Source: Sandaracinus amylolyticus (GTDB lineage Bacteria > Myxococcota_A > Polyangia > Polyangiales > Sandaracinaceae). From it: a stretch of DNA of 64,000 bases. Positions within the stretch are counted from its first letter, which is position 1; each line of letters opens with the position of its first letter. Positions 1 to 64,000 of the stretch are shown piece after piece. A model generated the notes under the pieces. It did no database searches. It saw only the letters and a list, made by a program, of their open reading frames with translations, and had not been told where the DNA came from. The position numbers were made by a program, and so were the translations under genes. Location: assembly GCF_000737325.1 (NCBI RefSeq), contig NZ_CP011125.1, positions 2,604,001-2,668,000 on the forward strand, in the 5' to 3' direction.

Positions 1-2
1 AG

Positions 3-620
3 GTGCTCCCGAAGCTCTTCGCGACCTTCTACCAAGCCGCGCCCGGCATCGCGCGCTCGGCGGGAGGGCTCGGGCTCGGCCTGTCGCTCGTGAAGCGCCT
101 GATCGAGCTGCACGGCGGATCGGTGGCGGCGCGCAGCGACGGACTGGGCCGCGGCAGCGAGTTCGCGGTGCGCTTCCCGCTCGCGCGCCCCGAGGCCGCG
201 AAGGACGGCGGCTCCGGCGAGCGCGCGGCTGGAGGCGTGGTGCTGCTCTCGCCGGACGATCGCACCGGCGAGACGCTGCGCGATCTGATCGGCCTGTGGG
301 GCCACGCCGCGACGTTCGTGCGCGACCTGCCGGCCGCGCTCGACACCATCGCGCTCGCGGGCGCCGACCTGGTGCTGATCGACGTCGCGGGCATGAGCGG
401 TGCGCGCGACGTCGTGCGCCGCGTGCGCGCCGCGACGAAGGCCGCGCCCCACGGCGAGGCGCGCATCGCGGCGATCGTCGCAGCCGACGATCACACTGCG
501 CGCCGCCGCGTCGAGGACGCAGGGTTCGACGTGATGCTCGAAGCGCCGGTCGACGCGTCGAGCCTCCGCGAGGTCCTCGAGACCACGCTCCGGGCGCGGA
601 GCCAGCGCCGGAGCGCGTAG
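3..620 (+). CDS. Hybrid sensor histidine kinase, C-terminal part (5' truncated by window edge)
   Basis: The visible 205 residues are the end of a two-component hybrid kinase; the gene starts before the window, so the first in-frame GTG is not claimed as its start. Residues 20-45 hold the G2 box of the HATPase_c domain (GLGLGLSLVKR), followed by the usual closing strands. Residues about 77-200 form a fused receiver domain: acidic pocket (SPDD), a phospho-acceptor Asp in DLVLIDVAGMSG, but the conserved Lys-Pro near the end is Ala-Pro (LEAPVD). Loss of that Lys suggests altered phosphotransfer or signalling. It converges on the SDR gene and ends inside an inverted repeat. Confidence 0.85.
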   Translation: MLPKLFATFYQAAPGIARSAGGLGLGLSLVKRLIELHGGSVAARSDGLGRGSEFAVRFPLARPEAAKDGGSGERAAGGVVLLSPDDRTGETLRDLIGLWGHAATFVRDLPAALDTIALAGADLVLIDVAGMSGARDVVRRVRAATKAAPHGEARIAAIVAADDHTARRRVEDAGFDVMLEAPVDASSLREVLETTLRARSQRRSA

Positions 621-662
621 CCGAATCGGCTGCGGAGGCCGCCGTGCGTGGCCGATTCGGCT
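619..662. terminator. 12-bp inverted repeat between convergent genes, likely bidirectional terminator
   Basis: AGCCGAATCGGC at 619-630 is the exact reverse complement of GCCGATTCGGCT at 651-662, giving a 12-bp stem with a 20-nt loop. It overlaps the kinase stop codon and lies before the stop of the convergent SDR gene. Each arm is itself a near-palindrome (GCCGA-A-TCGGC), so a cruciform or protein site is an alternative. There is no T tract. Confidence 0.5.
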
Positions 663-672
663 GCGATCCGGG

Positions 673-1470
673 CTAGAAGCTCATCATTCCGCCCATCCCG
701 GGCAGCCACGCGCCACCGTCGACGACGATCGTCTCGCCGTGCACGTACGACGCGGCGCCCGACACGAGCCACACCGCGCAGCTCGCGACGTCGTCGATGC
801 GACCGAGGCGGCGCAGCGGGATCGTCTGCACGAGCTTCTCGACGTAGCCCGGCGGCGCGAGCCGCGAGAGCCCCTCGGTGTCGGCGATCGGCCCGGGCGC
901 GATCCCGTTCACCTGGATCCCGAGCTGCCCCCACTCGAGCGCGAGGGAGCGCGTGATCGCGTCCACGCCCGCCTTCGCCGCCGACGCGTGCGCCTGCATC
1001 GGCGTCGCCGCGTAGTGCAGCGTCGCGGTGATGTTCACGATGTGCCCGCCGTGATCGCGCAGGTGCCGCTGGAACGCTGCCTTGCTCACGTTCCACGTGC
1101 CCAGCGTGTCGATCTCCACGACCGTGCGGAACGCGTTGTAGGAGAGCTGCGCCGCGGGCGCGAGGAAGTTCCCCGCCGCGCCGTTCACCACGACGTCGAG
1201 CGTGCCGAAGCGATCGAGCGTCTTCTCGATCGCACCCTCGACCTCCTGGGGATTGCGCACGTCCGCGGGGCACGCGACGCACTCGCGGCCGGTCTCGCTC
1301 GAGAGCTCGCGCGCCGCGTCCTCGAGGCGATCGGCCTTGCGGCCGACGATCGCCACGCGCGCGCCGTGCGCGAGGTATGCGCGCGCGATCCCCTTGCAGA
1401 TGCCGGATCCACCGCCGGTCACGAACGCGACCTTCTTCTCGAGCACGTCGTCGCGGAAGATGCTCTTCAT
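673..1470 (-). CDS. SDR family oxidoreductase, 2,4-dienoyl-CoA reductase-like
   Basis: A 265-residue classical-size short-chain dehydrogenase/reductase, cytoplasmic and NAD(P)H-dependent by family. The N-terminal Rossmann motif is TGGGSGICKG, with Cys where the last glycine of TGxxxGIG normally sits. NGAAGNFLAPA, the FRTVVEIDTLGTWNVS stretch and SAAKAGVDAITRSLALEWG match the pattern of peroxisomal-type 2,4-dienoyl-CoA reductases (DECR2), which reduce dienoyl-CoAs made during beta-oxidation of unsaturated fatty acids. The start is the ATG at 1468-1470, directly before the conserved N-terminus. It is divergent from the AI-2E transporter gene. Substrate is inferred from family resemblance; another enoyl reductase is possible. 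Confidence 0.85.
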   Translation of the reverse strand: MKSIFRDDVLEKKVAFVTGGGSGICKGIARAYLAHGARVAIVGRKADRLEDAARELSSETGRECVACPADVRNPQEVEGAIEKTLDRFGTLDVVVNGAAGNFLAPAAQLSYNAFRTVVEIDTLGTWNVSKAAFQRHLRDHGGHIVNITATLHYAATPMQAHASAAKAGVDAITRSLALEWGQLGIQVNGIAPGPIADTEGLSRLAPPGYVEKLVQTIPLRRLGRIDDVASCAVWLVSGAASYVHGETIVVDGGAWLPGMGGMMSF

Positions 1471-1599
1471 CGCTCGCCGCCTCCCTGCTGCGCGAGGATG
1501 CCACAGCGGCGCGGGGCCACCGGCGCGCGTGGCGACACCTCGACGCGTCGACCTCGGTCGCGGCCGCCGCGCGGCCTCGCGTTTGCGTGTCCCTCGGGC

Positions 1600-2655
1600 G
1601 TGGCCACGAGCACCGATGCTCCTCGCCCCTCGACGCTGTCGCCCGCGCGCTCGAACACGCTCCGCGCGATCGCGGTCGCGCTGACGATCGCGAGCGCGAT
1701 CGTGCTCTCGCCGTACGTGCCCTGGCTCGTGCTCGCGGGGTGGACCGCCGCGCTCGCGACGCCGTGGGTCGATCGTCTCGCGCCGCGCCGCGATCGCCGT
1801 CGCACCGCGGCGGCGATGGTCACGCTCGCGATCCTCGTGATCGCCGCGGGCCCCGCGATCGCGACCGGCGCGGCGATGTGGGCGGACGCGCGCGAGCTGC
1901 TCCGCGAGGCACGCGCGACCGGCACCGGACGCGCCGCGCTCGAGCTCGTGATCTCCGAGCAGCAGGCGCCGCACGATCCGCTACGTCTCGTGTCGAGCCC
2001 GGAGGCGCTCGTCGCGTGGCTTCGCAGCAGCGGGCCCGAGGCGTGGTCGGTCGCGACCGACGTCGTCGGCGCGGCTGGTCAGATCGCGCTCGGCCTCGTG
2101 GTGTTCCTCGCGGGCACGTACGTCGGGCTCGTGGAGGGACGCCGCGCGTTCGCGTGGGCGGTCGCGCACCTGCCGCTCGCGCGACGCGACGTGCGGAGGC
2201 TCGCGGACGCGTTCGTCGAGACGGGCCGCGGTCTGCTCGTCGGCCTCGGCCTGACCGGCCTCGTGCAGGCGGTGCTCGCGGGCGGGGCGTACGCGGTGAT
2301 CGGGATCGAGCGCGCGCTCGTGCTCGCGTTCCTCACGTTCTTCGCGTCGTTCCTGCCGACGATCGGCACCGGGCTCGTGTGGGGACCGGTCGTGATCGGG
2401 CTGTGGATCACGGGACGTCGAGGCGAGGCGATCGGGATGCTCGCGTGGAACGCGCTCGTCGTGTCGACGATCGACAACCTGCTGCGCCCGGTGCTCGCGC
2501 GCGTGGGCAAGGTCGACATGCACGTGCTGCTCTTGCTCGTGTCGATGGTCGGCGGGCTCGTCGCGCTCGGTCCGTGGGGCATCCTGCTCGGACCGCTCGT
2601 CGTGCGCCTGCTGATCGAAGCGATGCGGATCGCGATGCCGAGCGCTCCGTCGTGA
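1600..2655 (+). CDS. AI-2E family transporter (PerM-like membrane protein)
   Basis: A 351-residue polytopic inner-membrane protein with about eight predicted membrane segments. The pattern is that of the AI-2E/PerM family: two N-terminal hydrophobic segments, a long soluble stretch, then the hydrophobic C-terminal half with FLPTIGTGLVWGP, the DNLLRPVL motif and a final GPWGILLGPLVVRLL. Family members export small molecules or act as antiporters; substrate cannot be read here. The GTG at 1600 is chosen for typical family length; an upstream in-frame ATG at 1498 would add 34 residues of Arg-rich sequence. The stop overlaps a possible GTG of the next gene, so the two may be co-transcribed. Confidence 0.8.
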   Translation: MATSTDAPRPSTLSPARSNTLRAIAVALTIASAIVLSPYVPWLVLAGWTAALATPWVDRLAPRRDRRRTAAAMVTLAILVIAAGPAIATGAAMWADARELLREARATGTGRAALELVISEQQAPHDPLRLVSSPEALVAWLRSSGPEAWSVATDVVGAAGQIALGLVVFLAGTYVGLVEGRRAFAWAVAHLPLARRDVRRLADAFVETGRGLLVGLGLTGLVQAVLAGGAYAVIGIERALVLAFLTFFASFLPTIGTGLVWGPVVIGLWITGRRGEAIGMLAWNALVVSTIDNLLRPVLARVGKVDMHVLLLLVSMVGGLVALGPWGILLGPLVVRLLIEAMRIAMPSAPS

Positions 2656-2693
2656 TCGCTTGCTCGCGTCGCGCGTCGATCCAGCATGCGCGC

Positions 2694-3239
2694 GTGTCGA
2701 CGACGACCGAGCTGCGCGTGACGACGTGGTCGCTCGAGATGCGCAGCGCGCCGCGGACGCCTCCGCGCATCGCGCCCGAGGGGCTCGAGCTGCGCACGAT
2801 CGCGCGCCCGCCGCTGCACTTCTACCGCTACCTGTACGAGACCGTCGGCGCGCCGTGGCTCTGGGTCGATCGACGGCGCATGGACGACGCGGCGCTCGCG
2901 ACGATCGTGCACGACGCGCGCGTCGAGATCGCCGTCGCGTACGAGCGCGGTGTGCCGGCGGGGTACTACGAGCTCGATCGGCGCGTGCCGCGCGAGGTGG
3001 AGCTCGCGTACTTCGGGCTCGTGCCCGAGGCGATCGGGCGCGGCATCGGGCCGTGGCTGCTCGACGCCGCGATCCGTCGCGCGTGGGACGCACCGGAGGT
3101 CGAGCGCGTGTGGGTCCACACGTGCTCGCTCGACCATCCCTCGGCGCGCGCGACCTACGAGCGCGCGGGCTTCACGGTCTACGACGTGAAGGAAACGCTC
3201 CAGGCCGATCCGCGGCCGCTGCCGATCACCCCGCGGTGA
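2694..3239 (+). CDS. GNAT family N-acetyltransferase
   Basis: A 181-residue GNAT-fold acetyltransferase using acetyl-CoA; acceptor unknown. The N-terminal VTTWSLEM element, the central GYYELDRR strand, the motif-A region ELAYFGLVPEAIGRGIGPWLL and the C-terminal HPSARATYERAGFTVYD are characteristic of this family. The GTG at 2694 puts the conserved strand about 10 residues from the N-terminus; a GTG at 2652, overlapping the AI-2E stop, is the alternative. The stop codon abuts the convergent stop of the next gene with no spacer. Confidence 0.85.
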   Translation: MSTTTELRVTTWSLEMRSAPRTPPRIAPEGLELRTIARPPLHFYRYLYETVGAPWLWVDRRRMDDAALATIVHDARVEIAVAYERGVPAGYYELDRRVPREVELAYFGLVPEAIGRGIGPWLLDAAIRRAWDAPEVERVWVHTCSLDHPSARATYERAGFTVYDVKETLQADPRPLPITPR

Positions 3240-3554
3240 TCAGCCCAGCTCGCCGCGCTTCGCCTTCTCGACCCAGAGCTTCACCTGCTCTTCGATCACG
3301 TCCATGGCCTTGCCCTGGAAGACGCGGAAGAGCAGCGGCACGTGCATGTCGACGTCGACCTTCTGGTCGCGCACGACGATGTTCCCGTTGAGCTTCACGC
3401 CCTTGGCGTTGAACGAGAACTCGCCGCGATCGTCGCCGGTCCAGTCGAATCGCGGCGAGTAGTCGGCGAAGCGCGCTTTGTACGCGTCCATCGCCTTTTC
3501 GATCGCCTTCTTCGACAGCTGCATGTCCAGCCCGGTGTCGATCGTGTGCTTCAT
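3240..3554 (-). CDS. Polyhydroxyalkanoic acid system family protein (PHA granule region type)
   Basis: A 104-residue soluble protein of the small family often annotated as polyhydroxyalkanoic acid system proteins. It opens MKHTIDTGLDMQLSKKAIEKA, continues through FDWTGDDRGEFSFNAKG and VDVDMHVPLLFRVFQGKAMDVIEEQ, and ends in a basic amphipathic helix. Family members are found next to PHA genes in some bacteria, but no PHA synthase lies in this window, so a general role is equally possible. The ATG at 3552-3554 fixes the start at the conserved MKHT. Confidence 0.75.
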   Translation of the reverse strand: MKHTIDTGLDMQLSKKAIEKAMDAYKARFADYSPRFDWTGDDRGEFSFNAKGVKLNGNIVVRDQKVDVDMHVPLLFRVFQGKAMDVIEEQVKLWVEKAKRGELG

Positions 3555-3685
3555 CGGTCGAGAGCCCCGTCCCTTCTGGCGGTGAAAGCGCGCTGTCGTG
3601 GCACGCGACGCGGAGCGCGGCAAGGTGCGCTCTCATGCGAGATCGGCCCCCGCGACGCGGGATCAACCTCGGTCCGACGACTCGC

Positions 3686-3723
3686 TGACATCAGTCATTG
3701 ACATTCGTCGCTGACGAACGTCA
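3686..3723. promoter_or_regulatory. Tandem palindromes and -35-like element upstream of the sterol-type operon
   Basis: TGACATCAGTCA (3686-3697) has TGAC/GTCA arms. It is followed immediately by an 11-bp inverted repeat with one mismatch: TGACATTCGTC (3699-3709), GCT spacer, GACGAACGTCA (3713-3723). A perfect TTGACA lies at 3698-3703. The position, 55-95 bp before the desaturase start, and the TGAC/GTCA symmetry suggest promoter plus operator, plausibly for a TetR-type dimer. The nearby TetR gene (6958-7635) is a candidate binder, but its own upstream region lacks the same motif. Confidence 0.45.
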
Positions 3724-3778
3724 GTCTCCTCGCCGGCGGAACCGCTGCGGGGCGACCGTCGAGATCGGGAGGGACGCC

Positions 3779-4552
3779 GTGGGGGAGACGGGCGGCACCA
3801 CGTGGATGACGGTCGGCATCTCGGTCGGCGTGTCCCTCGTGACGTTCTGGGGGCTCGGTGGCCTCGTGCACTGGTGGTTCTACGTGCACCGTCGCGCCGA
3901 CGCCGAGCGCTGGAAGGTCCAGCCACGACGCTTCCTCTCGCGCGCGATGGTGCGCCACGCGTTCGCGCTCGGGTCGTTCAACATCGTGATGGGCGCGGTG
4001 ATCGGTGGGCTCTTCGCGTCGCACGTCGCGCGCGGAGGCTGGTCGACGCTCTACTCCGACCCGCTCGAGCACGGCGTGCCGTGGCTGCTCGCGAGCGCCG
4101 TCGCGACGTACTTCGTGATCGACGCCGGCCTCTACTACAGCCATCGCGCGCTGCACGGGCGCTGGCTCTTCCGCCACGTGCACCGCTGGCATCATCGCTA
4201 CACCGCGCCGGTGATCTTCACGACCACCGCGGTGCATCCGATCGAGTTCCTCGTCTTCCAGGCGTTCGTGATGCTGCCGGTCGTCGTCGTGCCGGTGCAC
4301 TGGGCCGTCTATCTGCTCGTCGTCGCGTACACGTACTTGATCGGCATGATCGATCACAGCGGCGTGATCGTGCGCTGGCCGCTGCCGCTCCATCCCGGCA
4401 ACCAGTTCCACGACGACCACCACGTCTTCGTGCACTGCAACTACGGGCACCACACGCAGGTCTTCGATCGCCTGCACGGCACCGTGCGCGCCAACGATCG
4501 ACGCTACGCCGACGACGAGCTCGGCGAAGGAGCACGCCGTGGACCTGCGTGA
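3779..4552 (+). CDS. Sterol desaturase / fatty acid hydroxylase superfamily protein
   Basis: A 257-residue membrane di-iron enzyme. Four or five hydrophobic segments surround the three histidine boxes: HRALH (122-126), HVHRWHH (133-139) and HDDHH near residue 217, with further His downstream (HCNYGHHTQVFDRLHGT). This superfamily introduces double bonds or hydroxyls using O2, as in sterol C-5 desaturation, C-4 methyl oxidation or lipid hydroxylation. The GTG at 3779 follows GGGAGGGA with good spacing; an upstream ATG at 3698 would overlap the palindromic promoter. It is the first gene of an operon with a membrane protein and a Rieske-SCP2 oxygenase, which favours a sterol or similar lipid substrate. 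Confidence 0.88.
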   Translation: MGETGGTTWMTVGISVGVSLVTFWGLGGLVHWWFYVHRRADAERWKVQPRRFLSRAMVRHAFALGSFNIVMGAVIGGLFASHVARGGWSTLYSDPLEHGVPWLLASAVATYFVIDAGLYYSHRALHGRWLFRHVHRWHHRYTAPVIFTTTAVHPIEFLVFQAFVMLPVVVVPVHWAVYLLVVAYTYLIGMIDHSGVIVRWPLPLHPGNQFHDDHHVFVHCNYGHHTQVFDRLHGTVRANDRRYADDELGEGARRGPA

Positions 4553-5504
4553 TCTCGTCGAGGTCTCGAGCCCGCTCTCGCGCCCGCTGCACTTCGCGCT
4601 CCTCGAGCTCGCGGTGCTCGCGTCCACCGTGCTCGTCTTCGCCCACGCGCTGAGGCGCTATCGCGAAGGCGATCGCCGCCACCTCTTCCAGTGGATCGCG
4701 ATCACCTCGTACGGCGTTCAGATGGAGCTGATCGCCTTCAATTTCCTCGAGAACTACGAGCACGCGCAGTTCACGGTGCAGCTCCATCACGGGCAGCTGC
4801 CGCTCTACGTGACGGGGCTCTACGGCACGTTCCTCTATGCCGGGATCAAGCTCGCGGAGCGTCTCCGCGTGCACCCGATCGCCGAGGCGCTGATCGCAGG
4901 CCTCGCGATCTGTCTCATCGACGTGCCCTTCGACATCGCGGGTGTCGCGCTCGGCTGGTGGCGGTGGCTCGACACCGATCCGGTGCTCGCCTTCCGATGG
5001 CTCGATGTGCCGGTGACGTCGTACTACTGGTACCTGATCTTCGGCGCGGTCGCGGCGGGGCTCTGTCGCGTGGTGTGGCCGCTGCTCGAGCGGCGCTCGT
5101 TCGCGCTCGCGGCCTCCGTCGCGCTCTTCGTGGGCACCGGCGTGATCGTGCTCGGCGTGATCGCGTTCCTGCCGTTCCACGCGATCGCGGCGCTCGGCGT
5201 GGAGCACGGGACGATCGTCGCGGCGCACATCGTCGCGTGCGGCGTCCTCGCGCTCGCGATCCGCGGTGAGGGCCACCATCGCGACCGCGCGATCACGCTC
5301 GCGGCGCTGCTGGTCCCGAGCGCGACGCTCGCGATCATGGCGTGGGCGGCGCTGCGTGGATCGCTCGATGACGCAGCACCGCGGCTCGCGTGGTCGATCG
5401 CCGCGCTCGGCGGTCTCGTCGTGCTCGGGTCGCTGCTGCCGCTCCGCCGCGCCGCGCGCGCGACCGACGTGCAGGCCGCCGCGCCCGAGCTTCCTGCGAG
5501 GTGA
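4539..5504 (+). CDS. Polytopic membrane protein of the sterol-type operon
   Basis: A 321-residue integral membrane protein with about eight hydrophobic segments and short charged loops. I do not recognise a firm family. The stretch with ICLIDVPFDIAGVALGWWRW, followed by VPVTSYYWYLIFG, loosely recalls the Asp-rich, GxWxW membrane helices of CruF/DUF422-type carotenoid enzymes, but this is weak. Translation starts at GTG 4539 after GAAGGAG, overlapping the desaturase gene by 14 bp, so translational coupling is likely; it ends three bases before the Rieske gene. Context suggests a membrane partner, carrier or lipid-modifying enzyme in the same pathway. Confidence 0.8.
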   Translation: MDLRDLVEVSSPLSRPLHFALLELAVLASTVLVFAHALRRYREGDRRHLFQWIAITSYGVQMELIAFNFLENYEHAQFTVQLHHGQLPLYVTGLYGTFLYAGIKLAERLRVHPIAEALIAGLAICLIDVPFDIAGVALGWWRWLDTDPVLAFRWLDVPVTSYYWYLIFGAVAAGLCRVVWPLLERRSFALAASVALFVGTGVIVLGVIAFLPFHAIAALGVEHGTIVAAHIVACGVLALAIRGEGHHRDRAITLAALLVPSATLAIMAWAALRGSLDDAAPRLAWSIAALGGLVVLGSLLPLRRAARATDVQAAAPELPAR

Positions 5505-5507
5505 GCC

Positions 5508-7031
5508 ATGACGACGATGGAACGAGCCCCTGCGATCGACACGCGCTTCCCGTTCGGACCTCCGAGGGGATGGTTCGCGGTCGCGTTCTCCGAGGAGCTC
5601 GGCAGCGGCGCGCCGCTGCGCCTTCGCTACTTCGGGCGCGAGCTCGTCGCGTTCCGCGGCGAGTCGGGGCGCGCGTTCGTGACGGACGCGTACTGCCCGC
5701 ACCTCGGCGCGCACCTCGGGCACGGCGGCACGATCGTCGGCGAGACGATCCGGTGCCCGTTCCACGGCTGGCGCTTCGAGGGCGACGGCCGCTGCGCCGC
5801 GATTCCGTACAGCGATCGTGTGCCGCCGAAGGCGAAGCTCGGTGCGCTGCCCACGCTCGAGCAGGACGGTGTGATCCACGTGTTCCACGATCCCGAGGGC
5901 GACACGCCGTGGCCGCTGCCCGCGCTCGACGCGGAGGGATGGACGCCGGGGCGCAGCATCGTGTGGCGGGGGCTCGCGACGCATCCGCAGGAGGTGTTCG
6001 AGAACACCGTCGACACCGCGCACATCGGCCCGGTGCACGACGGGCGCGGCGCGCGGCTGCTCTCCGCGCCGCGCCGCGACGGCGAGCGCATGGAGGTCGA
6101 GCTCGAGTTCCAGGCGCCCGGCGACGTCGTGGGGATGCCCGAGCAGATCAACGACGTGCATCTGCACGTGTCGCTGCGCGGGCTCGGACACGTCGTGGTG
6201 CACACGCACGTGCGCAACGTCGGAGTGCGCGCGCGCCAGCGCATCTACGCGACGCCGGTCGACGCGCACACCATCGACATCCGCGCGGTCGTGCACGTGC
6301 GCGTCTCCGAGGACGCCGCGTTCACGCGCGAGCTCGACGAGATCTTCTACACCGCGTACGTCGAGGACTTCGCGAAGGACTTTCCGATCTGGGAGAACAA
6401 GCGCTACCTCGTGCGCCCGGGCCTCGCGAAGGGCGACGGGCCGATCGGCGTCTATCGCCGCTGGTGCGAGCAGTTCTACACGACTGCGCAGCTCGACCCG
6501 ACTGCGCAGCTCGATCCGACGGCAGCCGCCGACGTGCCGTTGAGCGCGCTGCGCGCGAGCGCGCAGCGCATGAACGTCGTGGCCCCGGTGCGCGAGCGTG
6601 TGCTCGCGTTGATCGACGCGGTGCGCACACGGGTGCGCGCTCCTGAGCCCGCGCGCGACGACGCCGCGAGCGTCCCGACTGCGGCGATCACCGCGCCGAG
6701 CACCCGGCGTGTGAGCAGCGTCGACGAGTACGTCGAGACGCTCGGCGAGCGATTCGTCCCCGCGGCGGCGCGAGGCGTCGACGCGGTGTTCCAGTGGGAG
6801 CTCGCGGGGGCGCAGGGCGCGGTGTTCCACGCGCACGTCAGCGACGGGCGCGTGCTGGTGCGGCGAGGCGCGCACGAGCAGCCCACGGTCGCGCTGGTGA
6901 TGGAGGCCGACGACTACGTCCGCGTGGTGAACGGCGAGCTCGACGGCACCTGGGCCTTCACCCACGGCCGCGGGAAGGTCCGCGGGAGCCTGAGCGCGGC
7001 GATGAAGATGCGCGCGCTCTTCCCGGCTTGA
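5508..7031 (+). CDS. Rieske [2Fe-2S] oxygenase fused to SCP2 sterol carrier domain
   Basis: 507 residues with two domains. Residues 20-130 form a Rieske domain with cluster ligands C63-x-H65 and C83-x2-H86 (CPHLGAH, CPFHGW). The mononuclear iron motif N166-x2-D169-x2-H172-x4-H177 follows, as in KshA, DAF-36/Neverland and bacterial sterol demethylase-type oxygenases. A linker of about 90 residues contains a tandem TAQLDP repeat. Residues about 405-507 resemble the SCP2 lipid-transfer domain. A substrate-delivery domain on the oxygenase implies a hydrophobic substrate such as a sterol. An electron-donating reductase is not visible nearby. The 3' end overlaps the convergent TetR gene by 74 bp. 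Confidence 0.88.
   Translation: MTTMERAPAIDTRFPFGPPRGWFAVAFSEELGSGAPLRLRYFGRELVAFRGESGRAFVTDAYCPHLGAHLGHGGTIVGETIRCPFHGWRFEGDGRCAAIPYSDRVPPKAKLGALPTLEQDGVIHVFHDPEGDTPWPLPALDAEGWTPGRSIVWRGLATHPQEVFENTVDTAHIGPVHDGRGARLLSAPRRDGERMEVELEFQAPGDVVGMPEQINDVHLHVSLRGLGHVVVHTHVRNVGVRARQRIYATPVDAHTIDIRAVVHVRVSEDAAFTRELDEIFYTAYVEDFAKDFPIWENKRYLVRPGLAKGDGPIGVYRRWCEQFYTTAQLDPTAQLDPTAAADVPLSALRASAQRMNVVAPVRERVLALIDAVRTRVRAPEPARDDAASVPTAAITAPSTRRVSSVDEYVETLGERFVPAAARGVDAVFQWELAGAQGAVFHAHVSDGRVLVRRGAHEQPTVALVMEADDYVRVVNGELDGTWAFTHGRGKVRGSLSAAMKMRALFPA
6483..6518 (+). repeat. Two 18-bp tandem repeats in the Rieske-SCP2 linker
   Basis: ACTGCGCAGCTCGACCCG (6483-6500) is repeated at 6501-6518 with one C-to-T change, encoding TAQLDP twice. 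The repeat lies in the interdomain linker, where length change would be tolerated. Confidence 0.85.
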
Positions 7032-7635
7032 TGCTCTCGCTCGCCGGCGGTGCCGGCGACTTCGCGCCGTTCCAGAACAGGTCGCTCACCGCGGAGAGCA
7101 TCGCCGAGAGCGCGAGCCCGCGGTTGCCGTACCACGCGAGCAGCGCCGCGAGCACGTGCCCGAGGTAGAGATCGCTCAGGATGTCGGGCGGGACGCGCGC
7201 GACGATCTCGCCCCGCTCGACGCCCGCGCGGAACCGCTGGGCGAGCACCGAGCGCATGCGCGTCGCTTCCTGGTCCGACATCGTCGTCGCCGCGAGCCGC
7301 AGCGCGGCGCCGGTCACGTCGGGCAAGAGCTGCGGGTCGGGCTCCCAGATCTCGGCGAGCTTCTGGTTCAGCACCGCGAGCACGGCGTCGACGTGCGCGT
7401 CCGCAGGGAGGGCGTCGATCGCGTCGCAGATCGTGTCCTCCGTCTCCCGCATCCGCTCGAGGAGCACGTGCTCCTTCGTCGGGAAGTGGAAGTAGAAGCT
7501 CCCGCGGCTCACGCCCGCGGCGGCCGTGATGTCGTCGATCCGACAAGGCGCGACGCCGTCGCGACGGAAGACGTCGAGCGCGCACTCGTAGACCCGACGC
7601 CTCGTCCGCTCTCGCTGCTCGTCCCGGCTGGCCAT
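6958..7635 (-). CDS. TetR/AcrR family transcriptional regulator
   Basis: A 225-residue regulator. The N-terminal helix-turn-helix is clear: RTRRRVYECALDVF, then ITAAAGVSRGSFYFHFPTKEHVL at about residues 40-62. The remainder is a helical ligand-binding region, with a Pro/Ser/Arg-rich tail after about residue 195. The ATG at 7633-7635 starts close before the HTH. The last 74 bp overlap, on the opposite strand, the end of the Rieske-SCP2 gene. Regulation of the adjacent sterol-type operon is an inference from position. Confidence 0.85.
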   Translation of the reverse strand: MASRDEQRERTRRRVYECALDVFRRDGVAPCRIDDITAAAGVSRGSFYFHFPTKEHVLLERMRETEDTICDAIDALPADAHVDAVLAVLNQKLAEIWEPDPQLLPDVTGAALRLAATTMSDQEATRMRSVLAQRFRAGVERGEIVARVPPDILSDLYLGHVLAALLAWYGNRGLALSAMLSAVSDLFWNGAKSPAPPASESIKPGRARASSSPRSGSRGPSRGRG

Positions 7636-7696
7636 GCGGGCCGTGAACCTCACCTGCGCGCGCCGCGCGTGTCAACGCGGCGCGCGCGGGTCTCGC

Positions 7697-9550
7697 TCAC
7701 TCCGCGTCGCGGCGCGGGCGGCGTGCGATCTCGAGCACCTTCTTGCGCAGGCGGATCGCGTCGGGCGTCACTTCCATCAGCTCGTCGCGATCGACGAACT
7801 CGAGGCCGAGCTCGAGCGTGATCACGCGCGGCGGCGAGAGGACGACGTTGTCGTCCTTGTTCTTGCTGCGCACGTTCGAGAGCTTCTTCTCGCGCACGAC
7901 GTTGACGTCGAGGTCGTTCTCGCGGTTGTGCTCGCCGCAGATCATGCCCTCGTACACCTCGTCGCCCGGCTTCACGAAGAGCACGCCGCGCGGCTGCAGG
8001 TGATCGAGCGCGTACGCGGTGCACTCGCCGGTGCGATCGCTGACCATCGCGCCGCTCGGACGGCGCAGCATCGGGCCGGCGTAGGGCTCCCAGCCGTCGA
8101 ACAGCGTGTTGAGCAGGCCGGTGCCGCGCGTCTCCGTGAGGAACTGCGAGCGGAACCCGATGAGGCCGCGGCTCGGCACGCGGAACTCGATGCGCGCGCG
8201 GCCGAACCCGAGGTTCGTCATCTTCACCATCTGACCGCGGCGCTGGCCGAGGTTCGTGGTGACGACGCCGACGAAGCCCTCGGGCACGTCGACGACGACG
8301 CGCTCGACCGGCTCGAGCTTCTGCCCGGCCTCTTCCTTCACGACGACCTCGGGCATCCCGACGGCCATCTCGTAGCCCTCGCGGCGCATCGTCTCGAGGA
8401 GCACCGCGATCATCAGCTCGCCGCGACCGAGCACCGTGAACACGTCGGGCTGATCGGTCGGCTCGAAGCGCATCGCGAGGTTCTTCTTCGCCTCCTTCTC
8501 GAGGCGCTCGCGCAGGTGCCGCGACGTGACCCACTTGCCGCTCTTGCCGGCGAAGGGCGACGTGTTGACGAGGAACGTGACCTTGAGGGTCGGCTCCTCG
8601 ACGCGGATGCGCGGGAACGCGGCGGCGGGCTTCTCGGGATCGGTGATCGTGTCGCCGATCTGCACCTCGTCCATGCCCGCGAGCGCGACGATGTCGCCCG
8701 CCGACACGGTGCCGCACGGCGTGCGGACCATGCCCTCGAAGTTGTAGACCTTCGTGATCTTCGCGCGGACCTGCTTGTCGTGCTCCGCGATGCGCGCGAC
8801 CGGCATGTTGTCGCCGATCGAGCCGTCGACGACCTTGCCGATCGCGAGGCGGCCGACGTAGTCGTCGTGCTGCGTGTCGTGCACGAGCATGCGCAGCGGC
8901 GCGCTCGGGTCGCCCTTGGGCGGACGCACGCGCTCGATGATCGTCTCGAAGAGGGGCATCAGATCCTTGCCCTCCTCCTCGAGCGAGCGCTTCGCCATGC
9001 CCTGCTTGCCGATGGCGTAGAGGACCGGGAAGTCGGCCTGCTCGTCGGACGCTTCGAGGTCGACGAAGAGATCGAACACCTCGTTGAGCACCTCGTCGGG
9101 GCGCGCGTCGGGGCGGTCGATCTTGTTGATGACGACGATGATCGTCATGCCGAGCGAGAGCGCCTTGCCGAGCACGAAGCGCGTCTGCGGCAGCGGGCCC
9201 TCGGCCGCGTCGACCAGCAGGATCGCGCCGTCGGCCATCGAGAGCGTGCGCTCGACCTCGCCGCCGAAGTCAGCGTGCCCGGGCGTGTCGACGATGTTGA
9301 TCTTGATCTCGCCGCCCGGCCTCCCAGGAGCACCGGGATCGGGGAAGCGCACCGAGCACTGCTTCGCGAGGATCGTGATGCCTCGCTCGCGCTCGAGATC
9401 GTTCGAGTCGAGGACGCGATCCGCGACCTCCTGACCACTGCGGAAGACGCCCGTCTGCTTGAGCATCGAGTCCACGAGAGTCGTCTTCCCGTGGTCGACG
9501 TGCGCGATGATGCAGACGTTGCGCAGATGAGAGAGCGCGGAGCTGGACAT
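7697..9550 (-). CDS. typA: Ribosome-associated translational GTPase TypA/BipA
   Basis: A 617-residue translational GTPase that binds the ribosome and assists 50S biogenesis and stress adaptation. GTPase motifs are intact: G1 AHVDHGKTT (residues 16-24), G2 region RERGIT, G3 DTPGHADFGGE, G4 NKIDRPDA. Domain II, the EF-G-like domains III and V (NLGQRRGQMV, FRVPSRGLIGFRSQFLT) and the TypA-specific C-terminal part (GEHNRENDLDVNV, KKLSNVR) follow in order. Length is normal. The ATG at 9548-9550 directly precedes the conserved N-terminus. It is divergent from the MopE-like lipoprotein gene. Confidence 0.97.
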   Translation of the reverse strand: MSSSALSHLRNVCIIAHVDHGKTTLVDSMLKQTGVFRSGQEVADRVLDSNDLERERGITILAKQCSVRFPDPGAPGRPGGEIKINIVDTPGHADFGGEVERTLSMADGAILLVDAAEGPLPQTRFVLGKALSLGMTIIVVINKIDRPDARPDEVLNEVFDLFVDLEASDEQADFPVLYAIGKQGMAKRSLEEEGKDLMPLFETIIERVRPPKGDPSAPLRMLVHDTQHDDYVGRLAIGKVVDGSIGDNMPVARIAEHDKQVRAKITKVYNFEGMVRTPCGTVSAGDIVALAGMDEVQIGDTITDPEKPAAAFPRIRVEEPTLKVTFLVNTSPFAGKSGKWVTSRHLRERLEKEAKKNLAMRFEPTDQPDVFTVLGRGELMIAVLLETMRREGYEMAVGMPEVVVKEEAGQKLEPVERVVVDVPEGFVGVVTTNLGQRRGQMVKMTNLGFGRARIEFRVPSRGLIGFRSQFLTETRGTGLLNTLFDGWEPYAGPMLRRPSGAMVSDRTGECTAYALDHLQPRGVLFVKPGDEVYEGMICGEHNRENDLDVNVVREKKLSNVRSKNKDDNVVLSPPRVITLELGLEFVDRDELMEVTPDAIRLRKKVLEIARRPRRDAE

Positions 9551-9711
9551 ACGAGGGGCGGCGGTGTGACACAGGCGATACTCGCCCGCAAACCGCGATA
9601 TGCGCCTTCGGTGCCCGTGGATCGCGCAGGGATCCTGGCCGTTCCGGCGGTGTGGCTCCGCGCGGAGCGTGCGTTGCCGTGCTTCGTCGGGTCGTGCGAC
9701 CGTGGGCGTCG

Positions 9712-11145
9712 ATGCGCTTCGCCACATTGCTCTCGCTGCTCGTGCTCGCTGCGTGTGGTGGCGATCCACCGGCGATCGACGGCGGCCTCGACGCCGCGGC
9801 CTCGTGCGCGACCGACCAGGACTGCGACGACGGGCTCTTCTGCAACGGCGCGGTCTCGCTCTGCCTCGGAGGACGCTGCGCGCCCGCGCCGCTGCCGTGC
9901 CGCGAGGGTCAGACGTGCGTCGAGGAGGCCGATCGCTGCCTCACGACGTGCGCGGTGGACGAGGACGCCGACGGAGACGGCGCGCGCGCGATCGAGTGCG
10001 GCGGGAGCGACTGCGACGACGCCGATCCCGATCGCTTCCCCGGCAACGCCGAGCTCTGCGACGCGAGCGCGCACGACGAGGACTGCGACGACACGACGTT
10101 CGGCTTCCGCGACGCGGACGGTGACGGATCGCCGGACGCGCGCTGCTGCAATCCGGATCTCGCGGGCGGCGAGGATCACTGCGGGCTCGACTGCGACGAC
10201 AACGCCCCCGGCGTCCACCCGTCGGTGCCCGAGGTGTGCAACGGCATCGACGACGACTGCGACGCGCTCGTCGACGAGGAGCTCGTGCGTCGCTACACGA
10301 TCGACGGCGACGGCGACGGTCACGGCGACGCGAGCGAGGACGCGCCGACGATGGACGCGTGCGAGCAGCCGATCGGGTGGGCGCTCCTCGCGGACGACTG
10401 CGACGACGCGAACGCGGATCGCTTCGTGGGCAACCCCGAGATCTGCGACGCGGCGATGGTCGACGAGGACTGCAGCGGCGCGAGCAACGACGTGCCGGGC
10501 GGCTGCGAGTGCACCGGAGCCGCGACCGAGGTGTGCGGCACGATGGGGCGCTGCACCGGCGCGACGCGACAGTGCGTCGACGGGACGTGGGGCCCTTGCG
10601 CCGTCGTGCCGCAGACCGAGGTGTGCATCGGCGACGCGGTCGACGAGGACTGCGACGGGAGCATCGACGAGGGCCTCAGCGTGACGTGCTACCGCGACAA
10701 CGACGGGGACGGATACGCAGCGGACTCCGCAGCGCCGACGCCGACGTGCCGGAGCACCTCGACGGGTCGCCAGGGCGCGCCGTGGAACGGCTGCCCGACG
10801 GGGTTCACCGGGCGCGCGCCCGGCGCGGGCGCGACCGACTGCTGCGACAGCGATGACCGCGCGCACCCGGGCGCGGCCGCGCAGAGCACGGCACGCGCGT
10901 GTGGCGGCTTCGACTTCGACTGCGATGGTTCGAGCACGCCCGCGTCGACGTCGCTCGCGACGTGCGGGTCGCGCACGACCTCGGACGCGTGTCGTCAGGC
11001 GTCGGCGGACGGCGCGGGCAATGGTTGGTGCTCCAACGTTCCGTCGACCTGCGGCGCGATGGGCAGCTGGGGGAACGGGTGCTGGTGGACCGGGGCTGCG
11101 TGCTGGAGCGTCACGTGCTCGTCGCAGCGCCTGGCGTGCCGCTGA
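9712..11145 (+). CDS. MopE-like Asp/Cys-rich metal-binding lipoprotein
   Basis: A 477-residue secreted lipoprotein. MRFATLLSLLVLAACGG gives a signal peptide with lipobox, followed by an Asp/Ala-rich linker. The body carries several copies of the MopE-type motif (DCDDADPDRFPGNAELCD, VCNGIDDDCDALVDEEL, VCIGDAVDEDCDG) with interspersed DxDGDG calcium-type loops. Such proteins are abundant on myxobacterial surfaces, where they may bind calcium or copper; no enzyme domain is visible. The C-terminal 100 residues are Cys/Trp/Ser/Thr-rich, probably a disulfide-bonded cap. The stop is 3 bp from that of the convergent gene. Confidence 0.85.
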   Translation: MRFATLLSLLVLAACGGDPPAIDGGLDAAASCATDQDCDDGLFCNGAVSLCLGGRCAPAPLPCREGQTCVEEADRCLTTCAVDEDADGDGARAIECGGSDCDDADPDRFPGNAELCDASAHDEDCDDTTFGFRDADGDGSPDARCCNPDLAGGEDHCGLDCDDNAPGVHPSVPEVCNGIDDDCDALVDEELVRRYTIDGDGDGHGDASEDAPTMDACEQPIGWALLADDCDDANADRFVGNPEICDAAMVDEDCSGASNDVPGGCECTGAATEVCGTMGRCTGATRQCVDGTWGPCAVVPQTEVCIGDAVDEDCDGSIDEGLSVTCYRDNDGDGYAADSAAPTPTCRSTSTGRQGAPWNGCPTGFTGRAPGAGATDCCDSDDRAHPGAAAQSTARACGGFDFDCDGSSTPASTSLATCGSRTTSDACRQASADGAGNGWCSNVPSTCGAMGSWGNGCWWTGAACWSVTCSSQRLACR

Positions 11146-11148
11146 GCG

Positions 11149-11853
11149 TCACTCGCCGCGTCGCTCGCGCTCGAGCTCCTCGCGCGTGACGAACGATGGG
11201 AGGTCCGGGCGCGGCTCGGTGTACGCGACGATCGGCCCGCCCATCGTGGAGATCGCATCGTGGAACGAGGGCTCCGGCGACTCGTCGCGCGTGAAGTCGG
11301 GAAGGGCCATCGGGCGCGATCGCGCGGCTGCGGGCGGGAGGAGCGGAGGGCGCGCTGCGGGCGCCCGCATCGACACCGCGGTCGCGAGACCGACGCTCGC
11401 CGCGACGATGCCCGCGACCGCCGCGCGTCGCCGCCGGCGACCCACGCCGCTCGGACAGTCGCCGGTCGTGACCGCGCCGTCGGGACGTCGATAGAGCCGT
11501 AGGCACGGCGTCGACTCGAACGTCGCGAGCAACGCGTCGACCTCTCCGTTCGTCATGCCTCGCACGTCGTAGACGTGGCGATCGCAGATCGGGCAGTGAC
11601 GCACCCGATCGCCGCCGGAGAGCTGATCCCACGCGAGCTCGCACGGCGCAGCGAGGCGCATGCGTGACATGAGATCGCGCGCGCCGGGATCGAGCGCGCG
11701 GATGCGATCGGCGATCGTCGCGAGCTCGCTCGCGCGGGCGTCGATGCGGGCACGCGTCTCGGGATCGGGATCGGGCAGCTCGAGCCGCTGCAGCTCGGCG
11801 CGCAGCTCGTCGCGGCGCGCGCGCAGCGCGTCGAGAGGGTCGCGATAGCTCAT
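11149..11853 (-). CDS. Hypothetical membrane protein with CPIC zinc-knuckle-like motif
   Basis: 234 residues. The N-terminal 60 are a charged, probably coiled-coil region (RARRDELRAELQRLEL). Residues about 70-115 contain CELAWDQLSGGDRVRHCPICDRHVYDV, a pattern recurrent in myxobacterial proteins of unknown role, in which Cys residues may bind zinc; a second Cys pair lies near CLRLYRR and GDCPSG. A basic segment then leads into one hydrophobic helix (VAGIVAASVGLATAVSM) and a Pro-rich tail, so a membrane-anchored topology is likely. Function unknown. The start at 11853 overlaps no annotated gene and is 85 bp from the divergent crotonase gene. Confidence 0.7.
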   Translation of the reverse strand: MSYRDPLDALRARRDELRAELQRLELPDPDPETRARIDARASELATIADRIRALDPGARDLMSRMRLAAPCELAWDQLSGGDRVRHCPICDRHVYDVRGMTNGEVDALLATFESTPCLRLYRRPDGAVTTGDCPSGVGRRRRRAAVAGIVAASVGLATAVSMRAPAARPPLLPPAAARSRPMALPDFTRDESPEPSFHDAISTMGGPIVAYTEPRPDLPSFVTREELERERRGE

Positions 11854-11938
11854 GGCCGATCGAGACAACCGTCGTGTGTACGGGTTCCCGGCGCATCGCG
11901 CTGCTACGCTCGCGACCTCTTTTCCGAGGAGCGGCGAG

Positions 11939-12643
11939 ATGAGCGAGATCGTGACCTACGAGGCGCGTGGCGCGGTGGCCGTGATCAGGATGGACGACGG
12001 CCGCGCGAACGCGATGTCGAACGCGTGGATCGAGGCGATGGGCGCGGCGCTCGATCGCGCGGAGAAGGACGCCGCGATCAAGGCGCTCGTGATCGCGGGC
12101 CGGCCGGGTCGCTTCTCGGCCGGGTTCGATCTGAAGGTGATGATGTCGGGCCCCGAGGCGGCGCGCTCGTTGGTGCGCGATGGCGCGCACGTCATGATGC
12201 GCGTGCTCGAGCTGCGCCTGCCCGTGGTGATGGCGGCCAGCGGGCACGCGATCGCGGGTGGTCTGCTGCTCGCGGCGTGCGGCGATCGTCGCATCGGGAT
12301 CACCGGCGACTTCAAGCTCGGTCTGAACGAGGTGACGAACGCGCTGCCGGTGCCGATCTTCGCGCACGAGCTCGCGCGCTACCGGCTCGATCCGCGCGCG
12401 CTCGAGGAGTCGGTGCTGCGCGCGACGATGTACGGGCCGGAGGACGCGCTGCGCGTGGGCTGGCTCGATCGTCTCGTCGCTCCCGAGGCGCTCGAGGCCG
12501 CGGCGGTCACCGAGGCCGAGACGCTCGCGACGCTGCCGCAGCCCGCGTACGGCAAGACGAAGCAGAGCCTGCGCCGCCCGCTGCTCGAGTACGTGCGCGC
12601 GACGATCGAGTCGAACCTCGAGTCGTTCAAGATGGGCGGCTGA
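11939..12643 (+). CDS. Enoyl-CoA hydratase/isomerase (crotonase) family protein
   Basis: A 234-residue crotonase-fold protein. The oxyanion-hole segment RFSAGFDLKVM, the HAIAGGLLLAACGDRRI helix and FKLGLNEVTNALP place it in the family. The position that carries the first catalytic Glu in hydratases is Leu (GGLLLA), whereas the second Glu (LNEV) is kept. That pattern argues against classical hydration and for isomerase or another crotonase reaction on an acyl-CoA. The ATG at 11939 follows GAGGAG with good spacing. A GC hairpin sits just beyond the stop. Confidence 0.85.
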   Translation: MSEIVTYEARGAVAVIRMDDGRANAMSNAWIEAMGAALDRAEKDAAIKALVIAGRPGRFSAGFDLKVMMSGPEAARSLVRDGAHVMMRVLELRLPVVMAASGHAIAGGLLLAACGDRRIGITGDFKLGLNEVTNALPVPIFAHELARYRLDPRALEESVLRATMYGPEDALRVGWLDRLVAPEALEAAAVTEAETLATLPQPAYGKTKQSLRRPLLEYVRATIESNLESFKMGG

Positions 12644-12650
12644 GGATCCG

Positions 12651-12666
12651 GGGGGCTCACGCCCCC
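12651..12666. terminator. GC-rich hairpin between convergent genes
   Basis: GGGGGC (12651-12656), loop TCAC, GCCCCC (12661-12666): a 6-bp all-GC stem with a tetraloop, 8 bp beyond the crotonase stop and before the stop of the convergent gene at 12685. No T tract follows. Confidence 0.45.
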
Positions 12667-12684
12667 TACGCGCCGCGCTCGAGC

Positions 12685-13287
12685 TCACCACGCGCACGAG
12701 TAGCGCGCGGTGCGCGCGACGGCGTCGACCGCCACCTCGACCTGGCCGTCGGCGCCGCCGAGCTTCATCGCGGCCTCGAGCCCCGCGGCGAGCCCCTCGA
12801 CGTACGCCATGCTGCGCGTGATCGCGTCGGGCGCGCCCACGAGCGCGACGCGCGCGCTGCGTGGGCTCGTCTCCGCGTACTCCATCTGACCGCAGTCGCG
12901 ATAGAGGATGCTCCACGCCTGCGGCGCGCGGCGCAGGAATGCGTGCGGCGTGATCCCGAAGATCGCCCGCGCGGAGCGCGCGATCGGCGCGAGCAGCGGC
13001 GCCTCGGTCGCGCGCAGCAGCCCGTCGCGCGCCCACGCGCGCATCGCGGCGCGGCCGAGCTCGACCTCGATCGCCTCGGTGAGCACCACGTCGTGCTCCA
13101 CCGGGAGCCACGCGGTGCGCGACGCCTCCTCGGTGTCGCGCAGCACGTCGGCCGCGATGCGCACGCGCACCCGCGCCGCGGTCTCGGGCCCGAGCGCCGC
13201 GAGCGCCTCGAGGTTCGAGTGGAGGAACGCGGCGCGGATCGTCGGCATCATCGGCGGCGACGAGGGACGCGGAAACCGTGAGCCCAT
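12685..13287 (-). CDS. Hypothetical protein, DUF2378/TIGR02265-like
   Basis: 200 residues, soluble, no signal peptide. Organisation resembles the myxobacterial TIGR02265 (DUF2378) group: an Arg-rich helical N-terminus (ETAARVRVRIAADVLRDTEEA), a TAWLPVEHDVVLTEAI segment, a central helical part, and a C-terminal alpha/beta portion ending in ARYSCAW. I recognise the overall size and pattern rather than a diagnostic motif, so the assignment is tentative. The ATG at 13287 is used; ATGs at 13251 and 13248 are alternatives. It lies 13 bp downstream of the methyltransferase gene and is probably co-transcribed with it. Confidence 0.65.
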   Translation of the reverse strand: MGSRFPRPSSPPMMPTIRAAFLHSNLEALAALGPETAARVRVRIAADVLRDTEEASRTAWLPVEHDVVLTEAIEVELGRAAMRAWARDGLLRATEAPLLAPIARSARAIFGITPHAFLRRAPQAWSILYRDCGQMEYAETSPRSARVALVGAPDAITRSMAYVEGLAAGLEAAMKLGGADGQVEVAVDAVARTARYSCAW

Positions 13288-13300
13288 TCGTTCTCTCCCG

Positions 13301-14035
13301 TCAGCGCTCGCGCAGCCGCGCGAGCTTGTCCTTCGCCTGCGCCATGCGTCCGGGCTCGCGCAGGCGCTCCGCGCGCAGCAGGTGCCGGTACGGCGTGACG
13401 CTCGGCGCGGCGAACGTGACGATCTCCGTGCGCCACCCGCGCGCCTCGAGCTCGAGCATTCGCTCCGACGCGACGAGCGACTCGATGAAGCCGCGCCGCA
13501 CTTCGCCGCGCGGAAGGCCGAGGGCCTCGGCGCGCGCGTTCGCGCGCTCGGCGGCGGGCAGCTTCGTCGCGACACAGCACGGTGCGATCAGGATCGATCG
13601 TGCGTTCGCCTCCGTCGCGCGCTCGATCGTGCGATCGCTCGCATCGCCGCACGCGTGCAGCGCGACCACGACGTCGACCTCCGCGGGCCAGATCGCTGCG
13701 TCGCCCAGGTCGCCGACGAGCGGCTCGACACGCCCGCCGAGCCGCGTCGCGGCCTCGCTCATCAGCGCGATGCGCCGCGGGTCGCGCTCGATCGCGTGCA
13801 CGTGCAGGCGCGGCGAGAGCGTCGAGGCGATGACGCCCACGTATCCCTTGCCCGCGGCCGCGTCGACGAGGGTGACGCGCCGCCGCGATCGCGCGCAGCG
13901 CGCCTCGGCGCGCGCGACCTCCGCGAGGATGCCCACGAGCTCGCGCGCCTTCTTGCGATCCTCGTCGCGCAGCGAGGTGCCCGGGGCGGCGATCCACCCG
14001 CGCGCCAGCAGATCCTCGAGCGTCGCGACGTCCAT
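13301..14035 (-). CDS. Class I SAM-dependent methyltransferase-like protein
   Basis: 244 residues with a Rossmann-type methyltransferase core. Motif I is VDAAAGKGYVGVI, motif II HAIERDPRRIALM, and VDVVVALHACGDASD with IAPCCVATKLP corresponds to the later strands. The LHACGD/APCC pattern is that of methyltransferase-domain proteins related to METTL25 and its bacterial cousins, whose substrates are uncertain (RNA or protein possible). The N-terminal 55 residues are a helical extension (LEDLLARGWI). The ATG at 14035 is preferred over one at 14074 because the intervening residues are non-conserved Arg-rich sequence. Confidence 0.75.
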   Translation of the reverse strand: MDVATLEDLLARGWIAAPGTSLRDEDRKKARELVGILAEVARAEARCARSRRRVTLVDAAAGKGYVGVIASTLSPRLHVHAIERDPRRIALMSEAATRLGGRVEPLVGDLGDAAIWPAEVDVVVALHACGDASDRTIERATEANARSILIAPCCVATKLPAAERANARAEALGLPRGEVRRGFIESLVASERMLELEARGWRTEIVTFAAPSVTPYRHLLRAERLREPGRMAQAKDKLARLRER

Positions 14036-14130
14036 TCGTCGCGACTCTACCTGCCCGTCGATCGTTCGTCGCATCCCCCCAGCGCTCGACGGGCTGCGAG
14101 CGCGCGCGCGTCGTAGGCTGCGCGACCGAC

Positions 14131-14433
14131 ATGAGCAGCGATCTGATCCCGCAGCACGGCGTCCGCGTGCTGCTCGAGCTCGAGCGCGCCGGCGACCGCG
14201 ACGTCGTGTACCGCGTCGAGCTGCACACGGCCGCGAGCTCGCACGCGAGCCGCGCGACCATCGCGATCGAGGGTGGCGCGCTCGCGCTCGATGCCTGGGC
14301 GACGTCGCGCGGAGAGGCGCCCGAGCCGTGGACCGTGGAGAGCGCGCGCTCGTTCCTCAAGATCCTGCACAAGAACCACGCGGCGGAGCGTGACTGGCCG
14401 CGCCGCCAGCTGCGCTGGCGCGACAAGCGCTGA
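14131..14433 (+). CDS. Small hypothetical protein
   Basis: 100 residues starting at ATG 14131, cytoplasmic, not recognised. The sequence is plausible for a compact alpha/beta protein: strand-like N-terminal half (GVRVLLELE, VVYRVELHTA), then a helix-rich basic C-terminus (SARSFLKILHKNH, WPRRQLRWRDKR). It lies 16 bp upstream of the HD-domain gene and may be in one operon with it and the following GNAT gene. Confidence 0.65.
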   Translation: MSSDLIPQHGVRVLLELERAGDRDVVYRVELHTAASSHASRATIAIEGGALALDAWATSRGEAPEPWTVESARSFLKILHKNHAAERDWPRRQLRWRDKR

Positions 14434-14449
14434 GCGGCATGCTGGAACG

Positions 14450-15019
14450 ATGAGCGCGCGCGCGGATCGGATCGTGGACACGGTGCTCGGCCTCGACACG
14501 CTGGCCGATCTTCCTCGCACCGGATGGCTGCTCCGCGGGGTGCGTCCCTGCGAGTCGATCGCCGATCACTCCTACGGCGTCGCGCTCGTCGTGATGCTGC
14601 TCGTCGACGCGCTGCGCGAAGAGGGCGTGCAGGTCGACGGTGAGCGCGCGCTGCGCATGGCGCTGGTGCACGACGCGCCCGAGGCGCGCACCGGGGACGT
14701 GCCGATGCCGAGCAAGACCGTCGCGCTCGACGCCGCGCTCCACGAGCTCGAGGCCACGCTCGTCGACCGACTGCTCCCGCCCGCGCAGCGCGAGGACTGG
14801 CGCGTGATGGAGGAGGGCCAGTCGCTCGAGGCGCGGATCGTGAAAGCCGCGGACAAGATCCAGATGATGATCAAGGCGCTCTCCTACGGGCACCAGCAGC
14901 GCGGTCACCTCGTCGAGTTCTGGGCGCACCCGAAGAACTTCGACGATCGCGGCATCCCGGTCGCGCGCGAGGTCTTCGAGGCGATCTGTGCGCGCGCCGG
15001 CAAGGAGATCCCGCGATGA
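14450..15019 (+). CDS. HD-domain phosphohydrolase, YfbR/HDDC2-like 5'-deoxynucleotidase
   Basis: 189 residues with an HD metal-dependent phosphohydrolase domain: His40 (ADHSYG), His74-Asp75 (LVHDAPEARTGD) and the late Asp (KAADKIQ). The RTGWLLRGV start and the HDAPEARTGDVPMPSK segment match 5'-deoxynucleotidase YfbR and HDDC2, which remove phosphate from dNMPs. Length is usual for that family. Its stop overlaps the ATG of the downstream GNAT gene (ATGA, 15016-15019), indicating translational coupling. Confidence 0.82.
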   Translation: MSARADRIVDTVLGLDTLADLPRTGWLLRGVRPCESIADHSYGVALVVMLLVDALREEGVQVDGERALRMALVHDAPEARTGDVPMPSKTVALDAALHELEATLVDRLLPPAQREDWRVMEEGQSLEARIVKAADKIQMMIKALSYGHQQRGHLVEFWAHPKNFDDRGIPVAREVFEAICARAGKEIPR

Positions 15020-15483
15020 GCGCCGCGCACCCGCGTGAGGCGTTTCGCATCGAGCCCGTCACGCACGACGATCGCGACGACGCGGTGCGCCTGCTCGTCG
15101 CGCAGCTGCGCGAGCACCACATCGACACGCCCGAGGAGCGCGTGCGCGTCGCGGTCGACGGGGTGCTCGGCGTTCCGTCGCGCGGCCGGCTGCTCCTCGT
15201 CCACGACGACGAGAAGGCGATCGGAGTCGCGTATCTCTCGTTCGTGTGGGCGCTCGAGCACGGCGGTCCTGCCGCGTGGCTCGAGGAGCTCTACGTCGTG
15301 CCCGAGCGTCGCAACGACGGCGTGGGCACCGCGCTGCTCCATGCCGCGATGGGCGTCGCGCGCATCGAGGGGTGCGTGGCGATCGACCTCGAGGTCGAGG
15401 CGTCGCGCGCCCGCGTGACGAGCCTCTATCGCCGCGAGGGCTTCACCCAGCACGCGCGCACGCGCTGGGTGAAGACGCTCTGA
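15016..15483 (+). CDS. GNAT family N-acetyltransferase
   Basis: 155 residues. Acetyl-CoA binding motif A is ELYVVPERRNDGVGTALLHAA (RxxGxG-like, with Asn-Asp instead of Arg-Gly at the start), followed by CVAIDLEVEASRARVTSLYRREGF, the usual C-terminal strand-helix. Acceptor unknown. Translation starts within the ATGA overlap with the HD phosphohydrolase gene, so the two products are made together. Stops of this gene and the convergent L,D-transpeptidase gene are 3 bp apart. Confidence 0.85.
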   Translation: MSAAHPREAFRIEPVTHDDRDDAVRLLVAQLREHHIDTPEERVRVAVDGVLGVPSRGRLLLVHDDEKAIGVAYLSFVWALEHGGPAAWLEELYVVPERRNDGVGTALLHAAMGVARIEGCVAIDLEVEASRARVTSLYRREGFTQHARTRWVKTL

Positions 15484-15486
15484 TCC

Positions 15487-17697
15487 TCAGCGCGGCACGG
15501 TCGCGGTCGGCGTGACCGGCGCGGTCGGGAGCACCGGCGCGACGGGCATCGCCGGGCGCACACCGCCGTCGAACGCGGGCGCGACGATCATCGGCACACC
15601 GCCGTCCGGCACCGGCACCGGCACCGCGCGCATCCCGCCGGTGCGCGAGATCGCCACCGCGCCGCCGTCGGGCAGCATGTACGCGCCGTACGTCGAGTCC
15701 CAGCGCGGCAGCGGGAATTCGATCGGAGTCTCGCGCTCGCCGCGCACGCGCCCCTCGAGCACCTCGACGTGGATCGGCTGCGCCAGCTGAAAGACGTAGC
15801 CGCCGCGATCGAGCGCCATCTGGTACGTGTGGCCCTCGTGCTCCAGCTCGCGGCGGAACCCGAGCGCCTGCTGGCCCACGCGCACGTGCGGTCGGTGCGC
15901 GAGCACGAAGCTCATGAGGCGCACCGCCATGTGGTTGTGCAAGCGGTGACAGCCGTGCGAGTGCCGCCGCATGATCGACATGTAGTCGACCGAGCCGTGC
16001 GTGCGGATCCCCTCGTCGGGCCCGAAGCGCAGCGTGCCGTCGGCGTCCTCGCGATAGCGGATGTGATAGGCCGCCACGAGCCCGTACGCCGACGCGTAGC
16101 TCGGACCGACCTCGTGGTAATTCACGCGGTACGCCTCGGCGCCGCGGCCGCGCGGCACGCGCGAGAGCAGCTCACGATGCGGCGTCGACTCGGGCGGCAG
16201 CCACACCGGCGCGGCGACGATCTGGTGCCAGATCACCGGCCCCGGCGGCGAGTTCTTGTACTTCCACCAGGTGCGGCCCTCGATCTGCTCGCTGCGCCAG
16301 CCACCGATCGTGGTGCCGATGCGCGAGAGCGGGATCCGCTGTCCGCGGTACGTCGTGAAGATCGTCAGGCGCGGGCGGCGCTCGGCGGGCTGCGCGCGCT
16401 CCTGGCCCGCGTCGTCGTACGGGAACTCGTACCAGACGTCGCCTCGGTCGATCTCGACCGAGAGATCCATGTTGCCGTCGTAGTACTCGGGCAGCTGCGG
16501 CGCGCGGATCGCGACCAGGTGCTCCGCCTCCGGCGCGAGCTCTCCGAGCTGCTCGAGGAACGCGAGCGTCGACTCCGCGCTCTGCAGGCCGAACGCCTCG
16601 ATCACGTTCGAGCGGATCTGGCCCTCGAGGTTCGGCACCTCGTGCTGCGCGCCGTCCTCGCCGCGGAACTGCCGCTCGCCGATCGAGCCGTCCTCGATGA
16701 CGCCCGCCGCGTGCATCGCGCGCTCGGTGAGCACGCGCACCACGGCTTCCTGATCGCCCTCGAGCGGCGAGCGGCGGAGCATGTCGAGCGTCTCGCGCCC
16801 GAGGAAGCCCCAGCCGTAGATGCGATGACGCCGCTCGAACTCGGCGAGCGCCTCGTGCGTCGGCCAGTCGAGCCCGCCCGAGACGTACTCGCCCTTGCCC
16901 TCGTAGTAGCCCTCGCACTCGAGGCGCTGCTGCGCAGCGCGAATCGCGCGGAAGCGCGGCATCGTGCGCTGCCACTCGGCGTAACGACGCGCGTCGCGAT
17001 CGGAGAGGCGCGCCGCGTCGATCGCCTCCGGCGCCTCCACGCGCTGGTTGCGCACGATCTCGCCGACCTGGTTCTCGAGGATGCGGACCGTGCGCACGAA
17101 GTTGCGGCCCGAGTCGCGGTTCTCGTACGCGATGAACCCCTCGAACGTGCGCAGCGGCTCCACGTCGAGCGACGCCACGCACTCGAGGCTGCTCGTGTGG
17201 CGCATGCGCTGACGCAGCAGGCCGAGCGTCGGCATGATGCCGTAGAGCTCGAGGTACTTGTCGCCGCGGGCGCGCTCGCCGTGGTGATCGTTGGGGAACT
17301 CGCCGCGCGCGAGCGCGAGGTACGTCGCGCGGTACGCGTTCGGCGTCTCCGCCTCGGCGGCGTTGCCGCGCGTCGTGAAGAGATAGGGCGTCCACTCCTC
17401 GCCGAGGTCGACGACGACGTAGCCCTGCTCGCGCGCCGTCGCGGCGTCGACCATCTCACCGGGGCGGCCGTTCTCCCACAGCGGGATCGGCTGGTGCATC
17501 GGCGGCGGGCGCGCGTCGACGACCTCGGGCTCGCCCCCGCCCGACTCGCCCTCGCCCGGCGCCGCGACCTGGCCTTGGGATCGGGGAGGCGCCTCCGCCG
17601 GTGCGTTCACGACCTCGACGTCGCCGCACGCGACGAGGCCCACGAGGCATCCCAGCGCGATCAACGGCCGTCGCGCACGAGCCGCCCTTTCCGACAT
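15487..17697 (-). CDS. L,D-transpeptidase (YkuD-fold) lipoprotein, large
   Basis: 736 residues. An N-terminal signal with lipobox (LIALGCLVGLVACGD) is followed by a Pro/Gly/Glu-rich linker. The middle 400 residues include a segment resembling peptidoglycan-binding modules. Near residues 567-588 lies the YkuD signature: His, 14 residues, then S-H-G-C with catalytic Cys583 (HSHGCHRLHNH). L,D-transpeptidases cross-link peptidoglycan stems or attach lipoproteins to the wall. The tail is rich in Val/Pro/Thr/Gly. Most family members are far shorter, so this is an unusual, lipid-anchored version. The 224-bp divergent region beyond its start contains AGTGT-TCGT-ACACT (17707-17720), a possible operator. 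Confidence 0.8.
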   Translation of the reverse strand: MSERAARARRPLIALGCLVGLVACGDVEVVNAPAEAPPRSQGQVAAPGEGESGGGEPEVVDARPPPMHQPIPLWENGRPGEMVDAATAREQGYVVVDLGEEWTPYLFTTRGNAAEAETPNAYRATYLALARGEFPNDHHGERARGDKYLELYGIMPTLGLLRQRMRHTSSLECVASLDVEPLRTFEGFIAYENRDSGRNFVRTVRILENQVGEIVRNQRVEAPEAIDAARLSDRDARRYAEWQRTMPRFRAIRAAQQRLECEGYYEGKGEYVSGGLDWPTHEALAEFERRHRIYGWGFLGRETLDMLRRSPLEGDQEAVVRVLTERAMHAAGVIEDGSIGERQFRGEDGAQHEVPNLEGQIRSNVIEAFGLQSAESTLAFLEQLGELAPEAEHLVAIRAPQLPEYYDGNMDLSVEIDRGDVWYEFPYDDAGQERAQPAERRPRLTIFTTYRGQRIPLSRIGTTIGGWRSEQIEGRTWWKYKNSPPGPVIWHQIVAAPVWLPPESTPHRELLSRVPRGRGAEAYRVNYHEVGPSYASAYGLVAAYHIRYREDADGTLRFGPDEGIRTHGSVDYMSIMRRHSHGCHRLHNHMAVRLMSFVLAHRPHVRVGQQALGFRRELEHEGHTYQMALDRGGYVFQLAQPIHVEVLEGRVRGERETPIEFPLPRWDSTYGAYMLPDGGAVAISRTGGMRAVPVPVPDGGVPMIVAPAFDGGVRPAMPVAPVLPTAPVTPTATVPR

Positions 17698-17921
17698 CAC
17701 TCTTCGAGTGTTCGTACACTGCTGCCTTTGGCGCAACTTTCTCTCGGATCCGTGGGCGTTCTGCGTGCGCACGAAGGGTGGGAGTGCGCCCGACGTGCCA
17801 GCGTGGGGAGCCTCGAAAAGCCCTTGTTTCTCGGGTGATCCGCGGGCTGCGCGGCCCGCGATGCGTCCCTCGGGACACGCCGGCGCGGGCCGGGGACCGC
17901 GTCGTTGCTATCCTCGCGCGC

Positions 17922-18839
17922 GTGAAGGAGCGTGTGTTCCTCGGCGTCGCCGTCGCGGCCCTGTTCGGCGGGCTGGCCGTGTGGGCGATGGTGGCGCGTC
18001 GCGACCGACCGGACGCCGAGCTCGTGGCGTCGGTGATGGCGCGCCCTCCCGCGCCGCCGATCGGAGAGCCGATCGCCGGAGACGACGCGAGCGCGGCGAC
18101 CGAGCGGCGTGCGCTCGAGCGCGCGATGCTCGGCGGGCTTCCGCTGGTGCGCATCGTGGAGCGCGCGGACGTCGGTGTGCTCGGCCTCGTGCTCGCGGGG
18201 CGCGACGCGCTGGGCGCGTGGGAGCGCCTGCACGAGGGCGTCGGCGAGAGCGGGCGCTGGCCGCTGGTGCTCGGTGATGGATGGGCGGTGCGCGCGCACG
18301 AGAACGCGACGCGCACGACCGCCGACACGCCCGAGGCGATCGTCCGGCGCGCGCGCAGCCTCGATCTCGACGGGTGGATCGCGACGCGCCTCGCGTCGTC
18401 GCGCCCGCGCGAGGGTGACTGGCCCGAGGAGATCCCCGACCCGGTGCCGGTGCGCTCGCGCGTCGTGCGCGACGCGCTCGATCTGCCGGTGCCCGAGGTC
18501 GCGGTGGCGCTCGTCCCCACGCGCGATCCCGCGGAGGTGCCGGCGTGGCTCGCGTTCGGGAACTGGGCGGGCTGCCCCGAGCCCGCGGTGCACGTCGCGA
18601 TGCTCGCGCGATGGCGGGAGCGCTACGGCGCGGAGGTCGTCGCGCTCGGTGCCGACGTGATCGAGCTGCGCATCGCGCGTCCGCCGACCGATCGCGATGC
18701 CTCGATGGCGCTCGCGCGCGAGCAGATCGCGTACGCGCCCGAGCTCCTCGCGGACGGAACGCGATCGATCGCGCAGATCGCGGCGTCGCGGATCGGCGCG
18801 CCGACGTGGACGCTCCGCTGGCCGCGCACGTCCCGATGA
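17922..18839 (+). CDS. DUF4253 domain protein with N-terminal membrane anchor
   Basis: 305 residues. A single hydrophobic segment (VFLGVAVAALFGGLAVWAMVA) is near the N-terminus. The C-terminal 110 residues match the DUF4253 pattern: FGNWAGCPEPAVHVAMLARW, YGAEVVALGADVIELR, RPPTDRDASMALAREQIAYAPELL. The function of DUF4253 is unknown; it is common in predicted immunity or stress proteins of actinobacteria and myxobacteria. No polymorphic toxin gene is seen beside it. The GTG at 17922 starts right before the membrane segment. Confidence 0.75.
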   Translation: MKERVFLGVAVAALFGGLAVWAMVARRDRPDAELVASVMARPPAPPIGEPIAGDDASAATERRALERAMLGGLPLVRIVERADVGVLGLVLAGRDALGAWERLHEGVGESGRWPLVLGDGWAVRAHENATRTTADTPEAIVRRARSLDLDGWIATRLASSRPREGDWPEEIPDPVPVRSRVVRDALDLPVPEVAVALVPTRDPAEVPAWLAFGNWAGCPEPAVHVAMLARWRERYGAEVVALGADVIELRIARPPTDRDASMALAREQIAYAPELLADGTRSIAQIAASRIGAPTWTLRWPRTSR

Positions 18840-18890
18840 TGACGGCGCGCGAACATTGCCAGTAGACTGCTCGGCCCCGGAGGAGATCCG

Positions 18891-20984
18891 ATGCGCCGTG
18901 TCGTCGATCCGCGAGGCTTGGTCCTCGCGCTCCTGCTCGTGACCGCGTGCGAAGAGCAGCGCGCGCCCAGCGTTCCACAGATCGACGCGAGCCGTGGTGA
19001 CGCGGGGAGCGATGCCGCGGTCGATGACGCCGCGGTCGACGACGCCGCGGTCGACGACGCCGCGGTCGACGACGCCGCCACGCCCGACGCGTCCGCGCCG
19101 ATGCCGAGCGGGCCCGACGTGCGCTGCGTGCGCCCGCTGCACGCGTCGATGATCACCGCGGCGCCCGGCGCGCCGATCGACTGGATCGCGGCGGTCGCCG
19201 GCGAGGTCGCCACGGTCACGGCGAACGGCGTCCCGGTGACCCCCGAGGTCGGCGTGATCGAGGTGACGCTGCCCGCGCGCTTCGGGATGAACACGCTCGA
19301 GATCGTCGCGACCGGCACCGACGGAGGCGTCTCGCGCGCGGTGTGCACGGTGCTCGTGTCGGAGGCGTGGCAGGACGTCGGCGCGCCGCTCGAGGGCGCG
19401 GTCACGATGCGCGTCACGCCGAGCGGCGTCGACGACGGCGACGACGCGCACGGCGAGTACGCGAGCCTCGACGACGTGTTCCGCGCAGCGCTGGTCGGTC
19501 CGAGCCCCGCGCGCGGGCTGATCGAGCAGCGCCTCGACGCGCGCTTCGGGCCGGGTGGCGACGCCGACGTGCTCTCCGACGGCTGCCACGCGAGCACCGA
19601 ATTCGGCTGCGCGCTCCAGGGTGACTACACCTACGGCGCGCTGACGATCTCCGACGCGACGACGTCGGAGCTCGCGCCCGACGCGGGCGGGCTGCGCTTC
19701 GTCGGCCGCGTCCCGCTCGTGACGATCGAGGGCACGTACGTCGGGACCTCGCTCCTCGGGCCGCTCGAGGGCGCGCTGATGGTGTATCTCGACGACGTCG
19801 AGATCGCGCTCGAGGTCGATCTCGTCGTCGAGGGCGGCGTGCTCGTCGCGCGCACGCGCGGCGATGCGGTCGCGACGCTCGGCGCGATCCGCGTGGACTA
19901 CGTCGACGCGCCGGGTGAGCCCGCCGCGCCGCCGGCCGCGCTCGAGACGCAGGCCGAGGCCGAGATCGCCGCGCGCATCGGCGGCGGGCGCGCCGGGATC
20001 GAGGAGAGCATCGAGGCGTTCATCGCGGCGGAGCTCGACGGGATCATGGAGGAGCTGCTGCGCACGATCGACGTGCGCACGCTCGGCGCGAGCTTCGAGC
20101 TCGCGGGCATCGAGGGCGCGGGCGCGTCGAGCGCGTTCACGTTCGACGCGGCGTTCGCCAGCGTGACCCCGAGCCCCGAGGGGCTCGTGTTCGGGCTCAC
20201 CACGTCGTACGAGGCGCCCGGCGCGACGCGCGCGACGAGCGGCGTCGTGCGCGCGAGCGGTGCCGTCGAGGCGTCGCGCACGTCCGAGCCCGTCGGCAAC
20301 GTCGTCTCGGAGCGCGTGCTCAACCACGTCGCGCACGAGCTGTGGCGCGCGGGCGGGCTCGAGGGCGTGGTCGCGCCCGACAGAATCGTCGCGCCGGACA
20401 TGGTCGTCGCGCCCGACATGATCGTCGCGCCGGACATGGTCGTCGCTCCGGACATGGTCGTCGCCCCCGACATGGTGCGCTTCGAGATGGCGCTGCCGCC
20501 CGTCGTCAGCGTGAGCAGCGGCGTGTCGGCGATGCTCGGCGGGCTCGAGCTCGTGGTGAGCAACGACGCGGCGAGCGGTCCGTGGCCCGCCGGCGAGGTG
20601 CGGGTGCGCGTCGCTGCGATCGTCGAGCTCGGCGTGCAGGCCAGCGCGGGCGGTGATCCGCTCTTCGGCGGCACGATGGACGGCGGTCGCGGCGTGCGCT
20701 TCGCCGAGCTCGCGGTCGCCAGCGACGTGCCGCTCTCCACGAGCGCGCGCGCCGGCGTCGTCGCGTACGCGGCGTACGCGGCGTACTACGTCGCGACGTT
20801 CTCGATGAACCAGGGTGGACCGAGCCTCCCGCTGCCTTCGTTCCGCACCACGCCGACGCTCGCGAGCTACGGCGTGGTCGGGGAGCAGGTGCTCGGGACC
20901 CGCTCGCCGACCGTCGCGCTCGGAGCGCGGACGCTCGAGATCGTCGGGGCGTTCGGCCCGGTGAGCGCGATCGCGACCGAGTGA
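18891..20984 (+). CDS. Large repeat-containing lipoprotein of unknown function
   Basis: 697 residues. LVLALLLVTACEEQ is a lipoprotein signal. After it comes a VDDAA repeat linker (residues about 44-63), then a beta-rich domain with Ig- or adhesin-like strand patterns (residues about 80-400), and a second repeat block of six VAPDxx units near residues 494-529. No catalytic motif is recognised. The ATG follows GGAGGAG (18879-18885) with ideal spacing. The protein is probably displayed in the outer membrane or periplasm; both repeat blocks consist of near-identical DNA units and could vary in copy number. Confidence 0.75.
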   Translation: MRRVVDPRGLVLALLLVTACEEQRAPSVPQIDASRGDAGSDAAVDDAAVDDAAVDDAAVDDAATPDASAPMPSGPDVRCVRPLHASMITAAPGAPIDWIAAVAGEVATVTANGVPVTPEVGVIEVTLPARFGMNTLEIVATGTDGGVSRAVCTVLVSEAWQDVGAPLEGAVTMRVTPSGVDDGDDAHGEYASLDDVFRAALVGPSPARGLIEQRLDARFGPGGDADVLSDGCHASTEFGCALQGDYTYGALTISDATTSELAPDAGGLRFVGRVPLVTIEGTYVGTSLLGPLEGALMVYLDDVEIALEVDLVVEGGVLVARTRGDAVATLGAIRVDYVDAPGEPAAPPAALETQAEAEIAARIGGGRAGIEESIEAFIAAELDGIMEELLRTIDVRTLGASFELAGIEGAGASSAFTFDAAFASVTPSPEGLVFGLTTSYEAPGATRATSGVVRASGAVEASRTSEPVGNVVSERVLNHVAHELWRAGGLEGVVAPDRIVAPDMVVAPDMIVAPDMVVAPDMVVAPDMVRFEMALPPVVSVSSGVSAMLGGLELVVSNDAASGPWPAGEVRVRVAAIVELGVQASAGGDPLFGGTMDGGRGVRFAELAVASDVPLSTSARAGVVAYAAYAAYYVATFSMNQGGPSLPLPSFRTTPTLASYGVVGEQVLGTRSPTVALGARTLEIVGAFGPVSAIATE
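19020..19079 (+). repeat. Four 15-bp tandem repeats encoding VDDAA
   Basis: Four units of GTCGAYGACGCCGCS, starting at 19020, 19035, 19050 and 19065, differ only at the sixth and last bases. They encode the linker just after the lipobox. Confidence 0.9.
20370..20477 (+). repeat. Six 18-bp tandem repeats encoding VAPDMV-type units
   Basis: Six units of about GTCGCGCCGGACATGGTC start at 20370, 20388, 20406, 20424, 20442 and 20460. The encoded hexapeptide is VAPDRI in the first, VAPDMV or VAPDMI in the others. Confidence 0.9.
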
Positions 20985-21023
20985 CGGCTCGCTCCGCGCG
21001 CGCGTTTCGATCAGAGTCGCGGC

Positions 21024-21452
21024 GTGGACGATCTGGTCGTGGCGCCCGGCGTCGTGATCCCGGCGCGCGAGCTCGCATGGAGCGCGGCGCGCGCGTCGGG
21101 GCCCGGCGGGCAGAACGTGAACAAGGTGAGCTCGAAGGTCGATCTGCGCTTCGATCTCGAGGGCTCGATCGCGCTCCCGCCCGAGGTGAAGGCGAGGGTG
21201 CGCGCGAAGGCGGGCGCATCGCGGCTCGACGCGGACGGGCGCGTGCTGATCGTCAGCCAGCTCACGCGCGACCAGAAGCGCAACCTCGAGGACGCGCGCG
21301 AGAAGCTCGCCGCGCTGGTGCGCGGCGCGATGGTGGTGCCGAAGAAGCGCAAGAAGACGACGCCGAGCCGGGGCGCGAAGGAGCGTCGGCTCGGCGAGAA
21401 GAAGCGGCGCGCGGAGACGAAGCGCGGCCGCCAGTCGCGCGGCGACGACTGA
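21024..21452 (+). CDS. arfB: Alternative ribosome-rescue factor / peptidyl-tRNA hydrolase ArfB
   Basis: 142 residues. The class I release-factor GGQ motif is present in ASGPGGQNVNKVSSKV near residues 28-43, followed by LRFDLEGSIALPPEV and LIVSQLTRDQKRNLEDA. A Lys/Arg-rich tail (KKRKKTTPSRGAKERR and onward) matches the tail that ArfB inserts into the mRNA tunnel of stalled ribosomes. ArfB hydrolyses peptidyl-tRNA on non-stop ribosomes. The GTG at 21024 precedes the conserved start. Length is usual. Confidence 0.93.
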   Translation: MDDLVVAPGVVIPARELAWSAARASGPGGQNVNKVSSKVDLRFDLEGSIALPPEVKARVRAKAGASRLDADGRVLIVSQLTRDQKRNLEDAREKLAALVRGAMVVPKKRKKTTPSRGAKERRLGEKKRRAETKRGRQSRGDD

Positions 21453-21584
21453 TCGATCCGATGTGGGGCGTCGCTCGTATCGGCGTCCGTGAGGTCGATC
21501 CTCGGACGTCGTGCGTCGCGCCGTGCCGCGCGTGGGGGCTCTGTCGCCTGGCGCGAGCCTGGTAGAGTGCCCGGTCGAGGTCGG

Positions 21585-22157
21585 GTGCAGGCGCGAGACA
21601 CGGCGGCGGAGCGGGCGGGCAACGAGCAGGACGCGGCGCTCGTGCTCGCGGTCGCGGCCGGTGATCGCGACGCGCTCGCGAGCCTCTACGATCACCACGC
21701 GGGCGCGCTGCTCGGGATCGGGCTGCGCATCCTGCGCGAGCGTCGCGAGGCCGAGGACCTCGTGCACGACGTCTTCCTCGAGGTGTGGCGCCGCGCGCAC
21801 GCCTACGATCCGTCGCGCGCCAGCGTGCGCGCGTGGCTCGTGCTGATGATGCGATCGCGCTCGCTCGATCGTCGCAAGTCGCACGCGTTCGCGCGCAGCG
21901 CGCCGCTCGCGCACGATCCGCGCGTCGCGCCGGCCTCGGAGAGCCCCGCGGTGCTGCTCGATCGCAACCGCGTGGCCGCGGCGCTCGCCGCGCTGCCCGA
22001 GGCGCAGCGCGACGTGCTCGTGCTCGGGTACTTCGAGGGGCTCTCCTCGAGCGAGATCGCGGAGCGGCTCGGCGCGCCGATCGGCACCGTGAAGTCACGC
22101 GTCGCTGCCGCGCTGAGAGCACTGCGTGCGCAGCTCGGCGAGGAGGAGCGCCCGTGA
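21585..22157 (+). CDS. ECF-type RNA polymerase sigma factor
   Basis: 190 residues. Region 2 (LYDHHAGALLGIGLRIL, EDLVHDVFLEVWRRA, WLVLMMRSRSLDRRK) and region 4 (LPEAQRDVLVLGYFEGLSSSEIAERL, TVKSRVAAALRALR) are intact; no sigma 1.1 or 3. The GTG start at 21585 is uncertain. The stop overlaps the GTG of the downstream cupin gene, the standard arrangement for an ECF sigma factor with a ChrR-like anti-sigma, typical of oxidative or singlet-oxygen responses. Confidence 0.9.
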   Translation: MQARDTAAERAGNEQDAALVLAVAAGDRDALASLYDHHAGALLGIGLRILRERREAEDLVHDVFLEVWRRAHAYDPSRASVRAWLVLMMRSRSLDRRKSHAFARSAPLAHDPRVAPASESPAVLLDRNRVAAALAALPEAQRDVLVLGYFEGLSSSEIAERLGAPIGTVKSRVAAALRALRAQLGEEERP

Positions 22158-22717
22158 GCGACGACGAGCTCTTCGATCTCGAGCCCGACGCGCTCGAGCT
22201 CGCGGCCTCGATCGCGACGCTCCGCACCGAGCGCGATCCCGGACGCGCGCTGCGCGATCGCCTGCTCGCGAGCACGCGCACGACGAGCCGCTTCGGTGAT
22301 CTGGAGCGCGAGGTCGCGTCGCTGCTCGATCTCGACGTGCGCGCCGCGGCCGCGCTGCTGCTGCGCGTCGACCAGGCGGATGCGTGGACCGAGGGCCCTG
22401 CGCCCGGGGTGCGCCTCTTCCACGTGGAAGGCGGCCCCGCGGTCGCGGGCGCGGTGACCGGCTTCGTGCGCGTCGAGGCGGGGCGCGAGTTCCCGGAGCA
22501 CGAGCATCTCGGCGACGAGCGCGTGCTGGTGATCCAGGGCGCGCTGCGCGACTCGCTCGGCACGGTGGTGCAGCGCGGCGAGATGGCGCCGATGCCGGCG
22601 GGCAGCGCGCATCGCTTCGAGGCGATCGGCCCGCTGCCGCTCGTGTACCTCGTGGTCGTGCGCGACGGCGTGCGGATCGGCGACGACGTGATCGGTCCCG
22701 ACGATCCGCGCGGTTGA
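22154..22717 (+). CDS. ChrR-like cupin anti-sigma factor
   Basis: 187 residues. The C-terminal 90 form a cupin (GREFPEHEHLGDERVLVIQGALRDSLG, MPAGSAHRFEAIGPLPLVYLVVV), keeping His/Glu positions for metal. The N-terminal 90 are helical and Leu/Asp-rich, but the HxxxCxxC zinc motif of canonical ChrR anti-sigma domains is not seen. The GTG overlaps the sigma factor stop (22154-22157), giving translational coupling. Role as anti-sigma is inferred from this pairing; lacking the zinc ligands, it may sense through the cupin alone. Confidence 0.78.
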   Translation: MSDDELFDLEPDALELAASIATLRTERDPGRALRDRLLASTRTTSRFGDLEREVASLLDLDVRAAAALLLRVDQADAWTEGPAPGVRLFHVEGGPAVAGAVTGFVRVEAGREFPEHEHLGDERVLVIQGALRDSLGTVVQRGEMAPMPAGSAHRFEAIGPLPLVYLVVVRDGVRIGDDVIGPDDPRG

Positions 22718-22749
22718 TCCGCGTCGTTTCGTTGCAGACTCTCGCGCGC

Positions 22750-23538
22750 ATGTCGAACGAGAAGGTCGTCTGGATCACCGGCGCTTCGTCGGGTATCGGC
22801 GAGGCGCTCGCGCTCGAGCTCGCGCGTGGCGGAGCGAAGCTCGTGCTCTCCGCGCGTCGCGCCGATCGTCTCGAGGCGCTGCGCCTCCGCTGCCCCGATC
22901 CCGCGCGCGTCGCGGTGCTGCCGCTCGACGTCGCCGACACGACGCGCGCGAAGGAGCACGCCGAGACCGCGCAGGTCCCGTTCGGGCGCGTCGACGTGAT
23001 GGTGCACAACGCCGGGATCACGCAGCGCTCGCTCGTCGTCGACACCGCGCTCGACGTCGATCGACGCATCATGGAGGTCAACTACTTCGGCGTCGTCGCG
23101 CTCACGAAGGCGCTCCTCCCGTCGATGATCGCGCGCAAGAGCGGGCACTTCGTCGTCGTCTCGAGCGTCGTCGGGTACGTCGGCACGCAGCAGCGCTCGG
23201 CGTACGCGGCGAGCAAGCACGCGCTGCACGGCTTCTTCGAGGCGCTGCGTGCCGAGGGCCACGCGGACGGCGTGAAGGTCACGATGGTGTGCCCCGGCTA
23301 CGTGAGCACCGACCTCACGCTCTCCGCGCTGCGCGGCGACGGCTCGGTGCACGGCGAGCGCGCGGCGAGCAACGCCGCGGGCATGTCTCCCGCGCAGTGC
23401 GCCCATCGCATCGCGCACGCGATCGAGACCCAGCCGCGCGAGGTGTACGTCGGCGGGCGCGAGGTCGCGGCGATCTACCTGCGCCGCTTCGCGCCGGGCC
23501 TGCTCGCGCGCATCCTCCCGCGCGTGAACGCGACGTGA
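22750..23538 (+). CDS. SDR family NAD(P)-dependent oxidoreductase (DHRS7-like)
   Basis: 262 residues, classical SDR. Cofactor motif TGASSGIGEALA (11-22), HNAGITQRS, catalytic Ser in VVSSVVGYVG, and YAASKHALHGF (YxxxK). The Arg-Arg after the second strand (SARRADRLEAL) suggests NADP(H). The overall pattern, including CPGYVSTDLT, resembles DHRS7/DHRS7B-type reductases acting on lipids or steroids. The C-terminal hydrophobic-basic tail (RRFAPGLLARILPRV) is shared with that group. Substrate unknown. Confidence 0.88.
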   Translation: MSNEKVVWITGASSGIGEALALELARGGAKLVLSARRADRLEALRLRCPDPARVAVLPLDVADTTRAKEHAETAQVPFGRVDVMVHNAGITQRSLVVDTALDVDRRIMEVNYFGVVALTKALLPSMIARKSGHFVVVSSVVGYVGTQQRSAYAASKHALHGFFEALRAEGHADGVKVTMVCPGYVSTDLTLSALRGDGSVHGERAASNAAGMSPAQCAHRIAHAIETQPREVYVGGREVAAIYLRRFAPGLLARILPRVNAT

Positions 23539-23560
23539 TCGCAGGTATCCTCCCGGCGCG

Positions 23561-24247
23561 ATGGACAAGCTGATCCGAGGCATCCTCCACTTCCGCGAGC
23601 ACGAGCTCCCGTCGCGCCGCGAGACCTTCGCGAAGCTCGCGAGCGGTCAGGATCCGGACACGCTCTTCCTCGCGTGCGCCGACAGCCGCGTGGTGCCGAA
23701 CCTCTTCTCGTCGACGGAGCCCGGCGATCTCTTCACGATCCGCACGGTGGGCAACCTGATCGCGCCCGCCGATGCCGAGGGCGGCGCGATCGGCGACGTG
23801 TCGGAGGCGGCGGCGGTCGAGTACGCGCTGATCGCGCTCGACGTGCGCGACATCGTCATCTGCGGGCACAGCCACTGCGGCGCGATGGGCGCGATGCTCT
23901 CGGGCAAGGCGCCCGCGGGCGCGCCGAACCTGCGCGCGTGGCTCGAGCTCGCGCAGCCGAGCGTCGAGCGTGCGCAGCGCGTCGCGGGCATCGGCGAGGG
24001 GCTCTCGCCGGCCGATCGGCTCTCGCAGATCAACGTGCTCCAGCAGCTCGACCACCTGCGCAGCTATCACGTCGTGCGCGAGCGCGAGGCGTCGGGCCAC
24101 GTGCGGCTTCACGGCTGGTGGTTCGACGTGGCCACCGGCGAGACGCACATCTACGACTCGGCGCGCGGCGGCTTCGTGCTGCTCGACGAAGAAGAGGCTG
24201 CGCGCATCCTCGCGCACCAGGTGCCCGCGCCGCACCTTCCGCGCTGA
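23561..24247 (+). CDS. Beta-class carbonic anhydrase
   Basis: 228 residues. Zinc ligands Cys39 (CADSR, with Asp41-Arg43 dyad), His103 and Cys106 (CGHSHCGAM) are all present, plus the FTIRTVGN and EYALIALDVRDIVI elements. The enzyme interconverts CO2 and bicarbonate in the cytoplasm. Start ATG 23561, normal length. The stop is 4 bp from the convergent cytochrome-like gene. Confidence 0.95.
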   Translation: MDKLIRGILHFREHELPSRRETFAKLASGQDPDTLFLACADSRVVPNLFSSTEPGDLFTIRTVGNLIAPADAEGGAIGDVSEAAAVEYALIALDVRDIVICGHSHCGAMGAMLSGKAPAGAPNLRAWLELAQPSVERAQRVAGIGEGLSPADRLSQINVLQQLDHLRSYHVVREREASGHVRLHGWWFDVATGETHIYDSARGGFVLLDEEEAARILAHQVPAPHLPR

Positions 24248-24251
24248 GCGC

Positions 24252-24719
24252 TCACTGCGCGTGCGGATGGCACGCGAAGCACGAGAAGCCCTCGCCGGTG
24301 CTCGCGTCGAACTCGGGCGCGCCGAGCAGCGCCTGCATCGCGGGCATCACGCGGCTGTACATGAAGCGCACGCCCTCGGGATGATCGCGCACGGTCTGGT
24401 GCTGGCCCTCGGTGCCCGTCGGCCAGAGCGGGAGCAGCGCGGGGTTCGGCATGGCGTACTCGCGCTCCCGCGCGCCCTCGCCGTGGCAGGTCGCGCAGGT
24501 GAACGCGTCGTAGCGGGACGGATCGTACGCGACGAAGAGATCGGTCATGCGCGGCAGGACCTCGCGCGCCATGTGCGCGGCGCGCTCGTCGCGCGACAGC
24601 TCGGCCCAGGGGCGTGGCGGCCCCGCGGCCTCGGTCGGTGTCGGCGCCGTAGGCGCGGCGGAGGACGCGCCGCACGAGGCGAGCACGAGCGCGAGGGCGA
24701 GCGACGGAGCAGAGCGCAT
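24252..24719 (-). CDS. Lipoprotein with two c-type heme motifs
   Basis: 155 residues. Signal and lipobox: LALALVLASCGASS. Two CxxCH heme-attachment sites, CATCH near residue 84 and CFACH near the C-terminus, with Met residues available as distal ligands, suggest a small diheme cytochrome c on the periplasmic face. Only the N-terminal heme domain resembles a classical cytochrome; the last CxxCH is 3 residues from the end, so one motif may bind metal rather than heme. Partner oxidoreductase not visible nearby. Confidence 0.7.
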   Translation of the reverse strand: MRSAPSLALALVLASCGASSAAPTAPTPTEAAGPPRPWAELSRDERAAHMAREVLPRMTDLFVAYDPSRYDAFTCATCHGEGAREREYAMPNPALLPLWPTGTEGQHQTVRDHPEGVRFMYSRVMPAMQALLGAPEFDASTGEGFSCFACHPHAQ

Positions 24720-25012
24720 CGGCCCGCATCGTACACGCGGCGCCCGTCGCGCTCCCCGGGCTCGTGATCGAGGAGCGGGGAGCGCGTCGTGCGCGCGCGA
24801 TGCGCGAGGCGAGGTCGCACGCTGCCGCATCTCCGCGCCGGGCGGGAGGGTGCGGCGGCGTGGGGAACTGCCCCGCTCCGCGCCCGATCGGCGGTCGGTG
24901 CCGACCTCGGGCGCCGGTCCGATCGTCGTCCGAGGATCCAAGCCCGCGCACGCGGGCACGCGGGCCGGGACGACGGCACCGAGGTTGCTCTCTCCACGGC
25001 CGAGGACGGACG

Positions 25013-25678
25013 ATGGAGCTCTCGTTCTTGGAGAACCACGAAGGCGAACGACCGCGCGTCGGTCCGGCCCTCGTGCGGCGGCTCGTCGACGAGACGAGCG
25101 GGCTCGAGCGCGTGCTCGCGCGTCGCGAAGAGGCGCTCGGCGCTGCGCTCGAGCGCGACCTCTTCCCCGACGGAGCGCCGTCGCGCGTGCTGCCGGTCGA
25201 CGTGCGCGTCGCGCTCGCGGGCAAGCTGCAGACGGCACTGCACGTCTGGGCGGCATCGCCGGGCGCGGGCGCAGCCGGCGCGGGCGACGAGCTCATGCGG
25301 CCGCTGCGCGCCATCGCGGCGCAGGTCGGCAGCGCGGACAGCGACGACGAGATGCACTCGTACCTGTTCCCCGCCGGCATGCCCGAGCGGGTGCGCACCA
25401 CCGATCTGCTCCGCGCGTTCCGTCACGCGGCGGCGCGCGAGCAGCGCTCGCTGGTGCGCCTCGCCTCGCTCGCGCCGGTCTTCGGCGCGCACGGCACGCT
25501 CATCGAGCACGAGCTCGCGGGTCGCGCGGTGCTGGTCGTGCGGCTCTGGGTGATCGCGCTCAAGTGGTACGCGCTCGCCGCGGGGCGTGCGGGCAACACC
25601 CACGCGCGCTCGTTCCACGCGCTCACCGAGAAGTGGAAGCGCGTCGAGGGGCAGATGAAGCTGTGCATCGACGCGTGA
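25013..25678 (+). CDS. Hypothetical soluble protein
   Basis: 221 residues from ATG 25013 after GAGGACGGA. Not recognised. It is predicted mostly helical (VRRLVDETSGLERVLARREEALGAALERDLF), with a DELMRPLRAIAAQVGSADSDDEMHSYLFPAGM segment and a C-terminal helix pair (TEKWKRVEGQMKLCIDA). No signal peptide or membrane segment. The 293 bp before it, shared with the divergent cytochrome-like gene, contain no obvious motif. Confidence 0.7.
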   Translation: MELSFLENHEGERPRVGPALVRRLVDETSGLERVLARREEALGAALERDLFPDGAPSRVLPVDVRVALAGKLQTALHVWAASPGAGAAGAGDELMRPLRAIAAQVGSADSDDEMHSYLFPAGMPERVRTTDLLRAFRHAAAREQRSLVRLASLAPVFGAHGTLIEHELAGRAVLVVRLWVIALKWYALAAGRAGNTHARSFHALTEKWKRVEGQMKLCIDA

Positions 25679-25736
25679 TCGATGCGTCCGGGGAGGCGCC
25701 GATGCGCTCGGCGCCGCGCCGGGTTAGGATTTCGTC

Positions 25737-26018
25737 ATGGAGCCGCGCGTCACGATGATGGTGCTGCTCCACGCGGGCGGCGTATGCCGCGGCGTGGCGA
25801 CCGTCGCGCCTGCAGAGGACACGGAGGCGGCGGCGCGGCGTCTGCTGATCGATCGGGACGGCTGGGAGGCCGTGTTCGTCGATGGGCATGGCGTCGAGCT
25901 CGAGCGTTGGACCACGACCGAGCGAGGCGTGGAGCGCACGTGGCAGAGCCCGCTGGGACCGCCGCGCGCACCGCGCGCGCGCTGGCTGCTCGAGGGCGAC
26001 GAGCGCATCGGCGCGTAG
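25737..26018 (+). CDS. Small hypothetical protein
   Basis: 93 residues from ATG 25737. Not recognised. Predicted small alpha/beta fold with an N-terminal strand pair (VTMMVLLHAGGVCRGVAT) and a C-terminal WLLEGDERIGA. No membrane or export signal. It lies between two unrelated small genes on the same strand. Confidence 0.55.
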   Translation: MEPRVTMMVLLHAGGVCRGVATVAPAEDTEAAARRLLIDRDGWEAVFVDGHGVELERWTTTERGVERTWQSPLGPPRAPRARWLLEGDERIGA

Positions 26019-26064
26019 CGTCGGTGGCACGTCGTCTGCGTCGTGATCTCCGCGGAGGACGGAG

Positions 26065-26322
26065 ATGGCGACGACCTATCAGCGCGTGCCGGGGATGGTG
26101 CACGTCGACGATCCCGGCGAGCGACTGCGGCAGCAGAAGCTCCACAGCTCGAAGGGGATCGGGATCATGACGGCGATGATCGCGGTGCTCGCGGTCGTGA
26201 TCGCCGTGACGATGTGGATGGCCTCGCACGTCGCGCCGGAGCCCGAGGAGAGCGAGGGCTTCGCGCACGAGGAGCTCGACGTGCCCGCGGATCGCGTGCG
26301 CGACCCGCGAGCGATCGAGTGA
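26065..26322 (+). CDS. Small single-pass membrane protein
   Basis: 85 residues. A polar N-terminus (GERLRQQKLHSSKG), one membrane segment (IMTAMIAVLAVVIAVTMWM) and an acidic C-terminal tail predicted to be outside or periplasmic. ATG 26065 follows GGACGGAG. Function unknown. The stop is 4 bp from that of the convergent outer-membrane protein gene. Confidence 0.65.
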   Translation: MATTYQRVPGMVHVDDPGERLRQQKLHSSKGIGIMTAMIAVLAVVIAVTMWMASHVAPEPEESEGFAHEELDVPADRVRDPRAIE

Positions 26323-26326
26323 CGCG

Positions 26327-26980
26327 CTACTGGAACATGAACATCGCGCCGAGGTTCAGCGCGAGCTCGTTCACCGTGACGGCGTAGTCGACGTCGCCGA
26401 CCACCGGCAGGTCGTCGCCGTTGAACACGTCGAGGTGTCGCCAGCCCAGCTCGATGAACCCGCCGATGCGCGCCGCGGTGATCACGGTGAGCCCCGCGAG
26501 CGCGCCGATGTTCCAGCCGGGCCACGCGGAGTCGTCGTCGTCGCCCGGCACCGTGAGCACGCCGAGCGTGAAGCCGATCGGCATCGCGGCGTACGGCTCG
26601 AGAAAGAGCTGGCCGCGGATCACTTCGAACATCGCGCGGATGCGCACCAACAGATCGAAGTGGAACGCCCACTCGCGCTCCGCGCCGTTGGCGTCCGGCT
26701 CGTAGCTCATCGCCTCGAAGAGACCGCCCACCGAGAAGAAGTCGAGGAACGGCTGCTCGATCCGGAACCCGAACCCCACGCTCGGATCGAGATCGTCGTC
26801 GAGCTCGAGCGTGCCGGCCTCGGAGCTCGTCGACGCGTCGTACTCGCCGCCGAAGCCGAGCCCGAGGTGCGCGCCGATGCGGAGGTGATCGTCGCGCTCG
26901 AGGATCTGCGCGCTCGCGTTCGCCGGAAACAGCAGCGCGGCGAGGAACGCGAATGGGATCGATGTTCGAAGCTGCCTCAT
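26327..26980 (-). CDS. Outer-membrane beta-barrel protein
   Basis: 217 residues. A signal peptide (FAFLAALLFPANASAQ) precedes alternating hydrophobic beta-strands with Gly/aromatic girdles (HLGLGFGGEYDA, VGFGFRIEQPFLDFF, WAFHFDLLVRIRAMF, LGVLTVPG, ALAGLTVITA) and a C-terminal Phe-containing strand ending MFMFQ. This is the pattern of an 8- to 10-stranded OmpA/OmpW-like barrel. No periplasmic domain. Expected role is a small porin or surface protein. Start ATG 26980. Confidence 0.75.
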   Translation of the reverse strand: MRQLRTSIPFAFLAALLFPANASAQILERDDHLRIGAHLGLGFGGEYDASTSSEAGTLELDDDLDPSVGFGFRIEQPFLDFFSVGGLFEAMSYEPDANGAEREWAFHFDLLVRIRAMFEVIRGQLFLEPYAAMPIGFTLGVLTVPGDDDDSAWPGWNIGALAGLTVITAARIGGFIELGWRHLDVFNGDDLPVVGDVDYAVTVNELALNLGAMFMFQ

Positions 26981-27012
26981 GGCGCGGCAGCCTAGCACCG
27001 CGAACACACGCG

Positions 27013-30000
27013 TCAGCCGAGCCTCACGCGCGCTGCAGCCACCTCGGAAGACGACACCACGCGCGGCGGATCGCGCGTCAGGTCCACGACGCGATCGCGA
27101 TCGCCGATCGTCGTGCGCACGAGCGGGCCTCGCGTCGACTCGAGGATCTGCGCGCTGCCGTACGCACGCAGCAGCGAGAGCGCGAGCAGCGCTTTCGCGG
27201 GCGCGTCGGCGCGCCGCCGCACCAGCGTGACCAGCGGCGCGCGCTCGGCGGGCGCGAGCGGTCGCGCGCGGGTCGGGATCGCCGCGACGAGGCCGAGCAC
27301 GAGCTCGGGGTACGCCGGGCCCGCGAGATCGATCAGGCGCGACGCGAGCGGCGCGAGATCCGCCTCGGCGCGCGCGACGAGCTCGCTCCACGCACCGAGA
27401 TCGTCGGTCGCGCTCGCGGCCTCGTCGAGCGCGCGGGCGATCGCGCCGCGCTCGAACGCGACGTCGAGGTGCACCTGGCCCGGCGGCGCGCCGCCGATCG
27501 CGACCTCGCTGATCCACGCGTGCCGCGTCCACACGAGGTCCTCGGTGCGCCCCTCGAGCGCGATCCACACGCGGCCGAGATCGCCGGGCGTGCCTTCACC
27601 CGGCTCGTGCTCCACGCGCGCTGCGCGCTCGCGCGCGGGCGCATCGTCCTCGGGCGCGGCATCGAGCACGCGATCGAGCCACGCCAGCGCGGCGCGCGCG
27701 TCCCAGGGCTCGCGCTCGGCGCCCTCGCGCGTGTCGTAGAGCGCCCGCAGCGGCGCGGTCTCCGCGCCGACGAGCCGCTCGAGCGCGAGCCGCGCGAGCC
27801 GCAGCAGATCGCCGATGCCTTCGTGGTGCAGGTGCTGCGCGAGCCCGCTCGCGCCGGGCGTGCGATCGAAGAGCGCGAGGCAGACGCGCTCGTCGAGGCG
27901 CACGACCTCGACGTCGATCAGATCCTCCGACGCGCGCAGGAGGCACGGCAGCATCGCGCGGATCGCGGTGGCGAGCGCGATCTCGGCGGCGCGCGGCAGC
28001 GCGGGCTCGATCACGACGAGGCACGCCTCGGTCGAGTACACGCTCGCGATCGGGTGCGCGTAGCTTCGCCGCTCCACGAGGCGCGGGCCCGGCGCGTAGC
28101 GGCGGATGCCGTGGAACGTCTCGGTGACCTCGGCGCGCGCGATCGCGATCGGGATCGGCGCGCCGCCGAGCGAGCGCTCGGAGAGCTCGAGCTTCGCGTG
28201 CACCTCGATCGCGACGCGACGATCGGGCGTGGTGCGGCCCGGAGGCTGGCCGTGCGCCGCGAGGAGGAGCCCCGGCTCGCTGGCGCTCTCGCGGACGAGA
28301 TACCGACCGCGCGCGTGCAGCGCGAGGCTGCCCGGCGGGTGCAACGCGCTCGCGGTCGAGAGGTCGAGCTCGCGCAGCACGTCGCGCGTGCCTTCGTCGA
28401 CGAGGCGCACGCGCGACGTCGACTCGCCGACGCAGGCGTCGCAGATGGGCTCGCCGATCGCGGCCTCGCTCGTGCTGCGCACCTTCGCGCGGGCGCGCGC
28501 GTCGTCGATGCGCGCGTCGAACTCGAGCACCGCGCGGCGCGCGACGCGGCCGCTCGCTTCGAGCCGACGCAGCGTCTCGTCCACGAACGGCGCGCCGAAC
28601 CGGGTGCGCAGCGCGTCGACGTCCTGCTCGCGACCGAGCGCGCGATCGAAGTGACGCTGGCGCACCACCTCGGGCTCGGAGAGCGGCACCGCGCGTGGCA
28701 GCGCGAGCGTGAGCGCGCGGAAGGGCGCGTCCTCGGCCTCGTCGTGCAGCGCGAGCTCGTCGCCGCGCGGCGGTGCGAGGATCACGAGCGTCTCGCCCTC
28801 GGGCGCGACGCGCTGGCCGGCGTGCGCGAGACGATCGGCCTCGCGGCGCACGTCGGGCCAGCGCCCTTCGATCATCACGATCTCGGCGTCGAGCGGATCC
28901 GCGACGTGCCCCGGGACGTGCGCCAGATCGATCGTGCTGCGCGCGATCCCGCGCCACGCGTCGCCCGCGAGCCGCAGGTGCCAGCGCAGCCCGGCGCGCG
29001 CGCAAGCCTCCGCGAGCTCGGCGATCGTGACCTCGCGCGCGTCGTCGCGGCGCAGATCGCGGCGCGTGATCGTCGCGTGCGCGGGGCGCGGCGCGCCGTC
29101 GCGCTCGAACACGCGCAGCGGCGCAGCGAGCAGGTGACGCGCCCAGCCCGCGATGCCGCTCGCGCTCGGGCCTGCGGTCGCGAGCAGCAGCGCGGGGTAG
29201 GGCGCGTCGTGCAGCGCGTCGAGCAGCGCCCACGTGCGGCGCGCGAGCATGTGCAGGTGCATCTCGCGCACGCCGGTGAAGCCCTCGACGTCGAGCACGA
29301 TCCACAAGCCGAGCCGCTTGAAGATCGCCTCGGTGCGCGCATCGGAGAGCACGTCGGACTCGAGCGCCTCGAGGTGCGCGACGACGATCGCGGGTGTGCG
29401 CTCGGCGAGCAGCGTCGCCGCGAGATCGTCGCCTGCGACCGCGACCGCAGCGTTCCATCGCGCGGCCGTGCGCTGCACCGCATCGCGCACGCGCTCCGCG
29501 AACGCGCGCGCCGAGGGCGCGTCGCGCGTGACGACGAGCGTCGTCGCGCCGCGATCGAGGAACACCTGCAGCGCAGCGAGCGCGCAGAGCGCGGTCCGTC
29601 CGGTGCCCTCGGGCAACAGCACGAGCGGGTGCTCGAGCGCGCCCTCGGCGCCTCGGAACGGCGCTCCCATCGCCTCTTCGCGCAGCTCCGGGGCCGCACC
29701 GCGCGCGGTCGGAGGCGCGGTGCGCCACATCGAGGCCAGGTGCTCGAGCACGTCGCGCTGGTGGGCGTAGAGCGAGCTCTGGCCGGTGAGGCGATGGAAC
29801 GCCTCGGCCGCGAGCGCCGCGGTGCGCTCGGGCAGCGCGGCGGTCTCGGCGGCGCGCGCGGGCGTGCGCATCGGCTTGGCGATCGTCGGCGCACCGGGTG
29901 CCTCGGCGAGCGCGGCGCGGAGGCGCTCGATCGCGGGCTCCGGCGGCGGCGCCTTCGCCTCGTCTTCGGCTTTCTTCTCGTCCTGCTCGGCGGGCGGGCG

Positions 30001-30813
30001 CGCCTGGGTGGCGAGGTGCACGCCGAGCACGGTGAGCAGGTAGAGCGCGAGCACCCACGCGCCGGGCGCGGGGCGCGCATCGTCGCGCGCCTGCTCGATC
30101 GGATCGTCCGCGTACGCCGCGGGCCGCACCGGCGCGGCCTGCTGGCCCTCGCGGCATGCCATCATGCCGGGCGGCTCATCCGCGACGAAGCGCACGTAGA
30201 AGAGCCAGCCCGCGATCCCGTGCGCGACGAAGATCGCGATCCAGAGCGGGCGCGCCCACCGTCGGAAGCGGTCGTCGGCGCGGCGCGTCGTGCTCGCGCC
30301 GACCCAGCGATGGAAGAACGGCAGGTCCTCCTGCTTCGTGCTCCACGCGAGCTGCGACGCGGAGACCACGAAGCGCTCGAGCAGCAGCGCGACGAGCGCG
30401 ATGATCGGCAGCCACACGATCGTGTGCAGCGCGATCGCGACGTCGGGATGCGCATCGAGCGGCACGAGCGGACGGCCCCACGGCGCGCCGAGGAGGCGCC
30501 ACTCGAAGTAGGAGACGCGCTCCCACAGCGCGGGGTCGACGTCTTCGGGGCGATGCAGTCGATCACGGAGGAACGGATCGGCGATCCGCGCGAGCCCGTA
30601 CAGCGCGACCGCGACGAGCGAGGCGGCGACCCACGTCGGCGTGTGGCTCGGTCGACCACGACCGCCGGGCAGCGCGCGCGCCGCGCGACCGAGCAGGTAC
30701 GACGTCGCGATCACGAGCAGCGACGGCACGAACGCGACGACGGTGATCCCGAGCCCGGGGATCAGCGCGGAGAGGCGCGCGAGCTCGCACGCGAAGCGCT
30801 CGAACGCGTTCAC
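27013..30813 (-). CDS. Membrane-anchored, degenerate MrfA/YprA-like SF2 helicase (third gene of tubulin-like operon)
   Basis: 1266 residues. Five hydrophobic segments lie at about 14-44, 58-78, 125-150, 188-212 and 251-270, then a Glu/Lys/Pro-rich linker. From about 340 the SF2 helicase order can be followed: LYAHQRDVL (Q-motif-like), LLPEGTGRTAL at Walker A without its Lys, LWIVLDVEGF in place of DExH, LLLATAGPS (motif III), and AHAGQRVAPEGETLVIL where motif VI should be. The C-terminal half matches the DUF1998/MZB-type region of MrfA/YprA helicases (HPPGSLALHARGRYLV, VCLALFDRTPGASGLAQHL) but lacks its zinc Cys cluster. ATPase activity is therefore doubtful. GTG 30813 overlaps the upstream stop (30810-30813). 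Confidence 0.75.
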   Translation of the reverse strand: MNAFERFACELARLSALIPGLGITVVAFVPSLLVIATSYLLGRAARALPGGRGRPSHTPTWVAASLVAVALYGLARIADPFLRDRLHRPEDVDPALWERVSYFEWRLLGAPWGRPLVPLDAHPDVAIALHTIVWLPIIALVALLLERFVVSASQLAWSTKQEDLPFFHRWVGASTTRRADDRFRRWARPLWIAIFVAHGIAGWLFYVRFVADEPPGMMACREGQQAAPVRPAAYADDPIEQARDDARPAPGAWVLALYLLTVLGVHLATQARPPAEQDEKKAEDEAKAPPPEPAIERLRAALAEAPGAPTIAKPMRTPARAAETAALPERTAALAAEAFHRLTGQSSLYAHQRDVLEHLASMWRTAPPTARGAAPELREEAMGAPFRGAEGALEHPLVLLPEGTGRTALCALAALQVFLDRGATTLVVTRDAPSARAFAERVRDAVQRTAARWNAAVAVAGDDLAATLLAERTPAIVVAHLEALESDVLSDARTEAIFKRLGLWIVLDVEGFTGVREMHLHMLARRTWALLDALHDAPYPALLLATAGPSASGIAGWARHLLAAPLRVFERDGAPRPAHATITRRDLRRDDAREVTIAELAEACARAGLRWHLRLAGDAWRGIARSTIDLAHVPGHVADPLDAEIVMIEGRWPDVRREADRLAHAGQRVAPEGETLVILAPPRGDELALHDEAEDAPFRALTLALPRAVPLSEPEVVRQRHFDRALGREQDVDALRTRFGAPFVDETLRRLEASGRVARRAVLEFDARIDDARARAKVRSTSEAAIGEPICDACVGESTSRVRLVDEGTRDVLRELDLSTASALHPPGSLALHARGRYLVRESASEPGLLLAAHGQPPGRTTPDRRVAIEVHAKLELSERSLGGAPIPIAIARAEVTETFHGIRRYAPGPRLVERRSYAHPIASVYSTEACLVVIEPALPRAAEIALATAIRAMLPCLLRASEDLIDVEVVRLDERVCLALFDRTPGASGLAQHLHHEGIGDLLRLARLALERLVGAETAPLRALYDTREGAEREPWDARAALAWLDRVLDAAPEDDAPARERAARVEHEPGEGTPGDLGRVWIALEGRTEDLVWTRHAWISEVAIGGAPPGQVHLDVAFERGAIARALDEAASATDDLGAWSELVARAEADLAPLASRLIDLAGPAYPELVLGLVAAIPTRARPLAPAERAPLVTLVRRRADAPAKALLALSLLRAYGSAQILESTRGPLVRTTIGDRDRVVDLTRDPPRVVSSSEVAAARVRLG

Positions 30814-33326
30814 GCGCCGTCCTCCGGGTCGCGCGCGGGAGCTCGACGAGCGAGCGTCGCGACGCGTGCTGCAGCCTCCTCTTCGATCTCGAAGCGAGGG
30901 GCTTCCGCGGCGCTCGGGGGCGTCGCGCTCGGCTTCGCGCTGCGCAGCGATGCGACGCGCTCGAGCTCGATGTCGGTCACGACCACGAGCCAGTACGCAC
31001 GATCCTCTTCGACGCCGCGCGCGCACCGGATCGGCGCGCCCGATGCGCTCTCCTTCTCGAGCCGCCGCGCGACCTCGGCCTCGGCCGCGGGCGGGACCAC
31101 GCCGACGCCGTCGTACACCACGTGCGCGTCGCCGCCGACCTCGCGACCCGTGAAGTCCAGCGCGACGCGCAGCGAGCGCGCCTGACGCCGCAGGAACGAC
31201 GCGATCTGCGCGCTCGCCGCCTCGGCGTCCTCGCTCTCCGCGAACGGATCCCACGTCGCGACGGGCTCGGCGTGCGGCGCCGCCCCCGCGCGCAACGACG
31301 CGAGCGACGAGAAGGGCACCTCGTCGCGCCATCGCCGCGCCCAGCCCTCGCGGTCGGCGAGCGCGCGCAGCAGATCGCGCTCGCGCGTCGGACGTGCGTC
31401 GGCCGGGAGCTGACGCAGCAGCGCCCGCGCCGCCGCCGCGCCCGCGAGGCCCTCGACCAACGTCTCGCCGCGGCCACCGAGCAGCCCCGAGAGATCGATG
31501 CGCTCGGCCTCGCGCACCACGCCGAGCGCGCGCTGCTCCGCGAGCAGCTCGGCGCGCGCTCGCTGCGCCGCGCGCTCGGCGAGCAAGAGCGCCTCGGCAT
31601 CACGGTCGAGCGTCGCGCGCAGCGCGAGCAGCGCCTGTACCCGCGCCGTCGCGCGCGACAAGCGCAGCCGCGTCGTGAAGTAGGTCGCGACCGAGCGCTG
31701 CTCGCCCGTCACGGTGCGTCGGATCGCGGCCCACATCTCGCGGTGCGCCTCGACCGCCGCGGCATGCGCGCGCCACACGTGCCACGCGAGGTGCGCGCCG
31801 ATCGCGATCAGCCCGGCGATGCCCGCGGTCCAGATCGCACGTGCGCGCAGCCACGGCTCGTACCAGTCGCTCGGCTGCGCGTCGATCGCGCCTGCGAGCT
31901 CCACGAGGATCGACGGCACCAGCACGATCGTCGCCATCGTCGCGAGCAGGCCCCAGAGCACCATGCGCGCGAGGTCCGGCTTGCGCCGCGCCGCATCGAG
32001 CAGCTCGGCGTGGCGCGCGCGCAGATCGTCGAAGCTCGGCGAGGGTGTCGGCTCGATCGCGTCGCGCTCCGTGATCGCGTCCTCGAGCCGCATCGCGACG
32101 CCGCGCCGCAGCTTGTCGACCAGCTCGGTCGTGCGACGGAACGCATCGGGCGACGGTGTGCCCCAGAGCTCGCGATCGACGCGCGCCTTCACCCGCGTGA
32201 TCAGCGACTCGCGCGCCGCTTCCATGTCGGCGCGCTCGCGCGCGACGAGGTCGTCGAAGCGCCGGCGCTGCAAGAGACGCCACGCGTCCTCGATCTGTCG
32301 CATGCGCTCGAGCGCGAACCCGAGCGGCTGATCGGGCGGCGGCTGCGGATCGTCGAGCGAGGGATCGCCGTGGTCGGGCCCGTAGCGCGCGCGGATCGTC
32401 TCCGCGCTCTCGTGCCAGCGCGGCGGCGCGTCGTTCTCGATCGGCGGCACGTAGCGCTCGAGCACGTCGCGCACGACGTGCGCCGCATCCGCGTTGGGAT
32501 CGAGCGCGTCGAGCTCCACCTGCTCGAGCGCGTCGACCTCCGAGAGCGTCGCGCCCTCGAGCTTCGCGTCGAGCACTGCGTCGAGCAGCTCGAGCGCGAC
32601 CTGGCTCGTCGCCCAGCGCCGGATGCGCTCGCGTGGCAGCTCCGCGACCGCGCACGCGAACGTCGCGAGCGGCGCGTCGGGCGCGGTGCCGTGCAGCACC
32701 GTCTGCACACGATCGAGCGCCGGTCGCGCGCGCAGCAAGAGCGTCACGAAGTTCCGGACGTTCTGCTCGAGCTCGCCCTCCGAGAGGATCGAGAACTCCG
32801 CGACGTCCTCGACGAGCCAGACCTGCGGCGTGCACCTGCGCGTCGAGGGACGTGCCCGCACCGCGCTCACGAGCGCGCGCACCGACGCGATGATCGCCTC
32901 GCCGTCCGCGTGCCCGTGGGGGTGCGGCATCGCGAGCATCGGCGCGACGATCGCGTTGCGCTCGCTGCCGGTGCGGAACGGCTCGAAGATCGGACCGAGC
33001 TCGCCGATCACGCGCTCCTCGATCGCCGCGAGCGCGCCCTCGATCGCGCCGCGCGGTCCGCGCTCTCCGAGGTGCGCGATCGGGATCACCAGCAGCTCGG
33101 TGAGCCCGTCCTCGCCCGCGGCATCGCGCGCTCGCACCATGCGCTCGTGCGCGAGCAGCGCGCGCGCCCGCTCGATCACGGCGGACGCGATCGCGCTCGG
33201 CGACGGGCACGGATCGAGCGCGATGAACGCGAAGGGCGCGCGGTCGCGCGGCAGCTCTTCTTCGAGCCGACGCGCGACGCTCGCGCCGAACGCACCGAGC
33301 CCGCAGACGATCGCCGCGGTGGTCAT
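30810..33326 (-). CDS. Membrane protein with tubulin-like N-terminus (second gene of tubulin-like operon)
   Basis: 838 residues. The N-terminus (AIVCGLGAFGASVARRLEEEL, then FAFIALD) aligns with the first nucleotide-binding loop and second strand of the adjacent tubulin-like protein, but the GGTGSG T4 loop is replaced by unrelated sequence, so nucleotide binding is doubtful. Residues about 340-425 are helical and charged. Two membrane segments lie at about 454-480 and 498-516. The rest is long and helical, rich in Arg/Glu/Ala, with coiled-coil character. No enzyme motif is seen. It starts 10 bp after the tubulin-like gene and overlaps the next gene by 4 bp. A membrane adaptor for the filament or GTPase is the simplest reading. 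Confidence 0.72.
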   Translation of the reverse strand: MTTAAIVCGLGAFGASVARRLEEELPRDRAPFAFIALDPCPSPSAIASAVIERARALLAHERMVRARDAAGEDGLTELLVIPIAHLGERGPRGAIEGALAAIEERVIGELGPIFEPFRTGSERNAIVAPMLAMPHPHGHADGEAIIASVRALVSAVRARPSTRRCTPQVWLVEDVAEFSILSEGELEQNVRNFVTLLLRARPALDRVQTVLHGTAPDAPLATFACAVAELPRERIRRWATSQVALELLDAVLDAKLEGATLSEVDALEQVELDALDPNADAAHVVRDVLERYVPPIENDAPPRWHESAETIRARYGPDHGDPSLDDPQPPPDQPLGFALERMRQIEDAWRLLQRRRFDDLVARERADMEAARESLITRVKARVDRELWGTPSPDAFRRTTELVDKLRRGVAMRLEDAITERDAIEPTPSPSFDDLRARHAELLDAARRKPDLARMVLWGLLATMATIVLVPSILVELAGAIDAQPSDWYEPWLRARAIWTAGIAGLIAIGAHLAWHVWRAHAAAVEAHREMWAAIRRTVTGEQRSVATYFTTRLRLSRATARVQALLALRATLDRDAEALLLAERAAQRARAELLAEQRALGVVREAERIDLSGLLGGRGETLVEGLAGAAAARALLRQLPADARPTRERDLLRALADREGWARRWRDEVPFSSLASLRAGAAPHAEPVATWDPFAESEDAEAASAQIASFLRRQARSLRVALDFTGREVGGDAHVVYDGVGVVPPAAEAEVARRLEKESASGAPIRCARGVEEDRAYWLVVVTDIELERVASLRSAKPSATPPSAAEAPRFEIEEEAAARVATLARRAPARDPEDGA

Positions 33327-33336
33327 CGCGCTGCGA

Positions 33337-36300
33337 TCAGCCGATCGCGCCGAGGATCGCCGCGACCTCGCGCAGCTCGTCGTACTCGCGCTTCTGGGCC
33401 GAGTCGAGGCCGGGCAGCAGCTCGAGCTGCATCGCGCGCTCGCTCCACGTCCTTCGTGCCCCCGCGACCTCGCTCATCGCCGCGCCGCTCTCGAACGCGC
33501 TCCGCAGCGGGAGGACGATCGACTGGAAGATCGCGGGCTTGCTCTCCTCGAGCGCGGCGAGCGCGCCCGCGGCCTCGATGGGGCCGCGACCGAGCGGCAG
33601 CCGCGACGCGCCGATCACCAGCTCGAGCCCGCTCTCCGCGCTCGTCACCGCGCCGCGCGCGATCCCGATCGCGAGCGCGCCGAGCGCGCCCTTCAGCTGC
33701 TTGCGCCGCGACTCGATCGCCGCGCGACGCTCCTCGGGATCCAGGTCGGGGAGCGCCTCCCAGTTCGCGTCGATGTGGAGCGGCCACGCCTTCTCGCGCT
33801 GCGCTTGGTAGCGCTGGTAGCAGGCCTTCATCTCCTCGTTCACGTGCGGGAAGCAGTAGAGCGGCACGCCGAGGATCGAGCGGTAGAAGACGAGGCGCTC
33901 GGCGTCCGGCCAGTCGTCGATCGTCTGCGCGCTCAGGCCCTCGGTCGCGCTCGCGAGGAGACGACCGAGCGCGCTGCCCGCGAGCGACGTGTGCACGCCG
34001 ACGAGCAGCATGTCGGTGTGCTTCATCAGGCTGCGCGCCTCCGGAGACAGACGCGTCAGGGGCTGCGCCTTGCCGATCGCCGCGCGCAGCTTGCGCAGCG
34101 CGTACTGCCGCACGTTCTCCTCGTTCCACAGCGACGCTGGCGAGAGCGGCGAGACTGCGCGCAGCGCGGCCTCGGGCGTCGTCTTGTTCCGCTCGCGCTC
34201 GGCGAGGCTTTCGCGGCGGTCAGTCCGCGAATCAGCAAGCAGAGCGTTTTGCGTGTGCAGCTCGTAGTACTTCGCTTCCAGCGCGATCGCCTGATCGAGC
34301 GTGAGCCCCGCGCGCTCCGCGGGATCGTCGCTGCGCGGATCGCCGAGGATCATCTTCGCGAGCACGCCCTCGGCGACCTCGACGAGCTTGCGCTCGATGT
34401 CGCTCACCATCTCGCGCGCCGTGCGCGACACCGGACGTCCACGCTCGTCGAAGCGCGGCCGCATCGCGTCCTCCACCGCGGCGACGATGTCCTTGCTGTC
34501 GCCCGTCTCGGGCCGCGTCGAGACCTGGTCGAGGTAGTACCAGCTCCAGAAGCGCTGCTTGCCGCTCGGGTGCTGCAGCGCCTCCACGTCGAGCGCGAAG
34601 TCGTTCACCTCGCCCGCGCCCGCATGACCGCCGTCGAGCTCGAAGCGACGCGCCTTCTCGTCGAGCTCGATCGACAAGCGCGACGCCGACGCCTCGATGT
34701 TGCGGAAGCTCGCGCGCAGCGCGTCCGCCGCGCGCCCCAGCGCGACCCGCAGCTCGTGCAGCGCGCTCTTCAGCAGGAGCGCGCGCTGCCGCTCGACCTG
34801 CTCGTTGAACGTCGCGACCGCGCGATCGCGCGCCGCCTCGAAGTCCTTGTCCTTGCGCAGCACCACCGCATCGAACCCGCCGTGCGTGCGCTTCAGCGTC
34901 GCCGCGTGCGCGTCCATCTCGCTGGTGAAGCGACCCTCGCGACCGAGCTCGCACTCCTTCGTGAGCCCCGCGATCTGTCGCGTCAGCTCGTCGAGCGCGC
35001 TCGCGCCGAGCAAGCCCGTGGGCTCGCGGAACATCGTGAGCACGTAGCGCTGCTCGTAGGGCGAGAGCTCGGGCGCGCCGTCGGGCCCCGCCTTCGCGAG
35101 CAGCTCCGGCCAGAACGTCCCACCATCGATCTGCGCGAGCACCGTGCCCAGCCGCGCCTGCACGTCGGCGCGCGCCTTCTCCACCTCGCGCCCGAGCGCG
35201 CCGATCGTGTTCGCGGGCGTCCACGATCCGTCGAGGATCCGGTCCGCGCTGATCTCGCGGATCTGCGTCGTCTTGCCGCGCAGCTCGGTCTCGATCCCGT
35301 GCAGCGTGGCCGCGACCTTCGCGCTCGCGGTCTCCTTCAGCGCGACGATGCGCTTCCAGATGCCGCCCTCGCGATCCTCCTCCGCGAGCAGATCGATGCG
35401 CGCGACGAAGCTCTGATCGACGCGCCGCGCGCGCTCGTCGGGCGACAGCGTGTCGAGCTCCGCGGGGTCGAGCGCGAAGCGCTTGAAGCGCTCGCGCTGC
35501 GACTCGCTCACCAGCGCCGGATCGTCGAGCAGCAGATAGCGCCGCACCGCGGCCGCGCTCCACCGGCGTGCGCAGTACTCGAGCAGATCCTTGCGCGGCA
35601 GGATCACCAGCGCCGAGCCCAGCGTTCCGTAGAACGCGCTGTATCCGTCGCTGCCGAGCTCCGCCGGGAAGAGCGCGCGCGACTCCTTCGTGTAGTTGTC
35701 GTAGTCCGCCTGCTGGTCGCCGAGGATCGGCGAGAACACCTGCAGATAGCTCGCGTCCGCGAGCGCCTCGCCCACCTCGTCGAGGCTGAAGCTCGCGGGG
35801 CGGTCGACGAGGTACACGAGGTCGTAGGGACGTCGCGCGACCGTCTTGCGGCTCTTGTTGCGCGGGTCGTAGTGGAACGCGATCGCGTCCGGCGAGCCGC
35901 TGGTGTTCGTGTCGAGCCGCATCAGGTGCTCGAGCTCTTTCAGCGCGGCGTACCCGTTCGCGTAGACCCCATCGCGGTTGCGCCCCGCGACCACCTCGAA
36001 CGCCTCGGGCAGGATCGCGAACCCGAACACGCGCGAGCGCTTGTCGCCCAGCGCGTCGCGCACGAGATAGCCGAACGGCAGGAACGCGCCCGATCCGGTG
36101 CCGCCCGCGACCGAGAAGTAGACGAACACCTGCACCGGCGCGTCGTGACGACGCATGCCCTGCGCGTGGTGCCGCAGCGCATCGAGGATCTCGCTCAGTC
36201 GTGCCGAGAGCGATCCGACCTCGACCGCGCGGTTGAACGAGAGCCGGCTCTCCACGCGGATCTGCCCCGCGCCCGCGCCGCTCTCCTCGCGGAAGCGGTA

Positions 36301-36615
36301 CCAGGGGTGCACCCACTGCGTGAAGTACGGATCCGCGTCGGCGAAGCGATCGCCACGGCGCAGCGACGAGTACTCGACCTTGTCGAAGTCGCTGATCGCG
36401 ACCGTGCTGTGGATCGCGCCCGGGCCCTGCCGCAGCCGCGCGAGGTCCGCCTCGTTCGTGTCGATCGCGAGGAAGCGGACGAGGCCCTCGTAGCGCACCG
36501 CGAAGTCGGCGCGCGCGCGCAGGTGCCGCGCGATGCGCCCGATCGCCCGGCCGCCCGAGCCGCCGAGGCCGACGAAGAGCGTCGGCGTGACCTCGCCCGG
36601 CAGGATGTTCGTCAT
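33337..36615 (-). CDS. Tubulin/FtsZ-superfamily protein (Tubulin_2/FtsZ-like), first gene of operon
   Basis: 1092 residues. Residues 13-32 (LFVGLGGSGGRAIGRIARHL) match loop T1; FLAIDTNEADL (48-58) the second strand; GGTGSG at 171-176 the tubulin/FtsZ signature loop T4; and NGYAALKELEHL (220-231) the nucleotide-contacting Asn helix. Beyond about residue 420, long helical and charged stretches carry coiled-coil character. This is the pattern of the FtsZ-like families described by genome context as possible membrane-remodelling proteins. GTP binding is likely, polymerisation unproven. It heads an operon with two membrane proteins; a VWA gene lies 2.6 kb further upstream. ATG 36615 begins at the conserved N-terminus, 12 bp after GGAGGT. 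Confidence 0.85.
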   Translation of the reverse strand: MTNILPGEVTPTLFVGLGGSGGRAIGRIARHLRARADFAVRYEGLVRFLAIDTNEADLARLRQGPGAIHSTVAISDFDKVEYSSLRRGDRFADADPYFTQWVHPWYRFREESGAGAGQIRVESRLSFNRAVEVGSLSARLSEILDALRHHAQGMRRHDAPVQVFVYFSVAGGTGSGAFLPFGYLVRDALGDKRSRVFGFAILPEAFEVVAGRNRDGVYANGYAALKELEHLMRLDTNTSGSPDAIAFHYDPRNKSRKTVARRPYDLVYLVDRPASFSLDEVGEALADASYLQVFSPILGDQQADYDNYTKESRALFPAELGSDGYSAFYGTLGSALVILPRKDLLEYCARRWSAAAVRRYLLLDDPALVSESQRERFKRFALDPAELDTLSPDERARRVDQSFVARIDLLAEEDREGGIWKRIVALKETASAKVAATLHGIETELRGKTTQIREISADRILDGSWTPANTIGALGREVEKARADVQARLGTVLAQIDGGTFWPELLAKAGPDGAPELSPYEQRYVLTMFREPTGLLGASALDELTRQIAGLTKECELGREGRFTSEMDAHAATLKRTHGGFDAVVLRKDKDFEAARDRAVATFNEQVERQRALLLKSALHELRVALGRAADALRASFRNIEASASRLSIELDEKARRFELDGGHAGAGEVNDFALDVEALQHPSGKQRFWSWYYLDQVSTRPETGDSKDIVAAVEDAMRPRFDERGRPVSRTAREMVSDIERKLVEVAEGVLAKMILGDPRSDDPAERAGLTLDQAIALEAKYYELHTQNALLADSRTDRRESLAERERNKTTPEAALRAVSPLSPASLWNEENVRQYALRKLRAAIGKAQPLTRLSPEARSLMKHTDMLLVGVHTSLAGSALGRLLASATEGLSAQTIDDWPDAERLVFYRSILGVPLYCFPHVNEEMKACYQRYQAQREKAWPLHIDANWEALPDLDPEERRAAIESRRKQLKGALGALAIGIARGAVTSAESGLELVIGASRLPLGRGPIEAAGALAALEESKPAIFQSIVLPLRSAFESGAAMSEVAGARRTWSERAMQLELLPGLDSAQKREYDELREVAAILGAIG

Positions 36616-36699
36616 GCGCGTGACCGTACCTCCGCTGCGTGAGCCGCGTAAACCTACGCGCGCACGGCGGTGTTCCGATCACGAGGGTGCGACCCGACG

Positions 36700-37185
36700 C
36701 TACGTGCGAGGCGCGACGCGACCGCCTCCGCGAGTGCGCGTCGCGCTCGCGCGCGCACGCCGCGCGTTCGCCTCCGGCGACGTCGACGCGCGCGTCTGCC
36801 GGTTCTTGAGCTGGTTGTCCGGCTTCTGCGAGTTCGCGCTGCGGCGCGTCGACTTGCGCGACGGCGTCGACTTCGAGTCCTCGAGCGCATAGCGCGCGCT
36901 CGCCGCGTTCTTGCGCGAGTTGCGGCGCGCGGTGGACTCACCGCCCGCCTTCTTGTCCGTCGCGCTGACGCCCTTCTTGCTCGTGTCGACCGGGTAGTTC
37001 CCGTGCACCTTCTCGGGGCGCTTCAGCGCGTCGCCGAGGTCCTTCGAGCTGCGGCCGACACGACGGCCGATCAACGCGCCGCCGGGCGGCGCTGCGTTCG
37101 CCGCCTTCTTCGCGCCGCGATCGTCTTCACGGCGCGGGTGCGGGCTCCGCGTCTCGCCGCGCTGCCTCGTGTGGATCTTCGACAT
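36700..37185 (-). CDS. Small basic hypothetical protein
   Basis: 161 residues, strongly basic, low-complexity, rich in Arg, Lys, Ser, Ala and Asn; no hydrophobic segment. The C-terminal half (ARYALEDSKSTPSRKSTRRS, SPEANARRARASATRTR) resembles DNA- or RNA-associated basic tail proteins of several bacteria, but no defined family is recognised. A nucleic-acid-binding role is a guess from composition. Start ATG 37185. It sits on the same strand as, and 84 bp upstream of, the tubulin-like operon, so it might share its transcript. Confidence 0.6.
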   Translation of the reverse strand: MSKIHTRQRGETRSPHPRREDDRGAKKAANAAPPGGALIGRRVGRSSKDLGDALKRPEKVHGNYPVDTSKKGVSATDKKAGGESTARRNSRKNAASARYALEDSKSTPSRKSTRRSANSQKPDNQLKNRQTRASTSPEANARRARASATRTRGGGRVAPRT

Positions 37186-37256
37186 GCATCGACGTCGGTG
37201 CACGGTGCGGGCCACGCGCACCATCGCGGCTGGCGTGATCGTGTACGCTCGGCGCG

Positions 37257-37586
37257 ATGGTGACGACGCAGGACGTGAGCTTCGGAATGCTCTGGGCGAA
37301 GCTGGTCGGGAAGGGCGCGCGATGGGCGCCCGGGGATGACGACGCGCCTGCGCTCCACGTCCTCGAGCCGCGCGCGCCCGAGCGCCCGCCGACGTTCGGC
37401 GCCGGCCTCGTCGCGGTGTGGGTCGCGGACGAGGGGCCGGTGCTGATCTGCGAGCCGAACAAAGGCCTCCGCGCGATCAAGGCGATGACGCCGGGCACGC
37501 CCGTCGACGAGCTGCGCCGCGCGCTGCGCGAGTCGGGCGCCGTGGTGCGCGAGCAGGACGAGCCGCGGCGCGACACGATCGTCTGA
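37257..37586 (+). CDS. Small hypothetical protein
   Basis: 109 residues from ATG 37257, divergent from the basic protein gene with a 71-bp gap. Predicted compact alpha/beta protein (DVSFGMLWAKLVGKG, AGLVAVWVADEGPVLICEPN, PVDELRRALRESGAVV). No signal peptide, membrane segment or recognisable domain. Confidence 0.6.
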   Translation: MVTTQDVSFGMLWAKLVGKGARWAPGDDDAPALHVLEPRAPERPPTFGAGLVAVWVADEGPVLICEPNKGLRAIKAMTPGTPVDELRRALRESGAVVREQDEPRRDTIV

Positions 37587-37616
37587 CGACGCCGCGTTCG
37601 CCGCGCTCGGTCTGGA

Positions 37617-38000
37617 TCAGCCGTGCGCCGGCGCGAGCCGCGAGATCTCGGTCAGCAGCGTGTCGAGCGCGCACGGCTTCCGTACCGTCCCGTCGAAGCC
37701 GGGCTCGACGCCGCGCGCGCTCTCGCCCTGCGGCGTCATCGCGACGAACGCCGGCGGGCTCGCGCGGCGCGCGTCGCGCATCGACGCCGCGATCTGCGCG
37801 CCGCCCATGTTCGCGACGTGCGACGCGGTGAGCACCACGTCGGCGCCCTCGCGCGAGACGAACTCGATCGCGTTCTCCACCGACGTGAACCCGTGGACGA
37901 CGAAGCCGAGGTTGCCCAGCCAGGACGCCAGCACCTGGACCGTGCGCTCCTCGTCGTCGAGCACCACGACGCGCGTTGCTGCTGCTTCCATCGTGGCCAT
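37617..38000 (-). CDS. Pseudo-receiver domain protein lacking the phospho-acceptor Asp
   Basis: 127 residues, a stand-alone receiver. The acidic pocket is present (VVVLDDEERT, D15-D16), as is the conserved Lys (VRKPC), but the phosphorylation site is Ala59 in ADVVLTASHVANMGG where the neighbour at 38122 has Asp. This predicts a non-phosphorylatable receiver acting as a structural or competitive partner. GGAGGG precedes ATG 38000. It is divergent from the intact receiver gene, 121 bp apart. Confidence 0.8.
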   Translation of the reverse strand: MATMEAAATRVVVLDDEERTVQVLASWLGNLGFVVHGFTSVENAIEFVSREGADVVLTASHVANMGGAQIAASMRDARRASPPAFVAMTPQGESARGVEPGFDGTVRKPCALDTLLTEISRLAPAHG

Positions 38001-38121
38001 CGGCCCTCCGTCGTTCGAGCGTTCTTCGTGGAGGCATGTACGCGCGGTGTGGCCGGAACAACACCGCGCGCCTCTCCGCTTGGCGAGCAACGCGAGACGG
38101 GCCACGCTCCCCCCACGCCCG

Positions 38122-38523
38122 ATGTCGAGCTCGCCCAGCGTCTCGCCGCTCCGCGTCCTGCTCGTCGACGACGACGATGCGTCCGTCTACACGTACGCGC
38201 GCCTCTTGCGGGGAGCGGGCCTCGACGTCGTCGCGTGCCGCTCGGCGACCGAGGCGCGCGCGCACGCGGAGCGCGAGCACTTCGACGTCGTCGTCGTCGA
38301 CTACTGGATGCCGGAGATGAACGGCGCGCAGCTCCTCGCGTCGGTGCGCGCGACGCTCGGCCCGCGCACTCCGCCGTTCCTGCTCGTCACCGCGATGGCC
38401 GCGCCCATCCCCGCGGTGCAGCGCGCGCGCTTCGCCGCGGTGCTCGAGAAGCCGTTCTCGTTCTCGTCCCTCCGCCGCGCGATCGCGATGCTCACCGCGG
38501 GCGACGAGCTCGTGCGCTCCTGA
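38122..38523 (+). CDS. Response regulator receiver protein
   Basis: 133 residues, receiver only. D16-D19 acidic pocket (LLVDDDDAS), phospho-acceptor Asp60 (FDVVVVDYWMPEMNG), Thr in LLVTAMA and Lys in LEKPFS are all in place. No output domain, so it likely works by protein-protein contact with a kinase or effector; the cognate kinase is not identifiable here. It faces the Asp-less receiver gene. Confidence 0.88.
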   Translation: MSSSPSVSPLRVLLVDDDDASVYTYARLLRGAGLDVVACRSATEARAHAEREHFDVVVVDYWMPEMNGAQLLASVRATLGPRTPPFLLVTAMAAPIPAVQRARFAAVLEKPFSFSSLRRAIAMLTAGDELVRS

Positions 38524-38698
38524 CCGCGCGCGGGCGCGATCACTTGCCCCGGCGAGGGGCGCATCGCCCCACGTTCCGCGCGTGTCGCGGGCCTGCCCGC
38601 GCGTTCGCGGATGCGGCGCGCTGGATCGCGGCCTGCACCAGATCGCCACGTCGCTGTGCTGCGACGGACCGCATGCGCAGCGCGTGACGAGGTCATCC

Positions 38699-39184
38699 AT
38701 GAAGCACGATCCCCAGGACTACGAGCGCACGACGATGCCCGAGGCGCTGCCTCGGCCCGAGAAGCGGGTCGCGGGACGGACCCCGACGAGCAAGACGCCG
38801 GTGACGGTGCGCGGCCACCACGTGGCGATCGAGGCGCACCACCGCGAGTACGTGCGCGAGCGGCTCGGACAGAAGCTCGGCAAGTTCGCGCCCGCGATCG
38901 AGCGCATCTACGTGATGCTCGAGGATCTCAACGGGCCGAAGGGCGGCGTCGATCACGAGTGCCGCATCCAGGTCACGCTGAGCGGGCTCGGACAGGTCGT
39001 CGTGAAGGAGCGTGACCCCGACGCGATCGCGGCGTTCGATCTCGCCGCGGACCGCATGGAGATCACGCTGCGCCACCACTTCGGCCGCGTGCGCGAGGGC
39101 CACGTCGCGGAGGCACGCCGCACCGAGGAGCGGTACCGCGAGAGGCTCCCGACGCTCGTCGAAGAGCCGCGCTGGCGCCCGTGA
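38699..39184 (+). CDS. Ribosome hibernation/S30AE-like (HPF/RaiA family) protein
   Basis: 161 residues. After a 35-residue Pro/Arg-rich extension comes the S30AE fold: PVTVRGHHVAIEAHHREYVRERL, KLGKFAPAIERIYVMLEDLN, HECRIQVTLSGLGQVVVKERDPDAIAAFDLAADRMEITL. Such proteins bind the 30S subunit to silence translation in stationary phase. The C-terminal HPF-long dimerisation domain is missing. ATG 38699 follows GAGG with a 6-nt spacer. The product ends just before a long hairpin. Confidence 0.82.
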   Translation: MKHDPQDYERTTMPEALPRPEKRVAGRTPTSKTPVTVRGHHVAIEAHHREYVRERLGQKLGKFAPAIERIYVMLEDLNGPKGGVDHECRIQVTLSGLGQVVVKERDPDAIAAFDLAADRMEITLRHHFGRVREGHVAEARRTEERYRERLPTLVEEPRWRP

Positions 39185-39190
39185 TCGCGA

Positions 39191-39229
39191 CGCGCGTGCT
39201 CGTGCTCCTCGAGGGCACGAGCACGCGCG
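39191..39229. terminator. 15-bp perfect hairpin between convergent genes
   Basis: CGCGCGTGCTCGTGC (39191-39205) pairs perfectly with GCACGAGCACGCGCG (39215-39229) across a 9-nt loop. It lies 6 bp beyond the HPF-like stop and 6 bp before the stop of the convergent VWA gene, so it most likely terminates both. There is no T tract. Confidence 0.7.
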
Positions 39230-39235
39230 CGGCGA

Positions 39236-41743
39236 CTATCGTCGGAATTCGAGGAAGAGCTCTTCGCCGCGCCGGATGCGCACGCGCGACGGCACCGGGT
39301 GCGTGCCGCGCTCGAGCTCGACGTAGCGGCTCTCGGCGTCGTTCCAGCGCTCGACGCCGGGCCCCGTCACGACGAGCGACGCGCCGCCGCCGGGCTGCGC
39401 CTCGATGCGCCCGTCGGCGGGCTGTCGCTTGAGCGAGGGAAGCGGCGCGCGCGGACCGCCGAGCCAGACCGCCGCGGGCCTGCGGAACCCGCGCTTCGCC
39501 TCGGCGAAGCGACGCAGCAGGCGCCAGCCGTCGTCGCCCTCGCGCATCGAGAGCAGCTCGTCGTGGCTCGACGCGCTGAGCAGGAGCGCGCCGGGATCGA
39601 AGCGCGCCGGCGAGACGAAGCCGTGCACCAGCCAGATCAGGAACGCGAGCGCGAGCAGCGCCGCGAACGCCATCGCGATCTGCTTGCCGGGGCACGTCCA
39701 GAAGGGCGGCGCGTGCACCTCGACGCGCAGCGGCACCCGCAGCTCGCTGCGATCGTCGGCGACGAGCACCAGCGTCGTGTCGCGCGTGCCCGCGCCGCAG
39801 CAGTCGGCCGCGCTCGCGCGCAGCGTGATCGCCACCGCGCGATCCTCGCCCGCGACGAGCTGCGCGTGCGGCGTGATCGCGACCGCTTCGCGGGGGTCGG
39901 TCCGCGCGCCAGCCGACACCTCGAGGTCGTCACCCGCGCCCTCGACGTGCGCGTCGACGGCGCTTTCCGCGACCGGTCCGGGCACGCGCACCTCGCGCTC
40001 GATCGTCTCGCCGGCGGTGAGCTCGAGCGCGAGAGAAGTCATCGCTGCGTAGCGCAGCGTCGCGTCGATCGGCAGCGAGTGCGCGCCGACCTGATCGCTC
40101 GCCTCGGGCTCGACCACGAGGCGCATGCGGATCGGACGCGGTGCCGCGTCGCCCTCGCTCGCGCGCGGACAGAACGCGCGCGCGCGCACCGTCGCGTGGA
40201 CCGTGAACGCGTCCTGCAGCGACACCGCGTCGCCCTCGGGCAGCGCGCACTCGACGCACGACGCGAGCGCCTCCGCGCCCTCGATCTCGCACCGCACACG
40301 CGCGCGCGTGCCCGCGGGGAACGTGCCCTCGTAGCGCAGCGAGAGATCCTCGGAGACCGCGCGCGGGATCTCGCCGAGATCGATCGACGAGACCGCGCGC
40401 TCGTCGCGCGTCACGCGCTGCACGCCGAAGCTCATCGCCGCGAAGCCGCGCGTCGCGATCACCGGCGCGGCGAGCGCGCCGCCGCGCGCGCGGAACGTGC
40501 GCTCGTGACGGCCCCGCGCGACCTCCGCGCCGAGCTGCGCGTGGAACACGCCGTCGCCGCCGGGCTGCATCGGGCTCGGCCCTCCTCCTTCGGACCGGGA
40601 GGCGCACTCGCTCGTCTCGCAGAGCTCGATGCCGAAGTCGAACGAGCGCGCGGGCACGATCGTCTGGCCGGTGTCGCCGACGAGCCGCGCGAACGCGCAC
40701 GCAGGCTGCCCCGCGCGCACCGCGATCTCGGCGTCGAACGAGGGCCGCTCCTGCTCGCACGGCGCGACGACGGCCTCGACGCGGAGCCGGCCGTACACCG
40801 GGATCACCAGCGTGTCGACGCCGGGCGTCGCGCTGCGCACCGCGAACGGCGCGTCGCGCGGCGCGACCGTCGTCGTGCGGAAGCTCCAGTCGTGCGTGGG
40901 CTCGCGGTACGTCGCGCCGCCGGGGATCGCGACGGCGTGTCCGTCGCGATCGACCTGCTCGAGCGCGATCGCGCCGTCCCCTTGATCACGGATCGCGAGC
41001 ACGCGCACCGTGCGCGCGCCCGCGAAGGTGCGCTCGAGCCCGACGCGCCCGCCCTCGTCGTAGCGCAGGCCGCGCGAGAACGAGAGCACGTCGGCGAACG
41101 CGCGCAGCAGCGAGCGCGCGTCGAACGCGACGCGGGTGTCGCCCTCCCAGCCGGTGTGGCGCCCGTAGCTCTCGAGCGTGCGGTCGAGGCGCTCCGGCCC
41201 TCGTCGCATCAGCAGGACGAAGCGGAAGCGACCCTCGCGGTGCGCGCGCAGCGAGCCGAGCCATCGCTCCGCGGGCTCGACCGCGCCGCCGTTGCACGCG
41301 CCGTCGGTGAGCATGAGCAGCGTCTGCGGCGCGCCGGCGGACGCGGCGGGCTCGAGCAGCGCGCGCGCGGCCTCGAGCGCGGCGCGGCACGGCGTCTGGC
41401 CTTCGTGCTGCTCGAGGCGCTGCACGCGATCGCCGGCGATCGCGCGCGCGCCTTCCTGCGCGCGATCGGGCAGCAGCTCGCGCGGCGACACGAAGCGCGG
41501 CGACGTGATCGCGCCCGACGCGAGCTCGTTCAGCCCGACGAGCATCACCTGATCGCCGTCCTCGAGCGCCGCGGCGAGCGCGAGCGCGGCGAGCGGCGCG
41601 AGGCGGCGTGGATCGCTGGCGTCCATCGAGCCCGAGTCGTCGAGCACGACGAGGTACTGCCCGTACGACGCGGACTGCGCGCGCGCGGCGCTCGGGATCA
41701 GCGCGAGCGCGAGGGCGAGCGACGCGAGGAGAGATCGGAGCAC
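39236..41743 (-). CDS. Secreted/membrane-anchored von Willebrand A domain protein
   Basis: 835 residues. A signal peptide (LALALIPSAARA) precedes a VWA domain starting near residue 28, with MIDAS motif D35-x-S37-x-S39 and LTDGACNGG later. The middle 500 residues are beta-rich modules with periplasmic-type Cys pairs. One C-terminal membrane segment (IAMAFAALLALAFLIWLV, about residue 698) is followed by a 120-residue cytoplasmic part. VWA proteins bind ligands via a metal ion. It is on the same strand as the tubulin-like operon 2.6 kb away but in a separate transcription unit. GTG 41743 is immediately before the signal; weak RBS. Confidence 0.82.
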   Translation of the reverse strand: MLRSLLASLALALALIPSAARAQSASYGQYLVVLDDSGSMDASDPRRLAPLAALALAAALEDGDQVMLVGLNELASGAITSPRFVSPRELLPDRAQEGARAIAGDRVQRLEQHEGQTPCRAALEAARALLEPAASAGAPQTLLMLTDGACNGGAVEPAERWLGSLRAHREGRFRFVLLMRRGPERLDRTLESYGRHTGWEGDTRVAFDARSLLRAFADVLSFSRGLRYDEGGRVGLERTFAGARTVRVLAIRDQGDGAIALEQVDRDGHAVAIPGGATYREPTHDWSFRTTTVAPRDAPFAVRSATPGVDTLVIPVYGRLRVEAVVAPCEQERPSFDAEIAVRAGQPACAFARLVGDTGQTIVPARSFDFGIELCETSECASRSEGGGPSPMQPGGDGVFHAQLGAEVARGRHERTFRARGGALAAPVIATRGFAAMSFGVQRVTRDERAVSSIDLGEIPRAVSEDLSLRYEGTFPAGTRARVRCEIEGAEALASCVECALPEGDAVSLQDAFTVHATVRARAFCPRASEGDAAPRPIRMRLVVEPEASDQVGAHSLPIDATLRYAAMTSLALELTAGETIEREVRVPGPVAESAVDAHVEGAGDDLEVSAGARTDPREAVAITPHAQLVAGEDRAVAITLRASAADCCGAGTRDTTLVLVADDRSELRVPLRVEVHAPPFWTCPGKQIAMAFAALLALAFLIWLVHGFVSPARFDPGALLLSASSHDELLSMREGDDGWRLLRRFAEAKRGFRRPAAVWLGGPRAPLPSLKRQPADGRIEAQPGGGASLVVTGPGVERWNDAESRYVELERGTHPVPSRVRIRRGEELFLEFRR

Positions 41744-41807
41744 GGCGGCAGTGTAGTGCGAGCGCGGGCGGTCGAACCTATCATCGCGCGAGCCGGAGGG
41801 GGCAGCG

Positions 41808-42551
41808 ATGGCGACGAAGAAGAAGAGCGAGCGCATGGCGCGCGTGGAGGTCGCGCTGAGCGCGGCGCAGAAGCGCGAGTACGAGGCGCTGGCGCGCGAG
41901 ATCGAGGACGCGTCGCGCGACGAGATGCGCGGCTGGGATCGCAAGTGGGAGGCGGTCGGACGCATCCTCGCGAAGCAGCTCTGGGTCGCGGCGGGCGTGG
42001 GCTCGCCCGATCAGTGGATCGCGAAGGTGCTGAAGGAGTCGCGGCGCACCGTGTACCGCAACGTGAAGGTCGCGAGGTACGCGTCGCCCGACGACGAGAA
42101 GCGCTGGGGCTCGGCGCTGATCGACGCGGTGGTCGCGTACCTCGAGGCGAAGCACGGCGAGATCGACGGGCGGCTCCCGGTGCGCCTCGAAGCGGTGCGC
42201 ATCCCGGTGGTGCGCGGCGGCGAGACGAAGCGGCTCGGGCTCGACGAGCTGACGCAGCGCGACGTGAACGCCGCGACGACCGCCCTGCGCCGGGGGAAGG
42301 ACTCCGACCGCGCGCGCCCGAGCCCGATCGAGCAGGCGCTGGTGGAGGCGCTGAAGGGCGACGCATCGTTGCGCGCGATCCGGGTTCGGGTCGGTGATGG
42401 AGTCGTGTCGCTCGCGAACATCCCGCTCGCGCACTTCGACCTCGCGCTCCGGATCCTCCGCGAGGCCGACTGGGAGGGCGCACGGCCGATCGCGAAGAAG
42501 CGCACGTCGAAGGCGAGCAAGAAGAGCGCGCCCCGGCGACGCGCTGGCTGA
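41808..42551 (+). CDS. Hypothetical putative DNA-binding protein
   Basis: 247 residues. A helical domain after residue 20 (AAQKREYEALAREIED, WDRKWEAVGRILAKQLW) is followed by PDQWIAKVLKESRRTVYRNVKVARYA, which reads like a helix-turn-helix and is reminiscent of ParB/KorB-type DNA-binding helices. The C-terminal 70 residues hold a small alpha/beta portion and end in a basic Lys/Ser/Arg tail. GGAGGGGGCAGCG precedes the ATG. The three phased palindromes lie 10 bp after its stop, so binding there is a reasonable but untested idea. Confidence 0.65.
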   Translation: MATKKKSERMARVEVALSAAQKREYEALAREIEDASRDEMRGWDRKWEAVGRILAKQLWVAAGVGSPDQWIAKVLKESRRTVYRNVKVARYASPDDEKRWGSALIDAVVAYLEAKHGEIDGRLPVRLEAVRIPVVRGGETKRLGLDELTQRDVNAATTALRRGKDSDRARPSPIEQALVEALKGDASLRAIRVRVGDGVVSLANIPLAHFDLALRILREADWEGARPIAKKRTSKASKKSAPRRRAG

Positions 42552-42561
42552 CGGGCGGCCG

Positions 42562-42619
42562 GTGCCAGCGCTGGCACTGGGAGTGCCAGCGCTGGCACTG
42601 CGAGTGCCAGCGCTGGCAC
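42562..42619. repeat. Three 16-bp perfect palindromes at 21-bp pitch
   Basis: GTGCCAGCGCTGGCAC occurs at 42562-42577, 42583-42598 and 42604-42619, each identical to its own reverse complement, separated by 5-bp spacers TGGGA and TGCGA. The constant 21-bp step equals two helical turns, putting all sites on one face of DNA. The array lies between the stop of the putative DNA-binding protein and the start of the next gene (42695). It suits an operator array or similar; a terminator role is possible but there is no T tract. Confidence 0.9.
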
Positions 42620-42694
42620 CGGCGGGGACCGTTCCTCGTGCCGTCGGCACACGACGCATCGCGAGCGCCGCACGCGCGTACTACGGTCGGCCGC

Positions 42695-43174
42695 ATGCGT
42701 CTCGCCGCTGGGATCGTGCTCGTGTGGATCGTGTCGGTCTCGTCGATCGCGGCGGCGCAGGGCGCCGCGACGCCGGCGGAGACGGCGTTCGTGTTCGACT
42801 GGCCCGCCGGCACCGACGCGACGGTCGTCGCCACGCGCGTCATCCAGAATCCGTTTCGCGGCTCGACCATCTCCTCCGAAGCGCGCTTCTCCCTGGCCGT
42901 CACGCGCGCCGCGGGAACGACGACGCTCACGTCGCGCGAGCTCGCGCTCGCGCCGATCCGCGAGCGCATGGCCGAGGCAGCGGGGCTCGGCAGCCTGGAG
43001 ATGAGCATGGCCGCGACGCTCGTGACCGAGCCGCGCACGCTCCTGCCGCATCGCTGCGAAGTACGAACGCGACGCCGCTACGCGATCACCGTCGGCGGAG
43101 CGACGCGCCAGATGGAAGAGCTCGAGATCCGTACGTGGCGCTTCACGTACCGGCCCGGCAGCGCCGCGTGCTGA
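42695..43174 (+). CDS. Secreted hypothetical protein
   Basis: 159 residues. Signal peptide (LAAGIVLVWIVSVSSIAAAQG) then a small beta-rich domain (AFVFDWPAGTDATVVATRVI, ARFSLAVTRAAG, RYAITVGGATRQMEELEIRTWRF) with two Cys (HRCEV and the last residue) that could form a disulfide. No recognised family. ATG 42695, 75 bp downstream of the palindrome array, so the array could govern this gene. Confidence 0.65.
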   Translation: MRLAAGIVLVWIVSVSSIAAAQGAATPAETAFVFDWPAGTDATVVATRVIQNPFRGSTISSEARFSLAVTRAAGTTTLTSRELALAPIRERMAEAAGLGSLEMSMAATLVTEPRTLLPHRCEVRTRRRYAITVGGATRQMEELEIRTWRFTYRPGSAAC

Positions 43175-43183
43175 GCACGTCGC

Positions 43184-44323
43184 TCACTCGAGAAGCGTCA
43201 CGACCGGTCCGAGCGCGCTCGCGATCGCGCGACGTCGCTCGTCGCGCAGCGGCTCGTCGTCCACGTCGCGCAGGCGCGCGATGCGGATCTCTTCCTGACG
43301 CGTCTGCCGCGCGACGCGCGCGAAGTAGTTGTTGAACGTGTAGAGCGGCACGCCTTCGACCTGCGGGATGCGCACCCGTCCGTCCTGCACCTCGATGCGC
43401 GTCCGCAGCCACACGCCGTCGCGCGTGCCCGGGAGCATCGTCGCGGGGTGCGCGCCCTCGACGTGCGGGCGCGTGACGCGGTAGCGCATGCCCTGGTTCG
43501 ACAGCAGGTTGCCCAGCGAGTACGCGCAGAGCGCGTCGCCGCGCGGGGAAGGAAGTCGCTCGACGTCGTGCAGCACGTGCGGACCGTGCGCGAGGATCAG
43601 ATCCGCGCCGTGCTCGACGAGGAAGCGCGCGCGACGTCGCTGCCCGCTGCTCGGGTGATCGAAGAAGTCGTGGCTCCAGTGCACCGAGACGACGAGCAGG
43701 TCGGCGTCCCGCCGCGCGCGCTCGAGCGCCGCGGCGACGACCTCGTCGTCCTCCCAGCGCGCGATCACGCTGACCGGCGCCTCGGAGCCCGGGCCCGAGT
43801 TGATGTGATCGGTCAGCGCGACGAACGCGACGCGCAGCCCGCCGCGCTCGATCACGTGCGCCGCGAGCGCGTCGTCCATCGTGGGGCCCGCGCCGATCGC
43901 GCCCATCCCCGCGCCGCGCACCGCCGCGATGGTGCGCGCGAGGCCGGTCGCGCGCTGATCGTACGCGTGGTTGTTCGCGACGCTGAGCACGTCGATCCCG
44001 GCGCGTGCGAGCGCGGGCGCGGCCTCGGGCGGCGCGCCGAGGATCGGCGGGCTGCCGGTCTCGGGCGGGCGCTCCATCGAGAGCGGCGTCTCGAGGTTCG
44101 CGAACGCGATCTCGTCGGGCGTGACGATCGAGCCGAGCGCGCCGAGCACCGAGTCCCAGCCGTGCTCGGCATATCCCGCCGACGCGATCACGCGCAGGTG
44201 CAGGAGGAGATCGCCGCTGCCTCCGATCGTCACCGCGCGCGCGGCCGAGCGCGACTGCGCGCTCGCCCAGCACGCGAGCGACGACGCGATCAAGAACGCG
44301 ATCCACGAGCCTCGACGCAGCAT
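43184..44323 (-). CDS. CapA/PgsA-like poly-gamma-glutamate synthesis family protein
   Basis: 379 residues. Signal peptide (WIAFLIASSLACWASA). The PGA_cap metallophosphoesterase-like fold is evident: GSGDLLLHLRV, FANLETPLS, VLSVANNHAYD, VVSVHWSHDF, ILAHGPHVLHDVER, CAYSLGNLLSNQG. Proteins of this family are used in polyglutamate capsule production or have unidentified hydrolase roles. No PgsB/C/E genes are seen here, so capsule synthesis is not supported. It lies 22 bp downstream of a lipoprotein gene on the same strand. Confidence 0.85.
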   Translation of the reverse strand: MLRRGSWIAFLIASSLACWASAQSRSAARAVTIGGSGDLLLHLRVIASAGYAEHGWDSVLGALGSIVTPDEIAFANLETPLSMERPPETGSPPILGAPPEAAPALARAGIDVLSVANNHAYDQRATGLARTIAAVRGAGMGAIGAGPTMDDALAAHVIERGGLRVAFVALTDHINSGPGSEAPVSVIARWEDDEVVAAALERARRDADLLVVSVHWSHDFFDHPSSGQRRRARFLVEHGADLILAHGPHVLHDVERLPSPRGDALCAYSLGNLLSNQGMRYRVTRPHVEGAHPATMLPGTRDGVWLRTRIEVQDGRVRIPQVEGVPLYTFNNYFARVARQTRQEEIRIARLRDVDDEPLRDERRRAIASALGPVVTLLE

Positions 44324-44345
44324 CCCCCGACCCCCGACCTCGTCG

Positions 44346-45629
44346 TCACTCCATCGGCAGCGCCGCCTCGGTCGGCCCTTCGCCGATCGGCGCCGCGACC
44401 GAGAGCACCCGCACCTCGCCGCCCTCGCTCCACTGCGCGAGCGCGACGTCGATCTCGACCTGCGCGTCCATCCCGCGGCGCGGCAGCGGGCCCTCGTTCG
44501 ACGCGTAGCCGCGCGCGCGCATGGTCGCGGTGCCGCTCGTCGCGTCGTACGCGAGGTCCTCGAGGCGCACCGAGATCTCACGCAGCAGATCGCCGTCGCG
44601 CTCCGCGTCGGGCCACATCGCGAGCTCGAAGCGCGTGATCCCCGCGACCCCGTGCGCGAGCCCGTCGGCGCCGTCGAGCGCGAGCGCCGTCTCGTCCGCG
44701 GTGGGCCCGCAGGGCGCGCCGCCCTCGAGCGGCAAGCTGCGCTCCGACGCGTAGCGGTACGCGACGCTACCGCGCGTGGGCGCGACGTCCGACGCGATCA
44801 CGACGAAGCGCACCACCGCGCGCCGCCGCGCCACGCGCGACGCGAGATCGTGTCCTTCGTAGAGCACGGCGCGCTGCAGCTCGCCCGGCTCGAAGCGCGC
44901 GCGCACCCGCACCGCGAGCGTGTCGTCGTCGTCGCGCGTCGCGCTCACGATCTCGATCCCGAGCGCGCGCATCGCGAAGCCGCGATCGGCCGGCCACGCG
45001 GGCGGGTAGTCGCTGCCCTGCGGCAGATCGGTCGTGAGATCGAATCCGTCGATCGCGACCACGAGCTCGCTCGCGCCCGCGAGCCCGCTCGCCGCGAGAT
45101 CGACGAGCCCGATCGCCTCGCCGGACGCCTCGCCCGACGCGAGCTCGACGGTCGCGCGGCCGCGCGCGGTGCGCGCCGTGGGCGCGCCTCCATCGGGCGC
45201 CGGCACGTCGCTCGCGGCGATCACCTGGTAGTCGAAGAGCGCGACGCCGACGTCGGGCATCACCGCGAGCGTGCCCGCGCTCGCCTCGCTCACGAGGGTC
45301 GCGCCGCGGATCGTCGCGCCGCTCGGGCAGCCCGCGGGCACGTTGTCGGTGAGGTCGAGCGAGATCGCCGCCTCCGCGAAGAACTGCGCCTGGCGCTGCC
45401 AGCGCAGCCCGAGCCCGCTCGGCACGATCCCGTCGGCGCAGAGATCGATCGAGCGCAGCGGGACCTGCGCGTCGAGCGGTCCTTCGCGCGGGCACAGCGC
45501 AGGGCCCGCATCGCGCGGCGGAGGCGGAGGCGAGGACGCGTCGATGCCGGCGTCGGCGTCGTCGCCCGGAGACTCGCCGCAGGCAGCGAGCAACAAGAGG
45601 ATCGAGAAGATCGAACGGCGAAGAAGCAC
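44346..45629 (-). CDS. Lipoprotein of unknown function
   Basis: 427 residues. Lipobox at ILLLLAACGES, then an Asp/Ala/Pro linker (DDADAGIDASSPPPPP). The body is beta-rich with several acidic Asp/Glu loops and few Cys; it has no recognised domain. GTG 45629 starts right before the signal. It is the first gene of a probable two-gene operon with the CapA-like protein. Confidence 0.7.
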   Translation of the reverse strand: MLLRRSIFSILLLLAACGESPGDDADAGIDASSPPPPPRDAGPALCPREGPLDAQVPLRSIDLCADGIVPSGLGLRWQRQAQFFAEAAISLDLTDNVPAGCPSGATIRGATLVSEASAGTLAVMPDVGVALFDYQVIAASDVPAPDGGAPTARTARGRATVELASGEASGEAIGLVDLAASGLAGASELVVAIDGFDLTTDLPQGSDYPPAWPADRGFAMRALGIEIVSATRDDDDTLAVRVRARFEPGELQRAVLYEGHDLASRVARRRAVVRFVVIASDVAPTRGSVAYRYASERSLPLEGGAPCGPTADETALALDGADGLAHGVAGITRFELAMWPDAERDGDLLREISVRLEDLAYDATSGTATMRARGYASNEGPLPRRGMDAQVEIDVALAQWSEGGEVRVLSVAAPIGEGPTEAALPME

Positions 45630-45686
45630 GCGCGCAGTGTAGAGGGCCGACCGAGGACGATCACGAGCTCGTGCGGTGGCGCGATC

Positions 45687-47282
<1,596 letters not shown>

Positions 47283-47399
47283 CGGGAGCCCCGGGAGCAT
47301 ACCGGATCCGTCGAGAGGGAGCGGGCCGGGCGCGGTGTTTCGCTCACGCCGGGGGAAACGGCCGAGCACGTGCGCGAGCACGTCGGCCGTCTGCGGGGG

Positions 47400-48806
47400 T
47401 CACAGGATCTGCAGCGGCGGTGCGCAGCGCATCTCCCAGTGATCGCCGTCGACGAACGGGCGGCAGATCTCGGAGCCGCAGTCCGCGTTGCTGCAGCACG
47501 TCGCGCGGCAGATCCCGTCGATGCACCCGCGCTCGAGGCAGTCCACGTTGGTCGTGCACGCCTCGCCCGCCGCGCGACCGCTCGACTCGAAGCACGCCTG
47601 AGTGAAGTCGGTGGTGTCGGTGAAGCGCGCGGTGAGGCAGCCCATCTGGACGGTCTCGCCGGAGAGCGCGGAGTCGTCGGACTGGTTCCAGCCGTCCTCG
47701 AAGCGCCGGCAGTCCGAGAGCGTGCGACACGCGCCGCTGCAGGGCCCCGACTCGACGGTGCGGAACTCCGCCCAGCTCCAGAACTCGTGGCCGAACAGGC
47801 AGATCCCCGACTCGCACTGCGAGTTGGCGCGGCACGCGCCGGCGTCGCGTCGTGCCGTGTTCCCGGCGCACACGAATCCGAAGCGGAGGCGATCGTACGC
47901 GTCGTACTCGAAGGGCAGGCACTGCGAGGGCTCGCACGCGATCGCGTCCGAGCAGGTTCGCTCCTCCGCGGTCGGCGCGCCGAGGCTCCCTTGCGAGAGC
48001 AGCTCGCGATCGACGCAGCCGCGCGCGCCGGTGCCCGGCGCCCAGCACGCCTGTCCCACCGGACAGTCGCGATCGTCGCAGCACGCGCGCGTGCAGATGC
48101 GGCGGGTGTTCGCGCCGAGCCCGACCTCGAGCGAGAGCGCCTCGCGCGCGGGCATGCACACGCGATCGGCGCACTGCGCGTCGGTCTCGCAAGCGGCTCC
48201 GGGCGGCAGCGGCTCGACGCACGCGCGGGTGACGGGATCGCAGACCTGGCCGGGCGTGCACCCGGTGCGCTGGCAGTCGCCGGGGACGCAGTCGCCGTCG
48301 GCGCACTGGAATCCGTCGGGGCAGCGGAATTCGGGGTACGTGCACAGCGGGTCCACGCACGCGCCCTGGCTGCGGCTGCAGCGCTGCGGCGCGGTGCAGT
48401 TCGCGGCCTCGATCAGATCGACGTCGGTGCCGTCGCACTGGTTGTCGCGGCCGTCGCAGACCTCGTCGGGCGCGGCGATCCCGCGCGACGGATCGGCCGG
48501 GTGGACCGCGGCGTCCTCGTCGTCGCAGTCGGCGAGCGCGGCGTTGCCGCCGCCACACCACGTGAACCCGTCGGCGTCGCGATCGCTCTCCGGGCCCTCG
48601 TCCACACGCCCGTCGAGGTCGTCGTCGGTGCCGTTGCAGACCTCGCGCGATCGACAGAAGCCCTCGACGCACGCCCGGCCGAGCTCGAGGCAGGGATCGC
48701 TCCCGTCGCCGCGCAGCGTGCAGGGCACGTCGTCGGGCGCGCCGGGGCTCAGCGCCGAGCACCCTACCGCGATCGTCGCGATCATGATCGCCGCCGCGCC
48801 GCGCAT
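47400..48806 (-). CDS. Cys-rich MopE-like lipoprotein
   Basis: 468 residues. A short signal with lipobox (IMIATIAVGCSAL) precedes modules of many Cys. The MopE-type repeat appears as VCNGTDDDLDGRVDEG, DCDDEDAAVHPADPS and VCDGRDNQCDG. The rest comprises small disulfide-like repeats (CQRTGCTPGQVCDPVTRAC, CDDRDCPVGQACW, CRANSQCESGICLFG). Probably an extracellular matrix-like or surface protein. The ATG overlaps the stop of the upstream TPR gene by one base (TGATG), so they are coupled. Confidence 0.8.
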   Translation of the reverse strand: MRGAAAIMIATIAVGCSALSPGAPDDVPCTLRGDGSDPCLELGRACVEGFCRSREVCNGTDDDLDGRVDEGPESDRDADGFTWCGGGNAALADCDDEDAAVHPADPSRGIAAPDEVCDGRDNQCDGTDVDLIEAANCTAPQRCSRSQGACVDPLCTYPEFRCPDGFQCADGDCVPGDCQRTGCTPGQVCDPVTRACVEPLPPGAACETDAQCADRVCMPAREALSLEVGLGANTRRICTRACCDDRDCPVGQACWAPGTGARGCVDRELLSQGSLGAPTAEERTCSDAIACEPSQCLPFEYDAYDRLRFGFVCAGNTARRDAGACRANSQCESGICLFGHEFWSWAEFRTVESGPCSGACRTLSDCRRFEDGWNQSDDSALSGETVQMGCLTARFTDTTDFTQACFESSGRAAGEACTTNVDCLERGCIDGICRATCCSNADCGSEICRPFVDGDHWEMRCAPPLQIL

Positions 48807-49642
48807 CAGAACGCACCTCGGACGGCGAGGCCGCCGCCGCCGCGCGGATCGGCGGAGACGTCGACGCGCAGCGCCGCGGAGCTCGGATAGAGCTCGACGG
48901 TGCGCTCGCGCAGGAGCCACAGCAGACCGGCGGTGAGCAACGCGGCGCCGCCGACCGCGCCGACGATGTCGGTGGTGAGCGCGAGCGTGTCGACGGTCTC
49001 GAACCGCGCGTCGCGATCCACGAGCTCGCCGTCGGCGCCGATGCGGAACTGCGTGGCGTCGTCGCGCATGAGCACCGTCGTCACCGCGAGCGCGGCCGCG
49101 CCGAGCGTGATCACGGCGCCCGCGGTCAGCGTCGCCCAGAAGAGCTCGTCGTCGACGCCGCGCTGCGAGACGTAGATCGGGCGCTCGTAGATCTCCTCGT
49201 CGGGGCGCACGTAGGTGCGCGCGCCGCGGAGGCGCTGGACCGCGGCCTCGGTGCGCTCGCGCTCGGCCGAGTCGTCGGGCGGGATCACCCGCAGGTAGCG
49301 CTCGTACGTGGAGATGGCGCGATCGTGCTCGCCCCAGAGCTCGTACACGCGGCCGAGGTTGTAGAGGAGCGTCGGCGAGCCGGGATCGAGGGCGAGCGCG
49401 CGCTCGAGATCGGTCGCGGCTGCCTCGTAGCGACCGTGCTGGTAGTGCTCGCGCGCGCGCTGGAAGAGCTCGACGGCCTCGCGCGGTGCGTCGTCGCGTG
49501 GAGGTGCGACCGAGGTGCCGAGGTCGGTGCCCGGGTCCTCCTGGGCGTGTGCGCGACGTGGCCCGACCGTCATCGGTGCGAGCACGAGCAGGGCCGAGAG
49601 CGCGGCCACGCGGGTTCGTCGGCACCCCCGGAGCGGGTCCAT
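48806..49642 (-). CDS. TPR-containing exported protein with C-terminal membrane segments
   Basis: 278 residues. Signal peptide (ALSALLVLAPMTVGPRRAHA), then a tetratricopeptide repeat region (AVELFQRAREHYQHGRYEAAATDLERALALDPGS, TLLYNLGRVYELWGEHDRAISTYERYL), then two hydrophobic stretches (LTAGAVITLGAAALAVTTVLM and IVGAVGGAALLTAGLLWLL) consistent with membrane helices. TPR proteins act as scaffolds. It is translationally coupled to the MopE-like lipoprotein gene. ATG 49642. Confidence 0.8.
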   Translation of the reverse strand: MDPLRGCRRTRVAALSALLVLAPMTVGPRRAHAQEDPGTDLGTSVAPPRDDAPREAVELFQRAREHYQHGRYEAAATDLERALALDPGSPTLLYNLGRVYELWGEHDRAISTYERYLRVIPPDDSAERERTEAAVQRLRGARTYVRPDEEIYERPIYVSQRGVDDELFWATLTAGAVITLGAAALAVTTVLMRDDATQFRIGADGELVDRDARFETVDTLALTTDIVGAVGGAALLTAGLLWLLRERTVELYPSSAALRVDVSADPRGGGGLAVRGAF

Positions 49643-49737
49643 CCGCAGGCACGTTACCCGATCCCCGAGCGAGGGCGCCAGGTGCCGCGCGGGTCGCCTG
49701 GCGCGGAGGTCCGGCGCCGAGCCAAAGAAGGCGGGAG

Positions 49738-50649
49738 ATGGACGACTCGGCCGGCCTGGTGGCGGTGATCGCGATCGCGCTGGCCTACGGAGGCGCGGCG
49801 TCGGCGGCGATCTCGGTCGCCGCGCGACGGCACCGGCTGCGGGTCGATCGGGCGATCGTGCGGCGCGGCATCGCGGTGACCGCGGCGCTCGTGACCGCGC
49901 CCGGGCTGCTCTGTGCGCTCTTCGGGATGCTGATCGAAGCGCGCGGCGAGCTGGTGCAGGTGGCGGTCGGGCTGTGCGTGCCGGGCGTGCTGCTCGCGTC
50001 GCTCGGGATCGCGCGGACCGTCGCGGGCGCGACGAGGAACGCGCGCGATCGCGGGTGGGTGCTGCGAGGCGGCGACCCCGCGGCAGTGCTGCCGCGGATG
50101 CGGGCTCGCGCGCGCGCGAGCGTGGAGGCGACGACGCCGGGGGCGCGCGAGGATCATGCGCGCGACGTGATCGGCGACGTGAGCGCGCTCGTGGTGATGG
50201 GACACGTCGACGACGCGATCCCGCTGCTCGGCGCGGTCGGGCGCGAGCCGATCGCGGCGCTGGCGACCCACGTCGCCGCGCTGCGCGCGCTGATCCACCT
50301 CGAGCAGGACGCGCCCGACGCGGCGCAGCACGTGATCGAGCGTGCTCCGAGCGGACGCGAGCGCGACGCGGACGAGCTCGCGGCGTGCGTGCGCGCGCTG
50401 ATCGAGGGTGCGGCAGGGCGCTGGATCGACGCCGAGGCGAAGCTCCCGCCCGAGCCGCCCGCGCACGGGATCCCGGCGGTGCTCGATGCGCTCGTGCGCG
50501 CGCATGCGGCCGCGCTCCGCGAGCGGCCGGACGAGGCGCTGCGCTGGGTCATCCGGGTGCGCCCCGAAGCCGCGCGGCGACGGCTGCTCGAGCGGTGGTC
50601 CGGGCCGGCGCGCCACGTCGTCCTCGGCGTCGGTCCCTACGGGCGTTGA
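49738..50649 (+). CDS. Hypothetical membrane protein
   Basis: 303 residues. Two N-terminal membrane segments (LVAVIAIALAYGGAASAAISVA and ITAALVTAPGLLCALFGMLI-type region; a third near VGLCVPGVLLASLGIA) followed by a helical, repeat-like cytoplasmic domain of about 180 residues resembling TPR-type helices (RAHAAALRERPDEALRWVIRV). No family recognised. Start ATG 49738. It is divergent from the TPR protein gene, 95 bp apart. Confidence 0.7.
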   Translation: MDDSAGLVAVIAIALAYGGAASAAISVAARRHRLRVDRAIVRRGIAVTAALVTAPGLLCALFGMLIEARGELVQVAVGLCVPGVLLASLGIARTVAGATRNARDRGWVLRGGDPAAVLPRMRARARASVEATTPGAREDHARDVIGDVSALVVMGHVDDAIPLLGAVGREPIAALATHVAALRALIHLEQDAPDAAQHVIERAPSGRERDADELAACVRALIEGAAGRWIDAEAKLPPEPPAHGIPAVLDALVRAHAAALRERPDEALRWVIRVRPEAARRRLLERWSGPARHVVLGVGPYGR

Positions 50650-50715
50650 TCGCGAGGCGGGGACGCGCGCCCACGGGCTGCGCGCGAGCGGTCGCGTGAC
50701 GATGGCGCAGGGAGA

Positions 50716-51495
50716 GTGCTGCCCGACATCCTCCTGGTCGAGGTCGCCGCGATCGTCGCGCTGCTGATCGCGGCGGAGGCGAGCTTCGCGTGGGGACGCC
50801 GGCGCGCGGATCGCGTCGACGAGAAGGGGCGGAGCGCGCTCGGCACGATGCAGACCGCGACGCTCGCGCTGCTCGGTCTGCTGCTCGCGTTCGCGACGTC
50901 GATGGCCGAGGCGCGCTTCTCGGGCCGCCGCGCGCTCATCCTCGCGGAGTCCAACGCGATCGGGACCGCATACCTGCGGTCGAAGTGGCTCCCCGAGCCC
51001 CACGCGAGCGAGCTCGCCCGGCTCCTCCGCGAGTACGTCCGCGCGCGCATCGAGCTCTACGAAGCGGGCTCCGATCTCTCGCTCGACGAGCGCGCCAACG
51101 ATCGCGCCGCCTCGCTGCACCAGCAGATGTGGGATCACACGGTCGACGTGATGCGCGCCGATCCGCGCTCGGTCGCGACGGGGCGCTTCGTCGAGTCGCT
51201 CAACGAGGTGATCGATCTCGAGGCGGCGCGCTGGATCGCGGCGCGCGCGCACGTGCCGGTGTCGATCCCGATCATGGTCCTCGCCGTGGCGCTGGTCGCG
51301 ATCGCGGTGACCGGGTTCTTGTGCGGGGTCGAGAGGAAGCGGAGCGCCGTCGCGCTCACGGTCGTGCCGCTCCTGATCGGGATGACGTTCGCGATGATGC
51401 TCGACCTCGACTCGCCGCGCGTGGGGCTCGTGCGCGCGGGGCAGGGCCCGATGCTGCGCCTCGAGCGCATGCTCGCGGCCGACGCGGCGCGCTGA
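50716..51495 (+). CDS. DUF4239 bestrophin-like membrane protein
   Basis: 259 residues. About four membrane segments: IAALLIA-type at residues 8-22, ATLALLGLLLAFATSMAEARF near 48-68, and IPIMVLAVALVAIAVTGFL plus VVPLLIGMTFAMMLDLDSPR at the end. The central soluble part includes ESNAIGTAYLRSKWLPEPHA and the LDLDSPRVGLV motif, both recurrent in DUF4239 proteins, which resemble bestrophin channels. Ion conductance is a family-level inference. The GTG at 50716 sits only 1-2 bp after GGGAG, so the start is uncertain. Confidence 0.8.
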   Translation: MLPDILLVEVAAIVALLIAAEASFAWGRRRADRVDEKGRSALGTMQTATLALLGLLLAFATSMAEARFSGRRALILAESNAIGTAYLRSKWLPEPHASELARLLREYVRARIELYEAGSDLSLDERANDRAASLHQQMWDHTVDVMRADPRSVATGRFVESLNEVIDLEAARWIAARAHVPVSIPIMVLAVALVAIAVTGFLCGVERKRSAVALTVVPLLIGMTFAMMLDLDSPRVGLVRAGQGPMLRLERMLAADAAR

Positions 51496-51499
51496 GCGA

Positions 51500-53218
51500 T
51501 CACGCGCGTCTCGTGCTCTGCACGAAGCGGGCGTGCGCGCGCTCGTCCCATGCGCGTCGCTCGGCGCGCATCTCGAAGAGCGGCACGTCGAGCACCTCGA
51601 GCCGCTCCTCGCCGCGCGGGATCACGACGCGCGCAGCGCTCTTGTCGGGCGATGTCGCGAGCGAGCCACCGAACGCGGCGAAATTGCAGAAGAGCGTGCA
51701 CGCGTAGAGCGCGCGGCGCGCCTCGGCGTGCGCGGTCTCGAAGTCCGAGGTGACCGCGGTGAACGCGGGGTTGATCAGCAGATCGAGCGGAGGCTCGGTG
51801 TTCTTCAGCGCGACGCGCAGATCGAGATCGAGGAAGTCGCGGCACACCGCGATCGCCACGCGACCGATCCGCGTCGACGCGACGACGAAGAGCGGCTGCA
51901 GCGGGATGTCGATCGGCTCCTCCACGACCGCGCCACCCATCCGCATGATCGCGGGCACGTGCTTGCGCTGTCGCCAGAGCTCGCCCTCGGGGCCGATCAC
52001 GACGCACACGTTCGTGCGCGTCGCTTCGTCGTGGTGCCCGCCGGAGACGATCGTCACGCCGTGCGCGCGGGCGAGCTCGTGCACCTCCGCGGCGATCGCG
52101 TCGTGTCCGAGGTCGACGCTCATCTCGGGGAACACGACGATGCGCGCGCCGCGCTCGGCCGCCCGCGCGACGTACGACGCGAGCTTCGCGCGCACCGCGT
52201 CGACCCGCTCGGGCGCGAGGCGGTAGAGCCCGCTCGCGCCCGGCTGCGGCATGTCCGCGGGCTCGCCGATCTGCGCGAGCGCGACGCGGAACGCGCTCTC
52301 CTCGGGGCCGCGGCTCACGCGGTAGTGGAGCACGCGGAACTCGCGCCACGTCTCGCTCGGTGCGTCGCGCGTCGCGGGGGGCGGCTCGCTGGGGCGCGCG
52401 GCCGGACGACGCTCGAGGAAGTCCTCGAGGAGCTGCGCGATGGTCGGCCAGTCGCCGAGCCACGGAAAGTGCACGTCGCCCTCGAGCATCACGAGCCGCG
52501 CGCCGTCGATCTCCGACGCGAGCTCGATCGAGAGGCGGCTCGCGATCGCGTGATCGTGGCGCCGCGCGACGACGAGCGTGGGCGCGCGCACGTCGCGCAG
52601 GCGATCGCGCACGTCGAGCTCGAAGCACATCGCGAGCAGGCGCGCGGCGGTCTCGCGATCGGCGGACTCGCGCTGGAAGCGCACGAGGTTGTCGAAGAAC
52701 GCGGGGTCGGGCGCGTTGGGCACGAAGATCGACGCGAGGGTGCGCGAGCCGAGCCCCCAGCTCGCGCGCACGAGCGCGTCGAGCGAGCGCTGCACGTCGA
52801 CGCGCGCGACGTCGGCGCCGCGCGCGAACGTCCCGTACAGCGCGAGCCGGGACACGCGCTCGGGGCGCGTCGCGGCGTACGCGAGCGCGATCGCACCGCC
52901 GTGCGACGAGCCGAACATCGCGACGGGCCCGTCGGTGACCCGCGCGATCACGGCGTCGAGATCCTCGAGCTCTCCCTCGAGCTCGAAGTCGTCGCGCGCG
53001 CGCTGCGAGAGCCCGACCCCGCGCCGATCGTAGAAGACGAGCTGGAACGAGCGCGCGAGCCGCGCGTAGAGATCGTGCATTCCGAGGTAGTGCCACTGCA
53101 GCTCGAGGTGACTGAGCCAGCCGGGCACGACGACGAGCACCGGACCTTCTCCCCACGTCGCGTACGCGATGCGCGCGCCGCCGTGCCCGCGACAGAATGC
53201 GATGCTCGGCTCACCCAT
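51500..53218 (-). CDS. Alpha/beta hydrolase-nitrilase (carbon-nitrogen hydrolase) fusion protein
   Basis: 572 residues with two catalytic domains. Residues 1-270: alpha/beta hydrolase with nucleophile Ser105 (GSSHGG), FYDRRGVGLS, and His250 (EGDVHFPW). Residues about 310-560: nitrilase-superfamily domain with Glu365 (VVFPEMS), Lys419 (RQRKH) and Cys459 (IAVCRDF). A Pro-rich linker (270-290) separates them. Nitrilase-type enzymes hydrolyse or condense amides and nitriles; the N-terminal esterase may supply or use the same substrate. All catalytic residues are retained. ATG 53218. Its stop is 4 bp from that of the convergent DUF4239 gene. Confidence 0.85.
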   Translation of the reverse strand: MGEPSIAFCRGHGGARIAYATWGEGPVLVVVPGWLSHLELQWHYLGMHDLYARLARSFQLVFYDRRGVGLSQRARDDFELEGELEDLDAVIARVTDGPVAMFGSSHGGAIALAYAATRPERVSRLALYGTFARGADVARVDVQRSLDALVRASWGLGSRTLASIFVPNAPDPAFFDNLVRFQRESADRETAARLLAMCFELDVRDRLRDVRAPTLVVARRHDHAIASRLSIELASEIDGARLVMLEGDVHFPWLGDWPTIAQLLEDFLERRPAARPSEPPPATRDAPSETWREFRVLHYRVSRGPEESAFRVALAQIGEPADMPQPGASGLYRLAPERVDAVRAKLASYVARAAERGARIVVFPEMSVDLGHDAIAAEVHELARAHGVTIVSGGHHDEATRTNVCVVIGPEGELWRQRKHVPAIMRMGGAVVEEPIDIPLQPLFVVASTRIGRVAIAVCRDFLDLDLRVALKNTEPPLDLLINPAFTAVTSDFETAHAEARRALYACTLFCNFAAFGGSLATSPDKSAARVVIPRGEERLEVLDVPLFEMRAERRAWDERAHARFVQSTRRA

Positions 53219-53333
53219 CGCCCGTTTCGCGCTGCAACGACGCGGCCAGCGCGACGGATCGCCGCTCGACGTGCACCTCGAGGGGAGCCGCGCCGCGGTC
53301 CGCGGTCCACGCGTGACGCGGCGCCACTCGGGC

Positions 53334-53972
53334 TCAGCGCGCGCGAGAGAGACCGTCGAGCAGCAGCTCGAGCCCCTCGCGGAATTCGCGCTCGGGATCG
53401 CTCTCGCGCGCAGCCTCCGCGATGTCGACGAGCCCCGGATAGCGATCGCGCGGCAGCGATCGGAAGCGCTCGATCACCTCGTCCGCGGGCTCGCCCGCGC
53501 TCGTCGCGAGCGGTCCCGCGAGCTCGCCCTGCGCGAAGCCCATGATCAGCGCGGTGATCGCGCGGAACGCGACGAGCAGCGCGTGCCCCGAGCGTCCGCT
53601 GCGCGCGAGCGCGGCGAGCATGGCCTCGCCGAAGTCCGCGACGATCGGCGATCGCGAGCGACGCGTCAGCACGAGCGGGACCACGCGCGGGTGCGCGCGC
53701 AATGCGCGCCACACGGTGAGCGCGAGCTCGCGCGCGTCCTCGCGCCAGTCGTCGCTGCAGCCGCGCGACCACTGCGCCTGCGCGAGCACGGCCTCGACCA
53801 CGAGCACCTCGAGGTCCTCGCGGTTCGCGACGTGGTTGTAGAGCGTCATCGGGCCGGTCCCGAGCGCGCTCGCGAGCGCGCGCATCGAGAGCCCCTCGAG
53901 GCCGTGCTCGTCGACGAGCGCGAGCGCGGCTTCCTGCAGCCGTGCGCGCGAGAACTTCGGAGGTCGTCCCAT
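53334..53972 (-). CDS. TetR family transcriptional regulator
   Basis: 212 residues. HTH: LSMRALASALGTGPMTLYNHVANREDLEVLV at about 29-59, then the helical ligand domain with REFREGLELLLDGLSRAR at the C-terminus. The MTLYNHVANRE pattern is that of TetR-group proteins. ATG 53972 gives MGRPPKFSR, the usual start. It is divergent from the peroxiredoxin gene with an 84-bp gap that contains a GTAC-N3-GTAC palindrome, implying that it controls that gene and itself. Confidence 0.88.
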   Translation of the reverse strand: MGRPPKFSRARLQEAALALVDEHGLEGLSMRALASALGTGPMTLYNHVANREDLEVLVVEAVLAQAQWSRGCSDDWREDARELALTVWRALRAHPRVVPLVLTRRSRSPIVADFGEAMLAALARSGRSGHALLVAFRAITALIMGFAQGELAGPLATSAGEPADEVIERFRSLPRDRYPGLVDIAEAARESDPEREFREGLELLLDGLSRAR

Positions 53973-53983
53973 GTGGCTGGCCC

Positions 53984-54029
53984 TTGACGCCGCGAAAAAT
54001 CGGGCACAAAGCATTTGCGTACGGTGTAC
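53984..54029. promoter_or_regulatory. Divergent promoter region with -35-like TTGACG and GTAC-N3-GTAC operator
   Basis: TTGACG at 53984-53989 fits a -35 for the peroxiredoxin gene, with a weak CACAAA at 54005-54010 as -10. GTAC-GGT-GTAC (54019-54029) is a short inverted repeat that would overlap the transcription start. Suitable for TetR control, but short and unproven. Confidence 0.35.
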
Positions 54030-54056
54030 CTAAACCGCACGCGGAGGTCTCGTCGC

Positions 54057-54650
54057 ATGCCTAGCACTCCTGCTCCGGACGTCGGTGACGTCGCGCCCGA
54101 CTTCGTCCTGCCGGACTCCAGCGGCGCGCCGCGCCGGCTCGCCGTGCTCTGCGCGGAGCGACCGCACGTGGTCGTGTTCTATCGCGGGCACTGGTGCCCG
54201 TTCTGCTTGCGCCAGCTCGGCCAGTACCGCGAGCGCTGGGGCGAGCTCGACGCGCTCGGGTTCGGGCTGGTCGCGATCTCGGTGGACGAGCCGCAGCGAT
54301 CGAGCGCGCTCGCGGCGCAGCTCGAGCTGCCGTTCCGTCTGCTCTGCGATGCGCGTCGCGAGGTCGTGTCGGCGTACGGGATCCTCAACGCGGGCGAGAA
54401 GGGCGGCATCGCGTACCCCGCGACGTTCGTGCTCGATCGCGATCGCACCGTGCGCTTCCGATCGCTCGACCGCACGGCGTCGCGCGCCGATCTCGACGTC
54501 GTGCTCGCGTTCCTGCGCGGCGAGGCGGTGCCCGACGCGCCCGCGCGCGCGGGGCTGCTGCCGAGCCTCGGCGACTGGACGCGCACGTTCGGCAACGCGC
54601 TCCGCTTCGGGCTGCGCTCGCCCAACGACGACTGCGCGGAGTGCGCGTGA
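54057..54650 (+). CDS. Peroxiredoxin / AhpC-TSA family protein
   Basis: 197 residues. Thioredoxin-fold peroxidase: VAPDFVLPDSSG, FYRGHWCPFCLRQLGQY with Cys47 and Cys50, SVDEPQRSSALAAQL, and FVLDRDRTVRFRSL. The CPFC pair is the arrangement of BCP/PrxQ-like proteins and thiol oxidoreductases; the threonine of the usual PxxxTxxC motif is missing (RGHWCPFC), so a disulfide oxidoreductase role is an alternative. ATG 54057 follows GGAGG (54042-54046). A TTG at 54015 would add 14 Arg-rich residues. Confidence 0.85.
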   Translation: MPSTPAPDVGDVAPDFVLPDSSGAPRRLAVLCAERPHVVVFYRGHWCPFCLRQLGQYRERWGELDALGFGLVAISVDEPQRSSALAAQLELPFRLLCDARREVVSAYGILNAGEKGGIAYPATFVLDRDRTVRFRSLDRTASRADLDVVLAFLRGEAVPDAPARAGLLPSLGDWTRTFGNALRFGLRSPNDDCAECA

Positions 54651-54678
54651 AGGCGCGCCTTGGTGGTACGGTGCGCGG

Positions 54679-57183
54679 GTGCACGCTCGTGGCCGGTCCC
54701 TCCTGATCGCCGCGCCGTTCGCGGTCTTCTTCGTCCTCCTCTCGATCGCGACCAGCGCGTCGGCGCAGCTGCGTCGCGCGACGTCGCCGGTGTGGCAGCC
54801 ACCGGTGTCGATCGTCGCGCCCGACGACGCGCTCGCGGTGTCGGTGAACCCCTCGGCGCTCGCGTACCTGCGCAGCTGGAGCGCGGTGTACGTGCACGCC
54901 GAGGGCGAGGATCGCACGGGGTTCGCGGAGCGCGGCGACGGCATCTACGCGGCGACGCCGCTGCTGCTCGGCTTCTCCCTCGGCGCGTCGGTGGACAGCG
55001 TGCGACCGACCAGCGCGTCGGGCGGGATCGAGCACACGATGCTCTCGCTCGCGCTCGCCTACGCGTACGACGACGCGATCTCGGTCGGCGCGTCGACGCG
55101 CTTCTTGTGGTCGCCGAATCCCGGGCTCGCCGAGCTCTTCACGCTCGATCTCGCCGCGAGCTGGAGGCCGCTGCCCTACGTCGCGCTCTCCTTCCTGGCG
55201 CGCGACGTGACGGGCCCCGGCTATCACGGCGGAGGCGGGTACGTGCCGCGCTCGTTTCTGCTCGGGCTCGCCGTGCGTCCGACCGGCACGCGCGTGCTGA
55301 CGCTCGATCTGACGGGCGCGGTCGACGAGGACGGTCGCGTGGGCGCGCGCGTCGCGGGCCAGGTCGAGGTGCCGTGGGTGGGGCGCATCCAAGCGGCCGC
55401 GGAGGTCGAGCGCGTCGGCGACGAGCAGCCCGACGCGCGCGTGACCGCGGGTCTGATCGTCGACTGGGGGCAGGTCGGCGCGGGCGGCGGCGTGGTGCTC
55501 GGCGATGGGTTCGACGACTCGCCCGGCTGGTACGTGACCGCGCGCGTCGAGGGCCACGAGCGCGTAGGCGTGCCGACCGGCGCGTACGTCGCGGACGTGG
55601 TGCTCGCGGATCTCGGCGCGCGCTCGCTGCTGCGGGTGTCGCGCCGGCTCGAGCGTGCGATCCACGATCCGCGCATCCACGGCGTGGTGCTGCGCCCGCA
55701 GGGCAGCGACATCGGGCTCGCGTACGCGCAGGAGCTGCGACTCCTGATCGACGCGCTGCAGGACGCGGGCAAGCCGGTCGTCTGCATCCTCGGCGATGCG
55801 TCGGGCGCGGAGATGTACGCGTGCGCGGGTGCGCGCACCGTGCTCGCCGATCCCGCGGGCGGCGTGCGCCTCTACGGGCCCTCGATCGAGATCACGCACC
55901 TCGCGGGGCTGCTGCAGCTCGTGGGGATCCGCGCCGACTTCGTGCGCATCGGCCCGTACAAATCGGCGATCGAGGACTACCAGGACATGCGCTCGAGCGA
56001 GGCCGCGCGGGTCGCGCGCGAGGAGAACCTCGACGAGCTCTACGGGCGGTTCGTGTGGGACCTCTCGCGCGATCTCGACGTCGAGCCGGCGCGGGTGCGC
56101 GAGATCGTCGACGGCGGTCCATACGTGACCGACACCGCGATCGCGCTGGGCCTGGTGGACGGCAGCGCCGATCCGTTCGACGCCGACGAGGCGCTCACCG
56201 ACGCGTTCGGGGGTCGCTACGGTCGCGAGCGCCGCGAGCCCGATCTCCCGCGCGAGCGCTGGGGCCGCGAGCCGCGCGTCGGCGTGGTCGTGGTCGACGG
56301 CGAGATGGTCGACGGCGAGAACGTCGACATCCCGATCCTCGAGATCCACGCGACCGGCGGCCGCACCGCGGTGGCGGCGATCGAGCACATGGCGGCGGAT
56401 CCGGCGATCGGCGCGATCGTGGTGCGCGTCGACAGCCCCGGAGGATCGGTGCTCGCGGCGGATCAGATCTGGCGCGCGCTCCGACGCGCGCGCGAGCGCA
56501 AGCCGGTGATCGCGTCGATGGGCGCGGTCGCGGCGAGCGGCGGGTACTTCGTCGCGTCGGCGTGCGACGAGATCTGGGCCGACCCCGCGACGCTCACGGG
56601 ATCGATCGGCGTGTGGTTCGGCAAGGTCGACGTGGAGCCGCTCGCGGAGCGGCTCGGCGTCGAGACGGAGTTCTTCTCGCGCGGCGCGCACGCGGGCGCG
56701 GAGTCGCTGTGGAGGCCGTTCACGCCGGACGAGCGCGCGATCCTCTCGGAGATGGTGCGCCGCTGGTATCGCGACTTCCTGCGGCGCGTCGCGGAGGGGC
56801 GCGGGATGCGCATGACCGAGGTCGACGCGGTCGCGCGCGGTCGCGTGTGGACCGGCGATCGCGCGCTCGAGCTCGGGCTCGTCGATCGGCTCGGCGGGTT
56901 TCGCTCCGCGCTGGTGCGCGCGCGGCAGCTCGGCGGATTGCCGCACGACGCGGACTTCGAGATGGCGCCGGCGCGCCCGAGCTCGCTGCTCGACTACGTG
57001 CTCGGCGACACGCCGCTGGGTCGCGCGGTTGCATCGGGCGGCGACGAGGGGAGCAGCGACGCGGGCGCGCTCGAGGTGATCGCGCCCGAGATGCTCGCGG
57101 CGCTGCGCGCGGCGTGGGTGATCCGCGCCGAGCAGGGCGCGCGGACGCCGGTCGCGCGCCTGCCGCTCGAGATCGCCTACTGA
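54679..57183 (+). CDS. Signal peptide peptidase SppA (S49) with fused N-terminal outer-membrane-barrel-like domain
   Basis: 834 residues. After a signal peptide (FVLLSIATSASAQ), residues 30-310 form a beta-rich region with PorV/FadL-like character (DDALAVSVNPSALAYL, ending in VTARVEG). Residues 315-834 are an SppA-type serine protease of two S49 domains: the catalytic Lys428 (GPYKSAIEDY) and Ser620 (AVAASGGYF), with GSIGVWFGKVD and GRVWTGDRALELGLVD after it. SppA cleaves remnant signal peptides in the inner membrane; an outer-membrane-type fusion is unusual. GTG 54679 is chosen by the signal peptide. The stop overlaps the convergent lipoprotein gene by 7 bp. Confidence 0.82.
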   Translation: MHARGRSLLIAAPFAVFFVLLSIATSASAQLRRATSPVWQPPVSIVAPDDALAVSVNPSALAYLRSWSAVYVHAEGEDRTGFAERGDGIYAATPLLLGFSLGASVDSVRPTSASGGIEHTMLSLALAYAYDDAISVGASTRFLWSPNPGLAELFTLDLAASWRPLPYVALSFLARDVTGPGYHGGGGYVPRSFLLGLAVRPTGTRVLTLDLTGAVDEDGRVGARVAGQVEVPWVGRIQAAAEVERVGDEQPDARVTAGLIVDWGQVGAGGGVVLGDGFDDSPGWYVTARVEGHERVGVPTGAYVADVVLADLGARSLLRVSRRLERAIHDPRIHGVVLRPQGSDIGLAYAQELRLLIDALQDAGKPVVCILGDASGAEMYACAGARTVLADPAGGVRLYGPSIEITHLAGLLQLVGIRADFVRIGPYKSAIEDYQDMRSSEAARVAREENLDELYGRFVWDLSRDLDVEPARVREIVDGGPYVTDTAIALGLVDGSADPFDADEALTDAFGGRYGRERREPDLPRERWGREPRVGVVVVDGEMVDGENVDIPILEIHATGGRTAVAAIEHMAADPAIGAIVVRVDSPGGSVLAADQIWRALRRARERKPVIASMGAVAASGGYFVASACDEIWADPATLTGSIGVWFGKVDVEPLAERLGVETEFFSRGAHAGAESLWRPFTPDERAILSEMVRRWYRDFLRRVAEGRGMRMTEVDAVARGRVWTGDRALELGLVDRLGGFRSALVRARQLGGLPHDADFEMAPARPSSLLDYVLGDTPLGRAVASGGDEGSSDAGALEVIAPEMLAALRAAWVIRAEQGARTPVARLPLEIAY

Positions 57184-57650
57184 GAGACCCAGATCTGCGC
57201 GCCGAACGGCCCGCCGCCGCGCGCCATGCGCACCTCGAAGCGGTAGAGCCCGGTCTCGGTCGGACAGATCGCGCGCTGCACGCCGATCACCGGCGCGTCG
57301 CTCTGCGTGGCGTCGCGCTGGAGCAGCACGTTGTCGGGCGAGTACACGATGAGATCGAGGTCGCTCACGCCGGGCCCGCCCTGGGCGAGCACCTTGTAAC
57401 AGAGCCCTGCGCGCAGCACCGACGTGAAGTCGCGGCGCTCGCCCTCGGGCAGCTCGCCGCGCACGACGGGCTCGTGCGGGATCATCAGCATCGCCTCGTT
57501 CGGCGCGCGCTCGCGGATCGCCGCCTCCAGCGCATCGGCGGGGGGCGGCAGATCCGGCGCGTCGTCGATCTGACGCGGCTCCTCGTAGGGCTCGACGTCG
57601 CACCCCGCGAGCGCGGTGAGCGCGAGCAGCGCGAGCCCGAAGCGCCGCAT
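57177..57650 (-). CDS. Lipoprotein of unknown function
   Basis: 157 residues. Lipobox at ALTALAGCDV, then an acidic, Pro-rich linker and a C-terminal beta-rich domain (GLCYKVLAQGGPGVSDLDLIVYSPDN, GLYRFEVRMARGGGPFGAQIWVS). The pattern SDLDLIVYSPDN with GLYRFEV recalls bacterial pre-peptidase C-terminal-type domains. ATG 57650. It follows the RCC1 gene by 8 bp, so they form an operon. Confidence 0.72.
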   Translation of the reverse strand: MRRFGLALLALTALAGCDVEPYEEPRQIDDAPDLPPPADALEAAIRERAPNEAMLMIPHEPVVRGELPEGERRDFTSVLRAGLCYKVLAQGGPGVSDLDLIVYSPDNVLLQRDATQSDAPVIGVQRAICPTETGLYRFEVRMARGGGPFGAQIWVSQ

Positions 57651-57658
57651 CGCCCGCG

Positions 57659-59098
57659 TCACAGGCCCATCACCTGCGCGGGCGCGTAGCGCGGGAGCAC
57701 TTCGTCGGGGGTGGGGCTGAACGTGGCGCTGCCTTGCGTCTGGAGCATGTCGTTCCGACCCCAGCACCAGACTTCGGTTCCCTCGGCGCGCACGAGACAC
57801 GTGTGATCGACGCCGACGTCCACGAACGTCGCGTCGTCCACGCCCATGACCGCGACCGGGGTCGACGAGCAGTCGCCGGTGTCCGAGTCCGACACGCGGC
57901 ACGCGGTGTCTTCGTGGGTCTCGTCGCCGTCGCCGAGCTGACCGAAGCGGTTGTAGCCCCAGCACCGCACGCCGCCGTCGCTCAGCACCGCGCACGTGTG
58001 GTTCGCGCCCGCCGCGATGCGAGTGACGCCGGTGAGGCCGGGCACGGCCGTCGGGACGATGCGCGCGGTGCGATCTCCCGTCCCGAGCTGTCCTGCATCG
58101 TTGCCGCCCCAGCACACCACCGTCTGATCGGCGAGGAGCGCGCAGACGTGCTCGCCGCCCGCCGCGAGCTGCGTGACGGGCATCTCGGGGAGGCCGGTGA
58201 TCGTGATCGCGCGGCTCGTGCAGCGGTTCTGGGCGGTGCTGCCGGTCGCGCAGTTGCTCGGGAGCGCGGGAGGATCGGTCGCGAGCTGGCCGGCCTCGCC
58301 CGAGCCCCAGCACAGCACTTCGTCGGCGGTGCGCGCGCACCCGAAGTCCGAGAAGGTGCCGAGCACCACCTCGACCGCGCCCGTCAGCGCGGTGTCCGCG
58401 GGCTCGGCGCGCACGACCGGCACGGGGTTCAGCTCGGTCGTCGAGAACATGCCGCTGCCGGTCTGGCCGGAGCCGTTGTTCCCCGCGCAGCGGACCGCGC
58501 CGCCGTCGTCCAGCGCGCAGATCGTGAAGGTCGCTTCGGCGACGCCTTCGACGTCCTCGAGCATCGGGAACGGCTGCGGGGCGTACCGCGCGGCCTCCTC
58601 GGGGAGCGAGCCGATGCGGAAGCCCGCCTCGCCCCAGCACTGCGCGTCGGACTCGCCATCGATCGCGCAGATGCTCGTCCAGCCCGCGCTCACGCTCGAC
58701 GCGGCGCTCTCGAGATCGACGACGACGGGACGCGGTGAGCAGTCGAACGTCTCGACGATGCCGCCGCCGACGCACCGACCGCCGTGGGTACGACTGCCGT
58801 CGCCGAGCTGACCCTCCTGGCCGCGACCCCAGCAGAGCACCTCGCCGTTCTCGCGGCGGGCGCAGCTGAACTTGGATCCCAGCGCGAGCTCTGCGATCTC
58901 GCAGCCGCTCGTGCACGAAGGACCGGCGTCGGTGCCGGCGTCGCGACCCGCGTCCGACGTGGGCATCGCCGCGTCGACACCGCCGTCCGCCGCGCCGGCG
59001 TCGTCTCCACCGACGGTTCCGTCGTCATCGCCGCACCCGACCCCGAGCGCGAGCGCGATCACCAAGGCCACCGCGTGCCGCCATCGTTGCGCGAACAT
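57659..59098 (-). CDS. RCC1-repeat lipoprotein
   Basis: 479 residues. Lipobox in VIALALGVGCGDD, followed by an Asp/Ala/Gly linker (ADGGVDAAMPTSDAGRDAG). The rest comprises about six RCC1/BNR-like beta-propeller repeats (LALGSKFSCARRENGEVLCWGRGQEGQLGDG, AGGEHVCALLADQTVVCWGGNDAGQLGTG, AGANHTCAVLSDGGVRCWGYNRFGQLGDG). Each pairs Cys residues that may form disulfides. Probably a surface-exposed recognition protein. A strong GGGGAGGG RBS precedes ATG 59098. Confidence 0.88.
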   Translation of the reverse strand: MFAQRWRHAVALVIALALGVGCGDDDGTVGGDDAGAADGGVDAAMPTSDAGRDAGTDAGPSCTSGCEIAELALGSKFSCARRENGEVLCWGRGQEGQLGDGSRTHGGRCVGGGIVETFDCSPRPVVVDLESAASSVSAGWTSICAIDGESDAQCWGEAGFRIGSLPEEAARYAPQPFPMLEDVEGVAEATFTICALDDGGAVRCAGNNGSGQTGSGMFSTTELNPVPVVRAEPADTALTGAVEVVLGTFSDFGCARTADEVLCWGSGEAGQLATDPPALPSNCATGSTAQNRCTSRAITITGLPEMPVTQLAAGGEHVCALLADQTVVCWGGNDAGQLGTGDRTARIVPTAVPGLTGVTRIAAGANHTCAVLSDGGVRCWGYNRFGQLGDGDETHEDTACRVSDSDTGDCSSTPVAVMGVDDATFVDVGVDHTCLVRAEGTEVWCWGRNDMLQTQGSATFSPTPDEVLPRYAPAQVMGL

Positions 59099-59274
59099 CG
59101 ACCCTCCCCACGAAAAGGCGCCGAGCCTATCGAGCGAGGGAGGCCTCCGCAACGCGCGATCTCACCGCCCGTGCCGCGACGACGAAGGGCGGGCGTGCGC
59201 GTCCAGGCGACGACCGACCGCGCGACAGGCCGCGTTCGGCCGATGCGAGACGCGCACTCGCGGATCGCCGTGCG

Positions 59275-61017
59275 TCAGAACGAGCCCCACACGCGGAGCT
59301 CGGCGCGCTCGGCGTCCACGTGCACGGCGGCGCCGGCGTTGCGGTCGCGCGTCGCGTCGCGCACGAGATAGATGAACGGCACCGAGAGCAGCGGGACCGC
59401 GTGTGCGATCAGATGCGCGCCGAGCCACGCCGGCTCCGTCGCGAGCGTCAGGGGCGGGCCGATGGCCTCGCCCTCTTCCGTGAGCTGCCAGATGCCGACG
59501 CCGGCCAGTGCCGCACCGGCCGCCGCGGGAATGAGCGACCACCACGGCACGCCTTCCTCGTCCGGCAGCAGGAACGGCAGTGCCATCGTGAGGAGCGCGC
59601 CACCGCCCGCTCCCGCGCCGAGCACGATCCAGCGCGTCGTGAAGATCCTGTCCTGCGCTTGCGCGTAGGCGACGGTCATCTCGACGTGGTCGAACTGCTC
59701 GTCGAACGTCGCCCACGCGGCTTCGAGCTCGGTCCAGTAGTACCAACCGACGCCCAGGCCCGCGGCGCCGCCCAGCGCGAGGATCGAGCCGAGCACGATC
59801 GACGCGACGTTCGGCGCGCCACCGCCGCCGCCCGCCTCCATCCGCGCGGGCTCGCCCATGACCCCGCCGGTCGGCGCAGCGGCGTCGACCGGCGCGTCCA
59901 GCTGACGTCCCGAGAGCACCGCCGCGACCGCCTCGCGGCTGCGCGTCATGTCGATCGGCTCGGGCACCGGCGCCGAGCCCACGAGCAGCGGGCCCTCGTC
60001 GCTCACCGCGAACGCACGCACCGCGAGGTTCCGGCCGTCGTCGACCGCCGCGAGCATCCTCGTCGCGCCGAGCGCGTGCGCGATCAGCGCGACGTCCTCC
60101 GGCAGGTGGTTCGCGAGCTGCTCGCGCGACGTGTACACCAGCGCGAGCGCCGGGCGCGTCGTCAGCCGCTGCGCGAGCTCGGCGTGGATCATCACGCGCG
60201 TCGGCGAATCACCCGCGACCTGCACGGGATGCACGCGCCCCGCGCGATCCGCGGCGCACTCGATCTGCACCACGTACGGCCCCGGGGGCAGCGGAAGCCG
60301 CGCCCACGGCGTCTGGCCCATGCGGCGACCGTTGACGCGGATCGCGCAGCCCTCGGGATCGGTCGGAGCCGCGTGCACCGCGAGGATCCCGCCCTCGCCG
60401 CGCTCGAGCGACGCGCGCGTCTCGCTCAACAGGTCGCGCACGCTCGGCGGATGCAGGCGCTCGTCGGCGCGCAGATCGGGCACGAGGCGCAGACACACCT
60501 GCACCTGCTGTCGCGCCGCGCCGAGGTCGCGCTTCTGCACGTGGGCGCGCACGAGATAGAGACAGAGGTTCGCGACGTCGCTCGCGCTCTGCTCGTCGCG
60601 ACCGAGCCCCGCGAGGTGCGGATCGAGCTCCGCGAGCAGCGGCTGACCGACGTCGAGCCCCTGCTGGTTGCGGCCGAACGCGACGTCCTCGAGCACCGCT
60701 TCCGCGGCCTGTCCGAGGCGTCGCGCGATCTCGGGCGGCGCCGCGCGGAACGGCTCGCTGAGCGCGCTCTCGACGCGCGCGACCGCGCGCTCGTTGGGGA
60801 TCACGCCGCCGACGGTCGCGCTGAGCGCGGCGGCGGAGTGATCGGCGGTCTCGATCGCGCGCTGCATCTCGGTGGGACGCGTGGTCGCGACGATCACGCC
60901 CCACGTGTCCTGCGCGTGCGCGGTGCGCGCGGAGATCGACACGAGGACGCAGAGGAGCGCGCTGGTGAGCGCGCGGCGGGATGGCTGGAGCTGAGGCATG
61001 GCGCTGGGACGGGTCAT
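59275..61017 (-). CDS. Exported PEGA-domain protein with C-terminal membrane region
   Basis: 580 residues. Signal peptide (ALTSALLCVLVSISARTAHA), then a mainly helical, TPR-like periplasmic region (ADVANLCLYLVRAHVQKRDLG), a PEGA-like beta module near residues 215-265 (PEGCAIRVNGRRMGQTPWARLPLPPGPYVVQIEC), a Gly-rich linker and three or four C-terminal hydrophobic segments (SIVLGSILALGGAAGLGVGWYY, WIVLGAGAGGGALLTMALPFL, LIPAAAGAALAGVGIW). The ATG at 61017 overlaps the stop of the upstream gene (ATGA), so this start is preferred to ATG 60999. Function unknown. Confidence 0.75.
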   Translation of the reverse strand: MTRPSAMPQLQPSRRALTSALLCVLVSISARTAHAQDTWGVIVATTRPTEMQRAIETADHSAAALSATVGGVIPNERAVARVESALSEPFRAAPPEIARRLGQAAEAVLEDVAFGRNQQGLDVGQPLLAELDPHLAGLGRDEQSASDVANLCLYLVRAHVQKRDLGAARQQVQVCLRLVPDLRADERLHPPSVRDLLSETRASLERGEGGILAVHAAPTDPEGCAIRVNGRRMGQTPWARLPLPPGPYVVQIECAADRAGRVHPVQVAGDSPTRVMIHAELAQRLTTRPALALVYTSREQLANHLPEDVALIAHALGATRMLAAVDDGRNLAVRAFAVSDEGPLLVGSAPVPEPIDMTRSREAVAAVLSGRQLDAPVDAAAPTGGVMGEPARMEAGGGGGAPNVASIVLGSILALGGAAGLGVGWYYWTELEAAWATFDEQFDHVEMTVAYAQAQDRIFTTRWIVLGAGAGGGALLTMALPFLLPDEEGVPWWSLIPAAAGAALAGVGIWQLTEEGEAIGPPLTLATEPAWLGAHLIAHAVPLLSVPFIYLVRDATRDRNAGAAVHVDAERAELRVWGSF

Positions 61018-61526
61018 CGAGACGGGCGCTCGGTCGTTGCGTCGCGAGGTGCGCTCATCGCGCGAAGCACCCGCGCGCGCTCGGGCGTCTTCATCGGACC
61101 GTCGTACAGCGCGAGGAGCGCGTCGAGCGCGCGGGCGTGCGCCGGCGTGCCGCGGTGCGCATCCATCGTCTGCCAGAGGAATCGCTCGAGCGCTCCGAGA
61201 TCCTTCGCGCGCAGCATCGCACGCTCGACCAGCGCGATCGTCGCGGGCTCGCCCGGCGCGACCGACTCCGCGCTCGTCAGGAGACGCAGGGCGAGCCGAG
61301 GGCGGCGCAGCTCGTCGAGCGCGATCGTCGCGCCCTCGCGGAACGCCTCGGCGCGCTGCGCCGCGGGACGTGCCGTGTCGTTCGCGCGGAGGATCGCGTC
61401 GTCCATCTTCGCGCTCGACGCGCGATCGCCGCGCCTCCGGATCAGCGCGGGCAGCAGCGCCTGCGCGACGATGAACAGCACGAAGAGCAGCGCCGCCGCG
61501 AGCAGCGCGGCGTTGATGGTCGTCAT
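61014..61526 (-). CDS. Small membrane protein with TPR-like helical domain
   Basis: 170 residues. One N-terminal membrane helix (INAALLAAALLFVLFIVAQALLPALI) and a helical cytoplasmic domain of TPR-like pattern (LALRLLTSAESVAPGEPATIALVERAMLRAKDLGALERFLWQTMDA). It overlaps nth by ATGA (61523-61526) and the PEGA gene by ATGA (61014-61017): a central member of a coupled three-gene chain. No enzyme motif. Confidence 0.75.
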   Translation of the reverse strand: MTTINAALLAAALLFVLFIVAQALLPALIRRRGDRASSAKMDDAILRANDTARPAAQRAEAFREGATIALDELRRPRLALRLLTSAESVAPGEPATIALVERAMLRAKDLGALERFLWQTMDAHRGTPAHARALDALLALYDGPMKTPERARVLRAMSAPRDATTERPSR

Positions 61527-62251
61527 CGCGAGGCCTCGCGCTTCTTGCCTCCGGGACGGCCTCCCTTGCTCATGCCCTTCGTCGCGCCGCCCTTCGCTTC
61601 GGCGGCGCGCACCTTCGCGGGCGCCGCCCACGAGCAGATCGGGCACGCGCTCAGATCGTGGCGCAGCGCGGGGCAGTGCTCGCGACCGAAGTAGATGATC
61701 TGCAGGTGCAGCTTGTCCCACTTCGATCGATCGAAGAGGCGCTTGAGGTCCGCCTCGGTGCGCTCGACGCTCGATCCGTCGGAGAGCCCCCAGCGCCACG
61801 CGAGCCGGTGGATGTGCGTGTCGACCGGGAACGCCGGATGGCCGAACGCCTGGATCATCACGACCGACGCGGTCTTGTGGCCGACGCCGGGCAGCGCCTC
61901 GAGCTCCTCGAACGTGCGCGGCACCTGACCGCCGTGCTCGGTCGCGATCTTCGTCGCGAGACCCTTGAGCGCCTTCGCCTTCTGCGGCGAGAGCCCGACC
62001 TGGCGGATGTACGCGAGGATCTCCGCCTCGCTCAGCGCCGCCATCGCCTCGGGCGTGGGCGCGGCCGCGAAGAGCGCGGGCGTGACCTCGTTGACCTTCT
62101 TGTCGGTGGTCTGCGCGGAGAGCACGACCGCGACGAGCAGCGTGAACGCGTCGACGTGATCGAGCGGGATCGGCGGGCTCGGGTACAGGCGCTCGAGGAT
62201 CTCGAGGATACGAGCTGCCTTCTCGTCGCGCTTGAGCACGGGCGCGTTCAT
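61523..62251 (-). CDS. nth: Endonuclease III-like DNA glycosylase/AP lyase
   Basis: 242 residues. HhH-GPD fold: LPGVGHKTASVV with the catalytic Lys, VDTHIHRLAWRWG with the catalytic Asp. It would excise oxidised pyrimidines and cut AP sites. The C-terminal cluster region has only three Cys in C-x9-C-x2-C form (EHCPALRHDLSACPICSW) instead of the four of canonical Nth, then a Lys/Gly-rich tail. Start ATG 62251 has AAAGGGG five bases upstream; an in-frame ATG at 62266 is less likely. It heads a coupled operon with the two genes downstream. Confidence 0.9.
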   Translation of the reverse strand: MNAPVLKRDEKAARILEILERLYPSPPIPLDHVDAFTLLVAVVLSAQTTDKKVNEVTPALFAAAPTPEAMAALSEAEILAYIRQVGLSPQKAKALKGLATKIATEHGGQVPRTFEELEALPGVGHKTASVVMIQAFGHPAFPVDTHIHRLAWRWGLSDGSSVERTEADLKRLFDRSKWDKLHLQIIYFGREHCPALRHDLSACPICSWAAPAKVRAAEAKGGATKGMSKGGRPGGKKREASR

Positions 62252-62349
62252 TCGGGCCCCTTTCATCGGGCGGAGTGTAGTGCCCGAGGGCCGGGACGAC
62301 AGAGGGTCGGGGAATTTGCTCGGTGGATCCGCGCTTGGTAGGTGGGGCC

Positions 62350-63693
62350 ATGCGGAAGGCTCGGATCGTCGGGATCGTGATCGGGATCGCGGTGTGCGCG
62401 GTCGCATCGTGCGTGGCGTGCTCGGGCGGGACGGAGCCCGCGACCCCGCCGCAGCAGGCGGAAGCGCCGCCGGCGCCCACTCCGCCGACCCCGCCGCCCA
62501 CGCCGACGGCGGCGCGCACCCAGGGCGAGCAGCGCGGGCTGCTCGTCGCGAGCTCGCAGTTCCGCGTCGAGAACGGCGCGGTGACGGCGACGCCGGGCCC
62601 GGCGCGCCTCGAGATCCTGACGCCCGACGGTGATCAGTGGCGCGCCGAGGTGATCGAGGATCCCGGCAGCAACGTGTTCCACAAGGCGCTGTGGTGGCAG
62701 CCGCCGACGGGCGAGCCGGGGCTCGTCACGCTCGGTGGCATGTCCGCCGCGGTGAAGCTCTGGCGTCGCGGCGCGAGCGGGTGGACCAGCGAGACGCTCT
62801 GGACCGAGGAGTTCGGCGGGCAGTTCAACCGCATGCGCGACGCGGAGATCGCGGACGTGTACGGCGACGGCGCCGCGATCGCGGTGGCGACGCACGATCA
62901 GGGTGTCGTCGCGACGGTGCGTCCGGGCGCGAGCGGGTGGACGATCGATCGACTCGATCGCGAGCCGAACACGTTCGTGCACGAGATCGAGATCGGCGAT
63001 CTGAACGGCGACGGGCAGCTCGAGATCTACGCGACGCCGAGCGAGCCGAACGATCTCGGTGGCGGCGAGCAGAGCGGGCAGGTCGTGCGCTACGTGCCGC
63101 GCGCGCAGCAGGGCCGCACGGTGGTCGCGGACCTCGGCAACCGTCACGCGAAGGAGATCTGGGTCGGCGACGCGGACGGCGACGGACGCGACGAGCTCTA
63201 CGTCGCGGTCGAGGCGCTCACGCGCGGCGCCGGCGCGCAGCTCGAGATCGTCGAGCCGGTCGAGATCCGTCGCTACGACGCGGACACCGCGCCGACGGCG
63301 CGCAACGTGATCGCGCGCATCCCGGGCGAGCGCCTGACGCGCTTCCTGACCGTGGGCGACGTCGACGGAGACGGGCGCCGCGAGATGGTGATCGCGACGT
63401 TCCGCAACGGGCTCTGGCTCGCGCGTCCGGGTCGCGATCCGCGCGGCGAGTGGTCGCTCGAGAGCATCGATCGCGAGTCGAGCGGGTTCGAGCACGCGGC
63501 GCTGCTCACCGACCTCGACGGAGACGGCAAGGACGAGCTCTACGTGGGCGCGGACGAGCAGGGCGAGCTGCGCCGCTACGTGTGGGTGAACGGGCGCGCG
63601 CGCCGCGAGGTGATGCTCCGCCGCGAGGTGCCGCGCGCGATCATGACGTGGAACCTGATGCCGGTTCCGCTCAGCGCCGTCGCTCCGCGCTGA
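62350..63693 (+). CDS. FG-GAP/VCBS repeat lipoprotein
   Basis: 447 residues. Lipoprotein signal with VASCVACSGG, then a Pro/Thr-rich linker (PPAPTPPTPPPTPTA). The body is a beta-propeller-like string of repeats with FG-GAP-type calcium loops (GDLNGDGQLEIYATPS, GDADGDGRDELYVAVE, GDVDGDGRREMVIATF, TDLDGDGKDELYVGAD). Such proteins are extracellular; the ligand is unknown. The ATG at 62350 follows GGTGGGG. The gene ends at 63693 and is followed by 221 bp without a gene. Confidence 0.85.
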   Translation: MRKARIVGIVIGIAVCAVASCVACSGGTEPATPPQQAEAPPAPTPPTPPPTPTAARTQGEQRGLLVASSQFRVENGAVTATPGPARLEILTPDGDQWRAEVIEDPGSNVFHKALWWQPPTGEPGLVTLGGMSAAVKLWRRGASGWTSETLWTEEFGGQFNRMRDAEIADVYGDGAAIAVATHDQGVVATVRPGASGWTIDRLDREPNTFVHEIEIGDLNGDGQLEIYATPSEPNDLGGGEQSGQVVRYVPRAQQGRTVVADLGNRHAKEIWVGDADGDGRDELYVAVEALTRGAGAQLEIVEPVEIRRYDADTAPTARNVIARIPGERLTRFLTVGDVDGDGRREMVIATFRNGLWLARPGRDPRGEWSLESIDRESSGFEHAALLTDLDGDGKDELYVGADEQGELRRYVWVNGRARREVMLRREVPRAIMTWNLMPVPLSAVAPR

Positions 63694-63868
63694 CGTCGCG
63701 AGAGAGGCTCGAACGAGGACGCGCCGGGGCACCTGCTCCTGCGCGTTCGCTTTTGGGCCTCGCCTGAGTGCTCGTCCCGGAGGGCCCGGACGGGAGCGCG
63801 CGCAGCGCGCGGACGGAAGGGACCGGAGCGGCGAGCCGATTTCTTTTTGGGTAGCCTCGATCCTGCAG

Positions 63869-63892
63869 GCGCGTTTTCGATCAGAAACGCGC
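63869..63892. other. 8-bp inverted repeat in the terminal intergenic region
   Basis: GCGCGTTT (63869-63876) and AAACGCGC (63885-63892) are perfect inverted arms around an 8-nt loop. The segment before it includes an unusual T-rich stretch TTTCTTTTTGGG (63840-63851). It lies just upstream of the next gene's RBS (GGAGGAA at 63899-63905), so it may be an operator or terminator. Confidence 0.4.
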
Positions 63893-63914
63893 GAGCCCGG
63901 AGGAACCGACGGGC

Positions 63915-64000
63915 GTGGACGCGGGGCGCGAGGACGGGCTGGAGGTGGCGCTCGCCGCGGCGCGCGCTCGCACGATCGGTGCGGGCGGCGTCGACGTGGG
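63915..64000 (+). CDS. Start of an open reading frame running off the window
   Basis: A GTG at 63915 follows GGAGGAA (63899-63905) with a 9-nt spacer and opens an uninterrupted frame to the window end, 28 codons. The peptide is Ala/Arg/Glu-rich; no family can be named. RBS quality supports a real gene. Confidence 0.5.
   Translation, partial: MDAGREDGLEVALAAARARTIGAGGVDV

Follow-up and report, generated by a model that had tools for sequence, protein, structure and literature searches.

Our analysis of a 64,000-nucleotide stretch of Sandaracinus amylolyticus DNA (the window) suggests that it encodes an unrecognised membrane-bound cytoskeletal machine. The functional unit consists of three consecutive genes, called genes 1 to 3 here, together with a gene for a vWA protein (Table 1). 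Gene 1 belongs to FtsZl1, a tubulin family for which we found no demonstrated function in the literature. Its two constant partners in this phylum, both uncharacterised membrane proteins, are now identified as a membrane-spanning tubulin fold (gene 2) and a membrane-anchored pseudo-helicase (gene 3), which makes the set a defined machine with testable contacts. FtsZl1-vWA operons were already known, whereas we came across neither the pseudo-helicase nor the membrane-spanning pseudo-tubulin in the literature.

Table 1. Positions in the window and properties of the genes and motifs discussed; all lie on the minus strand.
Feature	Position (strand)	Residues	Remarks
Gene 1	33337..36615 (-)	1092 aa	start ATG; soluble; FtsZl1 / Tubulin_2, probable GTP-binding subunit
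Gene 1, T1 loop GLGGSGG	36550..36570 (-)	16-22	invariant in gene-1 alignment A3
Gene 1, T4 loop GGTGSG	36088..36105 (-)	171-176	invariant across lineages
Gene 2	30810..33326 (-)	838 aa	start ATG; predicted tubulin-fold membrane protein without T4 loop
Gene 2, T1-like loop GLGAFG	33285..33302 (-)	9-14	G9, G11, F13 and G14 invariant in alignment A1
Gene 2, PMLAMPHP	32919..32942 (-)	129-136	past strand 4, roughly at the tubulin GGTGSG position (alignment A1)
Gene 2, membrane segment 1	31905..31961 (-)	456-474	hydropathy 2.2
Gene 2, membrane segment 2	31782..31838 (-)	497-515	hydropathy 1.6
Gene 3	27013..30813 (-)	1266 aa	start GTG; polytopic; MrfA/YprA (DUF1998) pseudo-helicase body
Gene 3, membrane region	30004..30783 (-)	11-270	about five segments (hydropathy)
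Gene 3, degenerate motif I GTGRT	29593..29607 (-)	403-407	Arg in place of Lys
Gene 3, degenerate motif II DVEG	29281..29292 (-)	508-511	DExH lost
Gene 3, region matching MrfA Zn-binding domain	27775..27975 (-)		weak PF09369 match (0.037)
vWA protein	39236..41743 (-)	835 aa	signal peptide, one membrane segment, predicted cytoplasmic tail
vWA protein, MIDAS motif DDSGS	41627..41641 (-)	35-39	D35, S37 and S39 invariant in alignment A8
vWA protein, membrane segment	39623..39682 (-)	about 688-707	from sequence and alignment A8

The three minus-strand open reading frames follow one another 5'->3' as gene 1, gene 2 and gene 3. Read directly from the sequence, genes 1 and 2 are spaced by 10 bp and genes 2 and 3 overlap by 4 bp (GTGA), just as an earlier sequence-only reading of this DNA had reported, and the identical 4-bp overlap is found in loci L003, L006, L010 and L013. 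Their codon score indicates coding potential well beyond chance; this score, together with conservation in 13 other loci, rules out chance or mis-called reading frames. An outer-membrane-type gene 33 bp downstream (26327-26980) was considered as a fifth part and rejected, as it is present only in the window's own genus.

Judged from its sequence, gene 1 is an FtsZl1 protein of the tubulin superfamily with both GTP loops intact, and its GTPase activity and filament formation are inferred. The protein matches Pfam PF13809 (Tubulin_2) at 2.6e-54 (185 bits against a cut-off of 27) over residues 13-358, the full profile length. The sequence-only reading, which had noticed GLGGSGG and GGTGSG in a 1092-aa protein, would have been refuted by a profile search placing that protein outside the tubulin superfamily; the search places it inside, and the two loops begin at residues 16 and 171. 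GGTGSG is kept in 30 of 30 gene-1 relatives. Against solved structures, a single-sequence search with gene 1 returned no credible match, and a profile search only CetZ, at 0.007. In the main text of Makarova and Koonin (2010, PMC2875224), FtsZl1 is a widespread tubulin family with a vWA operon, Plesiocystis pacifica is among the genomes covered, and the remaining operon genes are without recognisable domains. The T6-H7 elements of FtsZl1 could not be identified in PMC2875224. The set in the window has in common with this family gene 1 (by profile to PF13809), the vWA partner and, as far as the main text describes them, unexplained membrane-associated neighbours. It differs in that the FtsZl1 operons of that main text, supplements aside, include neither a second tubulin fold with membrane segments nor a helicase-derived partner.

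Gene 2 is predicted to be a tubulin-fold protein in which the fold is split by a membrane-crossing helical insertion and the phosphate loop is lost. In VIA-align, the AlphaFold model (pLDDT 83.7) matches CetZ best (3zid, Z 17.3, 269 residues, rmsd 5.7), followed by TubZ, FtsZ and tubulins, and all 50 listed matches belong to the tubulin superfamily (Z 15.3-17.3). Because the aligned range covers about 2..800 of the model, the halves flanking the membrane hairpin appear to form one domain. The insertion that bears this hairpin is helical and several hundred residues long, and an even number of membrane segments (two) fits the need of a topology with a hairpin inside the fold. The tubulin match comes from this second aligner only: Foldseek with the whole model gave mainly long-helix matches, none below 0.001, and a sequence search against solved structures yielded no credible match. 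Comparing the gene 1 and gene 2 profiles with hhalign gave E 5.4e-5, at a probability of only 66% and in a single stretch (about S5-S6-H7), against E 0.13-0.64 for unrelated profile pairs used as a control. The earlier description of an 838-aa protein with the first loop, no GGTGSG and two membrane segments is borne out, the first loop taking the form GLGAFG at residue 9. Since the T4 loop GG[TS]G[ST]G is missing from every gene-2 sequence searched, including the window copy, we do not file gene 2 as a GTP-binding tubulin. Its predicted fold is common to CetZ, TubZ, FtsZ and tubulin (Z 15-17), but it departs from them in lacking a T4 loop and in bearing a membrane hairpin on a helical insertion. 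FtsZl1 neighbours of the Thermus type (about 680 aa) and of Azospirillum (710 aa) were tried as gene-2 equivalents and rejected, the comparison not being significant.

The product of gene 3 spans the membrane several times and has a cytoplasmic MrfA/YprA body that lacks the catalytic motifs. The body, two RecA domains and a DUF1998 fold, is intact in a model of high confidence, which matches 6znp in Foldseek (E 1.5e-27) and aligns structurally to MrfA/YprA over 642 residues (Z 29.1, rmsd 6.0). The gene 3 profile matches YprA at E 5.9e-24, and gene 3 and MrfA/YprA helicases have YPDxRREAxxxxHAG and DUF1998 PGxxG segments in common. Hydropathy and the MrfA/YprA fold thus agree with the sequence-only reading of a 1266-aa protein with about five membrane segments and a helicase-like body. 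N-terminal membrane segments are present in 31/31 gene-3 proteins, whereas none of the seven ordinary YprA helicases has them at its N-terminus. Conversely, a motif alignment finds motif II DExH in 0/31 gene-3 proteins and 7/7 ordinary YprA proteins, with the same counts for motif VI QRxGRxGR (0/31 and 7/7). The gene-3 members compared have also lost motifs Ia and Ib, which contact DNA. PF09369 exceeds its cut-off in diverged gene-3 relatives, and only these have the Zn cysteines, which are lost in the window copy. Without active helicase motifs, gene 3 is therefore an MrfA/YprA-derived pseudo-helicase and not a helicase, and the earlier inference of two membrane partners that have lost enzyme motifs stands, gene 2 being without T4 and gene 3 without its catalytic motifs.

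A different view of gene 3 is that of a working nucleotide-dependent machine that binds ATP through a modified Walker loop and, at the membrane, moves nucleic acid or holds it, positioned by the tubulin pair, for example in DNA uptake or segregation. We regard this as very unlikely: although the high-confidence model shows an intact fold and the Walker loop reads GKT or GKS in some relatives, the loop has Arg for Lys in the window clade and is missing in others, and 31/31 gene-3 proteins have lost both the catalytic Glu of motif II and the arginines of motif VI. ATP binding may nonetheless persist, because some relatives keep the Walker lysine. Known MrfA/YprA helicases (MrfAB, DISARM, Dpd, Druantia, ARMADA; PMC12458937) have fold and sequence in common with the gene 3 body, but gene 3 differs from them in being membrane-anchored, in having no DExH or QRxGRxGR, in the loss of DNA-contact motifs (in the members compared) and in its partners, which are a tubulin pair and a vWA protein instead of nucleases or methyltransferases. 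Neither the word tubulin nor the word transmembrane occurs in the text of the 2025 YprA survey (PMC12458937). Gene 3 represents an unexpected branch of a family otherwise studied in DNA repair and phage defence.

A periplasmic-type vWA protein also belongs to the gene set. The protein matches PF13519 (9.5e-6). Its gene is upstream of gene 1, usually directly so in relatives but 2.6 kb away in the window. The sequence-only reading had overlooked this partner and left the MrfA/YprA and FtsZl1 families unnamed.

The trio and the vWA protein are co-inherited as a set. Genes 1 and 2 are kept in 13 other loci, 8 of which also have gene 3, and gene order and coupling are preserved in at least two myxococcotal lineages. 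Some genomes carry gene 3 or the vWA gene in a non-adjacent position; gene 3, where unlinked, can be located elsewhere in the genome or farther downstream. Its absence after gene 2 in Plesiocystis (L009) and in L012 raised the possibility that it is dispensable, which we rejected since both genomes have a copy: that of Plesiocystis lies elsewhere in the genome, and that of the L012 genome (L055) follows gene 2 at a distance of about 9 kb. Among 193 Polyangia genomes, 27 have gene 1, and gene 3 is present in 24 of these (three truncated) but in 0/166 of the others, so the three genes co-occur in related genomes as the sequence-only reading required. The gene-3 profile does give many 60-80-bit matches in genomes without gene 1, mainly to the helicase core; we read these as ordinary YprA helicases, and checked the motifs of seven of them. 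Trees of genes 1, 2 and 3 are congruent (r 0.95-0.97).

The explanation that we rank first, with our confidence evenly balanced, is that the locus encodes a scaffold that holds an FtsZl1 polymer at the inner membrane and links this polymer to a periplasmic vWA sensor, its function and complexes being inferred. FtsZl1 would assemble in a GTP-dependent manner on the cytoplasmic face, polymerisation being itself an inference. Gene 2 would be built into this polymer, or cap it, via tubulin-tubulin contacts, tying it to the membrane in a role likened to that of FtsA, ZipA or SepF for FtsZ. Gene 3 would serve as a rigid membrane platform and not as a motor, with the helicase fold reused for protein contacts. 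The vWA protein may sense a peptide, a protein or a divalent cation in the periplasm and relay its state through the tail, switching assembly on or off. The set could thereby shape the membrane locally or position an envelope process, an output that accords with the 2010 proposal of Makarova and Koonin (PMC2875224). That these parts make up an unrecognised envelope-spanning cytoskeletal machine, vWA-controlled and composed of a GTP-binding tubulin relative, a nucleotide-free membrane tubulin and an emptied-helicase platform, remains a tentative reading that we stop just short of favouring. If true, it would provide a case of membrane segments lying within a tubulin fold and one of an SF2 helicase fold converted to a membrane scaffold.

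The gene set could instead aid protein trafficking or secretion, the tubulin pair and membrane platform ringing a transporter and the vWA protein acting as a periplasmic chaperone. OmpA-type and transport genes have been noted near FtsZl1 genes of other phyla (PMC2875224), and OmpA and caspase-family genes adjoin FtsZl1 in Azospirillum sp. TSA2s, but the cassette loci read contain no recognisable constant transporter or secretion component, and we consider this role improbable.

An antiviral or conflict system, in which the pseudo-YprA detects phage DNA or protein, FtsZl1 assembles to amplify the signal and its membrane-bound partners stop infection or breach the membrane, is in our view unlikely, and a defence role of the cassette remains possible with weak support. 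DISARM, Dpd, Druantia and ARMADA all have a YprA helicase at their core (PMC12458937), tubulin-vWA operons have been grouped with NTP-dependent conflict systems (PMC7159879), and vWA-FtsZl1 adjoins BrxL on three Deinococcota plasmids. However, the phage-defence alternative raised by the sequence-only reading gained nothing from PADLOC, which left the trio unmatched and gave one generic Ser/Thr kinase match among ten nearby proteins, or from Pfam, which revealed no defence genes among the window neighbours examined. No nuclease or recognisable toxic effector lies within the gene set, the loss of motifs Ia and Ib in the gene-3 members compared counts against an antiviral reading, and the tree-like co-inheritance of the cassette differs from fast-moving defence islands. 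The GAP1-N2 GTPase-centric systems (Kaur et al. 2020, PMC7159879) likewise combine a membrane vWA protein with tubulin-family proteins, of which firmicutes have two, but they are centred on a different GTPase and FNIII proteins, with no pseudo-helicase described, and their tubulin theme is reported to be restricted to firmicutes and actinobacteria. Neither a dedicated GTPase nor an FNIII-repeat protein was seen among the window neighbours in a Pfam scan without a dedicated model for either. The membrane scaffold that we propose would offer a bacterial parallel to tubulin systems whose polymer is organised by catalytically silent subunits; a separate, ordinary FtsZ is encoded in the same genome.

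The three open reading frames proposed in the sequence-only reading lie at the position claimed for them, all on the minus strand, and the spacing it described, a 10-bp gap between genes 1 and 2 and a 4-bp GTGA overlap between genes 2 and 3, is read directly from the sequence. The overlap recurs in four further loci. The window spans contig positions 2604001-2668000 of a single-contig genome of 10.3 Mb. Its relatives are recorded under Sandaracinaceae, Polyangiaceae, Plesiocystis and similar names, from which a myxobacterium of class Polyangia is inferred.

Coordinates of the cassette, its neighbours and a probable distant counterpart
Feature	Position	Strand	Remarks
Gene 1 (FtsZl1)	33337-36615	minus	
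Gene 2 (membrane tubulin fold)	30810-33326	minus	
Gene 3 (pseudo-helicase)	27013-30813	minus	GTG start
vWA gene	39236-41743	minus	835 aa; signal-type N-terminus, vWA domain, intact MIDAS motif
161-aa gene	36700-37185	minus	just upstream of gene 1
161-aa gene, sister genome	L054 4986-5471		between vWA gene and gene 1
217-aa gene	26327-26980	minus	33 bp past gene 3; signal peptide
Azospirillum ramasamyi plasmid	L171 12123-17601		FtsZl1, membrane-hairpin protein, polytopic protein with very degenerate YprA RecA1 core

Gene 1 is tubulin-like, as claimed, matching Pfam Tubulin_2 at 2.6e-54. It is the sole Tubulin_2 gene of its genome, which encodes an ordinary FtsZ elsewhere, and GGTGSG is retained in 30/30 relatives examined. 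The protein belongs to FtsZl1, a family described by Makarova and Koonin, who listed Plesiocystis among its species and proposed a role in membrane remodelling from vWA, kinase, GTPase and OmpA neighbours (PMC2875224).

No family in Pfam, NCBIfam or PADLOC fits gene 2. Using an AlphaFold model built from 21 input sequences (mean pLDDT 83.7), we found that all 50 VIA-align matches listed belong to the tubulin superfamily, with CetZ at the top (Z 17.3, 269 residues, rmsd 5.7). Foldseek alone placed long-helix proteins on top, with no match below 0.001, and the tubulin-fold assignment depends on VIA-align, the second aligner used. The alignment spans residues 2 to about 800, yet just about 270 residues are aligned, indicating that the tubulin domain is split by an insertion. 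In the model this insertion between the domain halves is helical and carries both predicted membrane segments, which return the chain to the same side, as a split domain requires. The phosphate loop is missing from all gene-2 sequences, in line with the absence of GGTGSG noted earlier. Profiles of genes 1 and 2 match over one stretch only (E 5.4e-5 versus 0.13 to 0.64 for unrelated pairs with the same alignments), a sequence resemblance that points to duplication without proving it. In another lineage of the phylum (L159, L160, L161, L165, L166), gene 2 reaches 1300-1500 aa, with about 500 additional residues ahead of the profile-matching part; the two scanned gave no Pfam family.

Gene 3 is a membrane-anchored pseudo-helicase, which upholds the earlier assignment. 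Its Pfam matches fall under the cut-off (DEAD 0.0065, MZB 0.037); three diverged relatives exceed it for both domains and a fourth for MZB only. The predicted fold of the soluble part (pLDDT 84.8) is closest to the MrfA helicase (Foldseek E 1.5e-27; Z 29.1, 642 residues), which the sequence profile also reaches (5.9e-24). Against a reference set of seven ordinary YprA proteins drawn from related genomes, motif II changes from VV(V/I)DELHxYRG to VVxDDxDxFxG or more distant forms, DExH occurs in 0/31 gene-3 proteins, and QRxGRAGR of motif VI in 0/31 versus 7/7. The Walker lysine is Arg in this clade and kept in some lineages, and others lack the whole loop. Neither PTKAL nor TNPD, the DNA-contact motifs, survives in the members compared, and zinc cysteines are left in diverged relatives only. 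All 31 proteins have N-terminal membrane segments, which none of the seven YprA proteins has at that end.

The vWA protein, a partner overlooked in the sequence-only reading, also has a single membrane segment, and its tail is conserved. Small genes separate its gene from gene 1 here and in the sister genome; many relatives have it immediately upstream of gene 1, and vWA proteins also precede gene 1 in most of the diverged loci. The 161-aa product is very basic and of low complexity, with no clear family, and the 217-aa product, with an outer-membrane-barrel look, was found in this genus only. One branch (L128, L129, L130, L126) has an additional gene of about 780-806 aa ahead of the presumed vWA gene, without a Pfam match in L128, the only one scanned.

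Gene 1 occurs in 27 of 193 Polyangia genomes, and gene 3 in 24 of these 27 versus 0/166 without gene 1 (Fisher 1e-27, uncorrected for kinship); five of the 24 count on a C-terminal match only, on the gene-1 contig or another. In the three exceptions the contig stops short of the expected gene-3 place, and those genomes checked in which gene 3 is not beside gene 2 do retain it. Across the phylum, gene 2 is found in 35/284 genomes. The three gene trees agree over 24 loci (r 0.95 to 0.97, with 2000 permutations giving no more than 0.49). Loci from families outside Polyangia repeat the order vWA, gene 1, gene 2, gene 3. Gene 1 on an Azospirillum plasmid precedes genes for a membrane-hairpin protein and for a polytopic protein whose match to the gene-3 profile has E 5e-5 (21 controls 0.03 or worse). 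The gene order thus probably extends to Alphaproteobacteria. The A. ramasamyi set is probably a far relative of the cassette.

The FtsZl1-vWA operon has been described (PMC2875224). Also known, from other phyla, are tubulin-vWA systems that have two tubulins and another GTPase core (PMC7159879). A survey from 2025, covering about 52,000 YprA-like proteins, deals with clades in defence and repair; the words "tubulin" and "transmembrane" are both absent from its text (PMC12458937). We found no relevant paper joining these elements in the open-licence literature, supplements excluded, an absence that is not proof; we rate two components as new.

Together the parts are consistent with a scaffold at the inner membrane, in which FtsZl1 would form a polymer, gene 2 would be a membrane-borne tubulin partner unable to carry GTP in the usual way, the helicase fold of gene 3 a platform rather than a motor, and the vWA protein the periplasmic input. 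Anatomy, predicted membrane attachment, catalytic-motif loss and co-inheritance are computed; the inferred part comprises polymerisation, tethering, sensing and the eventual output.

FtsZl1 genes also occur in other settings. Plasmids of the Deinococcota Meiothermus, Thermus and Allomeiothermus (L170, L172, L173) carry a version in a BREX-like setting, ordered vWA, FtsZl1, a hypothetical protein of about 680 aa and BrxL, with genes for a RecQ-family helicase, exonuclease or DUF1156 nearby; in one of the three an IS element precedes BrxL. On plasmid p2 of Azospirillum sp. TSA2s (L175), caspase-family, OmpA-family and DUF4384 genes surround FtsZl1.
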